Positions 1 through 64,000 of a stretch of DNA of 64,000 nt are shown here, piece after piece. Origin of the DNA: an uncultured Gammaproteobacteria bacterium (lineage in GTDB: Bacteria > Pseudomonadota > Gammaproteobacteria > GCA-002705445 > GCA-002716945). Position 1 is the stretch's first letter, and every line of letters starts with the position of its first letter. Made by a program: the position numbers and the translations under genes. The notes under the pieces are model-generated. The model saw nothing but the letters and a program-made list of their open reading frames with translations. It had not been told where the DNA came from and did not search any database. The DNA lies in assembly GCA_902559355.1 (NCBI GenBank), contig CACEHM010000005.1:1-64000 (forward strand), read 5' to 3'.

Positions 1-1539
1 ACAATTAATCCAACAGAAATAAGCGATATCATAAAAGATAAGATTAAGAATCTTGATATTAAAACGCAGTCACATAATGAAGGTACAGTCGTATCTCTAA
101 CGGATGGGATAGCTAGAATTTATGGAATCACAGATGCGCTTCAGGGTGAAATGTTAGAATTCCCAAATAATATTTATGGACTTGCTCTTAACTTAGAGAG
201 AGACTCGGTTGGTGCTGTGATTTTAGGTGACTACAAGTCAATTTCAGAGGGAGATATCGTTAAGTGTACCGGTAATATTCTTGAGGTACCTGTTGGAGAC
301 GAACTACTTGGTAGAGTTGTGAATTCACTTGGAGAACCTCTAGATAATAGTGGCCCAATTTCATCTGCAAATAAATCACCCATTGAAAAAATTGCGCCAG
401 GCGTTATCGAGAGAAAGTCAGTAGACCAGCCAGTTCAGACTGGACTTAAATCAATCGATGCGATGGTACCAATTGGCCGTGGACAACGTGAGCTCATTAT
501 TGGGGATAGACAAACAGGCAAAACTGCAGTCGCAATCGATGCAATTATCAACCAGAAAGATACAGGTGTAAAATGCATTTATGTAGCTATAGGACAAAAA
601 GCATCATCAATAGCTGCTGTCGTAAGAAAACTTGAAGAACACGATGCTCTCAAACATACAATTATTGTAGCAGCTTCAGCATCTGACTCAGCTGCTATGC
701 AATACATTGCGCCATATTCAGGTTGTGCGATGGGAGAATATTTCCGAGATTCAGGAGAGGATGCATTAATCGTTTATGATGACCTAACAAAACAAGCATG
801 GGCATATAGACAAGTATCGCTGCTCCTTAAAAGACCTCCTGGTCGTGAAGCATACCCAGGTGACGTTTTTTATTTACATTCAAGACTACTTGAAAGATCT
901 GCTAGGATTAATGAGGAAGCTGTCAAGGACACAACCGATGGTAAAGTTAAAGGCCAAACAGGTTCATTAACAGCACTTCCCATTATTGAGACACAAGCTG
1001 GTGACGTATCAGCATTTGTACCCACAAATGTTATTTCAATTACTGATGGACAAATCTTCTTAGAAACGGACTTGTTTAATGCGGGCATTAGACCGGCGAT
1101 TAATGCTGGATTATCAGTGTCTCGTGTCGGTGGCGCCGCACAAACTAAGATCATTAAAAAACTGGGTGGAGGCGTAAGGTTGGCATTAGCACAATATAGA
1201 GAACTTGCTGCTTTCTCGCAGTTTGCATCAGATTTAGACGAAGCTACCAGAAAACAATTAGAGCGAGGTAAACGGGTAACAGAACTTATGAAGCAATCTC
1301 AGTATTCACCTTTATCTGTCGCTGATATGGCAATTTCATTATTTGCAGCTAACGAGGGCTTTTTAGATGAAGTACCTTTAGATAAAATCATAACTTTTGA
1401 AAAAGCTCTACACGAGTTTTCATCAGATAAGCACTCTGATCTAGTAAATGAAATAAATACAAACTGTGACTACAACGATGATGTTGCAGCAAAACTTAAA
1501 TCACTAATGGAAGACTTTAAAGAGAAAGGAGTCTATTGA
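1..1539 (+). CDS. atpA: ATP synthase F1 subunit alpha (5' truncated by window edge)
   Basis: Frame 1 is open from base 1 ([15 protein letters not shown]...); Walker [16 protein letters not shown]; followed by atpG-atpD-atpC. Confidence 0.98.
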
Positions 1540-1541
1540 TA

Positions 1542-2405
1542 ATGTCAGGCAGCCAAGAGATAAGATCACAGATTGCGAGTATACAGAATACTCAGAAAAT
1601 CACTAAGGCTATGGAAATGGTTGCTGCGAGTAAAATGAAGAAAGCACAGGATCAGATGATAAAGGCTAGGCCTTATGCAGATAAAATTTCTAATGTAATT
1701 TCACATCTTGCTCACGCACATCCAGAATACACTTCTGAATTTTTTGCTACCAGAGAAGTTAAAAAGAAAGGATATATAATTATTTCTTCTGACAGAGGTC
1801 TGTGTGGAGGACTAAACAATAATCTTTTTAAATTAGTTGTTGAGACAATTGAAGAGGATAATAAATCAGACATAAAACCAGCTTTTTCTCTTATTGGGAG
1901 CAAGGCCTCTTCTTTTTTTCAAAGAATGGGCGGGGATGTAATGGCACAAACTGCTCAGCTAGGCGACAAACCACAAATCGAACAAGTTCTCGGACTAATA
2001 AAAAGCACTATTGATAGTTTTATAAGCGGAGAAATTGATCAGGTATATCTTGTTTATAACAAGTTTCTTAATACCGTTAGCCAAGAGCCAACATTACAAA
2101 AAGTTTTGCCCATTCAAGCTGAAGATAAAGATGATAACTATGATCATTATTGGGACTATCTCTATGAGCCTGACGCAGAAACAGTCTTGGAATCATTATT
2201 TACACGTTACATCGAATCATTAGTTTATAGAGGGTTAGTTGAAAACCTTGCATGCGAGCAAGCATCAAGAATGGTAGCTATGAAAGCAGCTTCGGACAAT
2301 GCAACGGATTTAACAGCAGAATTACAATTAATATATAACAAAAATAGACAAGCCGCGATAACACAAGAAATTTCAGAGATTATCTCTGGCGCAGCAGCAT
2401 TATAA
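1542..2405 (+). CDS. atpG: ATP synthase F1 subunit gamma
   Basis: MSGSQEIRSQIASIQNTQKITKAMEMVAASKMKKAQ N-terminus; ATG at 1542 preferred over the 1536 start. Confidence 0.97.
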   Translation: MSGSQEIRSQIASIQNTQKITKAMEMVAASKMKKAQDQMIKARPYADKISNVISHLAHAHPEYTSEFFATREVKKKGYIIISSDRGLCGGLNNNLFKLVVETIEEDNKSDIKPAFSLIGSKASSFFQRMGGDVMAQTAQLGDKPQIEQVLGLIKSTIDSFISGEIDQVYLVYNKFLNTVSQEPTLQKVLPIQAEDKDDNYDHYWDYLYEPDAETVLESLFTRYIESLVYRGLVENLACEQASRMVAMKAASDNATDLTAELQLIYNKNRQAAITQEISEIISGAAAL

Positions 2406-2410
2406 GATAG

Positions 2411-3798
<1,388 letters not shown>

Positions 3799-3799
<1 letters not shown>

Positions 3800-4224
3800 T
3801 GGCAGATAAAATAAAACTTGATATTGTTAGTGCAGAGGAAGAAATTTTCTCACAAGATGTTGAGATGGTTTATGCTCCTGCAGAAATGGGAGAAGTTGGT
3901 ATATCACCCAAACATACACCCCTAATTACAAAACTCAAGCCTGGGGATGTGCGTGCTCAAATTAACAAAGATGAAATGAAGACCTTTTATGTAAGTGGTG
4001 GTATATTGGAAATACAACCTAATGAGGTAACAATTTTGTCTGATACTGCATTAAGAGAAGACGATTTGGATGAAGAAAGAGCTTTGGAAGCTGAGAAATT
4101 AGCTCAAGAAGCGATGAAAAATAGCGCTAATGAAGTTGACGCTACTAAAGCTAAATCTGAATTATTACAGGCAGCTGCTCAATTGCGTCTCATTAAAAAA
4201 CTGAGAAGTAATAGTAAAAAATAA
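3799..4224 (+). CDS. atpC: ATP synthase F1 subunit epsilon
   Basis: Epsilon-type sequence (LDIVSAEEEIFSQDVEMVYAPAEMGEVGISPKHTPLITKLKPG) directly after atpD. Confidence 0.97.
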
Positions 4225-4240
4225 GCAAGGGGTAGCTTGT

Positions 4241-5617
4241 ATGTTCACATCTTTAATTCTTGGTGCTGGAAAAAGCACTCGGATGAAAGCTAATAAATCT
4301 AAGTTGCTTTTCAATATTGCCGGAAAGCCAGTCATCAACCATATAATATCTTCGCTCAAAGAAGCTAAAGCTAAAGATAATCTTTGTGTTATTAATAAAA
4401 ACTCTGGTGAGATAAAAAAAATACTAGATTCAGAAAAAGTTAGCCATGTTTATCAGACAGTTTTGAATGGAACTGCTGGTGCGGTTAAAGCAGCTCTTAA
4501 GAAAAAACCAGTATCAAATAATAAACTACTTATTCTTTGCGGAGATATACCCTTTATTAAAAGTACTTCTATAAAAAGAATCATCAATAAACTAAAAACT
4601 TATGATGCTGTTGTTGGTACGGTTGAAATAGATAGCCCTAAAGGTTACGGAAGAATTATAAGAGATAATAATAAGTTTAAATCGATAATTGAAGAAAAAG
4701 AAACTACTGCGTTACAAAGACAAATTAAAGAAGTTAATACGGGTATTATTGCAATACATGAAAAAGTATTGCGCGAGTATATCTCTCAAATTAAAAATAA
4801 TAATCAAAAAAAAGAATATTACCTTACAGATATTATAAAAATACTTATTGATAATAATAAAAAAGTTAGTACTTTTAAATTTACGGATGAGTTAGAAGTA
4901 ACAGGTGTTAATTCTAAAATTGATCTTGTAAATCTTGAACAACAGTACCTAAGACAAAAAGCAGAAAATCTTTTAGAATCAGGAACTCTCATAAGAGACC
5001 CAGTACGTACAGACATAAGAGGTAACTTACGTGTAAGCAAAAATGTTGAAATAGATATTAACTGTGTTTTTGAAGATGATGTTTCAATTGGGGAGAATTC
5101 CATTATTGGCCATAACTGTTTTCTAAACAGGTGTAAGATTGGTAAAAATGTTTATATTAAGCCTAATACGATAATATTCGGTGCAACTATTGGAGATAAC
5201 TGTACCGTAGGGCCTTTTGCTAGGATTAGACCAGGTACTAAAATTCTCGAATCATGTAATATTGGTAATTTTGTGGAAATTAAAAATTCACTCATCGGTC
5301 AAAGAACAAAGGTAAATCATCTTAGTTACATAGGTGACGCAACACTAGGGAAGAATGTAAATATTGGTGCTGGAGCTATTACTTGTAACTATGATGGAGT
5401 TAATAAGCATAAAACTATAGTGAAAGATAATTCCTTCATTGGTTCGGGCTCAATGCTTGTAGCTCCTGTTATTATTGGTCAAGGTTCATTTATAGCAGCA
5501 GGGTCAACGATTACTAGAGACACGGCTGGCTCTGGTCATCTAACAATTGCAAGAAGCAAACAAATGACAATTAGGAATTGGAAATCTAGAACAAATAAAG
5601 TAGTAAAGAAAAAATAA
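4241..5617 (+). CDS. glmU: Bifunctional UDP-GlcNAc pyrophosphorylase / glucosamine-1-phosphate acetyltransferase
   Basis: N-terminal LGAGKSTRMKANKSKLL and C-terminal left-handed beta-helix hexapeptides; adjacent to glmS. Confidence 0.97.
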   Translation: MFTSLILGAGKSTRMKANKSKLLFNIAGKPVINHIISSLKEAKAKDNLCVINKNSGEIKKILDSEKVSHVYQTVLNGTAGAVKAALKKKPVSNNKLLILCGDIPFIKSTSIKRIINKLKTYDAVVGTVEIDSPKGYGRIIRDNNKFKSIIEEKETTALQRQIKEVNTGIIAIHEKVLREYISQIKNNNQKKEYYLTDIIKILIDNNKKVSTFKFTDELEVTGVNSKIDLVNLEQQYLRQKAENLLESGTLIRDPVRTDIRGNLRVSKNVEIDINCVFEDDVSIGENSIIGHNCFLNRCKIGKNVYIKPNTIIFGATIGDNCTVGPFARIRPGTKILESCNIGNFVEIKNSLIGQRTKVNHLSYIGDATLGKNVNIGAGAITCNYDGVNKHKTIVKDNSFIGSGSMLVAPVIIGQGSFIAAGSTITRDTAGSGHLTIARSKQMTIRNWKSRTNKVVKKK

Positions 5618-7428
5618 TGTGTGGAATATTTGGAATTGCTTCAACCAAAAGCACTAGAAATAAACTATACCAGGGTCTTATGAAGCTAGAGTACAGAGGA
5701 TATGACTCATCTGGCATTTCTGGGACTCATATTTCATCAAAACTATCTACAATCAAAGCCACCGGCCCTATAAAGAATCTTAGAACAAAGCTAACATCCT
5801 TAACTAATATTACAACAGGCATAGCGCATACACGATGGGCAACACATGGTGAGGCAATTCTTAAAAATGCACATCCACATTTATCAGAAAATATAAGTAT
5901 TGTTCACAACGGAATTATTGAAAATTATATTGAACTAAAATCTTTACTTAAGAAAAAAGGATATTTATTTAAAAGTGATACAGACTCAGAGGTTATATCG
6001 CACCTTATTCATATGAATTATGAAAAAACTAAAAATATGGAATCGTCTATCATTTCGACAACAAAAAAGTTGAAAGGAAGTTATGCGATAGGATGTATTA
6101 ATACTAACTACAGAAACACAATATTTGCTGCATGTAAAGGAAGCCCTCTTATCATAGGCAAAGGTATAAATGAAAACTTTATAGCATCTGATATCATGCC
6201 TATACTTTCTGATACAAAAAATTACATTACTTTGGATGATGATGAATTTGCTAAGATAACACCTTCAAAGATATCAATTTTTAATGCTAATAAAGCAATC
6301 AGCAAGAAGGTAAAGACATCCAAAATAAATACTGAACAGGCATCTCTTTCTGGACATAAGCATTTTATGCACAAAGAGATATATGAGCAGAAATCTATAT
6401 TAAAAGAAATGACGAGTCGCTATGTGGGTACTAACAAAATATTATCAAATATCTTTGGACCTGGTACAGATAAAATTCTTGAAAATATTGATCACATTCA
6501 TTTTGTCGCTTGCGGCACCAGCTATCATGCATCTTTAGTAGCCAAAGATTGGATAGAAGAATATACAACTATCACTTGCACGGCGGAAGTTGCTAGTGAG
6601 TATAAATATAAAAAAATTAATGTCCTGCCTAAAACACTATTCGTCAGCATTTCACAATCTGGTGAAACAGCTGATACAATTTCATCTTTGAAAAAAGCAC
6701 TAAAGCTTAAGTATTCAAACACATTGGCAATATGCAATGTAGCAGAAAGCACATTAACTCGCTTATCAAAGCTTGTGTTTTTGATGAATGCTGGCCCTGA
6801 AATAAGTGTAGCCTCAACCAAAGCATTTACATCACAATTATTTACTCTCTTATTACTTACTATCGTTATCTCAAGAAAATTTGGAAACATAGAAAGTCGT
6901 ATGGTCAAAGACATTTACAAAATCAATGAAATAATAGATAGCCTTTACAAACTAGAAACGGATATTAAAAAAATCTCAACAAAATTTAAAAATAAAGAGC
7001 ACACAATATTTTTAGGTAAAGGAACTTCGTATCCTATAGCTTTGGAAGCTGCACTTAAATTAAAAGAAATATCTTATATACACGCATCAGCTTACCATTC
7101 AGGAGAACTTAAGCATGGACCGCTAGCGCTTGTAGATAAAAAAATGCCTGTTGTATGTTTTTTGCCAGACAATCACTTAGCGAGACTTGTGTTATCAAAT
7201 CTAGCTGAAGTAGAAGCAAGGCAAGGTCAAACATTTATTTTTACTAATAAAAAAATTCCTAAGAAAAATAAAAAAGTAGAAATCATCAAGATGCCAGGCT
7301 GTCCAGATTTAATAGCACCTATCTTATATATTATACCAGCACAATTACTGAGCTATCATGTAGCCCTTAAGAAGAAAACTGATGTTGATAAACCAAGGAA
7401 CTTAGCTAAATCAGTCACAGTAGAATAG
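5617..7428 (+). CDS. glmS: Glutamine-fructose-6-phosphate aminotransferase
   Basis: MCGIFGIAS N-terminal Cys; SQSGETADT SIS domain; C-terminal KPRNLAKSVTVE. Confidence 0.98.
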   Translation: MCGIFGIASTKSTRNKLYQGLMKLEYRGYDSSGISGTHISSKLSTIKATGPIKNLRTKLTSLTNITTGIAHTRWATHGEAILKNAHPHLSENISIVHNGIIENYIELKSLLKKKGYLFKSDTDSEVISHLIHMNYEKTKNMESSIISTTKKLKGSYAIGCINTNYRNTIFAACKGSPLIIGKGINENFIASDIMPILSDTKNYITLDDDEFAKITPSKISIFNANKAISKKVKTSKINTEQASLSGHKHFMHKEIYEQKSILKEMTSRYVGTNKILSNIFGPGTDKILENIDHIHFVACGTSYHASLVAKDWIEEYTTITCTAEVASEYKYKKINVLPKTLFVSISQSGETADTISSLKKALKLKYSNTLAICNVAESTLTRLSKLVFLMNAGPEISVASTKAFTSQLFTLLLLTIVISRKFGNIESRMVKDIYKINEIIDSLYKLETDIKKISTKFKNKEHTIFLGKGTSYPIALEAALKLKEISYIHASAYHSGELKHGPLALVDKKMPVVCFLPDNHLARLVLSNLAEVEARQGQTFIFTNKKIPKKNKKVEIIKMPGCPDLIAPILYIIPAQLLSYHVALKKKTDVDKPRNLAKSVTVE

Positions 7429-7453
7429 TTTTGATCAGACTAGTCTTCAAACT

Positions 7454-7741
7454 ATGAGAGAACAAAATCTATCCAATAGTAAAAGAAAAGAGTTAAAGAA
7501 AAAAGCATACTCATTAAAGCCTATTATCATGATTGGGCAAAATGGTCTCACAGATGCTGTCATCAAAGAGATTGATATCGCACTTAACCACCATGAGCTA
7601 ATCAAAGTTCGAGCGAAAGGCTCTGATAAAGATGAACGTAATGAGCAATGTTTGCAGATAAAAGAGAAACTAAATGCTGATATAATTCATCGTATAGGTT
7701 TTATAACTGTCTTTTATAGACCTGCCCCTGAAGTATCATAA
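7454..7741 (+). CDS. yhbY: YhbY family (CRM domain) RNA-binding protein
   Basis: LKKKAYSLKPIIMIGQNGLTDAVIKEIDIALNHHELIKVRAKG CRM-domain pattern. Confidence 0.9.
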   Translation: MREQNLSNSKRKELKKKAYSLKPIIMIGQNGLTDAVIKEIDIALNHHELIKVRAKGSDKDERNEQCLQIKEKLNADIIHRIGFITVFYRPAPEVS

Positions 7742-7767
7742 GGATTATGATAGAAATGATAATACTA

Positions 7768-8463
7768 CTAAGAAATGCTAATTCTGGATAATGGCTCTTC
7801 TTTAATTTCTCCATTTTCTTTTTTGACTAAAAATGAATTCTTCTCATCCACAAATGATATAGCTTTGTATAATTCATCATTTTTTACATGCAGTGCACAT
7901 CCGCCATCTATTGCATAACAATCTCTTAATAGATCCTCATTAATAAATTTTGATAAAGATGGTTTTCTCTCAGATTCTTCATCGTAGTGAGGACAACAAT
8001 TTCCTTTTGTAAAACTTAAGCATTCCATTATATTTAATTTATCTGCCCAAGAGTCTGTGACTCCTTTTTCAAACCAGCATATCGCACCAGCACTTACTCC
8101 ACTCATTATAGTGCCTTCCATATATGCCTCTTTTAAAATAATATCTAATCCCCAATCCTTCCAAACTGACAACATACTTTTCGTATTACCTCCGCCAACA
8201 AAAATGATATCTTGATTTTTAATCAACTCTTCTAAGTTGGGCGTTCTTTTAAAAAAATCTAAATGAGTTGGATTACAATTTAATTTGTTTAGCGTTTCGT
8301 AATAACTCACTTTATATGAGTCACTATCGCCTGTTGCTGTAGGTATAAAACATATATTAGGTTTTTCTTTATCTGATTGTTGTAATATATATTTTTCAAT
8401 TGTACCAACTCCTGGGTGTCTCCCAAAACCTCCACCACCAATAGCAATTATTTGTCTATCCAT
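7768..8463 (-). CDS. Peptidase E-like, S51 family
   Basis: IFVGGGNTKSML and SGVSAGAICWF nucleophile elbow. Confidence 0.85.
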   Translation of the reverse strand: MDRQIIAIGGGGFGRHPGVGTIEKYILQQSDKEKPNICFIPTATGDSDSYKVSYYETLNKLNCNPTHLDFFKRTPNLEELIKNQDIIFVGGGNTKSMLSVWKDWGLDIILKEAYMEGTIMSGVSAGAICWFEKGVTDSWADKLNIMECLSFTKGNCCPHYDEESERKPSLSKFINEDLLRDCYAIDGGCALHVKNDELYKAISFVDEKNSFLVKKENGEIKEEPLSRISIS

Positions 8464-8554
8464 TTTGTTTCTTTATATTTTGAATTATTCTTGAATCATT
8501 TTAAAAAAAATTAATAATTATTATATAATAACCTGCAGTATTAAGGAGAAAAAA

Positions 8555-9001
8555 ATGCTAAATGTATATTTATCTGGAGAGATACACTCAGACTGGAGAG
8601 ATGAAATTATTGGCCAGTGTAAGCAAGAGGGCTTAGATATTAATTTTACATCACCTGTTACGAACCATGAATTATCAGATAACTGTGGAGTTGAAATACT
8701 TGGTGCAGAAGAAAATAATTTCTGGAAAGACAATAAGGGAGCTAACATAAATTCTATAAGGACTAAAAAATCTATAGAAGGTAGCGATGTAGTTATTGTA
8801 AAGTTTGGTGAAAAGTACAAACAATGGAATGCAGCATTTGACGCTGGCTACGCATCAGCTTTAAACAAATCAATTATAGTTATACATAGTGATGATCATC
8901 AGCATCCTTTAAAAGAAGTTGATGCAGCTGCATGTGCAGTTACTAAAGACCAAAATCAGGCTGTTAAGATACTAAAATATATCCTAGAAGGAACGCTTTA
9001 A
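8555..9001 (+). CDS. YtoQ family protein
   Basis: MLNVYLSGEIHSDWRDEI... EVDAAACAVTKDQNQAVKILKYI pattern. Confidence 0.8.
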   Translation: MLNVYLSGEIHSDWRDEIIGQCKQEGLDINFTSPVTNHELSDNCGVEILGAEENNFWKDNKGANINSIRTKKSIEGSDVVIVKFGEKYKQWNAAFDAGYASALNKSIIVIHSDDHQHPLKEVDAAACAVTKDQNQAVKILKYILEGTL

Positions 9002-9013
9002 TTTTAATTTGAC

Positions 9014-9232
9014 GTGACAAATAAAAAAATAAAACTTACTGATAAAGAGATAGGAGAAATTATTTATATGGCCCTGTCTGATGATGTAAGTTTTGATAGC
9101 ATTAAAGATTTGTATGGAATAGATAGCGATATGATAAAAAGAATCATGAAACAAAATATTTCTTTTGGAGCATATAAAAAATGGAGAGAACGAGTAAAGG
9201 TCTTTTCGCAAAGAAGAGAGCATTATAAATAA
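9014..9232 (+). CDS. DUF2805 / TIGR03643-like small protein
   Basis: LTDKEIGEIIYMALSDDVSFDSIKDLYGIDSDMIKRIMKQ...FGAYKKWRERV; GTG start at 9014. Confidence 0.75.
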   Translation: MTNKKIKLTDKEIGEIIYMALSDDVSFDSIKDLYGIDSDMIKRIMKQNISFGAYKKWRERVKVFSQRREHYK

Positions 9233-9505
9233 ATGACTGAAAACAAAATCATTGTTAAACAGTCTTCATCGATCTACGGCTCTTTAAGTATTATTTTTGG
9301 ATTCATTGGGGTGTTTATCCTTTCTCCATTATTTAGTCCACTTGCCCTTATCTTAGGATTACTCGCATGTCTACAAAAAGAGTATGCAGCTGGTCTTATT
9401 GGAATATTTTTTGGCGTGATAGGTATTCTCACCTCACCAATATTATTAGCACTATTAAGTATGCCAACGATAACAATTCATCAATATCAAGGTGTTTCTA
9501 TCTAA
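9233..9505 (+). CDS. Small membrane protein (DUF4190-like)
   Basis: Hydrophobic two-helix ORF contiguous with upstream ORF. Confidence 0.55.
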   Translation: MTENKIIVKQSSSIYGSLSIIFGFIGVFILSPLFSPLALILGLLACLQKEYAAGLIGIFFGVIGILTSPILLALLSMPTITIHQYQGVSI

Positions 9506-9611
9506 TTTGCACCAAATTCATGCAACATTTTTCAATTTAGATATTTTAAAAACCTTACTTTTTGTTTAGAATGATTACTATTATTAATATTAATAAAACA
9601 AGGAGTGAATT

Positions 9612-10373
9612 ATGAGGAATATTATGTCTTATGTATTCTCATTATTATTCGTAGTTTCCATGCCATCGATTGCGTTAGCTGGAGATCTACAGGCGAATGA
9701 TTTTGTGGGGGTTACATTCTGGATAATTTCAATTTCCATGGTTGCAGCTACAGTGTTCTTTTATGCAGAAAGATCACGAGTTTCAGCTAAATGGCAGACA
9801 TCATTATCTGTAATATCATTGGTTACACTTATTGCTGCAGTACATTATTTCTATATGAGAGATGTATGGGTAAGCACAGGAGAATCACCAACTGTATTTA
9901 GATATATTGATTGGATATTAACTGTCCCACTACAAATGATTGAATTCTACTTAATACTTGCAGCTGTAACTACAGTTAGCGTAGGTGTATTCAACAGACT
10001 GTTAGTAGGAACACTAGTCATGCTTATAGGTGGATATTTAGGTGAAGCGGGGGTTATCAACGCTATGCTTGGATTCATCATTGGGATGGCGGGCTGGATA
10101 TACATTCTATATGAAATATTTATGGGTGAAGCATCACAAAAAAGTATTTCATGCGGAAGCGTAGGTGCACAAATGGCATTCAGCGCTTGTCGTATGGTTG
10201 TATTAGTTGGTTGGGCGATCTATCCTCTTGGATACCTATTCGGATATCTAATGGGCGCAGTAGACGCAGCCAGCCTAAACTTAGTATACAACTTAGCTGA
10301 TTTTGTAAACAAAATCGCATTTGGTGTATTTATCTGGGCAGCTGCGGTAGCAGATTCTCAAGAAACAGCTTAA
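9612..10373 (+). CDS. Proteorhodopsin, blue-absorbing type by the position-105 residue
   Basis: Signal peptide, RYIDWILTVPLQMIEFYLIL (D97, Q105, E108 by alignment to GPR), ADFVNKIAFGVFIW retinal-lysine helix. Confidence 0.98.
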   Translation: MRNIMSYVFSLLFVVSMPSIALAGDLQANDFVGVTFWIISISMVAATVFFYAERSRVSAKWQTSLSVISLVTLIAAVHYFYMRDVWVSTGESPTVFRYIDWILTVPLQMIEFYLILAAVTTVSVGVFNRLLVGTLVMLIGGYLGEAGVINAMLGFIIGMAGWIYILYEIFMGEASQKSISCGSVGAQMAFSACRMVVLVGWAIYPLGYLFGYLMGAVDAASLNLVYNLADFVNKIAFGVFIWAAAVADSQETA

Positions 10374-10392
10374 AAATAAAACTACAAATATG

Positions 10393-10418
10393 TACAGGGA
10401 GCGCTTGCGCTCCCTGTA
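10393..10418 (+). promoter_or_regulatory. Perfect 12-bp intercistronic hairpin between proteorhodopsin and crtI
   Basis: TACAGGGAGCGC-TT-GCGCTCCCTGTA; no T-tract; crtI ATG at 10429. Confidence 0.9.
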
Positions 10419-10428
10419 TAATATCTAA

Positions 10429-11898
10429 ATGAAAAAAGCAATTGTTATAGGCTCAGGCTTTGGCGGACTTGCTATTGCCTGTAGACTGAGGGCAATAGAG
10501 TACGAAGTCACTGTACTAGAGAAGCAAACAAATCTAGGAGGCAGAGCTAGAACACTTAGCCATAATGGTTTTAATTATGATGCTGGCCCTACTGTAATAA
10601 CTGCACCCTATCTCATTAATGAACTATATGACCTGCTAGGTGAAAATTCTAGGGACTACTTTAATCTCCTGAAGGTCGAACCCTTCTATAGATTTTTATT
10701 TCATGATGACACTTACTTTGATTATGGATCATCATTAAAAAGAATGCTAAATGAAATTGGAACTAAGTATTCAAAAGAGGATGCACATGGCTATATTAAG
10801 CTTCTTAAGCATTCAAAAAGAATATTTAATACTGCATACCTAAAATTATCTGACTATCCATTTGAATCCCTCAATAGCATGACTCCATATATACCAGAAC
10901 TACTCAAAATACAATTTTATAAATCAGTACACTCATCTGTAAAAAAGTTTCTAGATAATCCTAATCTTATTAAAGCTTTAAGTATGCATCCACTTTTAGT
11001 TGGAGGTAACCCTTATACAACAACATCAATATACCTTCTAATTCAATATCTTGAGTGGAAGTGGGGAGTATACTATGCGGAGGGCGGGACCCGCTCGATT
11101 GTGAATGGCTTTGAGAAATTGTTTAGAAAAAAAGATATTAATTTTGAAACTAATTGTGAAGTGTTAAATATAGAGCAGCATAATAATAATATCAAAAAAG
11201 TTATTACTAATAAGAGAACTTTTCAAGCAGATTTAGTTGTCAGTAATGCCGATCCATCCTATTTTTATCAGTCAATCTTGAAAAGAGCTCCAAAAAAACT
11301 ATTTAACAAACCGTTTATGTTGAAGCATTCTATGGGGCTATTTGTTTTATATTTCTCAACTAAAAAACAATATGATGATGTAAAGCACCATACAATAATA
11401 TTTAACAAGAGACATAAGGATTTGCTAGATGACATCTTTGATAGAAAAATTTATATAACTGATCCAAGTTTATATCTTCATAGGCCAGCTGCTACTGATA
11501 AAAAAAATATACAAAACGATTCTGACTCCTTTTATGTCTTAGCTCCGGTTGCTAATAACGAGAGCGCAATTAATTGGAATGAAAAAGGCGATGAGTTCTC
11601 TGATTACATAATAAGTATATTGTCTGATAAAATACTCCCTAATTTAAAAGAAAATATTATTGATAAATTCTTTGTTACACCTGATTACTTTGAGTTTAAC
11701 TTAAATTCATTTAAAGGTAGTGGTTTTGGTATACAGCCAATATTTAGACAATCTGCATATTTTAGATACTCTAATAAATCTAATGAACTTGATAATCTTT
11801 ATTTTGTTGGGGCCGGTAGTCATCCGGGAGCTGGCGTACCTGGGGTAATCTCATCTGCAAAAGTTACAGAAAAGCTTATACTTAAATATCATGGCTGA
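10429..11898 (+). CDS. crtI: Phytoene desaturase
   Basis: GSGFGGLAIACRLRAIEYEVTVLEKQTNLGGRARTL FAD motif; C-terminal GAGSHPGAGVPGVISSAK. Confidence 0.97.
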   Translation: MKKAIVIGSGFGGLAIACRLRAIEYEVTVLEKQTNLGGRARTLSHNGFNYDAGPTVITAPYLINELYDLLGENSRDYFNLLKVEPFYRFLFHDDTYFDYGSSLKRMLNEIGTKYSKEDAHGYIKLLKHSKRIFNTAYLKLSDYPFESLNSMTPYIPELLKIQFYKSVHSSVKKFLDNPNLIKALSMHPLLVGGNPYTTTSIYLLIQYLEWKWGVYYAEGGTRSIVNGFEKLFRKKDINFETNCEVLNIEQHNNNIKKVITNKRTFQADLVVSNADPSYFYQSILKRAPKKLFNKPFMLKHSMGLFVLYFSTKKQYDDVKHHTIIFNKRHKDLLDDIFDRKIYITDPSLYLHRPAATDKKNIQNDSDSFYVLAPVANNESAINWNEKGDEFSDYIISILSDKILPNLKENIIDKFFVTPDYFEFNLNSFKGSGFGIQPIFRQSAYFRYSNKSNELDNLYFVGAGSHPGAGVPGVISSAKVTEKLILKYHG

Positions 11899-12715
11899 GT
11901 CTAGTAATCATATTCTTAAACAAAATAGCAAGACATTCCATATTGCATCTTTATTTCTTCCAAAAAATATTAAAAAGAAAGTCTTATCTGTATATGCATT
12001 CTGCAGACTGTATGATGATAATGTAGATCACAAGCGTTCTGTCAATACATCAGAATTAGAAGAAAAGATCCTGAGCTTTGGGATTGATGAGAAGGTTATA
12101 GCCCAACTTAAAGAAGGCATTGATTCAGACATGTATTCAAATAGCATTTCCTCTATGGAGGACCTATTAAATTACTGCTATAAAGTAGCAGGGTGTGTGG
12201 GCATTATGATGTGTGATGTGCTTAACATAACTGACAGACGAGCTAAGTATCATGCTATAGATTTAGGCATTGCAATGCAGATTACAAATATATGTAGAGA
12301 TATTAAAGAAGATTTTTCTATGAGCAGAATCTATCTTCCCAAAGACAGAATTACTAAAAGTGAAATGATAAGTAGAAAGAACAATAAACTTTTTAAAACT
12401 ACTTGTGAACTAATTGCACTATCAAATAGATATTATGAAAGTGCACTAGAGGGAATAAAATATATACCATTAAACACAAGGTTTTCTATTTTATTCGCAC
12501 TGATGATGTATCAACAAATTGGTTTCAAAATTAAAAATAATGAAGAAAGTTTCATAATTAAAAAACCAAATACTACTAAGATAGATAAATTTTTAGTATT
12601 CATAAAAACTGTATTTATCTTTATATATAGATACCTATTATGTTCACCTAAAGCCCATAATCAGTCTCTACATTCATCATTACAAGGTTTACCAAACACT
12701 CATGAAAGATTATGA
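11891..12715 (+). CDS. crtB: Phytoene synthase
   Basis: AFCRLYDDNVDHK and QITNICRDIKEDFSMSRIYLP motifs. Confidence 0.96.
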   Translation: MAESSNHILKQNSKTFHIASLFLPKNIKKKVLSVYAFCRLYDDNVDHKRSVNTSELEEKILSFGIDEKVIAQLKEGIDSDMYSNSISSMEDLLNYCYKVAGCVGIMMCDVLNITDRRAKYHAIDLGIAMQITNICRDIKEDFSMSRIYLPKDRITKSEMISRKNNKLFKTTCELIALSNRYYESALEGIKYIPLNTRFSILFALMMYQQIGFKIKNNEESFIIKKPNTTKIDKFLVFIKTVFIFIYRYLLCSPKAHNQSLHSSLQGLPNTHERL

Positions 12716-13823
12716 CATAGTAATAGTGGGCGCAGGTTGCTCAGGACTTAGTCTTGCTTATAGACTAATTAATAGTTCTTATAGTGTATGTCTGATTGAA
12801 AATAAGCCTGTTACAAATAGAATAAGAAAAACATGGTCATATTGGGATGCTTATGAGCACCCATTTAAACATTTAAACAAATACACTAATAAAAAATTAT
12901 CTATTCATAATAACAAATCAACTTCTATACTGGATTGTTCTGAACAGAACTACTGTAGTATTGATTCTTATGACTTCGATAAATATGTTCTCAATAATAT
13001 TGATGAATGCGCTAATGTGGAAATAATGTTTGATACAGAAATAAAAGAAATTATTACAACACATGAGCGTTATGATATTAATCTCAATAAAGGATCAATA
13101 AATGCTAAATATATTTTTGACAGTAGACCAAATAGTCAGGCAATCGAAATGAAGCAAATATTTAAAGGATTATTTATAAGATTCGATAAAGAAATAAAAA
13201 AATTTAATACTCAACTCATGGATTTTACTGAGAAAAACGAATTTCACTTTTTTTATTGCTTACCTATGGGGGATGATACGTACTTGTTTGAATCAACTTA
13301 TTACACAGCACTCAGAAAAGATAAAAATGAGATGACAGACGAAGTTCATGAGTATATTAAAAAAAGATATGGAGATGAATACTCAATTATGAGAGAAGAA
13401 TATGGTGAAATTCCATTAACTACAAATATTAAAATAAATAAAAAAAATTCAAATTATTTAAATATCGGAATCCCCTCCGGCTCTACGAGAGCATCAACAG
13501 GGTATACATTTCTAAATATCCAAAAACAAGCAGATGAGTATATAAAAAAATTAGATGGAAATAATTATATTGAATTTCCGAGTACATTTAAAAGCAGAGT
13601 TTTAAGAAAAATGGACAATGTGCTTTTGCAAATAATTAAAGATCACCCTAATGCCAGTAAAAATATTCTCTATAGAATGTTCGAATCTAATGACAGCAAA
13701 AGAGTCATTAGATTTTTATCGGATAATCCAACTCTACTCGACATACTTATAATCGTTTGGAATATGCCTAAATTAATATTTATAAAATATGCTATTAAAT
13801 CATTTACAACAAGAAGTATATAA
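12702..13823 (+). CDS. crtY: Lycopene beta-cyclase
   Basis: DYDIVIVGAGCSGLSLAYRL; GSTRASTGYTF; within crt cluster. Confidence 0.95.
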   Translation: MKDYDIVIVGAGCSGLSLAYRLINSSYSVCLIENKPVTNRIRKTWSYWDAYEHPFKHLNKYTNKKLSIHNNKSTSILDCSEQNYCSIDSYDFDKYVLNNIDECANVEIMFDTEIKEIITTHERYDINLNKGSINAKYIFDSRPNSQAIEMKQIFKGLFIRFDKEIKKFNTQLMDFTEKNEFHFFYCLPMGDDTYLFESTYYTALRKDKNEMTDEVHEYIKKRYGDEYSIMREEYGEIPLTTNIKINKKNSNYLNIGIPSGSTRASTGYTFLNIQKQADEYIKKLDGNNYIEFPSTFKSRVLRKMDNVLLQIIKDHPNASKNILYRMFESNDSKRVIRFLSDNPTLLDILIIVWNMPKLIFIKYAIKSFTTRSI

Positions 13824-14691
13824 AAAATATCAACTGATATTATTAATGAACCTAAGCATAATTAGTTTGTTGCTTATGATTATTGAACCAACAATTCTTA
13901 ATACAAATACACAACTAATACTTCTGCTCACAACTGTTACCATAATAGGCATACCTCATGGTTATTTTGATTTCTTAATTGCAAAAAAACTGTTTAATCA
14001 CTATAACAATTGGCTTGCTAAATTTATCTCTACATATACATCATTATCGTTAGTTTACCTTCTAGCTTGGCTTATATCTCCTGTTGCTGCGCTGACTATA
14101 TTCTTGATTATGTCTGTTTATCATTTTGGTATAGAAGAGACAGAGGATATAAAAAACAATAATATTTTATTGATATTGTATCTAGGAAGCGTTCCTATTA
14201 TTGTTCCAATCTTATTTCATACTAACGAGGTGTATTATTTTTTTGATATATTACTAAATCAAACGATTACGTATCAAAATAACTTTGACTTAATAAAATA
14301 TGTATATTGTTTTGGACTTATCGGTCTATTATTTCTGAAGGTTAAAAAATTACTCCCACTATATGGGCTATTACTTATCAACTTCATATTTTTACCACCA
14401 TTAATCTCCTTCATACTTTATTTTTGTTTTCACCACTCTATTAGGCACTACTTACACGCAATGGGAGATAGTAATATTTTTTCAAGCCAGATTAATGTTA
14501 TGAAGTTTGCAACTATCTTTCTAGTGCTCACAGTTGTTTTTACTGCGGCAGTTGTAGGATACATGACAGAGTTTTCAAATTTGACGTTTGAAAAAATAAT
14601 CATTAAATATATTTTTATCACACTAGCTTGCCTAACTCTGCCTCACCTACTATTGAATATCATTTATGAAAATAAGTTTAGTTATAAGTAA
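13789..14691 (+). CDS. blh: Beta-carotene 15,15'-dioxygenase, Brp/Blh family (start may be 13846)
   Basis: Polytopic; GIPHGYFDFLIAKKL, SVYHFGIEE, FCFHHSIRHYLHA motifs. Confidence 0.95.
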   Translation: MLLNHLQQEVYKKYQLILLMNLSIISLLLMIIEPTILNTNTQLILLLTTVTIIGIPHGYFDFLIAKKLFNHYNNWLAKFISTYTSLSLVYLLAWLISPVAALTIFLIMSVYHFGIEETEDIKNNNILLILYLGSVPIIVPILFHTNEVYYFFDILLNQTITYQNNFDLIKYVYCFGLIGLLFLKVKKLLPLYGLLLINFIFLPPLISFILYFCFHHSIRHYLHAMGDSNIFSSQINVMKFATIFLVLTVVFTAAVVGYMTEFSNLTFEKIIIKYIFITLACLTLPHLLLNIIYENKFSYK

Positions 14692-14773
14692 TACTAAATT
14701 AGATTATTCTAATATTATTATTATTGTTGATTTTATATATTAAAAGAAGATACTCAGATTAGAGGGGTTTAAA

Positions 14774-14839
14774 ATGGTTATATCGATAATAGCGTTTGTG
14801 CTTTTAATGTGGCTATTTTGTTGTGGCTTTAAAAGTTAA
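14774..14839 (+). CDS. Candidate 21-aa hydrophobic small ORF upstream of acs
   Basis: AGAGGGG then [24 protein letters not shown]; below ORF-track cutoff. Confidence 0.35.
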
Positions 14840-14874
14840 AAATAAATAATTCTATAAGGAAAGTAGTCTTTAAT

Positions 14875-16815
14875 ATGAGCGTATCTGATATTTATAAATC
14901 CAAAGATTGGGTTAAAGATAAAGCACTAATAAATAAAGAAGATTATAAAAAACTTTATAATCAATCTATTACAGATCCATTATCCTTTTGGGATGAGCAA
15001 GGCAAGCGACTCGACTGGTATACGCCTTATACAAAAATTAGAGACTATTCGTATGATATAAATAACCTCTACATTAAATGGTATGAAGATGGAGTATTAA
15101 ATGTATCTTATAACTGTATTGATCGACATATTGAAAAATCTGGTGATAAAGTTGCAATACTATGGGAAGGGGATGATCCAGCACAAACTAAAAAAATTAC
15201 TTATAAAGAACTTTTAATAGAAGTATGTAGATTTTCAAATGGATTAAAGTCACTAGGCATAAACAAAGGCGATAGAGTTACTATTTATATGCCAATGATT
15301 CCTGAAGCTGCAGTTGCTATGCTTGCTTGTACTAGGATAGGTGCGATTCATTCCGTTGTTTTTGGAGGATTTTCTCCTGAAGCATTGGCGGGTAGGTTAG
15401 AAGATTGCAATTCTAAATTTATAATTACCTCTGATGAAGGTGTTCGAGGAGGCAAAATCATTCCATTAAAAAGCAATGTCGATATGGCTATCTCGAAAGT
15501 TAAAGATTTTGAAAAATGTATAGTTGTGAAAAGAACAGGAAATGATGTTCCATGGAATGATAAATATGATTATTGGTACCATGATTTAATAGATAACTCT
15601 TCTGATACATTTGAACCAGAAAAAATGTCGGCAGAAGATCCAATGTTTATTTTATATACATCTGGATCAACCGGGAAACCCAAAGGTGTTCTTCATACTA
15701 CTGGAGGATATTTAGTTTATGCATCATTAACTCACCAATATGTTTTTGACTATCATGACGATGATATATATTGGTGTACTGCTGATGTAGGTTGGGTGAC
15801 TGGACACTCTTACATTATCTATGGCCCTTTGTGTAATGGGGCGACCACAGTTATGTTCGAGGGAATTCCTAATTATCCGACAGCTAGTAGATTCTGGGAA
15901 ATTGTAGATAAACATAGAATTAATATTTTATATACTGCACCTACGGCTATTCGTGCACTAATGTCTGAGGGTAATAAGTTCCTAGAAAATACATCTAGAA
16001 AATCTCTTCGAATTTTAGGAAGCGTCGGAGAACCAATAAATCCAGAGGCATGGCGATGGTACTACGAAGCCGCAGGGAATTCTCAATGCTCCATCGTTGA
16101 TACTTGGTGGCAAACTGAAACCGGAGGGATATTGATCACTCCACTAGTTGGAGCAATTGACATGAAACCTGGATCTGCCACTCTCCCTTTCTTTGGAATA
16201 AAGCCATCAATTGTTGACAAGGATAATCAAGAAATAGAGGGTCCAGGAGAGGGAAGTCTTTGTATTGATGCCTCATGGCCCGGTCAAATGAGAACCGTAT
16301 ATGGTGATCATGACAGATTCATTGATACCTACTTTAAACAGTATTTAGGAAGATACTTTTCTGGTGATGGTTGTAGGAGAGACGAAGATGGTTATTACTG
16401 GATTACTGGTAGGATGGATGATGTAATAAATGTCTCAGGTCATCGTCTGGGAACTGCCGAAGTAGAATCCGCACTTGTTCTCCATCAGGATGTTTCTGAA
16501 GCAGCTGTAGTTGGATATCCTCATGATATAAAAGGACAGGGATTATATGCATTCGTGACTTTGAATAAAGGAACTGAACAGAACGAGCAATTAGAAAATG
16601 ATTTATTAGCATGGGTCAAAAAAGAAATTGGCTCAATTGCAAAACCTGATTTTATACAATTTACGAATGGATTACCTAAGACTAGGTCTGGTAAAATTAT
16701 GAGGAGAATATTAAGGAAAATATCTACAAACGATTATACTAACTTAGGCGATACATCAACGCTAGCCGATCCTGGCGTAGTCGATGAGCTAATACTTAAC
16801 AGGAAGAACATATAA
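14875..16815 (+). CDS. acs: Acetyl-CoA synthetase
   Basis: [51 protein letters not shown]. Confidence 0.96.
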
Positions 16816-17201
16816 TGGTTGATATAGTAAAAAAAAGAGTTATTGACTGGGATAATCAGTTACGTAAAGAAAAACATTTCAATGAAAAATTTGGAACAAA
16901 TTTAACTCCAAGTGAAGTAAAAGAATTGACAGGCTCTTTCAGGAGACTTACTGAAAAAAGTAAAAGTAAAATCGGTGATGGAACACTAGAGCAATCTGAA
17001 GAATTTTATTTGTCTCTTGATTTAATGAAACAGAATCAATATTCACATATTTGTAAGAATAGAAGCGCAGCATTTTATAAGATAGGGGACGAGCCTGATT
17101 CAGATAAGAATAATTCTGAGTATCAGCAAGTATTTAAAAAATGGGATCAAGAGCTCAAGGACTTCAAAGATAAAAATGATTGGATGAAATTTAATAAATA
17201 A
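16815..17201 (+). CDS. Hypothetical protein
   Basis: ORF between acs and yedK-like gene with minimal spacing. Confidence 0.7.
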   Translation: MVDIVKKRVIDWDNQLRKEKHFNEKFGTNLTPSEVKELTGSFRRLTEKSKSKIGDGTLEQSEEFYLSLDLMKQNQYSHICKNRSAAFYKIGDEPDSDKNNSEYQQVFKKWDQELKDFKDKNDWMKFNK

Positions 17202-17204
17202 TAT

Positions 17205-17783
17205 ATGTGTGGACGTTTCACTTTAACAAATAAAGATAAAGTCAAAAAAAGATTTGATATCGATTTAGAGCAAAGCTTTAATATTTGTCCAAGTACAGAA
17301 ATTTTAGTCCTTACCAATAAATTAGAGAATATAAAATGGGGTTATTCTCCTCATTGGGCAAAATCTCCGATGAATCTTATCAATGCACGATATGAGACTA
17401 TTCATGAAAAGCCATCATTTAAAGATGCTAAGCGATGTGTGTTTATTATGGATGGGTGGTATGAGTGGAAAAGATATTTTGATTGGAAAAGAAGGGAGAA
17501 CATCAAAGATCCCTATTACCACCACCTGAATAGCAACCTCATATATACTGCAGGGTTATATAATGAAAGTGGTTGTGTTTGTGTGACGAAAGAGTCTGTC
17601 AAGCCAATATCTGATATACATAACAGACAACCCCTTCTACTTGAAGAAGAACAAATAGAAAAGTGGTTGGTAGGTGATCATATACTTAAAGATTATGTTT
17701 CAGGCAACATACAGATACATAAGGTTTCAACATATGTTAATTCGCCAAGAAATAATGACTATAAATGCATTCAACCTATATAG
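17205..17783 (+). CDS. SOS response-associated peptidase (YedK/HMCES family)
   Basis: MCGRFTL with Cys2; INARYETIHEKPSFKDA; MDGWYEWK. Confidence 0.93.
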   Translation: MCGRFTLTNKDKVKKRFDIDLEQSFNICPSTEILVLTNKLENIKWGYSPHWAKSPMNLINARYETIHEKPSFKDAKRCVFIMDGWYEWKRYFDWKRRENIKDPYYHHLNSNLIYTAGLYNESGCVCVTKESVKPISDIHNRQPLLLEEEQIEKWLVGDHILKDYVSGNIQIHKVSTYVNSPRNNDYKCIQPI

Positions 17784-17913
17784 AAATATTATTTAAAAAC
17801 TTTGAAAAGAAGAATAATAATATAGATGCTATGACATCATAAAGAGGCTGAGCTTCTGGGTAGCCATAATTCCATAAAACTATGAGAAAGACCCAAATTA
17901 TGAATACCAACAT
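17776..17913 (-). CDS. Candidate 45-aa two-helix membrane small ORF
   Basis: MLVFIIWVFLIVLWNYGYPEAQPLYDVIASILLFFFSKFLNNISI*; ATG abuts the stop codon of the 17914-18297 ORF. Confidence 0.45.
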   Translation of the reverse strand: MLVFIIWVFLIVLWNYGYPEAQPLYDVIASILLFFFSKFLNNISI

Positions 17914-18297
17914 CTATTGAATTTTGTCTAGTAGGACTGATTTCTTGTTATTGAATTCTTCATCAGTAATTATTCCACGATCTTTGAGGTCTGCGAGTTT
18001 CTCAATTTGCGATAATGTCTCATCAATACCACTGTATCTTGGTTTATCATTGTTTGATGAACCCATAAAATCAACATCATCATTAATTAATCTATGAATA
18101 AAAGAATTTTCTTTGTCTTCCTGTGACTTCTTAGTATGGCCTATCTTATTATTAGCTCCTGGCCTTGCTGTATCTTGCGCGATACTATGCAGAGAAAAAA
18201 TCAAAAAAACGAAAGGTAATAAATATTTCATAGGGCCATTATAGTATTTATTTTTTACAAAATCATTCCATCGACAAATTTTTGCTAAAGAACTCAC
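17914..18297 (-). CDS. SHOCT-domain-like protein with signal peptide
   Basis: C-terminal LSQIEKLADLKDRGIITDEEFNNKKSVLLDKIQ. Confidence 0.7.
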   Translation of the reverse strand: MSSLAKICRWNDFVKNKYYNGPMKYLLPFVFLIFSLHSIAQDTARPGANNKIGHTKKSQEDKENSFIHRLINDDVDFMGSSNNDKPRYSGIDETLSQIEKLADLKDRGIITDEEFNNKKSVLLDKIQ

Positions 18298-19270
18298 TAA
18301 CTTCTTTTAAAGCTTTTTGAGTTGCCTTATGGTTATATTTAACCGTAACGCCTTTAAATGAACATTTATCAAGAAAATATTCACTTATCTTAGGAGTATT
18401 TATTACAACACCTTTCATATTTTCAATTTCACCAGCATTAGTTATGGTTAGCGTACAATCATCATTAATTATTTTTAAATTAGGAAGTTCATCAAAAGTC
18501 ATCCCAAAATACAAAAATGGATTATCAAAACCATGTCTAGCATTTTCCATTGATATAAACTTAATCTTATTATCATCTCTAAAAAACTTTGTATAAATAT
18601 TTCTACATGCAGCTTCTGGAGTGAGGTCATCATCTGCACCTGTAATCATCAATAAGGGTGTCTCTGTTACGCTATCACCAGGGAATGTAAAACCACAGTA
18701 TGGATATAATGCTATTGCTGCTTTAAACCTCTCCTTAGTTGGTAGTAAATCATTCACAAATTTGAAATGTGATAGAATTGGGCCAACACCACCTTGTGAC
18801 CATCCCAGGTATCCAACATTATTTATTTTTTCATCTGTTTTTAAAATATCGAGTGCTGCATATGCATCATTCATAAATGTTAGACCGGATACTTTTGAAA
18901 ATGTTTTATCATATTTAATTTTTCTGGCTGCGTAATGATCTAATTGAAATACAACCAACCCCATCTCTGTAAGAAGATCAACATATTTATCATGATACCT
19001 TCTCTTGCCGCCAGAACCATGAGTCATAATAATTGCATTGTAAGTATTTTTTTTAGTATCTGGGAAATAAAGCTGACCATTAATAACAAGCTTCTTTTTA
19101 CCGGAATAGTCCAAGTCATAACTGTCAACTGACTCAAAACATATCAGCATATCGGATATAGCATTAATTGTAGATTTGGGCTTTTGATTCTCACAAGGAT
19201 CTATTTTAGTCCTTGAGCAAGACGATATGATTACAGCTATCAGCAAAAACAAAAGGAAGCTTCTATACAT
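18263..19270 (-). CDS. Dienelactone hydrolase-like alpha/beta hydrolase, lipoprotein
   Basis: Lipobox ISSCS; GYLGWSQGG nucleophile elbow; ARHGFDN. Confidence 0.82.
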   Translation of the reverse strand: MYRSFLLFLLIAVIISSCSRTKIDPCENQKPKSTINAISDMLICFESVDSYDLDYSGKKKLVINGQLYFPDTKKNTYNAIIMTHGSGGKRRYHDKYVDLLTEMGLVVFQLDHYAARKIKYDKTFSKVSGLTFMNDAYAALDILKTDEKINNVGYLGWSQGGVGPILSHFKFVNDLLPTKERFKAAIALYPYCGFTFPGDSVTETPLLMITGADDDLTPEAACRNIYTKFFRDDNKIKFISMENARHGFDNPFLYFGMTFDELPNLKIINDDCTLTITNAGEIENMKGVVINTPKISEYFLDKCSFKGVTVKYNHKATQKALKEVSEFFSKNLSME

Positions 19271-19275
19271 AAGTA

Positions 19276-20484
19276 TTATTTAGCTTTTGAAATTTTGTTT
19301 TCAATATCCTCTATAACAGCAATAATCTGATTATCTTTATTATATGGAACTGGCAGTAAACTGTTAGGTTTATCAATTTCCTCAAACTCAATTTTGACAT
19401 CAGGCTCAATGCCATTGCCATGAATATGCCTATCATTAGGTGTGTAGTATCTTGCTGTTGTAAGTTTAAGTGCTGAGCCATCAATCATCTCTTGTATAGA
19501 CTGAACAGATGCTTTACCGAACGATTTTTCTCCATAGATTTTAGCTCTTTGATGATCTTGTAATGCACCTGCAACGATTTCTGATGCAGATGCTGAACCA
19601 CCGTTGATAAGGACATAAAGAGGTAGTCCTTCGAGTATGTCTTCACTATTTGCAAAATATTCTAGATCTGAATTGTTAGTTCTGCCCTTGGTATAGACAA
19701 TCTTACCTGACTCTAAAAATAAGTCTGATATACCAACAGCAGCACCTAAAACACCACCGGGATTATTTCTTAAATCAAGAATAAGCGCAGTCATCATTTT
19801 GCCTGCATCCTTTCTAAGTTTATATATGGCATCTCTAACATTCGTTGTAGAGTTTGATTGGAAACTTGATAATCTCAGGTAACCAATTTCACCGTTGAAA
19901 ATCTGAGTTTTTATTCCTTTAGATACAATTATTTGTCTAGTTAACTCAAAGTCTATAGGTTGCTTTGCCTCTTCACGTAAAACTTTAACTTTTACTTTTG
20001 TACCAGGCTCACCTCGCATTAGTTTTACTGCATCATTAAGCGATTTATCTTTTAACGAAACATCTTGAACTTCAATAACTAAATCACCGGCTTTTAGTCC
20101 AGCTTTTTGTGCTGGCGTATCATCAATGGGAGTTATAATTTTTACAAAACCATCTTCCATTGTAATCTCAATTCCTATACCACCGAATCTACCTGTGGTA
20201 CCAACTTTGAGCTCGGAGAAATCATCTTTTGATAAGTAGTCTGAGTATGGATCAAGCTTCGACACCATGCCTTCAATCGCATAGTTGAATAATGTATTAT
20301 CATCTATGTCATCTACATATTGATCTTTAATTTTTTTATAAACATCAACAAATTGCTGTATTTTTTCTGATGGAACTTCTGAATCATTGGCATACAACGG
20401 CAAGCTCGTTAGACCTAGCGTTACAGAAAATGCCACATATATAAGGGTTTTATTAAACATTTCGACCACGAGTAATAATAACAC
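19276..20484 (-). CDS. ctpA: C-terminal processing peptidase (S41) with PDZ
   Basis: RFGGIGIEITMEDG PDZ; LDLRNNPGG; NGGSASASEIVAGALQDHQRAKIYGEKSFGKASVQ. Confidence 0.93.
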   Translation of the reverse strand: MLLLLVVEMFNKTLIYVAFSVTLGLTSLPLYANDSEVPSEKIQQFVDVYKKIKDQYVDDIDDNTLFNYAIEGMVSKLDPYSDYLSKDDFSELKVGTTGRFGGIGIEITMEDGFVKIITPIDDTPAQKAGLKAGDLVIEVQDVSLKDKSLNDAVKLMRGEPGTKVKVKVLREEAKQPIDFELTRQIIVSKGIKTQIFNGEIGYLRLSSFQSNSTTNVRDAIYKLRKDAGKMMTALILDLRNNPGGVLGAAVGISDLFLESGKIVYTKGRTNNSDLEYFANSEDILEGLPLYVLINGGSASASEIVAGALQDHQRAKIYGEKSFGKASVQSIQEMIDGSALKLTTARYYTPNDRHIHGNGIEPDVKIEFEEIDKPNSLLPVPYNKDNQIIAVIEDIENKISKAK

Positions 20485-20537
20485 TTTATTGCTAGATTTA
20501 TTATTAGTTTCGGCTAATATAGGTATATAATAATACT

Positions 20538-20879
20538 ATGGAAAACGAACAAATACAGACCGAAGAGCAAATTGATTATTCTTCTGTAGACCAGCAAAAA
20601 GATGTAGAAACAGCATCTCGTTCACTCAAAGCAATGTCTCACCCCCTAAGGTTGATGATTCTTTGTAAACTTGGCGAGGGCGAATTTAGCGTACAAGATA
20701 TTGTTGATAATGTAGGTACATCACAAAGTAACATTTCACAACATCTAGCAATTCTTAGAGACAAAGGAATATTATCTGCAAGAAAAGACGCTAATAAAGT
20801 TTTTTATAAAGTCACTGATTTTAAAACTCTGAAACTAATAGATATGATGAGAGAAGTTTTCTGTTCTAAGCATAACTAA
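20538..20879 (+). CDS. ArsR family transcriptional regulator
   Basis: AMSHPLRLMILCKLGEGEFSVQDIVDNVGTSQSNISQHLAILRDKGILSARKD winged HTH. Confidence 0.9.
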   Translation: MENEQIQTEEQIDYSSVDQQKDVETASRSLKAMSHPLRLMILCKLGEGEFSVQDIVDNVGTSQSNISQHLAILRDKGILSARKDANKVFYKVTDFKTLKLIDMMREVFCSKHN

Positions 20880-20887
20880 CCCATACA

Positions 20888-21295
20888 ATGGGTAATTCAA
20901 TGGAATTTGTTTCAAATCACCCAGTCTTATCTGTAGCCTTATTTATTTTTATTTATTTAATTATTTCTTATGAAATTAAAAATCTCACAAAGAAATATAA
21001 ATCTATTAACTGCAATGACTTAGTTCAAAAAATCAATGAAGAAAATATCATTATTCTAGATACAAGGGAAAAATCTGATTTCAAAAAAGGTCATATCTCT
21101 AATGCTACTAACTATGAAATATCTTCGGATAAAAAATTAGAACATACAGAAGTGGTAGTCTATGATAAAGATGAAATGGCAAGCGCTAGCAGTGCAGAAA
21201 AAATATCAAAAAATAATGTTACAAAAGTTATATACCTAGAAGGAGGCATTCAATCTTGGATCGAAAATAATTTACCATTAGTGGAGAAGACATGA
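20888..21295 (+). CDS. Membrane-anchored rhodanese-like protein (YibN-like)
   Basis: N-terminal TM; IILDTREKSDFKKGHISNA; upstream of secB. Confidence 0.85.
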   Translation: MGNSMEFVSNHPVLSVALFIFIYLIISYEIKNLTKKYKSINCNDLVQKINEENIIILDTREKSDFKKGHISNATNYEISSDKKLEHTEVVVYDKDEMASASSAEKISKNNVTKVIYLEGGIQSWIENNLPLVEKT

Positions 21296-21729
21296 CAGAT
21301 AATAAAGTCCAATTTAATATACAAAGAATTTATTTAAAAGACTTATCGTTTGAATCACCGATGACCCCAGATGTATTCACAAGTATGTCATCAGCCCCAA
21401 AAGTAGGCTTTAACTTTGAATCAAATATCAATAATATTTCTGATGACACACATGAACTAACATTAACGTTTAATGTTAAAGCTGAAGTTGAAAGTGAAAC
21501 TCTGTACCTAGTTGAATTAAAACAATGTGGTGTATTTACAATATCAATTGATGATGAAGCTGTTAAAAAGAGATTTTTAAATGTTCACTGTGCTGAAATC
21601 GTATATCCTTATGCAAGAGAAAATATTTCTAATACAATACTAAAAGGCGGTTTTCCTCCACTATTTTTGTCACCTATCGATTTCCATACAATTTACCAAA
21701 ATGAATTAGAAAAAAGAAAAGATAATTAA
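21292..21729 (+). CDS. secB: Protein-export chaperone SecB
   Basis: FNIQRIYLKDLSFESPMTPDVF; GGFPPLFLSPIDFHTIYQ. Confidence 0.97.
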   Translation: MTDNKVQFNIQRIYLKDLSFESPMTPDVFTSMSSAPKVGFNFESNINNISDDTHELTLTFNVKAEVESETLYLVELKQCGVFTISIDDEAVKKRFLNVHCAEIVYPYARENISNTILKGGFPPLFLSPIDFHTIYQNELEKRKDN

Positions 21730-22727
21730 TGACATCTAACTTTAGAGTGCTAGGGGCTGGAGTTTGGGGACTAGCTTTTTCTGACTATCTATTAAAACTC
21801 GGACATAATGTAGAAATCTTTTGTAGAGATACTAATTTAAGTAATAAGAATATTTCAGGATTAAAATTATCTCATGTATCTGACAAGAACTTAGTGTCTT
21901 TGGATACTCTAAATGCTCAAAAATCTAATGGTGAAATTAATATTATTGCAGTCAACAGCAAAGGCTTTGGTGAACTTTTAAATGAACATAAAAGTTATTT
22001 CAGCACTCTCCATGAATTAGTGTCGCTGACAAAGGGTCTTGACCACATCAGTGGTAAATACTTCAGTGATTATGTATTTGATATGTTTAGTAATATAAAA
22101 AGGTATGGTCTTATATCGGGCCCTTCCTTTGCAAAAGACTTATGTCATGAAAAGAAAATTAGTGTGTCATTTGCATCTATAGATAATAAACTTTCATATT
22201 TAATGGTTGAAGCTACTAAAAGTTCACATTTTGAAATGATTCCTACTACGTATATTTACCATATTGAAATAGCTGGGATTATAAAAAATATTGCTGCTAT
22301 TTTATGCGGAATGGCTGATAAATATTCTAGTAAAGGAATATATTCAAATATGATTATTAAAAAAGCTTGTCAGGAAACTTGGCAAAGAGGAATTGAAATA
22401 TTTAATAAAAATAATAAAAATATTGATCATTTAAATAAAGATAGAAACTCTATTATTACATCACCTGGATGCATAGGGGATATGATTTTAACTTGTAAGC
22501 AGAATGTATCTCGGAATTATCAGTTTGGAAAATTAATAGCAGACCCAAGTATAAGTATTGAAGACGCTACGACCATGGTCGGTACAGTCGAAGGTTATGA
22601 CTGTTGTCTAACTTTAGTAGATAGAACTCAATCAGCTCAAGGTGAATTAACAAGTTTGCTCTATAAAATTATTAAAGCTGAAAACACGCAGCGCGAGTCC
22701 TTACTTAAAGATTTTCTACAAGCCTAA
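21729..22727 (+). CDS. gpsA: Glycerol-3-phosphate dehydrogenase [NAD(P)+]
   Basis: VLGAGVWGLAFS; GLISGPSFAKDL; follows secB. Confidence 0.94.
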   Translation: MTSNFRVLGAGVWGLAFSDYLLKLGHNVEIFCRDTNLSNKNISGLKLSHVSDKNLVSLDTLNAQKSNGEINIIAVNSKGFGELLNEHKSYFSTLHELVSLTKGLDHISGKYFSDYVFDMFSNIKRYGLISGPSFAKDLCHEKKISVSFASIDNKLSYLMVEATKSSHFEMIPTTYIYHIEIAGIIKNIAAILCGMADKYSSKGIYSNMIIKKACQETWQRGIEIFNKNNKNIDHLNKDRNSIITSPGCIGDMILTCKQNVSRNYQFGKLIADPSISIEDATTMVGTVEGYDCCLTLVDRTQSAQGELTSLLYKIIKAENTQRESLLKDFLQA

Positions 22728-24140
22728 GTCTTTTATCTTTCTTGTGATTGTGTTTCTACCAAGTCCAAGAATTTTCGCCGCATCAATTCTTCTACCCTTA
22801 CTAGCTTTTAGTGCTTCTTGAAGGAGAATCTTCTCTAAATCTTTAGACAAGGTGGTAAGATCATTTTTATCTTGAAGTACATTTCTTATATGACCAGATA
22901 AGGATTCCTCCCAGTTAACTTTAGAGTCTAGCCCATTAGCATGGGGCGATCTCTCAAGGCTCATATCAATATTTTTAACTTCATCGGGTATATCATCTAG
23001 AGTAATACTCGTAGATGGCGCCATAACCGTAATATAACGACATGTGTTCTCAAGTTGTCTAATATTGCCAGGCCAGTCATATTCATTTAATACTTCCATT
23101 GCAGGATCCTCTATATCTTTCTGATCACTTTTAATCTCATCAGCACTTTTCTTTAGAAAATATTTTACTAGAGAGGGAATATCCTCTTTCCTTTTTCTTA
23201 GAGGAGGCAGCTCGATTCTAAATACATTTAAACGATGATATAAATCTTCTCTAAACTTTCCAGTCTTTATAAGACTTTCTATATTTTGGTTTGTAGCGGC
23301 GATAATTCTTACATCTGATCTAATAGGTTTCTGTCCGCCAACTCTGTAAAATTCATGACTAGATAGAACCCTTAAAAGACGTGTTTGTAACTCAGGATGC
23401 ATATCTCCTATTTCATCAAGAAATAGTGTGCCCCCCAATGCTTGTTCAAACCGACCTATCCTTTGGGATTGTGCACCGGTAAATGATCCTTTTTCATGAC
23501 CAAATAATTCACTTTCTAAAAGCTCATGAGGTATGGCAGCAACATTTATTGCAATAAAGGGCTCATTGCTTCTTGAGCTATTTTCATGAACAGACTGCGC
23601 TATTAATTCTTTTCCTGTTCCTGATTCGCCTCTAATCAATACCGTAATGTCTGTTTTAGATATTTTACCTATAGCTTTAAAAACTTCCTGCATGGACTCA
23701 GCCTTTCCTACAATTTGACTATTTGATTCTTGCGTAAGATCATTATGTTGAGGTTTACTAGATTTTGTTGCTTTAATAGCTAGCTTTCTAATTTCATTTA
23801 TATCGAAAGGCTTTGTAAGATATTCAAACGCCCCTCCTTTGTAAGCTGAAAGGGCATTGTCGATATTAGCATGTGCTGTAATTATAATAGTTGGAAGATT
23901 AGGGAACTTTTCTGAGACCTTATTTAAAAATTCAAGACCAGACATTCCTGGCATCTTGATATCAGTGATGATTAGATCAGGTGTAGTTGAGTTCAGCGCT
24001 AATAATGCTTCTGACGCGCTGGAAAAAGACTCAACATTGAATAAATCTTCAAGTGCACTCGTACAAATTGTTCTTATACTCTCTTCATCATCAATTATCC
24101 AAACATTATTCATCTTCATAGCTCCTAATAGGAAGTACAA
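22716..24140 (-). CDS. ntrC: Nitrogen regulation response regulator NtrC (sigma54 activator)
   Basis: Receiver [36 protein letters not shown]-terminal Fis-like HTH; beside ntrB and glnA. Confidence 0.95.
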
Positions 24141-25188
24141 TTGTGAATTTTGTCTCTCGGTGTTTACTTGAGCACTCTATAAGTCCTGAGTTTTGCATTA
24201 CTATTGATTGTGCTATGGTGAGACCAAGTCCCATTCCATCATTTTTTGTAGTTACCATCGGATAAAAAATCTCTTTCAGTTTCTCCTCAGGAATACCTGG
24301 GCCATCATCAATAACATCAATTTTAGCTACTAGTTGATATTTCTTGTTTCCTATTGTGTAACTAGATTCGGATCTTGTTTTTATTAAAACATTACCTTTA
24401 TATTTGAGTGCTTGAATTGAGTTTCTAACAAGATTAATCAATGTCTGTATTAACTGCTCTTTATTTGTAAGAACATCAGGTATGCTAGGATCATAATCTT
24501 TTTCAAAGTGAACTTCTTTATTTTTGAGATCAAACTTAAATAAATCGATAACGTGTTCTGTAGCTTCATGAAGGTTAATATTCTCTTTTTCTACAGACGT
24601 AACAGGCAAGGCCATATCATTTAATAGATTAACTAACCTCCCTGTTTCTTTTTTGATAATATCTGTAAATTTTTTATATTTATCATCTAAAGACTTCTCC
24701 AGAATCTGTGCAGCCCCTAGAATGCCACCTAATGGGTTTTTAATTTCATGAGATAATCCTTTTATCATTTCTCTTACAGCTCTTTCTTGTTCAATCAAAT
24801 TTTGTTCAAGAGATATGCTATGCAACCTTCCAGTTTCTGAGAGTTCAATAAGAGTAACATTAGCATCATCTATGACGGCTTGAGATATATTACAATCAAC
24901 AATTTTTTCGTCTCCTTCAAAATTTTTGAATTTAAAGTCTCTAATCATTTTTGAATGCTTATTATCACAAACATTTTTAATGTGTATATCTAGAGATTTA
25001 TGCCCAACTGATGATTTTAGGGTTTTGAGATCAGGAAAATTACTACTGATTCCTAACATATTCAAAGCTGCGATATTGATAAAAAAATATGTATTATCAC
25101 TATTCAAGGCAACTACAGCAGTAGACATATTTTCTAATATATCTAGAAGCAGCTTAGGTTCTAATGAAATTTTGCTTTGTAGTTCCAT
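24106..25188 (-). CDS. ntrB: Nitrogen regulation sensor kinase NtrB
   Basis: GLSHEIKNPLGGILGAAQ H-box; GDGPGIPEE-type G box; overlaps ntrC; ATG at 25188 preferred over the GTG at 25191. Confidence 0.92.
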   Translation of the reverse strand: MELQSKISLEPKLLLDILENMSTAVVALNSDNTYFFINIAALNMLGISSNFPDLKTLKSSVGHKSLDIHIKNVCDNKHSKMIRDFKFKNFEGDEKIVDCNISQAVIDDANVTLIELSETGRLHSISLEQNLIEQERAVREMIKGLSHEIKNPLGGILGAAQILEKSLDDKYKKFTDIIKKETGRLVNLLNDMALPVTSVEKENINLHEATEHVIDLFKFDLKNKEVHFEKDYDPSIPDVLTNKEQLIQTLINLVRNSIQALKYKGNVLIKTRSESSYTIGNKKYQLVAKIDVIDDGPGIPEEKLKEIFYPMVTTKNDGMGLGLTIAQSIVMQNSGLIECSSKHRETKFTIVLPIRSYEDE

Positions 25189-25197
25189 CACATATTA

Positions 25198-25221
25198 CAT
25201 ACCGCCTTTTGGGGCGGTATG
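25198..25221 (-). promoter_or_regulatory. Perfect 9-bp hairpin between glnA and ntrB
   Basis: CATACCGCC-loop-GGCGGTATG; no T-tract on the minus-strand transcript; 9 nt before ntrB ATG. Confidence 0.85.
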
Positions 25222-25231
25222 ATATTTATAC

Positions 25232-26644
25232 TTATAGACTGTAGTACATCTCAAATTCACATGGATGCGTAGATTGTCTTAATCTTTGCACCTCATCCAT
25301 TTTCAAATCAATGTATGAGTCAATCATTGTATTTGTAAATACATCACCTGCATTTAAAAATTCCCTATCCTTATCTAAAGCATCCAATGCGATATCTAGA
25401 CCTGGCGCAACAGTTGGAAGAAGAGCTTCCTCTTCTCGTGATATAGCAAACAAATCTTTATCCATAGCAGGACCAGGATCTATTTTATTTTTAATACCAT
25501 CAAGCCCAGCCATCATCATCGCGGAAAATGCTAAGTATGGATTAGCTGTCGAATCTGGGAATCTAACCTCAATACGTCTTGCCTTATCAGACATAACGTA
25601 TGGGATTCTTATAGAAGCTGATCTATTTCTGGCTGAGTAAGTGAGAATTACAGGAGCTTCAAATCCAGGTATTAATCTCTTGTAACTATTTGTAGATGCA
25701 TTAGTGAAAGCATTTAGTGCTCTAGCGTGTTTTATAATACCGCCAATATACCATAATGCTTCCTGAGACATATGACCATACATATCACCAGCAAAAATAT
25801 TTTTACCATCTTTTGAGAGTGACTGGTGAACATGCATACCTGTACCATTATCACCAACCACTGGTTTTGGCATAAATGTAGCAGTTTTACCAAATGCATG
25901 AGCCACGTTCTGTACAACATATTTATATTTTTGAACTTGATCTGCTTTTTTCACAAGTGTATCGAATACTGTTCCAATCTCGCACTGTCCTGCAGTTGCT
26001 ACTTCATGATGGTGCACTTCACACATAACACCAACTTCATGTAGGGTAGTAATCATGGCAGATCTACAATCCTGAAGTGCGTCAACTGGAGGAACTGGAA
26101 AGTAACCACCTTTAACAAGAGGCCTATGGCCCATATTGCCGTCCTCATAATCTTTACCACTATTCCAACATGCTTCAGTTGAGTCTACTTTGAAAAAACA
26201 ACTGCCTATTTTATCTTCATATTTGACATCATCAAAAACAAAAAATTCATTTTCTGGTCCAAAATAAGCAGTATCTGCTACACCTGAATCTGTTAGAAAC
26301 TTTTCAGCTCTTTTTGCAATACCTCTTGGATCTTTTTCATAACTAGAGCCGTCTTCTGGCTCTATTACATCACATGTGACATTGATAGTAGGTTCATCAA
26401 AGAATGGATCAGCAAAAGCTGTTGATGTATCAGGCATTAAAATCATGTCAGACTCATTAATATCTTTCCATCCGGCTATGGATGATCCATCGAACATCTT
26501 GCCTTCTTCACAGTCTGTGGCAATACCATCATCTGAAGCAGTGACTGTTACATGTTGCTCTTTACCTAAAGTATTGGTAAATCTATAGTCAATGAACTTA
26601 GCTTCTTTTTCATCAACCATTTTTTTAATATCATTTGCGCTCAT
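25232..26644 (-). CDS. glnA: Glutamine synthetase type I
   Basis: [40 protein letters not shown] at 26644 preceded by AGGA. Confidence 0.98.
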
Positions 26645-26684
26645 TTTATTCCTCACTAGTGTTTTTCATTCGCAATAACATACA

Positions 26685-26700
26685 TGCATTAATCATGCCA
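26685..26700 (-). promoter_or_regulatory. Putative sigma54 promoter of glnA
   Basis: Minus strand TGGCATGATTAATGCA: GG-N10-GC spacing, upstream of glnA. Confidence 0.75.
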
Positions 26701-26790
26701 CCTATACACTTAGATTGTTAAAGTAGGTGTTGATGATAATAACACATTGTGCACTATAATGTATCATAAAATGTTTATATATAATGCATA

Positions 26791-26820
26791 TGCACTAAAT
26801 AATTGCATTAATATAGTGCA
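26791..26820. promoter_or_regulatory. Putative overlapping NtrC-binding sites
   Basis: TGCACTAAATAATTGCA (26791-26807) and TGCATTAATATAGTGCA (26804-26820), each a near-match to TGCAC-N7-GTGCA. Confidence 0.7.
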
Positions 26821-26891
26821 AAATATTATATAAAAAATATATGTGATATTAAAATATACAAGTATAATTCCAATATTCACCAGGAGATAAT

Positions 26892-28247
26892 TTGACTCAA
26901 TATAGCATGGAAGAAATCGTATCTCTTTGCAAAAGAAGAGGTTTCATATTCCAATCTAACGAAATTTATGGAGGACTCCAAGGGTTATATGATTATGGAC
27001 CACTGGGAGTCGAACTTAAAAATAACTTAAAATCAGCTTGGTGGAAATCTATTGTATATAATAGAGATGATGTTGAGGGGCTCGATACATCTATTCTTAC
27101 CCACCCTGACGTTCTAAAATATTCAGGACATGAAGACACATTTACTGATCCTCTTGTGGATTGTAAAAGCTGTGGTCTTAGATTTAGACAAGACCAAGTA
27201 CCCGATCAGTGTAAAGACGAAGAATTAACTGAGCCCAGGGATTTTAATTTGATGTTTAAAACAAATGTAGGTCCAGTTGCTGATGACTCATCTCTTGCGT
27301 ATTTAAGGCCAGAGACGGCACAACAAATTTATATTAACTTCAAAAACGTTTTAGATTCAACATCTAGAACTCTTCCTTTCGGTATTGCACAGATTGGAAA
27401 ATCTTTTAGAAATGAAATTACTCCTAGAAACTTTATATTTAGAGTACGTGAATTTGAACAAATGGAGTTAGAGTATTTTGTACTTCCTGGGGAAGATGAA
27501 GAATGGCATAAGAAATGGATTGAGAATAGAGTCAGTTGGTGGGAAGAGCAAGGTATACCATCGGATAAATTAAACCTTCTTGAAGTGACTGGCGATGACT
27601 TAGCTCATTACTCTAAATCAACTGTTGATATAATGTATAAGTTTCCGCATGGTGAAGAGGAACTAGAGGGCATTGCTAATAGGACTGATTTTGATCTTGG
27701 TTCACACACAAAAAATCAAAAAGATCTCAATATTACTGCACAAGTTAAAGATAATAATGATTCTAACACTCGTTTAGCTATTCAAAATGATGACAATGAC
27801 TGGATAGTACCATACGTAATTGAACCATCAGCTGGTGTCGATAGAGGTGTATTAGCTGTTATCTACGAAGCTTACACTGTAGAGGATTTGGGTGACGATA
27901 AAAGACGTACCGTTTTGAAATTAAAAAAACATTTAGCACCTATAAAATCTGCTGTTATTCCTTTGAAAAGGAATAATGATGATCTTGTCAAACTTACCCA
28001 TACAATTAAATCTTCTTTACAGCAGTACCAAATCGGTAGAGTCGTTGTTGAGAATACAGGTAATATTGGTAAAAGTTATAGAAAACATGATGAGATAGGA
28101 ACGCCACTTTGCATCACAGTTGATTTTGATACTCTTGAAAATAAAACTGTTACGGTTCGTGATCGTGACACAATGGAACAAAAAACTATTGCTCTTGATG
28201 AACTAAATAAATATTTTTTAGATTTCTTTTCTGATGCTAAGTCATAA
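26892..28247 (+). CDS. glyS: Glycyl-tRNA synthetase, single-chain (alpha2) type
   Basis: [69 protein letters not shown] start at 26892 uncertain. Confidence 0.96.
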
Positions 28248-28794
28248 ATATATTATTTTAGATAGAGATGGTGTTATAAATCATGATTCATCAGCATATA
28301 TTAAAAATCCTCAAGAATGGAGACCTATAAAGAGGAGCCTTGAAGCAATTAGCTTGTTAACAAAAAATTCATACAGAATATTAATTTTATCAAATCAAGC
28401 GGGCGTAAGCAGAGGTATTATTAAGTATGAAGATCTCATACAGATACATAATAAATTCATTTTAAGTTGTCTAGAGATTGGAGGGAAAATATTTCTAACT
28501 CACTATTGCTATGATCACCCAGATACAAATTCAACTAAAAGAAAACCACAGCCTGGTATGTATCTAGAAATTTCAGATCGACTAGGCATTAACCTTTCTG
28601 ATGTCTTTGCAATTGGTGATTCACCAAAAGATATGATTGCTGCATTATCATCAGGATGCAAACCATTAGGAGTTAGAACCGGAAATGGCAGTGAGATAAA
28701 AGATCAAATGCCTGAAATTAATTTGTTTGATGATCTACTTGATGCCGCTGAATATGTAATCGATTATGATAAGCAATATATTCTTAATATCTAG
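28234..28794 (+). CDS. gmhB: D-glycero-beta-D-manno-heptose 1,7-bisphosphate 7-phosphatase
   Basis: [31 protein letters not shown]; follows glyS. Confidence 0.92.
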
Positions 28795-29449
28795 ATCTAT
28801 TCTATTTTGGATAAATATTGTTTTTTCAGTTCTTATTTTTGGTCCAGTCACTTTTTTAGTAGGCATCATATCTTACGACCTATGTCTCTATCTTAGTAAA
28901 CAATGGTGTAGATATAATTTATTATTTTTAAAATATATTTGTTTACTATCATATAATTTCGATAATCAAGAAATTAAAACAGCAAAAATGATAATATCAA
29001 GACACCAATCAACTTGGGAAACTTTCTTCTTCATGGCCTATATTGATTATCCAATTTTTATATTAAAAAAAGAACTTTTAATGATCCCTCTGTTTGGGTG
29101 GTGCCTGTATCTATTAAAACATATTTCAATCGATAGGTCTGATGGAGCATCCTCACTTAAAAAAATTATGAAATCCTGCGATGAACACATTCAGAAAAAC
29201 AGAACTATTATTATTTTTCCAGAAGGAACAAGATCTCTTTTTGGAACAAAAGCTAAACTAAAAAGAGGTGTTTTCAAAATATTAGAGTCTGTTAAAACAA
29301 GGTCTCATATAGTCAATCATAATGCTGGTCAGTATTGGAATAATTCTTTCCTCGTTAGACCTGGAACAATTAATATCAACGTAATATCTCTCGAATACGA
29401 TCCTAATCTGGACAACCTGAAAAATAAAATACAAAATCATTTCTCTTAA
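28766..29449 (+). CDS. plsC: 1-acyl-sn-glycerol-3-phosphate acyltransferase
   Basis: ISRHQSTWETFF (HX4D-type box) and IIFPEGTRS. Confidence 0.88.
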   Translation: MISNIFLISRSILFWINIVFSVLIFGPVTFLVGIISYDLCLYLSKQWCRYNLLFLKYICLLSYNFDNQEIKTAKMIISRHQSTWETFFFMAYIDYPIFILKKELLMIPLFGWCLYLLKHISIDRSDGASSLKKIMKSCDEHIQKNRTIIIFPEGTRSLFGTKAKLKRGVFKILESVKTRSHIVNHNAGQYWNNSFLVRPGTININVISLEYDPNLDNLKNKIQNHFS

Positions 29450-29468
29450 TATTAAATAAGGTCTAAAA

Positions 29469-30497
29469 CTAAGGAGCAGGATTTGGTTGACTTAAATGAA
29501 CTTCATTAACTTCTTCCAATATCTCTTCACTAAGGTCTATATTAATTGATTCAATATTTTCTTTTAACTGTTCCATTGTAGTTGCACCAATAATATTTGA
29601 AGTAACAAATGGTCGAGTATTCACAAATGCTAGCGCAAGATGAGTTAAAGAGATATTATGCTTATCAGCTATCCTAGAATATTTCTTTATAGCATTGAGA
29701 CAATTCTCGTTACTATAACGGGTAAACCAATCCCCATATAAACCTAGTCTCGTATTCTCCTCAGTTTTATTAATATATTTTCCCGTAAGTTGCCCAAAAC
29801 CAAGTGGTGAGTAGGCTAAAAGACCAATATTTTCATGTTGTGAAATCTCTGCTAAGCCTACTTCATATATTCTATTTAATAGCGAATATGGATTTTGAAT
29901 AGTAATGATTTTTTCAAGCTTCGCATCCTTTGCATGCTGAAGATATCTATTGGTGCCCCACGGTGTCTCATTTGATATCCCAATATGTCTGACTTTACCT
30001 GACTTAACTAGAGAAGACATAGCCTCTAAAGTTTCTTCTAGTGAAACTCCCATTTCATCAGAATACTCATAGCCCAGTCTTCCAAAAAAATTAGACTTTC
30101 TTTCAGGCCAATGAACTTGATATAAATCTATATAATCTGTTCGTAATCTTTTAAGAGAATCTTCTACTGCCTGTAATATGTGCTTTTCACTTAAACGTGA
30201 ACCACCTCTTAAATATTCCATTCCTGGACCTGCAACCTTAGTAGCAAGTATGATTTTATCTCTATCCTTTCTTTTAGAAAGCCAACTACCTATTATTTCT
30301 TCTGTCTTACCTTGTGTTTCTTCTCTCGGCGGTATTGCATACATCTCTGCCGTATCAATAAAATTAACACCATTGCATGTAGAATAATCTAGTTGTTCAT
30401 GAGCCTCTTTTTCATTATTCTGTTCACCATATGTCATTGTACCTAAACAAATCATACTAACCTCTAGGTCAGTATCTGGAAGTTTTTTATATTTCAT
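29469..30497 (-). CDS. Aldo/keto reductase (Tas-like)
   Basis: DTDLEVSMICLGTMTYGEQN; FIDTAEMYAIPPREETQGKTEEIIGSWL. Confidence 0.92.
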   Translation of the reverse strand: MKYKKLPDTDLEVSMICLGTMTYGEQNNEKEAHEQLDYSTCNGVNFIDTAEMYAIPPREETQGKTEEIIGSWLSKRKDRDKIILATKVAGPGMEYLRGGSRLSEKHILQAVEDSLKRLRTDYIDLYQVHWPERKSNFFGRLGYEYSDEMGVSLEETLEAMSSLVKSGKVRHIGISNETPWGTNRYLQHAKDAKLEKIITIQNPYSLLNRIYEVGLAEISQHENIGLLAYSPLGFGQLTGKYINKTEENTRLGLYGDWFTRYSNENCLNAIKKYSRIADKHNISLTHLALAFVNTRPFVTSNIIGATTMEQLKENIESINIDLSEEILEEVNEVHLSQPNPAP

Positions 30498-30505
30498 TTT
30501 TACTC

Positions 30506-31930
30506 CTAGTTTCTGCCATAAATATCCTCGTACCTTATAATATCTTCTTCTGACACCTTTGCACCAGTTTGAACTTCAATAATTTCTAAATTAATATTTT
30601 CATTGTTGATTAATTTATGCTTATCTCCCTTAGCAATATAAGTTGATTCATTTTTTTTTATTTTAAATGATGAATTATTTTTTTTGATTGTTGCTACCCC
30701 TTTCAAAACAATCCAATGTTCGTTCCTATATTTATGAGACTGATATGAGAGCTCAGATTTTGGTTTAACAGTAATTTTCTTTATCTTAGTATTTTTCTCT
30801 TGGAAGATTATTTCATACTTACCCCATGGCCTATAGGCTGTAGAATGTTCAATTAAAATATCTTGATTTATCTTTTTTACTTTCTTTATAAAATCTTTTA
30901 TAGATGATGGATTATTTTTGTTAATGATTAATAATGCATCTTTCGTATCTACGATTATTAAATCCTTAACGCCTAAAAGAGATATGTTCTTATATTTAGC
31001 TATTACTGTAGTATTGTAAGTATCTTTTTCAATAACTTCACCTTGGATAATATTACCTTTGTTATTTTTCTTATAAATAGAATCTAATGAGTTATATTCT
31101 CCAAGATCAGACCATTTTGTTTTTAATTCTATTAATTTAACTTTGAGGCCAATAGATATTGCTTTTTCAATTACAGCATAATCAATTGACTTTGAAGATG
31201 ATTTAGAAAAACTTAGCCTATCTGGGCGTTCAAATAAACCATCAGTCGTTTTCTTTTTCCATGATTTTTCAATACTCTTATAGATTAATTTATTTGTTAT
31301 GCTTATTGCATTCAGCCAAGTTTTTGACTTAAGTATAAATATGCCTGAATTCCATAAGCTATTCCCATTTGAAATTAATTCTTGAGCTAAATTATAATCC
31401 GGCTTTTCTACAAACCTCGTTACGTCTTTAATAGTTTGATTTCCTGTATATGTAATGTAACCATAAGAGCTTTGATTACTTTTTGGTTTGGTACCGAGCA
31501 AAAATATACAATGATCATCGAGATGTCTTACGCCTTTATGTATTGAACTTATAAGTATTTTATCATTTTTTATGTAATGGTCTGATGGCAACACAACCAA
31601 ATTTGAATTCACCGCTGCAAAAGATGCCAAAGTAAGGGATGGTGCTGTATTTAATGAAATAGGTTCTAAGATAAGCCTGAATTTTAAATTATTATTTAAT
31701 TTTTCAAGTTGTTGTAGCACCAGGTAGCGGTACTCTTCATTCGTAACAATTAACACCTCTTTGATTTTAATAAATTTATTATTAAGTGATTCAATTCTGT
31801 TAAAGGTTTTCTGAAATAATGTAAAATCATCATCTAAATCAACAAATTGTTTTGGATAATTTGTCCGCGATAGTGGCCACAATCTAGTTCCACATCCTCC
31901 GCATAATATCACCGGTGTAATCGTAATCAT
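30506..31930 (-). CDS. manC: Mannose-1-phosphate guanylyltransferase / mannose-6-phosphate isomerase
   Basis: PVILCGGCGTRLWPLSRTNYPKQF; FVEKPD; cupin RPWGKYE...LSYQSHKYRNEHWIVLKG. Confidence 0.93.
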   Translation of the reverse strand: MITITPVILCGGCGTRLWPLSRTNYPKQFVDLDDDFTLFQKTFNRIESLNNKFIKIKEVLIVTNEEYRYLVLQQLEKLNNNLKFRLILEPISLNTAPSLTLASFAAVNSNLVVLPSDHYIKNDKILISSIHKGVRHLDDHCIFLLGTKPKSNQSSYGYITYTGNQTIKDVTRFVEKPDYNLAQELISNGNSLWNSGIFILKSKTWLNAISITNKLIYKSIEKSWKKKTTDGLFERPDRLSFSKSSSKSIDYAVIEKAISIGLKVKLIELKTKWSDLGEYNSLDSIYKKNNKGNIIQGEVIEKDTYNTTVIAKYKNISLLGVKDLIIVDTKDALLIINKNNPSSIKDFIKKVKKINQDILIEHSTAYRPWGKYEIIFQEKNTKIKKITVKPKSELSYQSHKYRNEHWIVLKGVATIKKNNSSFKIKKNESTYIAKGDKHKLINNENINLEIIEVQTGAKVSEEDIIRYEDIYGRN

Positions 31931-31991
31931 AGTTAGGGACTCTTGAACCTACAGATCATATACCTGCCAACTCACTTGTAAATTTTCCATT

Positions 31992-33404
31992 ATGTTTATA
32001 TTATACCCACTTAACAGGTTCTATGAGGATTTACGTATCAACTACTTAATCTATATCCAGTCTTTATTTCTAAATTTTACTTCATGGCTACCTGATGCCA
32101 CTTCTAAACAGACCTATATTACACGTGATATTATTGCAGGTACTACCATCGCGATGATAATTATCCCTCAATCAATGGCTTATGCAACACTAGCGAATCT
32201 TGATCCTGTCTATGGCCTTTATGCATCCTTTATTCCTGTAGCAATAGCTGCTTTTTTTGGATCATCAAGATATTTAGCTACCGGTCCAGTAGCAATGGTA
32301 AGCCTATTAACCGCTGTAGCTATTACCTCACTATCATTAGGTGACGAATCACTTTATGTACCTCTTGCAATTATGCTAGCCCTCAGTGTAGGCGTTTTTC
32401 AAATAACTCTTTCTATGGTCAAAGCTGGAAAATTAATAGACATTGTTTTGAAAGAACATGTCATTCTTGGTTTTACATCTGCTGCAGCACTAATTATTGC
32501 GAGTTCTCAGCTAAGTAAGATTTTTGGTTTAAATAAAGTCTCCTTTGATGATTTATTAAGTATAAATAGCTTATTGAATAATACGCCTATTAATTCATAC
32601 TCAGTATTGATGTCACTGGTGGCACTATTAATTTTATATGTCTTTAAAAATAAATTAACGAAGTATCAATTCTTTGGGAATATTGCTGTTTTATCTGCCG
32701 TTGTTGTGACGATATTACTTTCAAAAAGTATAAGCTACAAAGGCCCAATAGTGGGAGTTATTCCAAATGGTTTACCAAGCTTCTCTTTACCAGGAATAAA
32801 TATAAGTCCAGAGGTTGTATTCATGTTTATAATTCACACTGTTATTATTAGTTTCGTTGGTTTTATGGAAGCGATAGCTATTGCAAGGCAGTTAGAGCAG
32901 AAGGAGCCGGTCAAAAATTCTAAGGGTGTTGAATTATATAAATACCCAACGCCGGTAAATTCTAACCAAGAATTATTTGGTCAAGGTTTAGGAAATATTG
33001 CTTCGAGTATTTCCGGAGCCTATCCTGTATCAGGATCATTTTCTCGATCAGCTGTAAATGAATCTGTTGGTTCTTATAGTCCCATATCTTCAATTACTAC
33101 AATGCTCATTGTTATGGCAACGTTGCTGTATGCAACACCATTACTTTTTAACTTACCACAATCTACATTAGGCATTATAGTTATTTTTGCAGTTGTTCCT
33201 CTTATTAGAATTAATAAGATGAGATCTCTTTTTAGTAGTGATAAACAAAAAGGAAGTGTTACATGGATAACTTTTTTAAGTACTCTAATATTTCCTATTC
33301 TATCAATTGAAATATTTTCTGGAATCAATACTCATATCTGGACAGGTATCATATTTGGCTTTTTATTATCATTAATTATAGAACGCAAACCATCTACTGT
33401 TTAA
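31992..33404 (+). CDS. SulP family anion transporter lacking a STAS domain
   Basis: RDIIAGTTIAMIIIPQSMAYATLANLDPVYGLYASF; GAYPVSGSFSRSAVN; ends just after last TM. Confidence 0.9.
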   Translation: MFILYPLNRFYEDLRINYLIYIQSLFLNFTSWLPDATSKQTYITRDIIAGTTIAMIIIPQSMAYATLANLDPVYGLYASFIPVAIAAFFGSSRYLATGPVAMVSLLTAVAITSLSLGDESLYVPLAIMLALSVGVFQITLSMVKAGKLIDIVLKEHVILGFTSAAALIIASSQLSKIFGLNKVSFDDLLSINSLLNNTPINSYSVLMSLVALLILYVFKNKLTKYQFFGNIAVLSAVVVTILLSKSISYKGPIVGVIPNGLPSFSLPGINISPEVVFMFIIHTVIISFVGFMEAIAIARQLEQKEPVKNSKGVELYKYPTPVNSNQELFGQGLGNIASSISGAYPVSGSFSRSAVNESVGSYSPISSITTMLIVMATLLYATPLLFNLPQSTLGIIVIFAVVPLIRINKMRSLFSSDKQKGSVTWITFLSTLIFPILSIEIFSGINTHIWTGIIFGFLLSLIIERKPSTV

Positions 33405-33978
33405 TATATATCAAATCAAAAACAAAATTCTTCTTGGAAATACCTTTCTTTTCGAATTTAGTTATAGGTCTAAAGCCACGATTCTTTGAAAACGAAATAT
33501 CAACAGAGGTTACTCTACTTATAATTTTCTTTGCCTCCAAAGCATAACTTATATTATCAGTTGAGAAGTGGAAAAACCCATTTCTCTTAATAATTGCTAA
33601 AATAACCCTAAAAGTATACTCGTTAAATAATCTTCTTTTTCTATGCTTCTTTTTTTGCCACGGATCAGGGAATAGCATGTAAATTTGACTAATTGTATCA
33701 CTGCTAATTTTTTCTATTATTTCTAAGGCATCACCATAATGAACATAAATATTTTTACTAAGTAGATTTTTTATGCCTGGTTTATATGCCTCTATTCCCA
33801 AGACTTTGTATTTAGGAAACATATCTTGCAGGGCTATAGTTGAATCACCTGTCCCAAAACCTACATCTAGAATAATATCTTTCTCTACGGCAAGAATATC
33901 TAATGCAGATCTCTTAGGTTTCTCTGGTTCCTGAAACTTCCTAGAACGAAATGATTTATAATATACAGGCTTATTCAC
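33394..33978 (-). CDS. trmB: tRNA (guanine-N7-)-methyltransferase
   Basis: [26 protein letters not shown]. Confidence 0.94.
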
Positions 33979-34753
33979 CTGTAACTAATCCAGCTTTTGG
34001 TGAAGATGGTGAGCCTGATAGTTTTTTATCAATCCTTCCTGCTAATAAGGCTTCTCTTCCAGCAATCACAGCATATTTCATTGCGTTTGCCATTTTGATA
34101 GGTTCTTTAGCACAGGCTATTGCCGTATTCATAAGCACTCCATCACAACCTAATTCCATTGCTATACATGCATCACTTGCTGTTCCGACACCCGCATCGA
34201 CTATGATTGGAACAGTTGCGTTTTCAATTATTTCTTTAATGTTATATTCATTAATTATTCCAATTCCAGAACCGATAGCTGAACCCAGAGGCATTACGCA
34301 CTCACAGCCTATGTTCTCAAGTTCTTTAGCAACTATAGGGTCGTCTGTTGTATAGACCATTACTTTAAAATCTCTTTTTACAAGCATTTCAGCAGCCTTA
34401 ATTGTTTCTACAATGTTTGGAAAAAGCGTCTTACTTTGACTTAATACTTCAAGTTTAATTAATTTTTCTCCATTTAATAATTCTTTTGCAATCTCGCAGG
34501 TTCTTACTGCATCTTCAGCTGTATAGCAACCAGCTGTATTAGGAAGAATTGTGTATTTATCTGGAGATACATAATCTAATAAATTTTTAGAATCATGATC
34601 TTGACCAATATTCATTCTTCTTACAGCTACTGTGACCATCTCGCAGCCACTTGCCTCCAAAGCAGATTTTGTTTCATCAAAATCTTTATACTTACCTGTT
34701 CCAAGAATCAATCGAGAAGAATATTCTTTTTTATTAATTATCAGTTTACTCAA
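33971..34753 (-). CDS. thiG: Thiazole synthase
   Basis: [65 protein letters not shown]. Confidence 0.97.
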
Positions 34754-34755
34754 AT

Positions 34756-34956
34756 CTAACCTCCCCCTATGGCAGTAATAATTTCTATTCTATCCCCATC
34801 TTTGATAACGTGTGTGTCATGATCTGATTTAGGTATTATTATTTTATTTATCTCGACAGCATAATATTTATTTTTTATATTCTTAATTTCAAGCAGTTTT
34901 TTTACAGTTGATCCGTCAAATAATATTTCTGGCCTATTGTTTAACAAAATATTCAT
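34756..34956 (-). CDS. thiS: Sulfur carrier protein ThiS
   Basis: 66 aa ending in AIGGG, just upstream of thiG. Confidence 0.93.
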
Positions 34957-35005
34957 GAATAATGATATATGATAATATAATCATTAAGTCATAGATAGTA
35001 TTCTA

Positions 35006-35078
35006 GCCGGAATAGCTCAGTAGGTAGAGCACCGCATTCGTAACGCGTAGGTCGGGGGTTCGATTCCTCTTTCCGGCA
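35006..35078 (+). tRNA. tRNA-Thr(CGT), CCA not encoded
   Basis: Acceptor GCCGGAA/TTCCGGC; D-arm GCTCAGTAGGTAGAGC; loop TTCGTAA; TTCGATT T-loop; 3' end A then CG. Confidence 0.93.
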
Positions 35079-35175
35079 CGTATTTCATTTCTTACTTCCT
35101 TTAGTTAAGTGATAAAAAAATATTTTCATGCTACATTGTCTACAAATTTGGCATGTTTAATGCAGTAGATAAGTG

Positions 35176-36045
35176 ATGTATAGAAAAGGTATAATTTTAG
35201 CAGGGGGGAAAGGGACTCGTCTTTATCCCACAACCAAAGCATTACCCAAATGTCTTTTACCTGTTTATGACAAACCAATGATTTATTATTCTGTATCCAC
35301 ACTTATGCTTGCTGGGATAAGAGAAATACTCGTTATAACTACACCTTCTGACAGAGAAAGAGTAAATACACTATTAGGTGATGGAAAAAAATGGGGTATT
35401 GATATTGTATATAAAGTTCAAGACCAACCTAGGGGAATAGCCGATGCATTAATAATAGCAGAGGAATTTATTAATAAAACACCTTGCGCATTAATGCTAG
35501 GCGATAATATATTTCACGGTCCAGAACTTCAATCCAAACTAACCCATGCATATTCGAGCAACAACAATACAATTTTTGCTTATGAGGTACCTGATCCTGA
35601 AAGATTTGGTATTTGTGAGCTTAATGCTGAAGATAAAGTAATTAGTATTGAGGAAAAACCATCAGTGCCAAAATCTAATCTTTGCGTTACTGGTTTATAT
35701 TTTTACGATGAACATGCTTCTGAAGTTGCCTCTAACATAGAGCCCTCAGCAAGAGGCGAATTAGAGATTACAGATGTAAATAAAACTTATATGAAACAAG
35801 AAAATTTATATGCACAAGTCCTCGATCAGGGATATACATGGATGGATGCCGGGACAGTTGAATCATTTCTTGAAGCTAGCCTATTTGTAAAATCTGTTGA
35901 GCAACAAATACGTATTAAAATATCTTGCCCTGAGGAAATTGCTTTTAACAATAAATGGATTGATGTAGATAGAGTCAAAATGATTGCTGGAGATTTAAGT
36001 AACAGCCCATACAGTGACTATCTTTTGAACATAATTAAAAATTAA
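35176..36045 (+). CDS. rfbA: Glucose-1-phosphate thymidylyltransferase
   Basis: KGIILAGGKGTRLYPTTKALPKCLLPVYDKPMIYY; GYTWMDAGTVESFLEA. Confidence 0.96.
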   Translation: MYRKGIILAGGKGTRLYPTTKALPKCLLPVYDKPMIYYSVSTLMLAGIREILVITTPSDRERVNTLLGDGKKWGIDIVYKVQDQPRGIADALIIAEEFINKTPCALMLGDNIFHGPELQSKLTHAYSSNNNTIFAYEVPDPERFGICELNAEDKVISIEEKPSVPKSNLCVTGLYFYDEHASEVASNIEPSARGELEITDVNKTYMKQENLYAQVLDQGYTWMDAGTVESFLEASLFVKSVEQQIRIKISCPEEIAFNNKWIDVDRVKMIAGDLSNSPYSDYLLNIIKN

Positions 36046-36734
36046 TCTCTTTTATTTAATTTAATAAATCTTTTAGATAATAAAGGGACTAATCCAAGTA
36101 ATGTTAAATAAATAACCAAGCTCGGTGATATCACATTACCTGAAACTAAAATACCGCTTAACTCATTGCCTAATAAAATTATTATTATGGTACCAGGAAG
36201 CATTCCTATTTGACTAATTAGGTAAAATGGAAGAAGCTTCATTTTTGTCAATCCAAAGCATATATTAATAATAAAAAAAGGAAATAAAGGTGACATTCTC
36301 AATGCAAATAAATAATAACTGCCATTATCTTTAAAGTTGGAGTTAATTATTTCAAAGTACTTTTTATACTTAGAAGTCATGTAGTCTCTTATAATGTATC
36401 TCGATAAACTCATAGCCACAGTCGCGCCAATTGTAGACGTGAAAGATACTATGACTACAGCTAGGTAAAAATCAAAAACACTACCTGCAAGAAGTCCCAT
36501 TAGTAAAGCTACAGGTAATGATAATGTTGTCATAACCAAGTAAGCAGCGATAAAAAAGGAGATAAACATTAGGGGTTGATTGCTATATAGAGCTTTTATA
36601 TTTTCAATATTTTCAATTAGGTAAGATTTAAATTCATCATTGGTAACAAGGCCAATAATGATTATTGATAGCAATAGTATGCTTATAGATAATTTTTTAA
36701 TTTTCATAAATATTAAACTTTCTGTCATAATCAT
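36042..36734 (-). CDS. TVP38/TMEM64 (VTT/DedA-like) membrane protein
   Basis: FALRMSPLFPFFIINICFGLTKM; GMLPGTIIIILLGNEL. Confidence 0.85.
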   Translation of the reverse strand: MIMTESLIFMKIKKLSISILLLSIIIIGLVTNDEFKSYLIENIENIKALYSNQPLMFISFFIAAYLVMTTLSLPVALLMGLLAGSVFDFYLAVVIVSFTSTIGATVAMSLSRYIIRDYMTSKYKKYFEIINSNFKDNGSYYLFALRMSPLFPFFIINICFGLTKMKLLPFYLISQIGMLPGTIIIILLGNELSGILVSGNVISPSLVIYLTLLGLVPLLSKRFIKLNKRD

Positions 36735-36745
36735 AAACTAGATTC

Positions 36746-37570
36746 ATGGAAATTAATAAATATATAAAAAATGAGATTGCCTTATTTAATAATGATTTAG
36801 ATATATTTTTAAATAAATATAAAACTAATACTAAGTTGTATAAGGTCATGTGTTACAGCATGAAAAATGGAGGGAAACGCCTCAGGCCAATAATAATTAA
36901 AGAAGTTGCAAAATCTCTAAGTCTCAATAAAAATCAGTTTCTTAAATCTATGATAGCTATAGAACTTGTTCATTCCTATTCTCTTATACATGATGATCTC
37001 CCATGTATGGATGATGATGATTACAGGCGAGGCAGATTAAGTACTCATAAAAAATATGACGAAGCACAAGCTATACTTGCAGGAAATAGTTTACTGACCA
37101 TGGCATTTAACTTACTTGCTCAAGATTCAAATCCATCGCTTGTAGAATTACTCTCACTATTATCTGGTCATGAAGGATTAGCAGGCGGTCAATCATTAGA
37201 TGTTGATACCATTGAAAAGAAATTAAATTTTAAAATAATTAAAAAGATACATGAACAGAAAACAGCTAAATTATTTGAATTTTGCCTAGCAGCACCGTTT
37301 ATTATAAGTAACAAGAGCCAAAAAGAAATTAATATGTCGAGGAAATACGGGAAAATTATAGGTACAGTATTTCAAATTATTGATGATGTCCATGACTATG
37401 AAAATAAAGATAATGAATATATCAATATCTTAAATGTCATGGCTAAAGATGATGCAATAGAAAAATGCTACCGTTATGAGGTAGAAGCAAATTCTCTCAG
37501 AGAGAAACTCCTTCCTAATAAAAAAAACAGAATGAATGATATTTTATCGTTCATAATTAATCGAAAATAA
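36746..37570 (+). CDS. Polyprenyl (farnesyl/geranylgeranyl) diphosphate synthase
   Basis: GGKRLRP; SLIHDDLPCMDDDDYRRG; GTVFQIIDDVHDYE. Confidence 0.92.
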   Translation: MEINKYIKNEIALFNNDLDIFLNKYKTNTKLYKVMCYSMKNGGKRLRPIIIKEVAKSLSLNKNQFLKSMIAIELVHSYSLIHDDLPCMDDDDYRRGRLSTHKKYDEAQAILAGNSLLTMAFNLLAQDSNPSLVELLSLLSGHEGLAGGQSLDVDTIEKKLNFKIIKKIHEQKTAKLFEFCLAAPFIISNKSQKEINMSRKYGKIIGTVFQIIDDVHDYENKDNEYINILNVMAKDDAIEKCYRYEVEANSLREKLLPNKKNRMNDILSFIINRK

Positions 37571-37574
37571 TACC

Positions 37575-38399
37575 ATGACTACTACTATCATTACTGGTGC
37601 CACATCAGGTATAGGTTTAGAGACTGCAAAAGGATTAGCCAAAGAAAAACATAAGTTAATTTTAGTCTCTCGCAATCTAAGTAAGCTCGAATCTACTAAG
37701 AAACTTCTTGATAGTGAGAACAATATAGACTGTGACATATATGAATATGATTTGTCTCTTATTAGAGATAATATTAACTTTTATGAGCTAATATTAAATA
37801 GATACAGTGATATTGACTTTCTGATTAATAATGTAGGTGCAATATTTATGAAAAGGGAGGAAACCATTGAAGGTTTAGAAAAAACATTTAGCTTAAATCA
37901 TATGAGCTATTTTGTTTTATCTAAACTATTTTCTCAACAAGGTAGCCCATTAAAAATCATTAATGTTAGTTCTGAGGCACATAGAAACATAAGTCTTGAT
38001 TTTCATGATCTTCAAAACAAGAAAAATTATAATGGCTGGTACTCATATAAGAGAAGTAAACTTGCTAATATTTATTTAACATATGAACTTCATGAAAGAC
38101 TTCTAAAATCCAAGTCAACCGTTAATTGTTTGCACCCCGGTGTTGTTAACACCAATTTTGCTAACGATAATGCATTGCCATTTAAGATAGTGGCGAGTTT
38201 GATTAAATACTTCGGAATATCACCTAAAGAAGGCTCTGAAACAATCATGTATCTTGTTAAAAACAATGATATAAGAAATGTATCAGGACTATACTTTAAG
38301 AAATGTATGCCTGTCAAATCATCACAGATCTCTCATAATCAAGAATATGGTTTAAAATTATGGGATTATAGCGAAGAAATTTTGTCAAAGTATTTATGA
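37575..38399 (+). CDS. Short-chain dehydrogenase/reductase
   Basis: ITGATSGIGLETAKGLA; LINNVGAIF; YKRSKLAN; LHPGVVNT. Confidence 0.92.
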   Translation: MTTTIITGATSGIGLETAKGLAKEKHKLILVSRNLSKLESTKKLLDSENNIDCDIYEYDLSLIRDNINFYELILNRYSDIDFLINNVGAIFMKREETIEGLEKTFSLNHMSYFVLSKLFSQQGSPLKIINVSSEAHRNISLDFHDLQNKKNYNGWYSYKRSKLANIYLTYELHERLLKSKSTVNCLHPGVVNTNFANDNALPFKIVASLIKYFGISPKEGSETIMYLVKNNDIRNVSGLYFKKCMPVKSSQISHNQEYGLKLWDYSEEILSKYL

Positions 38400-38824
38400 A
38401 ATATTATTTATTATTAATTACTTTTATTTTATCTGCATGTGGTTCTAGAGTTTCAGGCCAATATAATTTTCCAATGAACATATATACCTATGATTCAAAT
38501 AAAAAAGAATTGTCTGCGGATTGTAAGTTGTACTCAGCTGAAACGAGGTTAAGTTTTGTAACACCACAAAAAATTAATTATCAAGCGAATTGTGGTCCAA
38601 TTAATATACTATGCAAGAGTGGGACTAAAGTTGGAGAGTTTGGATTAATGCCTAAACCCGAAAGCGAGATAGAGGTCAATACTATTTTAAGTACAGGTGC
38701 AGGTATTATATTTGATAGATTAGTTGACTCAACAACACCTTTTGGAATGTTTGTCAGATACACAAATGCTTTTGATAATTCAACATGTTTGATACCTAAA
38801 GAAATTAATATAATTCTAGATTAA
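38396..38824 (+). CDS. Hypothetical lipoprotein
   Basis: Signal peptide with lipobox ILSACG. Confidence 0.6.
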   Translation: MKYYLLLITFILSACGSRVSGQYNFPMNIYTYDSNKKELSADCKLYSAETRLSFVTPQKINYQANCGPINILCKSGTKVGEFGLMPKPESEIEVNTILSTGAGIIFDRLVDSTTPFGMFVRYTNAFDNSTCLIPKEINIILD

Positions 38825-38861
38825 TACTTGTCTAACTATTTATCAGGTGTTAGCTTGAGAT

Positions 38862-39065
38862 ATGGCGATTATAATTGGTTCAATATTTTTTCTTGCAGTG
38901 GGATATTTTGCTTATACATTTGGACAGTGTGTTGCGAAATTTTCACGTTTAGATAAATTAATCAATAAAAAAGTATTTGGAGTAGCTTTCTTAGCTATCT
39001 ATATTAATTATGTCTATACAAATCAGGCAATGATCATAGATGCATTTATGGCACCACTCAGATAA
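38862..39065 (+). CDS. Hypothetical two-TM small protein
   Basis: 67-aa ORF with two hydrophobic segments. Confidence 0.5.
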   Translation: MAIIIGSIFFLAVGYFAYTFGQCVAKFSRLDKLINKKVFGVAFLAIYINYVYTNQAMIIDAFMAPLR

Positions 39066-39465
39066 TTTTTAGAACTTTGACTAGCCAATAAATCACAAAC
39101 GAGAGCATAGCTCCGATTACAACTATATTTATTAAAGAAGTAATAAACTTATATTCTTGAACTTCTGAATTGTTATCTTTGTTTAAAAATGCCCCATTGA
39201 CCCATGTGCCGTTATATATCCTTCCATCAGCATAAGTCCATTGCCCATCACCAACAGGTTTTCCTTTATCGAAGTTGCCGGTATATATTTTCCCGTTAGG
39301 AAATGTATTGATACCAAATCCATGAGGCTTGTCATTTTTCCAGTCACCCTCATAAGATCTATTATTTCTCGTTGTCAATATTCCTTTCCCATGTTTAAGG
39401 CCATTTTTGATTTCACCTTTATAAATATCACCATTTGGCAGTGTTTTCGTTACAGATTTGCTCAT
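39058..39465 (-). CDS. MORN-repeat protein with C-terminal TM anchor
   Basis: Repeats GDIYKGEIKNGLKHGKG / RSYEGDWKNDKPHGFG / GKIYTGNFDKGKPVGDG; C-terminal hydrophobic helix. Confidence 0.88.
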   Translation of the reverse strand: MSKSVTKTLPNGDIYKGEIKNGLKHGKGILTTRNNRSYEGDWKNDKPHGFGINTFPNGKIYTGNFDKGKPVGDGQWTYADGRIYNGTWVNGAFLNKDNNSEVQEYKFITSLINIVVIGAMLSFVIYWLVKVLKII

Positions 39466-39533
39466 ATCACCTCATCTCTCATAATTATATCTTATACCTC
39501 AATTATTTGTTCTTCAGTAAATAGATTTGACAA

Positions 39534-39549
39534 TGGTATCCGGATACCA
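39534..39549. promoter_or_regulatory. 16-bp perfect palindrome, operator-like
   Basis: TGGTATCCGGATACCA, about 13 bp before the 39562 ORF. Confidence 0.6.
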
Positions 39550-39561
39550 CAATATAGAGTC

Positions 39562-39741
39562 ATGAGTATGAAATATTATAAAAGCCTTGAGAATAGTGAC
39601 TATTACCAAAAGAATAAGGCAAATATTCTTGGAAAGAGGAGAGAATATTATCTTCAAAATAAGGAGTTAATATTAGAGAAGAAAAAGAAAAGATATTTAC
39701 TAGTAAAAATAAATAAAGAGGTTTCGCGTGAGCAAAATTGA
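39562..39741 (+). CDS. Hypothetical basic 59-aa protein, YYQKNK-type repeat
   Basis: MSMKYYKSLENSDYYQKNKANILGKRREYYLQNKELILEKKKKRYLL...; start inferred inside the longer 39241 ORF. Confidence 0.5.
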   Translation: MSMKYYKSLENSDYYQKNKANILGKRREYYLQNKELILEKKKKRYLLVKINKEVSREQN

Positions 39742-40384
39742 AAAATCCTATTGGGATATTGGTCTAGAAAATTTCATGAAGTTTATTGACGAACATGGGC
39801 ATCCATTCGTGCCTGTTAGGCAAGAAGGCAAGACAAGTGTTGATGATGGAGATGGATTTAAAGCCTACACTTATGGCACTGGAAGAGATGGTGAGCCATT
39901 TTTACTTGGTAGATGGGTTGCCTATGCAAGAAGGGTCATGAAAAACCATCTAAAAAAGCCAACACCAATATCAGTCAAAAGAAAAACTGATCTTGAAACA
40001 TGCGGTTTTATGTACGAAACAGATATTAGACAGTTATTAATAGGAGATATAAAAGAAAATGCTTATAAGATTGATGCGTTTATAAAACAAGTTTCTTTAA
40101 TAATTTCAAAAAAACTTAAAGGAAAGCATAATGAGTTCTCTCTAGAAAGATATTTTTGGAGGGAAATGAGCAAAGAAGTTCATGATTTTGATGATGAGAT
40201 AGAACCAGCACATGAATACAAATTCCCAGATTCCAAAAGAGATGAATTATCCCAAAAGCTTAAGGATTATCAGATAGCAATAGTTGGATTAGAAAATGCT
40301 CAAATACAAATAAAAAAAATTAAAAGCGATATAAGATCTATTCTATCAAGTCCTGAAAGATACTATGTTGAGGACCCATCATAA
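39728..40384 (+). CDS. Standalone helicase-associated (HA)-like domain protein
   Basis: YWDIGLENFMKFIDEHGHPFVPV...LLGRWVAYARRVMKNHL...KRKTDLETCGFMYE matches the W..L..F..EHGH..VP...LG.WV..R...L....LE..GF pattern. Confidence 0.6.
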   Translation: MSKIEKSYWDIGLENFMKFIDEHGHPFVPVRQEGKTSVDDGDGFKAYTYGTGRDGEPFLLGRWVAYARRVMKNHLKKPTPISVKRKTDLETCGFMYETDIRQLLIGDIKENAYKIDAFIKQVSLIISKKLKGKHNEFSLERYFWREMSKEVHDFDDEIEPAHEYKFPDSKRDELSQKLKDYQIAIVGLENAQIQIKKIKSDIRSILSSPERYYVEDPS

Positions 40385-40396
40385 CATTAGGAGAAT

Positions 40397-40666
40397 ATGA
40401 TAATGACGATAGACCATCAAAATATAGACATCATTAAGTTCATTGATTTTATTCAAATGATGCATGGTGCAGCTACTTATTATCAAGATATTGGGAAAAA
40501 ACCTCATGAATTTATTAAAGAGTCAAACATATCAGATATTGAGTCTTATGTTTTACAATCTCATCACCTGAGATCATTGGATGATATTACTTGGGGCGAA
40601 GCCATGAACATCGTTTTGACGAAAAAATTTCCCACCTTCTTTTCAGATTATGGTGACATGCAATGA
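40397..40666 (+). CDS. Hypothetical protein, family shared with 40811-41062
   Basis: 89 aa; C-terminal DDITWGEAMNIVLTKKFP. Confidence 0.6.
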   Translation: MIMTIDHQNIDIIKFIDFIQMMHGAATYYQDIGKKPHEFIKESNISDIESYVLQSHHLRSLDDITWGEAMNIVLTKKFPTFFSDYGDMQ

Positions 40667-40681
40667 ATTATATAAATAAAA

Positions 40682-40725
40682 TGCTAGGGTCAAAAAATAT
40701 CGCTATTCTCTCTATGATCCTAGCA
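40682..40725 (+). ncRNA. Predicted hairpin 1 of a structured intergenic RNA
   Basis: TGCTAGGGTCA (40682-40692) pairs with TGATCCTAGCA (40715-40725) with one G-T wobble. Confidence 0.4.
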
Positions 40726-40736
40726 GAACAGTTTGT

Positions 40737-40800
40737 ACCTCCGTTAGTTACGGCCTATGAGTTTTTGTTGTTTCCTCATAGGCTAAACGAGGTTTTTTTT
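40737..40800 (+). terminator. Long imperfect hairpin followed by T8
   Basis: GCCTATGAG (40753-40761)/CTCATAGGC (40775-40783) 9-bp stem, outer ACCTC/GAGGT arms, then TTTTTTTT. Confidence 0.55.
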
Positions 40801-40810
40801 GGGAAATATC

Positions 40811-41062
40811 ATGACAGATAGACATTATGTTTATGGATGCTCTCAACTTCTTAAGAACCTTCGTGATTTGATATCTGTAGCCGCAAGGTTTGAGGAAGAG
40901 GGTAAATCAATTGAAGACTGGCTTAGACATGAGGGTTATAAAAATATACATGCATCAAGAAGAAAGCTTACATGGGGCGCGGCTATTAACTTAGTTATCA
41001 TCCGTCAGACAAAACAGCTTTTAAGAATTAGAGAAGATAGCATGGCCGATTGGCCTTTTTAA
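40811..41062 (+). CDS. Hypothetical protein, family shared with 40397-40666
   Basis: C-terminal RKLTWGAAINLVIIRQTKQ; ATG at 40811 preferred over the upstream TTG at 40799. Confidence 0.6.
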   Translation: MTDRHYVYGCSQLLKNLRDLISVAARFEEEGKSIEDWLRHEGYKNIHASRRKLTWGAAINLVIIRQTKQLLRIREDSMADWPF

Positions 41063-41096
41063 ACGAATTAAAAATAATCTATTAGAGGTAAAACTG

Positions 41097-42275
41097 ATGA
41101 GAAAAAATATACATGATGACAGATGCTACCATTGCGGACAGACTCTTACTCCTGAAGCTAGAGAGCATTTAGATAAGATTGGAGGATTATTAGCCAGAAC
41201 ACCAGAACAAGAAGAAGCTGATAGAAAAGCTGAAGCAAAGAGAATAGAGGATTTAGCTGATGAAAGATATCAGGCTAAACTCAAAGAGAATGAAAAAACA
41301 CCAGAACAAGAAGAAGCTGAGAAAAAGGAAATTAAGCAGACAATAGAAGCTGCTGAAAGTTCCGGATATAAGAGTGGTGTACGTTCTGTACAAGAGCAAC
41401 TCGATGTAAAGATTAAAGAAGAGGCAGATATGAAGAAACAAATAAATGAACTTAAAGCTTCAGTAGCGGCACTATCCAATACTAAAGGTGTATCAGGAGA
41501 ACTTATTGGTAATCTTCAGGATCAAAAGTTATTTGATATTCTTGTTGGTTTATACCCTGATGATGAGTTTAAGGATTTTGGTATTGGTGAACCCGGAGCA
41601 GACATATTACATACTATTTTTCATAATGGTAAATCATGTGGAAGTATTACATGGGAAAGCAAAAGAATGGAGCCTCATAAAAGCTTTAAAGAGACTGAGT
41701 GGATAAGCAAATTGATGAAAGATAAGCTGGAAAACAAATCCAGCATAGCAGTAATTGTGGCTAATAAGTACCCACACAAAAAAGATAAACTGTCAGGCGT
41801 AGAACTAGATTATCCACAATCTTGTTTAATAGAAGATTTTGGTTACTGGTACTGCTCTACAATTCCTCACAACATACAAATGCTATCTTTTGCATTGAGA
41901 CAGCAAATTATAGCACAAGCTTCAAATCTAATTTATAAAGATCAATTAAGCGTTAGTGAAGAAGTCATGAACTTTGTTTGTGGCGAAGAATCAAGAGCAA
42001 TATCGGATAAAGTTACCCTTCATAATAGCAAAACAGACGTGCACAGACAAAAGGTATTGAAACTCCAACAGGAAGCTATAAAAAATGCAGTTGACACTAT
42101 TGGAACGTTGAATAAATACGATGCCGAATGTCAAGATGTACTTGATTTACAGAGTAGGTTTATCAATTCATTATTTAAGATTACGAATCAAACAGATAAT
42201 TTAATTGAGAGTTCTCCACATAAAGAGCCCTTGGTAATAGATAACCCTACTAAGAAATCTAGAAGCGTTAAATAA
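41097..42275 (+). CDS. DUF2130-like protein with N-terminal CxxC zinc-finger-like motif
   Basis: CYHCGQ; coiled coil; GNLQDQKLFDILVGLYPDDEFKDFGIGEPGADILHTI...GSITWESKR...EWISKLMKDKLENKSSIAVIVANKYP. Confidence 0.7.
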   Translation: MRKNIHDDRCYHCGQTLTPEAREHLDKIGGLLARTPEQEEADRKAEAKRIEDLADERYQAKLKENEKTPEQEEAEKKEIKQTIEAAESSGYKSGVRSVQEQLDVKIKEEADMKKQINELKASVAALSNTKGVSGELIGNLQDQKLFDILVGLYPDDEFKDFGIGEPGADILHTIFHNGKSCGSITWESKRMEPHKSFKETEWISKLMKDKLENKSSIAVIVANKYPHKKDKLSGVELDYPQSCLIEDFGYWYCSTIPHNIQMLSFALRQQIIAQASNLIYKDQLSVSEEVMNFVCGEESRAISDKVTLHNSKTDVHRQKVLKLQQEAIKNAVDTIGTLNKYDAECQDVLDLQSRFINSLFKITNQTDNLIESSPHKEPLVIDNPTKKSRSVK

Positions 42276-42290
42276 TCAGTATCACAATTA

Positions 42291-42443
42291 ATGCTTTATG
42301 TATGTGATGAGTTGCCTGATATGCTTCAGGCGTTCATCTTTATATCATTAGTTATATTTTTTTGGATGCTATCTTATAGAAGTTTTAGTTTTACAGGTAT
42401 AACAAAAAAACAATCTCGTAGTCTATATTTACTCGGTTTTTGA
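42291..42443 (+). CDS. Candidate 50-aa small ORF with one TM helix
   Basis: MLYVCDELPDMLQAFIFISLVIFFWMLSYRSFSFTGITKKQSRSLYLLGF*; below ORF-track cutoff. Confidence 0.3.
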   Translation: MLYVCDELPDMLQAFIFISLVIFFWMLSYRSFSFTGITKKQSRSLYLLGF

Positions 42444-42468
42444 TAAATGTAATCAACAAAATGTAAAA

Positions 42469-44547
42469 TTATACTTTCTTGATTTGAGCTAGGACTGTAT
42501 AAAAGATTGGACCATCACCCATATCTGTTAAGTCTTGAGAGTTAAGTGCATTGGCATTGAGACCGTTTTTGACCAGTGAACCCCTATATTGTTTTTGTGT
42601 AGAGGCCACACCCTCAAGCATTGAATCTTTAATGATTGCATGTGCAAAGGTTTCACCCACATCATTAAAAACTTTACATAGATCGCCATCTTTAATTTTT
42701 CTTTTTTTTGCATCAATAGAGGATATTTCAATAGTAGGTCGTGATGCCATATTTCTTAATCTTTCAACTGGTACAAATGAATTTCCAATAAATTGATGTG
42801 TTGCAGGGCTTAATATTTGAATAGGGTATTTTTTTTTAATTTCTGACTTTTTGAATTCTTCAGTGTAAGAAGGATAAGCACCTAGCCCAATCTTTTTTGT
42901 ATCTTCAGAATAAATTTGTATTTTTTTATCTTTAGTGGGCCACCCCGTTTTTAAATAATTGCGCCTTGGATTATTTACATCCCCTTTGACCCAACCATTT
43001 TTTTTGAGTTTTTCATATGTCACACCTTTGAACAAAGGATTATGCTTAGGATCAATCATATTTTTTATCATACTTTCATCAGATTCTCTGAAGCACTTAT
43101 CTTTGTATCCCATGTGTTTTGCCAAATCTCTAAATAGATCCTGATTTGATTTACTCTCACCTAATGGCTTTATAGCTTGTTGAGTAAGGCTAAAATAATA
43201 ATGACCATATGGTGCATGAAGATCTGTGTGTTCAAGTTGAGTATCGGCAGGCAATACCACATCAGCATACATGCAGCTATCAGTCCAAAAAGTATCATGA
43301 ACAACTGTAAATAAATCTTTTCTTTTTAACCCATCCCTAACGTTACTGCTATCAGGTGTACAATTTGCAATATCAGAATTCCAAACAAACAAATGTTTAA
43401 TTGGAGGGTCAAGATTCTTATCATTTAGTGCTTTTCCAATTTGGACCATGTTAATACTTCTAGGTTTTTTGTTTTCTAAAAGGTCAGGCCTTTGCAATTT
43501 TTGTAAATCAACATTCCACATCTCTTCAATAGAACCCACAAAACATCCCGACTCTTTATGTTTCCATGCACCTGTTATTGCCGGCAATATCATAATTGTT
43601 CTTGTCATCATGCCACCATTTCTGTGTCTATTGAGCCCGTAGTTTGGCCTTATATAACTTCTTTTTGCTTTTGCGTATTCGTATGCTAGTTTTTTGATAT
43701 CAGTCTGTTTGAGACCTGTTATCTTTGCTACTTTACTAAGTGTATATTTTGGTAGCTCATTTTTAATAAAGTCTTCAGAACCCGAAGTATGTTTTTTTAA
43801 AAAAGCTTTATCGTGCAGATTATTTTTTACAATTTCATTCATCATGCCAAGTGCCAATGCAGAATCTGTTCCAGGCTTAGGCTGTAGATGCCAGTGGCAC
43901 ATTACACTTGTTCTGGTCTCTCTTGGATCTATACAAACTATTTTTGCTCCATTTTTTTTTGCTTCTTCTAAAAAAGGAACCATATGCACGTGTGTTGAAG
44001 CCACATTCGTACCCCATAAAATTATGTAATCATTTTTAGGTACTTCATCTATTGCAGGACCACATGCTGCGCCGTATGTATAAATACCAGCTGTTGATGC
44101 TGCTGCAATGCAAATTGTTCTTCCAAGTCTCGCAGCACCAACTTTATTCCAAAATCTTTCAGACATACCCCAATATCCAAGCATACCGAGTGTCCCAGAA
44201 TATGAATAAGGCTGAATAGAATCACCCCCGTACTCTTTTAGATTTTTATTAATATTTTGACTAATAAGTTTTAATACATAGTCCCATGAAACTTTTTTAA
44301 ATTTACCTTTTTTACCTTTTGGTCCAACTCGAACATGAGGGTACAAAATTCTATTTTTGTTATAGACAAGATCTAAGTAGTGATTAACTTTATTACAAAG
44401 AAAACCTTTTGTAATTGGGTGCTCTTCGTTACCTCTTAATTTAACTGCCTTACCAGTTGATTTATCGACAGTGACTACCAATGAACAAGTATCAGGACAG
44501 TCATGAGGACAGGTAACATTTATATCTTTGAATTTAGGCTGACGCAT
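42469..44547 (-). CDS. Molybdopterin-dependent oxidoreductase
   Basis: N-terminal CPHDCPDTC...GFLCNK; PYSYSGTLGMLG; IDPRETRTS; YADVVLPADTQLEHTD. Confidence 0.9.
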   Translation of the reverse strand: MRQPKFKDINVTCPHDCPDTCSLVVTVDKSTGKAVKLRGNEEHPITKGFLCNKVNHYLDLVYNKNRILYPHVRVGPKGKKGKFKKVSWDYVLKLISQNINKNLKEYGGDSIQPYSYSGTLGMLGYWGMSERFWNKVGAARLGRTICIAAASTAGIYTYGAACGPAIDEVPKNDYIILWGTNVASTHVHMVPFLEEAKKNGAKIVCIDPRETRTSVMCHWHLQPKPGTDSALALGMMNEIVKNNLHDKAFLKKHTSGSEDFIKNELPKYTLSKVAKITGLKQTDIKKLAYEYAKAKRSYIRPNYGLNRHRNGGMMTRTIMILPAITGAWKHKESGCFVGSIEEMWNVDLQKLQRPDLLENKKPRSINMVQIGKALNDKNLDPPIKHLFVWNSDIANCTPDSSNVRDGLKRKDLFTVVHDTFWTDSCMYADVVLPADTQLEHTDLHAPYGHYYFSLTQQAIKPLGESKSNQDLFRDLAKHMGYKDKCFRESDESMIKNMIDPKHNPLFKGVTYEKLKKNGWVKGDVNNPRRNYLKTGWPTKDKKIQIYSEDTKKIGLGAYPSYTEEFKKSEIKKKYPIQILSPATHQFIGNSFVPVERLRNMASRPTIEISSIDAKKRKIKDGDLCKVFNDVGETFAHAIIKDSMLEGVASTQKQYRGSLVKNGLNANALNSQDLTDMGDGPIFYTVLAQIKKV

Positions 44548-46174
44548 TTATTTTACTAATTTTAGCTAATGAAATTGCGCCAGTAGGACAGGCTTTTTCG
44601 CACTCACCACATCTAACGCATACCTTAGGATCAATATATAAGAGTCCATGATAGATCCCATGTGATTTGCCAGGCTCTATTTTTTTTAATGAAACCTCAC
44701 CATTATCATCAATACTTTTTGATGAAAGTTCTTTGATACATTCATGGACGGGCCTAACAAGTAAACATTCATCACACAAAACACATAAGTCATTATTTAT
44801 CGCAAATTGATAATGACACAAGTAGCATCTTGATGATTCTTTTTTGCTTTCTAGTTTGTTATATCCAAGTTCCACCTCTGCTGTAAATGTTCTTTTTGGC
44901 AGATCTTTTAATCTCATATCTGTGAGCGGAATATAATTATCTTTGAGTGTTCTTTTTGTTGAATTTGTACTTTCTAGAGTATATCTTTCGCTCAGAACAT
45001 TTCGTTTCATTAAGTACTTATCAACATCAATTGCAGTTTTTTTTGCATCTCCGATAGCATTAATAAGCGTGGTTGCACCTAATTTGTAGTCACCCGCAAA
45101 GAAAATATTTTCACTTTTTCTGGCTGAAAACTGCTGACTCTGACCTATAGCTAAAATTATATGATCTGTTCTTATTTTAAATTTACTTCGTGGCACATCC
45201 TCTAGCTTTCCATTTTTAATATTATTTTGAGTTTTTGCTAATTCAAGATATTTTAGTTTACCTTTTTCAGTTATCAATTTATTTGGACGAGCACGAAATA
45301 TCATTTTACCCTTTTCGTTTACTAATTCTTCAAGCTCGCCAGGGAGTATTTCTAGATCTCCTTGCTCTCTTCTATAAAAAGTCCTCACAGATTTAGCGCC
45401 TAACCTGAGAGCAGTACGAGCACAATCCATTGAGGTATATCCTCCCCCTATAACTATTACATTCTTGCCAACATAATGATTGTTATTCTCATTGACGCGT
45501 AATAAAAAATCTAAACCATCTTCAACATTTGGATTATCACTAAAAACCTTATTCAAAATATTAGGTTTTAATGTTCCCATTGCGCATATCACTGCATCAT
45601 ACTTTTCAGATAATTTATGTATCTCAGCAGAGGAAGATATTGATTTATTTAGTTCAACTTTTATACCAAGATTTGTAATTTGTTTTATTTCTTTTTCAAT
45701 TAATTCCCTTGGAAGTCTAAAAATTGGTATACCTTGATTGAGCATTCCTCCTAGCGAACTATGTTTTTCATAAAGAGTAACGTTATGGCCAAATCTTTTT
45801 AGTTCTGCTGATGCAGCCAGTCCAGCAACTCCACCGCCGATAACAAGAATATTTTTTCCTGTGCCTTTTTGCTTATTTTTTAATCTGACCTTGTTAGATG
45901 AAGAATATTTCCCCGCAGCTCTTTTTGAAAAACATATTGATACAGATTCTCCATTTTCATTTTCCCCATGCCTACAATTATCCTCGCATGGTCTGGAACA
46001 TACTCTACCTAAAATTTCAGGGAAGAAATTATCGTTAAAATTAATTTCATAGGCTTCGTTAAAATTGTTATTGTATATTGCTTCAAGATATCCTGGGATA
46101 TCAGTATCTGCAGGACATGAGCTTCTACAAGGCACGCTGTTTTTATACAATTGTTTAAGTTGATTTTTCCCCAT
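44534..46174 (-). CDS. GltD-like FAD/NAD(P) oxidoreductase with C-terminal 4Fe-4S
   Basis: CRSSCPADTDIPGYL; VIGGGVAGLAASAELKRFGHNVTLYEKHSSLGG; CVRCGECEKACPTGAISL. Confidence 0.9.
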   Translation of the reverse strand: MGKNQLKQLYKNSVPCRSSCPADTDIPGYLEAIYNNNFNEAYEINFNDNFFPEILGRVCSRPCEDNCRHGENENGESVSICFSKRAAGKYSSSNKVRLKNKQKGTGKNILVIGGGVAGLAASAELKRFGHNVTLYEKHSSLGGMLNQGIPIFRLPRELIEKEIKQITNLGIKVELNKSISSSAEIHKLSEKYDAVICAMGTLKPNILNKVFSDNPNVEDGLDFLLRVNENNNHYVGKNVIVIGGGYTSMDCARTALRLGAKSVRTFYRREQGDLEILPGELEELVNEKGKMIFRARPNKLITEKGKLKYLELAKTQNNIKNGKLEDVPRSKFKIRTDHIILAIGQSQQFSARKSENIFFAGDYKLGATTLINAIGDAKKTAIDVDKYLMKRNVLSERYTLESTNSTKRTLKDNYIPLTDMRLKDLPKRTFTAEVELGYNKLESKKESSRCYLCHYQFAINNDLCVLCDECLLVRPVHECIKELSSKSIDDNGEVSLKKIEPGKSHGIYHGLLYIDPKVCVRCGECEKACPTGAISLAKISKINASA

Positions 46175-46348
46175 TGAGCTCCCCAATACAAATTTAGCAA
46201 AAAAAATAATTTCTCGCCAGTATTGATACAATACATCACTCTATTCAGCCTTGTTTTCTTCTATATTAGTAAATACTAATATAATCTTAATGCTATATTT
46301 TTGCCTTATAAAGTATTACTATATTTTTAGAATTACTCGGAGATTATT

Positions 46349-46951
46349 ATGAGTTGGAGTTTAGAAGGCAATTACGCAGAAAATTGTAATTGCGATATCA
46401 TGTGTCCCTGCTTATATCTGCAAACACCTACAGAAGGTTTTTGTGAAGCAATGTTAGTTTGGGACATAAAAAAAGGGCATCTTAATGATGTAAAACTTGA
46501 TGGACTTAAAGTTTCTATCTGGTTACATGCACCAGGCCCACAATTAACTGAAGGCGGATTTAAAATTGCATTGTATATTGATGAAAATGCTTCAGATGAA
46601 CAAGCAACTGCACTAGAAGAACTTTACGGCGGAAAACATGGCGGCCACTTAGGAGTCATTGCTAGTCTTGTAGGTGAGGTAATGGGCGTTAAAAAAGCAG
46701 CAATCACGTGCGATATCTCAGGGAATAAAAAAACACTTAAAGTCGCAGGTGCTGGCGAGTGGGATATGGATGCTGTAGAAGATGGTAATGGTAATGTTGC
46801 TAAGTGCGAATATCATCCGTTAGCTATCAATCCTGGTTTCCCAGTTGAGGTGAGTAAAACAAATAAACAGTCTTATACTGATTTTGGACAAAATTGGAGT
46901 CCTAAACCAGACAGAGTTGGTCTATCAGGACCGTTCTCTTACGCACCGTAA
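46349..46951 (+). CDS. DUF1326 domain protein
   Basis: WSLEGNYAENCNCDIMCPCL N-terminal pattern. Confidence 0.88.
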   Translation: MSWSLEGNYAENCNCDIMCPCLYLQTPTEGFCEAMLVWDIKKGHLNDVKLDGLKVSIWLHAPGPQLTEGGFKIALYIDENASDEQATALEELYGGKHGGHLGVIASLVGEVMGVKKAAITCDISGNKKTLKVAGAGEWDMDAVEDGNGNVAKCEYHPLAINPGFPVEVSKTNKQSYTDFGQNWSPKPDRVGLSGPFSYAP

Positions 46952-46972
46952 AATCTGTTTAAATCTGTTATT

Positions 46973-47003
46973 AAAAAGGAGAGGTTAAACTCTCCTTTTT
47001 TTA
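46973..47003 (+). terminator. Rho-independent terminator
   Basis: AAAAAGGAGAG-GTTAAA-CTCTCCTTTTTTT. Confidence 0.9.
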
Positions 47004-47058
47004 TATTTTTTTTGATTAGCTATTTAAATATGCATAAGATAATACTCATTTGATAATT

Positions 47059-48480
47059 ATGACTGAAGACTCTAGAGATATAATTGAACAAGATCTTAAT
47101 AAGGCTATTAATTTTCTTGGGCAAAATAAATTTTCAGAAGCAGAGTCAATTTGTAATCAAATTTTAAAAGAAAAAGATAATTCGGATGCTTATCACATAC
47201 TCTCATCAATCAAACTCTATAAACAGGAGTTTAATCAATCAATAGAATTAGTAAATAAGTCTATTGATATCAATAGTGAGAATCCTGGATATTATGTGAC
47301 ACTAGGATGTGCACATAGCGCATCAAAAGATTATAAAAATTCTATCAAAGCATTTATAAAAGCTATTAGTTTAAATGCTGAAGTGGCACAAGTTCATTTT
47401 TACTTAGGTGAGTCATATAGAAAACTAAAGAAATATAATGATGCAATAGCCTCATTTTACCGAACTATTGAACTATCACCAGATCATGTTGCTGCATACA
47501 TGTTACTAGGTTTAGTCTACCAAGAAAAAAAACAATTCGACTTATCTGTCCAGTCATTTAAAAAATGCATTGAAATTATGCCAGATTATCCAGAAGCGCA
47601 TCTCAACTTAGGTCTATGTTACTTATTAGTTGGTGATTATGAAAACGGTTGGAGAGAATACGAGTGGAGGAAAAAACTAACAAAATTACCTATTGGTGAT
47701 CTGAAGAAAGAGTGGACGGGGCAAAGCCTAGATAATAAGACACTGTTAATACTACATGAGGGGAATGAAAATTTATTACATTTTATTAGATTTGCAAAGG
47801 AGCTTCATAAAGATAATTGCAAAATCATACTCCAATGCAGCAATGCAGCAATGGAATTGATGGTAAATCAGAAATGGATAAATGAAGTAGTTCCAGAAGA
47901 CAGTATTCCGGAACACGATTACCACGTGCATATAGGATCTTTGATGAAAGTGCTTCAATGTAACCCAAATAATTTACCACAGAAATATCCTTATCTTGAT
48001 TCAAAAAATAAAAAAGCTCAAAGTTCAGAAAAAGATAAATTAAATATTGGAGTTGTCATTGAAACAAGTCGGGAATCAAATGCCCATGATGATGAGAGCA
48101 TTGATGAAGAGACATTCAGAAATGTTTTTAATGATACTCATAACATAATTTGTTTAGATGAAAAGATAGAAAAAGCAAATCTTCCAACTCTATACAATAA
48201 ACATTTCAATTACACTGATCTAGATGAACTGGCTAGATTTGTTTCAAGTTTGGATTTGGTAATTACTGTCGATCATCTTGTCGCACACCTAGCAGGAGCA
48301 CTAAATGTTAATACAATTTTAATGTTACCTTGTGTACCAAATTGGAGATGGGAGATTACGCACCGTAATACGACACCTTGGTATAAAAGTGTTACCATAT
48401 TTAGGCAGGAAACTCCCGGGGATTGGAAATCTGTAATCAAGAAAGTAAAAGAAAAACTAGAAGAAAATATCCATGTCTGA
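47059..48480 (+). CDS. TPR protein with C-terminal glycosyltransferase-like region
   Basis: Multiple TPRs; LVITVDHLVAHLAGALNVNTILMLPCVPNWRWEITHRNTTPWYKSVTIFRQETPGDW. Confidence 0.85.
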   Translation: MTEDSRDIIEQDLNKAINFLGQNKFSEAESICNQILKEKDNSDAYHILSSIKLYKQEFNQSIELVNKSIDINSENPGYYVTLGCAHSASKDYKNSIKAFIKAISLNAEVAQVHFYLGESYRKLKKYNDAIASFYRTIELSPDHVAAYMLLGLVYQEKKQFDLSVQSFKKCIEIMPDYPEAHLNLGLCYLLVGDYENGWREYEWRKKLTKLPIGDLKKEWTGQSLDNKTLLILHEGNENLLHFIRFAKELHKDNCKIILQCSNAAMELMVNQKWINEVVPEDSIPEHDYHVHIGSLMKVLQCNPNNLPQKYPYLDSKNKKAQSSEKDKLNIGVVIETSRESNAHDDESIDEETFRNVFNDTHNIICLDEKIEKANLPTLYNKHFNYTDLDELARFVSSLDLVITVDHLVAHLAGALNVNTILMLPCVPNWRWEITHRNTTPWYKSVTIFRQETPGDWKSVIKKVKEKLEENIHV

Positions 48481-49246
48481 ATTTTTAATAGAGCAAGCTA
48501 TGAGAGAAGCAATAGATCTTCAGAATAAAAATCAATTAGATGATGCAAAATCTATTTATAAAAAAATCATAGCACATGATAAAAATAATAGTGATGCCTA
48601 TCATTTGATATCTTTGATTTATCTTGTTGAAGGAAAACTTGATGAGGCAAAAAACAATATCATGAGCGCTATAGAGCTCCAGCCGAAGATTTCTGTCTAT
48701 CATAGTAATTATGGCAATATTCTTTATCAAAGTAATAACTTAGAATTTGCAATCCAAGAACATAAAAGGGCGATCAAACTTGACAAAAAAAACTTCCAAT
48801 CATTTTATGGTCTTGGAGTAGTATATTCGTATTTAAAAAACTATGAAAAAGCAATTGAGTACTATAAAAAAGCTTTATCACTAGATGGAGAGTCATCAGT
48901 TGCTCATAATAATCTTGCAAATATTTACAATAATGTAAATCCTAATTTAGCAGAAGAACATTATCTGAAAGTATTAGAGCTAGTCTCCGATGATGCAATG
49001 CCTTATATAAATATATCTAACTATTATCTTAAAAATACAAAATATAAAAAGTGTGTACAAATTCTAGAGGAAGCTTTAGATAAAAATATTAAAGTTAAAG
49101 AATTATATAATAATCTTGGAATTGCTTATTATGCAACCAAAGATAATATTAAAGCTAAAACAATGTTTGAGCAGGCCATTAAGCTTGATCCAGACTACAG
49201 TCATGCTCTGGATAACCTGAAAAATATTAATAATCTTGAGAAATAA
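48473..49246 (+). CDS. TPR-repeat protein
   Basis: Tandem TPRs (FQSFYGLGVVYSYLKNYEKAIEYYKKALSLDGESSVAHNNLANIY). Confidence 0.88.
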   Translation: MSEFLIEQAMREAIDLQNKNQLDDAKSIYKKIIAHDKNNSDAYHLISLIYLVEGKLDEAKNNIMSAIELQPKISVYHSNYGNILYQSNNLEFAIQEHKRAIKLDKKNFQSFYGLGVVYSYLKNYEKAIEYYKKALSLDGESSVAHNNLANIYNNVNPNLAEEHYLKVLELVSDDAMPYINISNYYLKNTKYKKCVQILEEALDKNIKVKELYNNLGIAYYATKDNIKAKTMFEQAIKLDPDYSHALDNLKNINNLEK

Positions 49247-49296
49247 TATTTACTTTTGGTGCATTCCTTCTTAATATGTAATAAGGGGGAGTGTCA

Positions 49297-50202
49297 ATGA
49301 AAAGATACATATCTGCACTTGCAGTAATTGTTATATCGTCTAGTCTTTATGCTGGAGAAGCCAGTAAGGCTGTTGATGAAATTAAACATTCAGCTATTAA
49401 TCAGGCATTTTCATATGGAGATTCTGCTATTGAATCGTGGGCCCGAGATAATCTAACTAGCCTCAGACTAATTGAAATTGAAACTAGGTCTAGAGAAGAT
49501 TCCAAACCTACCTTTAGAGCAATTTCGTTATTTGAAATTGGAGGTAACGACTTTAATAAAATATTGTCACAAATATCATACTCAACATTTGATGATGATG
49601 AAACACTAAATGCTGGGCTTGTTTATAGAATGATGAACAGTGATATGACAGTAATATATGGATTGAATATTTTTTATGATCATCAATTTAACACCGGTCA
49701 TGCAAGAACAGGGCTTGGTTTTGAAATGAAATCAAGTGTGTACGATGTGAATGTTAACTTTTATGATGCACAAACTGAACTTCATCATGTTGACGGAGTT
49801 CCTGAAGTTGCAGCTGGAGGTTACGATGCTGAAATTGGTATGCAGGTTCCTTACTTACCTTGGGCAAAATTATATTACAAGGCTTACCAATGGAATAATG
49901 AAACATTAAATATAAAAGATGGTGAGAATATAAGTTTGTACATGGAGCCAACATCACATCTTGCTGTTGAATTAGGTATGCAAGATGATGACACTATGAG
50001 TAGCAATGGGTTCATTAAATTAAATTATGTTCTATGCTGTAATGAAAGAAAAGTGGGACCCTCTATATTTACTGTATCTAATCAAGCATTTAACTATGGC
50101 AAAATTAATAGCGATAGAATGTACGAAAAAGTAAGAAGAGAAAATAATATCATCACTGTACGTGGTGGTGGTGAGTTTGTAGTAACAGCGAGCGGGTTTT
50201 GA
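49297..50202 (+). CDS. Inverse autotransporter beta-barrel domain protein
   Basis: Signal peptide; GLNIFYDHQFNTGHARTGLGFEMKSSVYDVNVNFYDA...GGYDAEIGMQVPYLPWAKLYYKAYQWN. Confidence 0.82.
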   Translation: MKRYISALAVIVISSSLYAGEASKAVDEIKHSAINQAFSYGDSAIESWARDNLTSLRLIEIETRSREDSKPTFRAISLFEIGGNDFNKILSQISYSTFDDDETLNAGLVYRMMNSDMTVIYGLNIFYDHQFNTGHARTGLGFEMKSSVYDVNVNFYDAQTELHHVDGVPEVAAGGYDAEIGMQVPYLPWAKLYYKAYQWNNETLNIKDGENISLYMEPTSHLAVELGMQDDDTMSSNGFIKLNYVLCCNERKVGPSIFTVSNQAFNYGKINSDRMYEKVRRENNIITVRGGGEFVVTASGF

Positions 50203-50204
50203 GT

Positions 50205-51050
50205 ATGAAAAAATTAATATACATATTTTTCCTTATAATCATCACACCACTTAGTAGCATGGCAAATACTTGTACTGTTACAAGTGGAGTAACTACCGTA
50301 GATAATGATAGTTGTGGAAGTCAACCAGATTCATATGGCATCAGAATGTACAAGATGTATTTATGCACTTCTGCAGCAACTGAACCTACAACATCTAGTG
50401 CAGCTGATCTTACTGCAGGTGGATGCGTCTTAGTCTTAAATGGTGGAGCAGATGGTGTTCGAGTAGACGTGACGGGCTCTACAAAAGTTAATTTCACTGG
50501 TGCAACTTTTACGAAACCGCCCGCAGGTGTATACACTCATGGATACATGCATATTGATAATATATTTTTCATCAAACAACAAAGAATATTCAATGAAGCC
50601 AAAGAAGGTAGAGTTGATGGTGCTGATTCGGGCATTCATTGCTCTACTGTATCGGGCACAGGTAACGAGACAGATGGTAAATCATCAACCTGTGGGAGTT
50701 CAGCAATAGCAGCAGGTACATGGGGGTCAATCCTATTAGATTTAGATGGTGGAACTGCTGGTATGCAGGCGACGGCCGAGGCTGAGAATCTAAATAATAC
50801 TGGCAGCAATATAAAGGGCATACTTGTAGACACCAATGGTCATACAGCTGAATCAACAGGCGAAGTTGATTCACTTGAGGGATTCCAAACTTTTGGAACT
50901 CCAGTAGTTGTTGGTATTAATCTAAAATCGTTTGATATTGCTTTTGGTATTACTGAGGGATCTACAATTTTTGAAGATACCAATTCTCCTCCAGTTGTAG
51001 GTTTTGGTAGCGGTCCTTTCCAAGCAGTCATCACACCTATTAATCATTAA
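50205..51050 (+). CDS. Secreted hypothetical protein overlapping/adjacent to barrel gene
   Basis: Signal peptide MKKLIYIFFLIIITPLSSMA; Cys- and Gly/Thr-rich; start adjoins the preceding stop. Confidence 0.7.
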   Translation: MKKLIYIFFLIIITPLSSMANTCTVTSGVTTVDNDSCGSQPDSYGIRMYKMYLCTSAATEPTTSSAADLTAGGCVLVLNGGADGVRVDVTGSTKVNFTGATFTKPPAGVYTHGYMHIDNIFFIKQQRIFNEAKEGRVDGADSGIHCSTVSGTGNETDGKSSTCGSSAIAAGTWGSILLDLDGGTAGMQATAEAENLNNTGSNIKGILVDTNGHTAESTGEVDSLEGFQTFGTPVVVGINLKSFDIAFGITEGSTIFEDTNSPPVVGFGSGPFQAVITPINH

Positions 51051-51056
51051 TAGCTG

Positions 51057-51452
51057 CTATTCGTGACAGGCATACTCCTCTCTCAAGCAAAGCTTTCTAT
51101 TTCTGAGGTGAGATAGTATAAGCATTAGACTACCTGCAATTGTGATCAAGACAGTTATTAGTTCTTCCGAATGTTCTTCTGCATGAAAGATCTCATGAAA
51201 TAATAGTGATGAAGCGAGTAATATTACTCCTAACGTACCCATAACCGCAACTTTAAGATCACCATGTTTGCGACAACCTAGAACAAATGCAACAACTGCA
51301 CATGGAAGAATAAAATAAATTAAAGCTTCATGAAATTCGTGACTTGCTAGAAACGAATAGGGGGCAATTATAAAAATTGCAGGTAAAAGTACACAATGTA
51401 TAGCACATACTGAAGATATTGTTATTCCCAGATTATCTATTATTTTTTGCAT
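51057..51452 (-). CDS. MerC domain protein
   Basis: SSVCAIHCVLLPAIF motif and four-TM pattern. Confidence 0.8.
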   Translation of the reverse strand: MQKIIDNLGITISSVCAIHCVLLPAIFIIAPYSFLASHEFHEALIYFILPCAVVAFVLGCRKHGDLKVAVMGTLGVILLASSLLFHEIFHAEEHSEELITVLITIAGSLMLILSHLRNRKLCLREEYACHE

Positions 51453-51506
51453 TGATGTAAAACGTATTATGCATACTTACAATTAAAATGATAGCATAAA
51501 TAGCAT

Positions 51507-52841
51507 ATGTCAAATATCAAATACACATTATGTCTTAAAAATGGACAGGTTATGATTAACGACTCACTATGTTCAACAAATGTTTATATTTTGGATGGCA
51601 GAATATCAGTTATATCAGATAATAATTTTGATTCTGAGAAAACAATTGATTGCACCAACTTAACAGTTCTTCCAGGTGTAATCGATTCACAAGTTCACTT
51701 TAGGGAACCAGGACTTGAAGGAAAAGAAACTCTAGAATCAGGCATGCTAGCTGCAGCATCAGGAGGCGTTACTTCTATATTTGAAATGCCCAATACGAAT
51801 CCATTGACTATTACACCAGAGACCATCGAAGATAAATTAAATCGTGCCAGCAAAGGAGCTTGGACTGATTATGCTTTTTATTTAGGAGGTACAATGAGAA
51901 CTTCTTCTAGTCTTGGTGTTTGGGAAAATTTGAAAGGTGTTTGTGGTATTAAAATATTTATGGGCGCAAGTACAGGAGATTTAGTTACCGCAACTGATGA
52001 AGAAGTTGAATCCGTTGTTTCAAACGGTCGCCGAGTGATAGCTGTTCATGCTGAGGATCAGATGATTATGGATCAGAATCAAAATAGCATTCTTGGTAAT
52101 AGTCAGGATGTTGGTATGCACTGCAAATGGCGTTCGCCAGAAAGTTGTTTATCAGCAACCATGCGTGTAGTTAGCCTTGCACGTAAACATAACAGAAGAG
52201 TTCATATTCTTCACATTACTACAGAGCAAGAAATGGAGTTTCTATCAAAGAACAAAGATGTTGCAAGTGTTGAACTACTGGCAAATCATCTAACATTACA
52301 TGCTCCTGAGTGCTATGAAAGACTTGGAACTCTAGCACAACAAAACCCTCCTATTCGAGAGCGAAAACATCAAGATGCATTGTGGGCTGCATTAAATTCA
52401 GGTATTGTAGATATTGTTGCATCTGATCATGCTCCACATACCCTTGATGAAAAATCTCAAACATATCCAAAATCTCCAAGCGGGACTCCTGGAGTTCAAA
52501 CATTAGTTCCTATTATGCTTAATCATGTTAATAATGGAAAACTTACATTGTCAAAACTGGTTAGCTTATGGAGTTATGGACCCGAACGTATTCATAAGAT
52601 TTTAAATAAAGGAAGAATCAAAGAAGGCTACGATGCAGATTTCACCATTGTAGATATGAATAAGGAAATGGTTATTCAAAATAGTCAACAAAGATCAAAA
52701 AGTAAATGGACACCATATGACGGACTGAAAATCAAAGGTTGGGTAACTCATACTATACTGAGAGGAAATTGTGTCATGCAAGACGACGAGATACTTTCTG
52801 AACCTTTGGGGCAAATGATTAAATTCAAAGAAACTATTTAG
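51507..52841 (+). CDS. Dihydroorotase-like amidohydrolase
   Basis: VIDSQVHFREPGLEGKETLESGMLAAASGGVTSIFEMPNTNPLT; SDHAPHT. Confidence 0.88.
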   Translation: MSNIKYTLCLKNGQVMINDSLCSTNVYILDGRISVISDNNFDSEKTIDCTNLTVLPGVIDSQVHFREPGLEGKETLESGMLAAASGGVTSIFEMPNTNPLTITPETIEDKLNRASKGAWTDYAFYLGGTMRTSSSLGVWENLKGVCGIKIFMGASTGDLVTATDEEVESVVSNGRRVIAVHAEDQMIMDQNQNSILGNSQDVGMHCKWRSPESCLSATMRVVSLARKHNRRVHILHITTEQEMEFLSKNKDVASVELLANHLTLHAPECYERLGTLAQQNPPIRERKHQDALWAALNSGIVDIVASDHAPHTLDEKSQTYPKSPSGTPGVQTLVPIMLNHVNNGKLTLSKLVSLWSYGPERIHKILNKGRIKEGYDADFTIVDMNKEMVIQNSQQRSKSKWTPYDGLKIKGWVTHTILRGNCVMQDDEILSEPLGQMIKFKETI

Positions 52842-52851
52842 TTAGAATGAC

Positions 52852-53325
52852 ATGGATCAAAAATATCACTTGTTTTATGAACTTGCTTATAATCTAGCCC
52901 AAGTAGCATACGATAAAGATGAGGTTCCAGTTGGAGCTGTAATAATCAAAGATTCAACTTTTGAAGTTATTTCATCTAGTTATAATCAAATGAGACAAAA
53001 CCGCTCATCTATAGATCATGCTGAAATGCTAGCTATAAAAATAGCGATGACTAGATTAGATAATGAGAGATTAAACGGATGCAGTATGATTATTACACTA
53101 GAACCATGCCCAATGTGCGCTCAAGCAATAAGTTTTGCAAGATTATCTAACATTATTTTTAGTACTGAGGATAAAAAAAGCGGAGGTGTACTTAATGGGC
53201 CGGTAATATATAATTCATCATCTTGTCATCATAAACCAAGTATAATTAGGATAAATGATGAAGGTAGATCAAAAAAACTACTTAAAAAATTCTTTCAAAA
53301 TAAGAGAAAAAATAAGGGAAATTAA
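52852..53325 (+). CDS. tadA: tRNA adenosine(34) deaminase TadA-like
   Basis: DHAEMLAI (HAE) and LEPCPMCAQAI (PCxxC). Confidence 0.85.
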   Translation: MDQKYHLFYELAYNLAQVAYDKDEVPVGAVIIKDSTFEVISSSYNQMRQNRSSIDHAEMLAIKIAMTRLDNERLNGCSMIITLEPCPMCAQAISFARLSNIIFSTEDKKSGGVLNGPVIYNSSSCHHKPSIIRINDEGRSKKLLKKFFQNKRKNKGN

Positions 53326-53416
53326 TATTGTCAAGCTTGTACATCACCTTTTTTAAAGGTATCGTTAGCTCTGCTGTCAATAAGGGTACATTTATTGCAG
53401 TGTATATCAAGAAACT

Positions 53417-56218
53417 ATGAGCGAATTCCTAAAAACCTTTGATAAGTTAAATGATGCACAACTAAGATCTGCTGTTAAGACTCTTGGTAAATTACTTGGC
53501 AACATCATAAAAACTCATGCTGGCCATGATGTCTACATCGCTGTTGAGAAGCTTAGAAAAGGGTTCATTAATCTTCGAAAAGATAATAACCAACATAAAC
53601 ATGATCAATTAATTAGATATATTGAGAAATTAGATCCCAAGACATTGAAAAATGTAATTAGATCTTTCTCTAAATATTTTGCATTAGTCAATGTAGCTGA
53701 AGAGGCTTATCAACATATCAGTAGAACTGATCGATTAAAGAGTGGCTTTGATTCATGGGAGGGATCTTTTGATCAAACATTAAGAGACTGCAATGCTTCA
53801 AATATAGATGATAGTAAGCTCCAAGAATTAATTGATTCTCTTCATTATGCTCCTGTATTTACTGCTCATCCAACAGAAGCAAAGAGAAGAAGTAAACTCG
53901 AAGCTATGAGAAGAATCTTTAATACTATTCTTGAACTTCAGAGATACAAAGGACAGTCAATTAAACGTGAAGAATTAATTGAGGAGCTCCAAGCAGAAAT
54001 TTTAATTTTATGGAGAACAGACGAAGTAAGACTCAAAAAACCTACAGTAATAGATGAAGTTGAGAATGGTCTTTATTATTTTAGAACTTCTTTATTTAAG
54101 TCTATACCCGAAGTCTACAAAGATATGGAGAAGGCTATTAAAAGGGTTTACCACACAGATAATATTAAAGTTCCTAGTTTCATAAAATTTGGTTCATGGA
54201 TTGGCGGTGATAGAGACGGCAACCCGTTTGTTACTCCTGACATAACCAGAGAAGCAGTTTATATGCATGCGGAAACTGCCATTCATGAGTATATGAGGAG
54301 AGCACAAAACTTATCAACTATACTTACTCACTCTCTAGAACTAACCCGACCATCAAATCAATTTTTAAAATCATCTAAAAGAGATGAGATTTATTTAACT
54401 AATGCTTTCAAAAATACTACCCAAGATTTTGCGAAAGAGCCATATAGAAGAAAATTTAAAATTATTAGATACCGTCTTGATCAACGATTGAAGGTTATTA
54501 ATCAATTAAAACATAACAATCAACCTCAAGCTGAACATGCATATGAGTCTGAGAAAGAGCTATTGGATGACTTATATGTAATAAGAGATTCACTTATTTC
54601 TGATAATGACTTGATACTTAGTGATTTTGGTCTAAATGATTTTATAAGATTAGTTGAAACATTTGGTTTCCACTTAGTTAATCTTGACATTCGAGAAGAG
54701 TCAACAAACCATACTAATGCGATTACTGATGTGCTGAATGTTTCACTACAAATTGATTATGCATCTATGGATGAAAAATCTAGAATAAATGAACTTGAAA
54801 AGTTTATTAAATCAGATATCAACTTGAATCAAGTTTATGACAAAATAAACGAAGCATCTAAGAAAGTTATTGATGTATTTACTGTAATGACTCGATTAAG
54901 AAATGAAATAAGTGTCAATGCTTTCGGTAATTATGTTATCTCAATGACTCATCATGCAAGTCATGTCTTCGAAGTCTTAGCTTTAGCTAAGCTATGCGGT
55001 CTTGTAAATAACGTAAATGGAAAGCTCGAATCATCCATTCAGGTTACCCCTCTATTTGAAACTATAGATGATTTAACTAGGATTGAAGAAATTCTCGAAG
55101 ATTTATTTAGCAATAATACCTACAATAGTTTAATAGGACATTATAAAGATACTAAGCTTCAAGAAGTAATGCTTGGGTATTCTGACTCATGTAAAGATGG
55201 TGGTATTTTATCTTCTTCATGGAGTCTATACAAAGCACAGCTTCAAGTGCTAGACATTTCTAAAAAGTATAAAATCGAATGCCGTCTCTTTCATGGAAGG
55301 GGTGGAACTGTTGGAAGAGGTGGAGGCCCAACTCATAATGCGATTCTGGCTCAGCCAAATGGGACAGTAAGGGGTATGATTAAAATTACAGAACAAGGTG
55401 AAGTACTATCATATAAATATGGACTTCCGCAATCTGCATCCTACGAATTAGAACTTGCATTGAGCGGATTAATGAAAGCGAGTAAACATCTTGTTGTAGA
55501 TGAAGCAATACCTATAAACAATTTTGAAGACATGATGGGTAATATGTCATTAATGGGAGAGAAAAAATACAGAGATCTCACAGACGACAAGCCCGGGATA
55601 ATGGATTATTTCTATGAAGCAACTCCAGTACAAGAGCTTGCTGAATTAAATATTGGTTCTAGACCTTCTCATAGGAAACAAACAAATCGATCTAAATATT
55701 CCATAAGAGCAATCCCATGGGTATTTGGATGGTCATTGTCACGCCATACATTACCAGCATGGTACGGTCTTGGAACAGCCTTAAATAAAATTGTCTCTGA
55801 AAATCCGAGTAATATGGATAATCTAAAATCAATGTATACTGAATGGCCTTTTTTTAGTGTTCTTCTCGACAATATCCAAATGGCATTGTCAAAGTCCGAT
55901 ATTGGAATTGCTAAAGACTATGCGCAGCTTGTACAAAATAAAGAAGCAGCCAAAGATATCATTGCAGATATTGAGACTGAGTATAATGCAACTGTTGCTA
56001 CATTATTAGAAATTGTTGGTTCAGATGAATTGCTTGCAGAAAATACCAAGTTATCATTATCATTAAAAAGAAGACAACCATACTTAGACCCGCTTAATTA
56101 CATACAGGTAATGCTACTTCAAAAACACAGAAAAATATCAGGCGAGGATACAGTTAATTTTGATCCTTTGCTAAGAACAATCCATGCAATTGCCATTGGC
56201 ATGAAAAATACCGGTTAA
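53417..56218 (+). CDS. ppc: Phosphoenolpyruvate carboxylase
   Basis: FTAHPTEAKRRS; GSWIGGDRDGNPFVT; FHGRGGTVGRGGGPTH. Confidence 0.98.
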   Translation: MSEFLKTFDKLNDAQLRSAVKTLGKLLGNIIKTHAGHDVYIAVEKLRKGFINLRKDNNQHKHDQLIRYIEKLDPKTLKNVIRSFSKYFALVNVAEEAYQHISRTDRLKSGFDSWEGSFDQTLRDCNASNIDDSKLQELIDSLHYAPVFTAHPTEAKRRSKLEAMRRIFNTILELQRYKGQSIKREELIEELQAEILILWRTDEVRLKKPTVIDEVENGLYYFRTSLFKSIPEVYKDMEKAIKRVYHTDNIKVPSFIKFGSWIGGDRDGNPFVTPDITREAVYMHAETAIHEYMRRAQNLSTILTHSLELTRPSNQFLKSSKRDEIYLTNAFKNTTQDFAKEPYRRKFKIIRYRLDQRLKVINQLKHNNQPQAEHAYESEKELLDDLYVIRDSLISDNDLILSDFGLNDFIRLVETFGFHLVNLDIREESTNHTNAITDVLNVSLQIDYASMDEKSRINELEKFIKSDINLNQVYDKINEASKKVIDVFTVMTRLRNEISVNAFGNYVISMTHHASHVFEVLALAKLCGLVNNVNGKLESSIQVTPLFETIDDLTRIEEILEDLFSNNTYNSLIGHYKDTKLQEVMLGYSDSCKDGGILSSSWSLYKAQLQVLDISKKYKIECRLFHGRGGTVGRGGGPTHNAILAQPNGTVRGMIKITEQGEVLSYKYGLPQSASYELELALSGLMKASKHLVVDEAIPINNFEDMMGNMSLMGEKKYRDLTDDKPGIMDYFYEATPVQELAELNIGSRPSHRKQTNRSKYSIRAIPWVFGWSLSRHTLPAWYGLGTALNKIVSENPSNMDNLKSMYTEWPFFSVLLDNIQMALSKSDIGIAKDYAQLVQNKEAAKDIIADIETEYNATVATLLEIVGSDELLAENTKLSLSLKRRQPYLDPLNYIQVMLLQKHRKISGEDTVNFDPLLRTIHAIAIGMKNTG

Positions 56219-56220
56219 TA

Positions 56221-56418
56221 ATGTCAAAAGTCCTAATTATATTAGGAGCTATTTTAATATTAATAGGCCTAATTTATCCATATCTTCACAGTTTAGGAAT
56301 AGGACGTCTTCCTGGTGATATTGTAATTAAAAAAGATAATTTTAATCTCTATTTTCCAGTTACAAGTGCCATAATAATAAGTATCTTATTAACTATAGTT
56401 TTTAGGTTATTTAAATGA
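56221..56418 (+). CDS. DUF2905 small membrane protein
   Basis: LGIGRLPGDIVIKKDNFNLYFPVTSAIIIS. Confidence 0.88.
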   Translation: MSKVLIILGAILILIGLIYPYLHSLGIGRLPGDIVIKKDNFNLYFPVTSAIIISILLTIVFRLFK

Positions 56419-56750
56419 GCGAAGAGACGAATCAACTAACAGATATGAATAGCGAATGCGGATCATCAGAGCCGTATGCATTACAAGTTACTGATAATAG
56501 TATGGAGCCAGAATTTCCTAAAGATTGTATTGTTATTGTTGATCCATCAGGGTCATGTGTAGATGGACAGTATATATTTGTTGAATATGATGGTGTTAGA
56601 TGGTTTAGAAGATTTAAAGAAATTGATGGAGAAAAATACCTTCTTGCAGTCAATGATGAATACCCTGAAATAAAACTTGATAATTCATATGATGTTATTG
56701 GTATAATTGTCCAGAAAAACGTTAAAAGGGAAATTACACATTACAACTAA
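56415..56750 (+). CDS. S24/LexA-like peptidase domain protein without HTH
   Basis: YALQVTDNSMEPEFPKDCIVIVDPSGSCVDGQYIFVEYDGVRWFRRF. Confidence 0.8.
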   Translation: MSEETNQLTDMNSECGSSEPYALQVTDNSMEPEFPKDCIVIVDPSGSCVDGQYIFVEYDGVRWFRRFKEIDGEKYLLAVNDEYPEIKLDNSYDVIGIIVQKNVKREITHYN

Positions 56751-56751
56751 T

Positions 56752-57003
56752 ATGAAAAAAATAACAATTTACAGCACAAGAATTTGTCCTTACTGTGTGA
56801 GAGCAAAAAACTTCTTTAATAAAAAAAATCTCGAATACACAGAGATTATGATTGATAGAGATCCAGAGCAAATGAAAGAAATGATGGAGAAATCTGGAAG
56901 ACAGTCGGTCCCTCAAATATTTATAGGAGATTATCATGTGGGCGGCTTTGATGATCTAATAGAACATGACATGGATGGAAAACTCGAAGGCTTGTTAGGT
57001 TAA
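56752..57003 (+). CDS. grxC: Glutaredoxin 3
   Basis: IYSTRICPYCVRAK; SVPQIFIGDYHVGGFDDL. Confidence 0.93.
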   Translation: MKKITIYSTRICPYCVRAKNFFNKKNLEYTEIMIDRDPEQMKEMMEKSGRQSVPQIFIGDYHVGGFDDLIEHDMDGKLEGLLG

Positions 57004-57440
57004 TGGACTTAAGAGAGAACAGGGCCATGGAACTTGAAAGTGGTATTGCTGCTTTTGAAACTAAAAACTTTGCACACGCAACCAAGTTATTATCTCCCAT
57101 AGCTGAAGAGGGTAATGTTGATGCCTTATACCGTATGGCTATAATGTTACAAAATGGACTTGGTTGCTTAGCCAATGAGGATAAAGCATTTTCATATATG
57201 ACAAAGGCAGCCGAAGATGGTCTGCCACTTGCAATGCATGCACTCGGATTCATGTACTTCGAGGGAGAGTGTACAGAAAAAGATTCAGATCTATGCATTA
57301 AATGGTTTGAACGTGCGGCAGCAAAAGGAATGATGGGTTCAGCAACCACACTAGGAATGATTTATGAAGATGGAAAAATAGTAAAACAAGATCTTGAAAA
57401 AGCTGAAGAATGGTATAAAAAAGCAGGCATTACAAAATAA
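57003..57440 (+). CDS. Sel1-repeat protein
   Basis: Sel1-like repeats (ALYRMAIMLQNGLGC..., AMHALGFMYFEGECT...). Confidence 0.88.
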   Translation: MDLRENRAMELESGIAAFETKNFAHATKLLSPIAEEGNVDALYRMAIMLQNGLGCLANEDKAFSYMTKAAEDGLPLAMHALGFMYFEGECTEKDSDLCIKWFERAAAKGMMGSATTLGMIYEDGKIVKQDLEKAEEWYKKAGITK

Positions 57441-57445
57441 GCCTC

Positions 57446-58849
57446 ATGAAATATTTCCCCTTCTTCTTACAATTGAATAAGCTACCATGTTTAATAATTG
57501 GAGGCGGATCAGTTGCAGAGAGGAAATTAGATCTTCTAGTAAAAGCTAATGCAGACATAACCATTGTATCCATTGAATTTACAGATTACATACTTGAACT
57601 GTCAAAGACGAATAATATTAAGTGTGTTACCAAAGAATACTCACAAAAATTATTAGAAGAAAAAAGATATAAATTTGTAATTGCTGCAACTAATAATGTA
57701 ACTTTAAATGAACAAGTAGCAAAAGATTGCGACAATCATAATATTCTCATTAATGTTGTCGATCAGCCTAATATATGTGATTTTATATTCCCGTCAATTT
57801 TAGAAAGAGGAGATATAACTGTTGCTGTCTCAACAGGAGGAGCATCTCCGGTACTTGCCAGGATGCTTAGAACAAAGTTAGAAACTATGGTTCCATCAAA
57901 CTATGGAAAACTAGCAGCAATAGTATCCGCAAATAGGATTAAAGTTAGAGATAAAATGAAAAAATTCTCATCTAATAAAATATTCTGGGAACAAATGCTT
58001 AATGGTAAATTCTTTGAATTAGTTTTATCTGGAAGAAATGAGGAAGCTGAACTATTCCTTGATGAGCAAATTGAAAATTTTAATGAGGATATTGCGAATC
58101 AAGGTGAGGTCTATTTAGTCGGGGCAGGTCCAGGTGATCCAGATTTACTAACATTTAAAGCTCTACGATTAATGCAACAAGCAGATATTGCCTTATATGA
58201 TAGGTTAGTACACCCATCGATAGTAGATCTAATTAGACGTGATGCCACTAAAATATATGTTGGTAAAGAACGAGATAATCATGTGGTTCGCCAAGAGGAA
58301 ATTAATCATTTACTCGTGAAGTACGCTAAAGAAGGCAAAAAAGTTCTTCGACTTAAAGGCGGGGATCCTTTTATCTTTGGACGAGGAGGTGAGGAGATTG
58401 AAACCCTAGCAGAAGAGAAAATTTCATTTCAAGTTGTACCAGGTATTACAAGTGCAAGTGGATGCTCGGCATACAGTGGAATACCTTTAACTCATAGAGA
58501 TTACGCTCAAAGTTGTATTTTTGTAACAGGCCATCTTAAAGAGGGAAAGCTTGACTTAGATTGGGAAAAACTAGTACAACCTAATCAGACAATTGTTTTT
58601 TATATGGGTCTTGTATCAATTAACATAATTTGTAATGAATTAATTAACAATGGAATGGATAAAGAAACTCCATGTGCATTAGTTCAACAAGGTACAACCA
58701 ATACTCAAAAAGAATACATATCAGTATTAAAGGATATGCCGGCATTAGTTGAAGCAAAGAGACCTAAAGCACCAACAATATTCATTATTGGTGGAGTGGT
58801 ATCGCTAAGAGATAAGTTAAAGTGGTATACGACTAACGCTGAAGGTTAA
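57446..58849 (+). CDS. cysG: Siroheme synthase (trifunctional)
   Basis: IIGGGSVAERKLDLL; VYLVGAGPGDPDLLTFKALRLMQQADIALYDRLV; GGDPFIFGRGGEE. Confidence 0.97.
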   Translation: MKYFPFFLQLNKLPCLIIGGGSVAERKLDLLVKANADITIVSIEFTDYILELSKTNNIKCVTKEYSQKLLEEKRYKFVIAATNNVTLNEQVAKDCDNHNILINVVDQPNICDFIFPSILERGDITVAVSTGGASPVLARMLRTKLETMVPSNYGKLAAIVSANRIKVRDKMKKFSSNKIFWEQMLNGKFFELVLSGRNEEAELFLDEQIENFNEDIANQGEVYLVGAGPGDPDLLTFKALRLMQQADIALYDRLVHPSIVDLIRRDATKIYVGKERDNHVVRQEEINHLLVKYAKEGKKVLRLKGGDPFIFGRGGEEIETLAEEKISFQVVPGITSASGCSAYSGIPLTHRDYAQSCIFVTGHLKEGKLDLDWEKLVQPNQTIVFYMGLVSINIICNELINNGMDKETPCALVQQGTTNTQKEYISVLKDMPALVEAKRPKAPTIFIIGGVVSLRDKLKWYTTNAEG

Positions 58850-59393
58850 AGTTTATCGGTATTCTTAAATCTATACTCTTCTTGCCTATTGAATCTGGTA
58901 TTGGGGGAAATGGAGAGGATTTAAGGACAATTTTCTGAGCTTCTCTATCAAGTAATCTATAGCCAGATGAAGACACCGACAAATTAGTTACCGCACCATT
59001 TTGCAATATTGTAAATTCCACAACTGGTGTGCCTTCTTGACGTCTTTGCAAAGATAAAAGTGGATACTTCTTGTTTGAGTCAAGAATATTTCTAATAACA
59101 CCATAATAGGATTGATATATTTTTTCAGCTTTATCCCCTTGTATCCTATTATCAAATATAGCTTGCTGTTCTTGCTCAATTTCTTTTAAAATTTCTTTTT
59201 CTTCACTTAAAACTGATTCGTCTTCTTGAATATCATCAGTTTTATCTTGTATCAATACCATTTGAATTTGCATACCTTGTTCACCAATCTGACTTATATC
59301 TTGTTTCATATACGTACTTTTAAAAGATATGAAAAATAGCATGTGTATGACTAATGATATAAGTATGTATTTATTTAATTGATCAGTTTGCAT
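58833..59393 (-). CDS. TonB family protein
   Basis: N-terminal TM; GTPVVEFTILQNGAVTNLSVSSSGYRLLDREAQKIVLKSSPFPPIP. Confidence 0.85.
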   Translation of the reverse strand: MQTDQLNKYILISLVIHMLFFISFKSTYMKQDISQIGEQGMQIQMVLIQDKTDDIQEDESVLSEEKEILKEIEQEQQAIFDNRIQGDKAEKIYQSYYGVIRNILDSNKKYPLLSLQRRQEGTPVVEFTILQNGAVTNLSVSSSGYRLLDREAQKIVLKSSPFPPIPDSIGKKSIDLRIPINFNLQR

Positions 59394-59781
59394 TTCTATT
59401 AGATAAAAGTTTAATATTTTTAATATTATTTTCATGAAGTTTAGTCAAAAGTATATTTACATCATTTATATACAATGATTTATCAGCAATGATTACGACT
59501 TCATTAATTTTATTTGATTTTAAGTAAGCACTTATTTCGCTAATATTTGTAATTTTATTATTAATAGAAAAAATATTGCTTTTATTAATAAATATCTTTG
59601 TTACTTCTTTATTTTCAAATCTATTAAGCTCAGCACTTGGAAGATCTATATCATCTTTGACAATTCTCTTTTCAATAACACCAGCAATCATAAAAAAAAT
59701 AAGTAGTAGGAATATTATATTTACCAAAGGCAATAAACCATCATCATCGTATTCTCTTTTTTTTCTAGTTACTAATTTCAT
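59383..59781 (-). CDS. ExbD/TolR family protein
   Basis: DGLLPLVNIIFLLLIFFMIAG. Confidence 0.88.
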   Translation of the reverse strand: MKLVTRKKREYDDDGLLPLVNIIFLLLIFFMIAGVIEKRIVKDDIDLPSAELNRFENKEVTKIFINKSNIFSINNKITNISEISAYLKSNKINEVVIIADKSLYINDVNILLTKLHENNIKNIKLLSNRNAN

Positions 59782-60151
59782 TTTTTTTTAAACCTATGCT
59801 TACATTGTTTAATTCATTTGTTTTGAGATAACTTATAAGATTTAAAAATCTTTGATAAGTCACATCATCTTTTGATGTAAGTATGATTGAGTATTTAGCT
59901 GCATCTTTTATAGCAATGTTAAGCATATTTAATAGCTCGTTATCATCGTATACCTTTCCCTCGCTAAGAACTGTTTGGTCTTGTCTTACTAATAATTTGA
60001 TAATTTTAATATCTTCTTTACTCGACGTTGTAGATTCCTTGGTCATATCCATATTTATTTCACCCACTTTATTGAAGTTTGAGGCAAGCATAAAAAATAT
60101 TAATAAGATGAACACAACATCTATTACTGGCGTTAGGCTAATTCTTGTCAT
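59765..60151 (-). CDS. ExbD/TolR family protein (second copy)
   Basis: RISLTPVIDVVFILLIFFMLAS. Confidence 0.9.
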   Translation of the reverse strand: MTRISLTPVIDVVFILLIFFMLASNFNKVGEINMDMTKESTTSSKEDIKIIKLLVRQDQTVLSEGKVYDDNELLNMLNIAIKDAAKYSIILTSKDDVTYQRFLNLISYLKTNELNNVSIGLKKNEISN

Positions 60152-60262
60152 TTGAATACTGTAAATGAAATTTGTCTCATTTTAAAATATATTACTAAAA
60201 ATCACCTTTTGATCAGTGGAAGTGCACTAATATTGTGAAAATAATAATTATTATCTCTTGCA

Positions 60263-60281
60263 AATGAGAATCATTCTCAAT
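60263..60281. promoter_or_regulatory. Putative Fur box
   Basis: AATGAGAATCATTCTCAAT between divergent exbD/tonB and TonB-dependent receptor. Confidence 0.85.
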
Positions 60282-60318
60282 ATAATACTCCCAATTAATT
60301 TAAATTAATGGGAAAAAT

Positions 60319-62508
60319 ATGAAAAAAACAGCCATTCTTATTGCTTTTTTAAGCAGTAATGCATTTGCAGATGACCTTGCACCATTGAGTATTTTTGGTG
60401 GGCAATCGGAATCTGAAATTGCTGGTTCAGCTACCTATATAGGTGATGATGAACTGAAAAAGTCCGGCTATACAGATACTGAAAGGATAATGGGTCGTGT
60501 ACCTGGTGTCTTCTCACAAACTGAAGATGGTCTCGGACTCAGAACAAACATTGGTATGAGAGGAGCTAATCCAAACCGTACTACAAAAATAAATGTCACT
60601 GAAGATGGAATATTGCAGGGACCTGCAGTTTATTCTAACTCTTCAATGTATTTCTACCCAGATGCTGGTGATGCCGAAGGCATTGAAGTTCTGAAAGGTG
60701 CTACTGCCATAGGTAACGGACCAAGAACTACATCTGGTGCTATTAACTATATATCTAGATCTGTTCCTACAGAGGGAACTAAAGGATATTTCAACCAAAC
60801 TTTCGGTGACGAAGGTTACTTGAGAAACCATGCATACTATGGAGCAGCTATGGGCAACTTGTCTTTCGTTGTTGAAAGTCATAAAACTGCTTATGATGGT
60901 CATAAAGAAATAGATGCAGGTGCTGGTAACGATACTAATTCTGGGTTTAGAAAAAATTCAGATTTATTCAAAATCAGATACACTATGCCAAGTTCTTATA
61001 TGGAATTCTCAAGTCAGAATACTTCTGAAACATCACATGCTTCATACATTGGTTTGACAAGAGCTGATTTTGCTGCAAATGAAAACAGAAGATATTCAAT
61101 TTCATCTAAAGATAAAATGGATAACGATTATCACAGATATATCTTTACATATGGAATGGATTTAAGTCCTACATCAAATCTTACAGCTAAAATCTATAAA
61201 GCTAAATATAGCCGTAATTGGAAAAAAGTTGGTGAGATGACAGTTGATGATGATGGAAGTGCAGGAGGTAGTACATCTACTGTGAAAATGTCAGCTATTG
61301 ACTGGACAACTAACTGTGCTGCGGATTCTACAACTGAACTCAGAGCTTGTAACATTGTTACTAATGCAACAGCAATGATAACTGGTGAATCTATCAAACG
61401 TTCACTTGGTCATAGAGACTATGGTATGTATGGGTATGACATGCGCTACAACACAATTATGGGCGCACATGATATAACTATCGGATTTAGAAGTCACAGA
61501 GATTACCGTGACAGACATGATTCAGGTATATCAGAAACATATACATTAGGTTCAAACAATACTATGGCTTTAACAGCATCTGACTATGTTGGTACTGGTG
61601 GTAATGATGATTTTGCTAGCGCTGAATCATTCAGTATCATTGATCGTATTTCACATGGCAACTTAGTTACAACTCTAGGTCTTCGTTACGAAGATGTAGA
61701 ATACTGGGAATCTACTGACGGAACTGCTGGAACACCACGTGAAAACAGCGAAACAATGATCGCTGCTAGTACTGTTTATAACATGGGCAATGGTAAATCT
61801 GTTTTTGCAGGATACAGCCAAGGTTATATGCCTACAGGTGTAAGTTCTGCTCTTCCAGAAGAATCAGATAACTATGAAGTTGGATATCGTTCTATTAGTG
61901 CTAATAGTCATATGGAGATTGTTGGTTTCTATACAGATTACGAAAACCTAAATGAAACATGTAACATAGCAGCGGGTTGTGCTGACGCATCACAAGATCA
62001 AAAAAGTGCTGGTGAAGCTCATGCACAAGGTATTGAATTCTTATACAGAGTAAATAACTTATTTGCAGCTCCCCAAATGAAAGGTGCAGCAAATACAGGA
62101 TCTGGCGTGAGATACCCAATGATTCTTGCTGTAACATTGCAAGAAGCTGAGCATGATGTCACAACAGATACGAGTTTCCAAGATGGTGCGAGAATTAAGT
62201 ACACACCTGAAGAAATCTATTATCTATCCCTTGGTATGGAGACAAATTCATGGGATATGAATATATCAGCAAAATACAATGATGAAGTTATGAATACAGG
62301 TAAAAGTACTGCAGTGAAAACTGAAAGCGCTTGGATTTATGATTTCAGAAGTGGTATGAGCTTAGATGGAATGGGCATGCAAGGTGCACGTGCATTCTTA
62401 AATGTAGACAACTTATTTGATAAATCTTATATCGCGTCTGCACATAACTATGGAGTTAGACCTAACAAGCCACAAACTGTTATGGCTGGTGTATCGTTTG
62501 ACTTCTAA
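60319..62508 (+). CDS. TonB-dependent receptor, likely Fe-siderophore (FecA-like)
   Basis: Signal peptide; plug RTNIGMRGANPNRTTKINVTEDGILQGPAVYSNSSMYFYPDAGDAEGIEVLKGATAIGNGPRTTSGAINYISR; C-terminal F. Confidence 0.9.
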   Translation: MKKTAILIAFLSSNAFADDLAPLSIFGGQSESEIAGSATYIGDDELKKSGYTDTERIMGRVPGVFSQTEDGLGLRTNIGMRGANPNRTTKINVTEDGILQGPAVYSNSSMYFYPDAGDAEGIEVLKGATAIGNGPRTTSGAINYISRSVPTEGTKGYFNQTFGDEGYLRNHAYYGAAMGNLSFVVESHKTAYDGHKEIDAGAGNDTNSGFRKNSDLFKIRYTMPSSYMEFSSQNTSETSHASYIGLTRADFAANENRRYSISSKDKMDNDYHRYIFTYGMDLSPTSNLTAKIYKAKYSRNWKKVGEMTVDDDGSAGGSTSTVKMSAIDWTTNCAADSTTELRACNIVTNATAMITGESIKRSLGHRDYGMYGYDMRYNTIMGAHDITIGFRSHRDYRDRHDSGISETYTLGSNNTMALTASDYVGTGGNDDFASAESFSIIDRISHGNLVTTLGLRYEDVEYWESTDGTAGTPRENSETMIAASTVYNMGNGKSVFAGYSQGYMPTGVSSALPEESDNYEVGYRSISANSHMEIVGFYTDYENLNETCNIAAGCADASQDQKSAGEAHAQGIEFLYRVNNLFAAPQMKGAANTGSGVRYPMILAVTLQEAEHDVTTDTSFQDGARIKYTPEEIYYLSLGMETNSWDMNISAKYNDEVMNTGKSTAVKTESAWIYDFRSGMSLDGMGMQGARAFLNVDNLFDKSYIASAHNYGVRPNKPQTVMAGVSFDF

Positions 62509-62547
62509 TAAAAATAAATTTTATATCGTTCTCCGATGATATGAATG

Positions 62548-62579
62548 AGTCTGGCCGGATTCCCTGCGGCCAGACTTTT
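62548..62579 (+). terminator. Rho-independent terminator
   Basis: AGTCTGGCCG-GATTCCCTG-CGGCCAGACT + TTT. Confidence 0.85.
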
Positions 62580-62729
62580 GATTGAAGAGATGCTCGTTTC
62601 CTTATTTCCCTATAATAATGAGTATCTTCTTCTTTCAATTCTACGAACTTTTTGTTAATTTATATAAGGGGTATATAAATCAATAATTTATTCAAAATAT
62701 TTTTAGTTATATTTGTAGCAATACAACCA

Positions 62730-63074
62730 TTGCATAGCTACACAACTATCAATCTATCTAATCCTGATGACAATAACGGGTTTCAGTATTTACATGCTGA
62801 ATTATGTGGTACTAAATATTCTGGTTCCATTTCACACACTAAAAAGATTTCTGATCTACTGGATAAAATCAATGCAACTATACTAAGTGAAATGGCTGCA
62901 GACTGTGTCTGTTGTGAATCTTTAGATATTTCATCCCTTGATTTCTTTAATTTAACATCTAATGAGTTTTTACTATCTAGAGTTACATTAACTTTAGATA
63001 AGAATTTTTACGCTCCTAACGTAAAAAAGTTAATACCATATACAAAACAAGTCAGAGCGCCTCCAATCGTTTAG
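62730..63074 (+). CDS. Hypothetical secreted protein with CVCC motif (true start unresolved, likely upstream)
   Basis: ORF continues upstream in frame through NNLFKIFLVIFVAIQPLHSY; MAADCVCCESLD. Confidence 0.55.
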   Translation: MHSYTTINLSNPDDNNGFQYLHAELCGTKYSGSISHTKKISDLLDKINATILSEMAADCVCCESLDISSLDFFNLTSNEFLLSRVTLTLDKNFYAPNVKKLIPYTKQVRAPPIV

Positions 63075-63113
63075 TAATTTTTTAATTAATCAACGATTAA
63101 TCTGGAGGACAAT

Positions 63114-64000
63114 ATGAACAGATTATTATTTTTTGTCTTCAGCATTACGCTTATAACAAATGTATCAGCTGAAGATTTAACTGATATACAGATAAGTAGC
63201 CCAGTCATGGATAAAGCTACTATAAGTAATGAAGCTATTGAAGAAGTCGATACTAGAAATGCTGTTGATGGTGGTGACTTGCTTAAAAATATTAATGGTG
63301 TAAATGCTATTAGACGTGGAGGACATGGCCTTGACCCTGTCATCCGAGGTCAGAGTGATCAAAGACTAAATACATTTTTAGATGGCGCTATGGTATATGG
63401 GGCTTGCTCTTCAAAAATGGATCCTGCAAGTACATATGCAAATGTAAATAACTATGATTCTGTTACTGTAATCAAAGGAACACAATCTGTACTATTTGGT
63501 GCAGGCGGTCCAGGTGGTGCAGTGAGCTTTAAACGTGTAACAAATCCTGTTACAAAATCTGAATTCAGGTTGGGTCAAAATTTTGATTCTAATGCAGGTG
63601 CTTATACAACAAGTGGTAATATGATATTTCCATTATCATCAAAAGCATATTTGAGACTCAATGGTTCTGCTACGAACGCAGGTAACTATGAAACTGGATC
63701 TGGAATTAAACCTTTGACAGAATACTCAACTACTGATTACACAGCTATTTTAGGAACTCTTTTGTCTGATGGATCAAAATTAGAATTTAATTATACAAAT
63801 AACAGGCAAGATAAAGTGGGCTACCCAGGGCTTAATATGGATATTGTTTATAGCTACACAGACATGTATACCCTCAAATATCATAGAGTGACTCCTTTTG
63901 GTATTTTCTCAACAATGAATGTTGAACTATTCAATACTGATATAGACCATCTAATGGATAATGTTGTCCTCAGAGGAAATACTGGGAATGGTGTTATGGC
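63114..64000 (+). CDS. TonB-dependent copper receptor-like (OprC/NosA type), 3' truncated by window
   Basis: MNRLLFFVFSITLITNVSA signal; RGQSDQRLNTFLDGAMVYGACSSKMDPASTYANVNNYDSVTVIKGTQSVLFGAGGPGG. Confidence 0.85.
   Translation, partial: MNRLLFFVFSITLITNVSAEDLTDIQISSPVMDKATISNEAIEEVDTRNAVDGGDLLKNINGVNAIRRGGHGLDPVIRGQSDQRLNTFLDGAMVYGACSSKMDPASTYANVNNYDSVTVIKGTQSVLFGAGGPGGAVSFKRVTNPVTKSEFRLGQNFDSNAGAYTTSGNMIFPLSSKAYLRLNGSATNAGNYETGSGIKPLTEYSTTDYTAILGTLLSDGSKLEFNYTNNRQDKVGYPGLNMDIVYSYTDMYTLKYHRVTPFGIFSTMNVELFNTDIDHLMDNVVLRGNTGNGVM

Follow-up and report, generated by a model that had tools for sequence, protein, structure and literature searches.

Closest described systems

Among the open papers searched, only three name the DUF2130 family (PF09903), and their titles and abstracts make no functional test apparent. 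Canonical proteobacterial members combine an N-terminal CxxC, a coiled coil, and a G[AG]D...(E/D)xK core, and canonical genes also present in other genomes of the class give no sign of being defence genes. A zinc-hook-like group (L038, L041, L042, and L044) has an H-D-D-x-C-x-x-C type start, a HNGKxCGxI core stretch, a D-x-K form of the motif, and a ParB-like partner. The combination of a zinc-hook-like DUF2130 gene with a ParB-like gene recurs in alphaproteobacteria (L038, L041, L042, L043, and L044), located on a plasmid or beside apparent restriction-modification or integrase genes; the genes following the L041 pair are read, from their translations, as type I restriction-modification genes. 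On a Chryseobacterium plasmid, another relative lies between a DEAD/DEAH helicase gene and annotated methyltransferase and specificity-subunit genes, and a DUF2130-like gene annotated as hypothetical occurs in Helicobacter heilmannii prophages (L048, 5001–5606). Toxin-antitoxin and defence operons, ToxIN for example, position a terminator before the toxin.

The DUF2130 protein studied here shares with the canonical members the CxxC, the coiled coil, and the core; it departs from them in its identity (at most 36%, over short stretches only), in an Asn (N139) replacing the GE-motif glutamate common to the other 14 DUF2130 proteins, and in extra residues around 228–252. With the zinc-hook-like group it shares the type of start and the core stretch, whereas it has E-x-K and no ParB-like partner, and the tree grouping is unreliable. 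Like ToxIN-type operons, the locus contains a terminator-like hairpin between a regulator-like upstream part and a nuclease-like gene; unlike them, it has no tandem RNA repeats (39000–43000) and no toxin family match. The N-terminal 88 residues of a second protein resemble one repeat of the helicase-associated HA domain (PF03457), whereas the block has no helicase and the C-terminal 120 residues of that protein match nothing. The cassette is not categorically new.

A block inserted between two flanking genes

The window, meaning the whole 64,000-nucleotide stretch analysed, is contig C5 of a 1.04-Mb draft genome in 18 contigs, and the host is probably streamlined and marine. The window also encodes a phytoene-desaturase-like oxidoreductase, a Brp/Blh-type carotene dioxygenase, and a TonB receptor; at 9612–14691 a bacteriorhodopsin-like gene is followed by carotenoid/retinal synthesis genes that include the Brp/Blh-type dioxygenase. 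Together with the small genome, these genes would suit a streamlined marine gammaproteobacterium of SAR86 type. At 19467–19773 (plus strand), Rickettsia sRNA47 is matched in Rfam at 72 bits, antisense inside a minus-strand S41 (Ctp-type) peptidase gene; the match probably reflects conserved coding sequence and does not mark an sRNA.

Between a MORN-repeat gene and a molybdopterin-oxidoreductase gene, the window holds 2.9 kb of extra DNA with the following features.

39466 to 42380, no strand: inserted block (islet); site empty in six relatives, right edge approximate
39527 to 39555, plus strand: candidate promoter TTGACA-17-CAATAT, read from the sequence, with a palindrome inside the spacer
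39562 to 39741, plus strand: basic 59-aa ORF, perhaps leaderless; weak coding score
39728 to 40384, plus strand: 218-aa HA-like protein; GTG start preceded by an AGAGG site; sub-threshold PF03457 match, coding score like the neighbours
40397 to 40666, plus strand: small protein s89 with TWGxAxNxV; AGGAG site 5' of it
40663 to 40821, plus strand: 52-aa ORF that covers both hairpins, begins on the stop of s89 (ATGA), and ends just inside s83
40682 to 40725, plus strand: hairpin 1, 11-bp stem; fold z -4.69
40737 to 40801, plus strand: terminator-like hairpin followed by U8; fold z -2.18
40811 to 41062, plus strand: small protein s83, also with TWGxAxNxV; by pairwise BLASTP a probable paralogue of s89
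41097 to 42275, plus strand: DUF2130 protein, 392 aa, with N-terminal CxxC, coiled coil, and nuclease-like core; PF09903 E 6.4e-17
42313 to 42332, plus strand: weak terminator-like hairpin 3' of the DUF2130 gene; the scan gave 3 in the region versus 1.6 expected

The oxidoreductase, used as bait, gave matches in 9/9 genomes of the genus sample, and its orthologue itself was found in 6/8 relatives. In all six same-genus relatives with both flanks, the MORN and oxidoreductase genes adjoin, about 0.12 kb apart, compared with 3.0 kb in the window; the gene order in these six is SDR, lipoprotein, 67-aa ORF, MORN gene, oxidoreductase, and gltD-like gene. The DUF2130 and HA-like genes were not found elsewhere among the 24 family genomes searched. 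The initial annotation had proposed an accessory unit, present or absent as a whole, and the entire block is indeed missing from the six relatives holding both flanks: the cassette is real and was acquired as a unit. In appearance it is a small gene cassette gained by horizontal transfer, perhaps directed against viruses.

The left edge of the block is the MORN start codon, and the first residues of the window MORN protein differ from those of the relatives. On the right, 42381–42409 resembles the ancestral intergenic promoter region at 22 of 29 positions (compared with L006, L007, and L010), a resemblance of moderate weight alone, since shuffled sequences score as well in 3–38 of 1000 cases, according to the relative compared. 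This stretch is located 88 nt from the oxidoreductase (fdh) stop in the window and 87 nt from it in L006; the shuffle test and the near-equal distance combined make a right edge near 42380 likely. The 50-aa ORF at 42291–42443, put forward as a small TM gene, runs across this likely edge, which counts against its being a gene. We rejected it as a likely gene: it probably straddles the right junction, and its 3' part resembles ancestral intergenic DNA.

Tandem or flanking repeats were not found in 39000–43000, and no integrase, transposase, or other recombinase was present among the 10 scanned ORFs of 38396–42440, so that the suggestion of a mobile element remnant gained nothing. Since no target-site duplication or terminal repeat was seen at the flanks and no recombinase in the scanned ORFs, replacement by recombination would be a more natural account of the islet than transposition.

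In six relatives (L006, L007, L010, and others) a conserved palindromic stretch, TTATTATACATGTATAAT, directly precedes the MORN gene and lies upstream of the oxidoreductase 3' end by about 100 bp. The window keeps only a degenerate trace of it, displaced 2.9 kb from the MORN gene by the insertion. In L010 (G006:C1) the oxidoreductase gene is broken by in-frame stops or a frameshift, through assembly error or decay.

The DUF2130 protein

The assignment to DUF2130, made earlier as a likeness, is firm at the level of sequence: the match to PF09903 scores 62.1 bits against a cut-off of 26.7 and joins residues 108–275 to profile positions 4–166 of 255. Profile positions 167–255 are unmatched in the window protein, and five relatives (L037, L039, L040, L025, and L034) match as far as 248–253. 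Residues D169 and E187-x-K189 are kept: D169 and K189 do not vary across nine aligned proteins, and residue 187 alternates between Glu and Asp among subfamilies. This D...(E/D)xK arrangement corresponds to the pattern of a PD-(D/E)XK active site.

The N-terminus, HDDRCYHCGQTLTPEAREHL, resembles the Rad50 zinc hook, with a PF04423 score of 14.7 bits, below the cut-off of 24.3; the L041 protein reaches 20.1 bits against the same cut-off. No branch of the tree is longer than that of the window protein, at 3.0 changes per column, and the position of the protein is uncertain. Long branches were also the reason to reject, as unproven, a placement near the zinc-hook proteins. The AlphaFold2 model had a pLDDT of 43.8 and a pTM of 0.19, and the protein had no sequence match among the solved structures of the PDB. 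The broad DUF2130 alignment offered no conserved stretch usable for scanning. Neither DUF2130 nor the pair alignment A3 gave a match in viral contigs; searched against genome contigs, a DUF2130 pair alignment identified four alphaproteobacterial loci, whose neighbours include no HA-like or TWG genes.

The upstream genes and their candidate promoter

The ORFs of 39562–42275 form a same-strand run, as first described, with coding-like composition in frame and in a compact arrangement with overlaps and short gaps. For the HA-like, s83, and DUF2130 genes, the in-frame codon scores are like those of the neighbours and the other five frames are negative. The 59-aa ORF that opens the run is present as reported, and its weak coding score lends little support to its being a gene; it weakly matches phrog_17714 (E 0.0033) and an ORF from a Vibrio phage (E 0.01).

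The palindromic site noted ahead of the run, TGGTATCCGGATACCA (39534–39549, 16 bp), is exact and occurs once in the genome, according to a scan with its 14-bp core allowing up to two mismatches. It may serve as an operator. The TTGACA/CAATAT pair does not reach the threshold set for the promoter scan, so the promoter and operator at 39527–39555 stay proposals, and agreement with a promoter consensus does not by itself show function. The combined promoter-operator pattern had no match in viral contigs.

The protein described earlier as containing an HA-like domain is encoded by a coding-like ORF, and its domain match (26.5 bits) lies under the Pfam cut-off of 28.4 for PF03457. Beyond this, it resembles only proteins annotated as helicase-associated on Streptomyces plasmids (E 0.3–0.7). 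No match was obtained in genome contigs, phages, or viral contigs, and in the class and phylum samples (321–399 genomes) the protein was found in its own genome only.

The two small proteins reported to share TWGxAxNxV, s89 and s83, align over 75 residues (BLASTP pair E 6e-5), an alignment equalled by 1 of 2000 shuffles, and they are probably paralogues. The structure model of s89 is all-helical and of fair confidence (pLDDT 76), with no fold match in the PDB or BFVD. Neither protein has relatives among 321 class and 399 phylum genomes, phages, or viral contigs; against plasmids, HA-like and s83 gave nothing beyond the weak helicase-HA matches. A match at E 0.005 within a 960-aa frame of G491, obtained in the HA-like and s83/s89 searches, was judged to be chance because 399 genomes were searched, and weak matches to Tenuivirus, SIRT1, and the like were also rejected as chance.

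A predicted RNA structure between the small genes

A structured RNA or terminator had been proposed within the run, in agreement with the folding of 40664–40812, between s89 and s83, which is better than that of 200/200 shuffles (z -2.96), hairpin 1 being the stronger of the two elements. The long loop of the hairpin at 40737–40801 kept it out of the output of a simple terminator scan. The 52-aa ORF was not among the features of the initial annotation; an open frame of this length following the ATGA arose in 1.6% of simulations. The promoter scan identified no promoter-like site between the terminator and s83, and a 9/12 site at 41050, ahead of the DUF2130 gene. Nothing in the block matched Rfam at gathering score, and matches below it were regarded as noise.

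The two hairpins and the ORF spanning them suggest attenuation. If the terminator works, s83 and perhaps the DUF2130 gene need readthrough. Attenuation would be the most specific and most testable idea to come from the locus.

Possible functions and origins

We lean, tentatively, towards an accessory nuclease module under operator control, of a type that serves defence or a mobile element. The block would be a horizontally acquired accessory operon in which a DNA-binding HA-like protein and the small helical s89 are expressed from a promoter containing a palindromic operator, and a double hairpin ending in a terminator would limit transcription into s83 and the DUF2130 gene. A potentially harmful nuclease-like protein would then be made only on readthrough, for example when ribosomes translating the 52-aa ORF keep the hairpins open. 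The effector could be the DUF2130 protein, a coiled-coil protein whose N-terminus would bind metal and whose PD-(D/E)XK-like core would cut DNA, possibly invading DNA, while HA-like, s89, and s83 may be specificity, regulator, or antidote partners. We favour this module because of the empty site, the DUF2130 family with its D...(E/D)xK residues, the compact arrangement, the unique palindrome, and the RNA fold, and also because some of the more closely similar DUF2130 proteins are near restriction-modification or ParB-like genes, on plasmids and contigs of other bacteria, and some are in Helicobacter prophages. Against it count the lack of a PADLOC family, the relatives' neighbours without HA-like or TWG genes, the Asn at the GE position, the canonical DUF2130 genes without a sign of defence, and the lack of a match to a solved structure. 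Of the functions first suggested, action on nucleic acids is upheld for the DUF2130 protein, by family and motif only, and is weak for HA-like; defence drew nothing from PADLOC, in which no system protein matched and weak matches (at most 17 bits) covered coiled-coil or short stretches. A more specific version appears rather improbable. In it, a compact and previously undescribed system against invaders would pair a diverged DUF2130 nuclease, its N-terminus binding metal, with HA-like as a DNA-binding protein and with two paralogous small helical proteins, and a translated 52-aa leader ORF crossing the terminator would gate expression of the nuclease.

It is quite possible, if somewhat doubtful, that a piece of some larger prophage, satellite, or plasmid arrived here by recombination, with genes that serve the DNA handling of the parent element or are decaying. 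Such an origin agrees with the DUF2130 relatives found in Helicobacter prophages, next to ParB-like genes, and on plasmids, with the weak phage-family matches of the 59-aa ORF, and with the lack of relatives for all other genes; however, structural genes, integrase, transposase, and repeats are missing, HA-like, s83, and s89 are unmatched in phages and viral contigs (HA-like and s83 also in plasmids, apart from the weak helicase-HA matches), and the main genes show no sign of decay in their coding scores. A cargo of ORFans, neutral or niche-specific and without a common function, its palindrome and hairpins being a mere promoter and terminator between two unrelated units, would explain why only one gene has a firm family, and the terminator would close an HA-s89 unit ahead of the site at 41050; yet the probable paralogues s89 and s83 flank the terminator with an ORF overlapping both, and no promoter-like site separates the terminator from s83, which leaves this account unlikely. 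The flanks are core genes, as expected of a conserved housekeeping locus or of lineage-wide genes lost in relatives, but the site is empty in six relatives and the DUF2130 and HA-like genes are absent from the 24 family genomes, and we regard such a history as very improbable.

Significance

Very small genomes still acquire ORFan cassettes without a visible mobility gene. DUF2130 is widespread, and this compact acquired operon, comprising about five genes and with a naturally empty site in relatives, provides a small clonable unit for testing the role and partners of this family.
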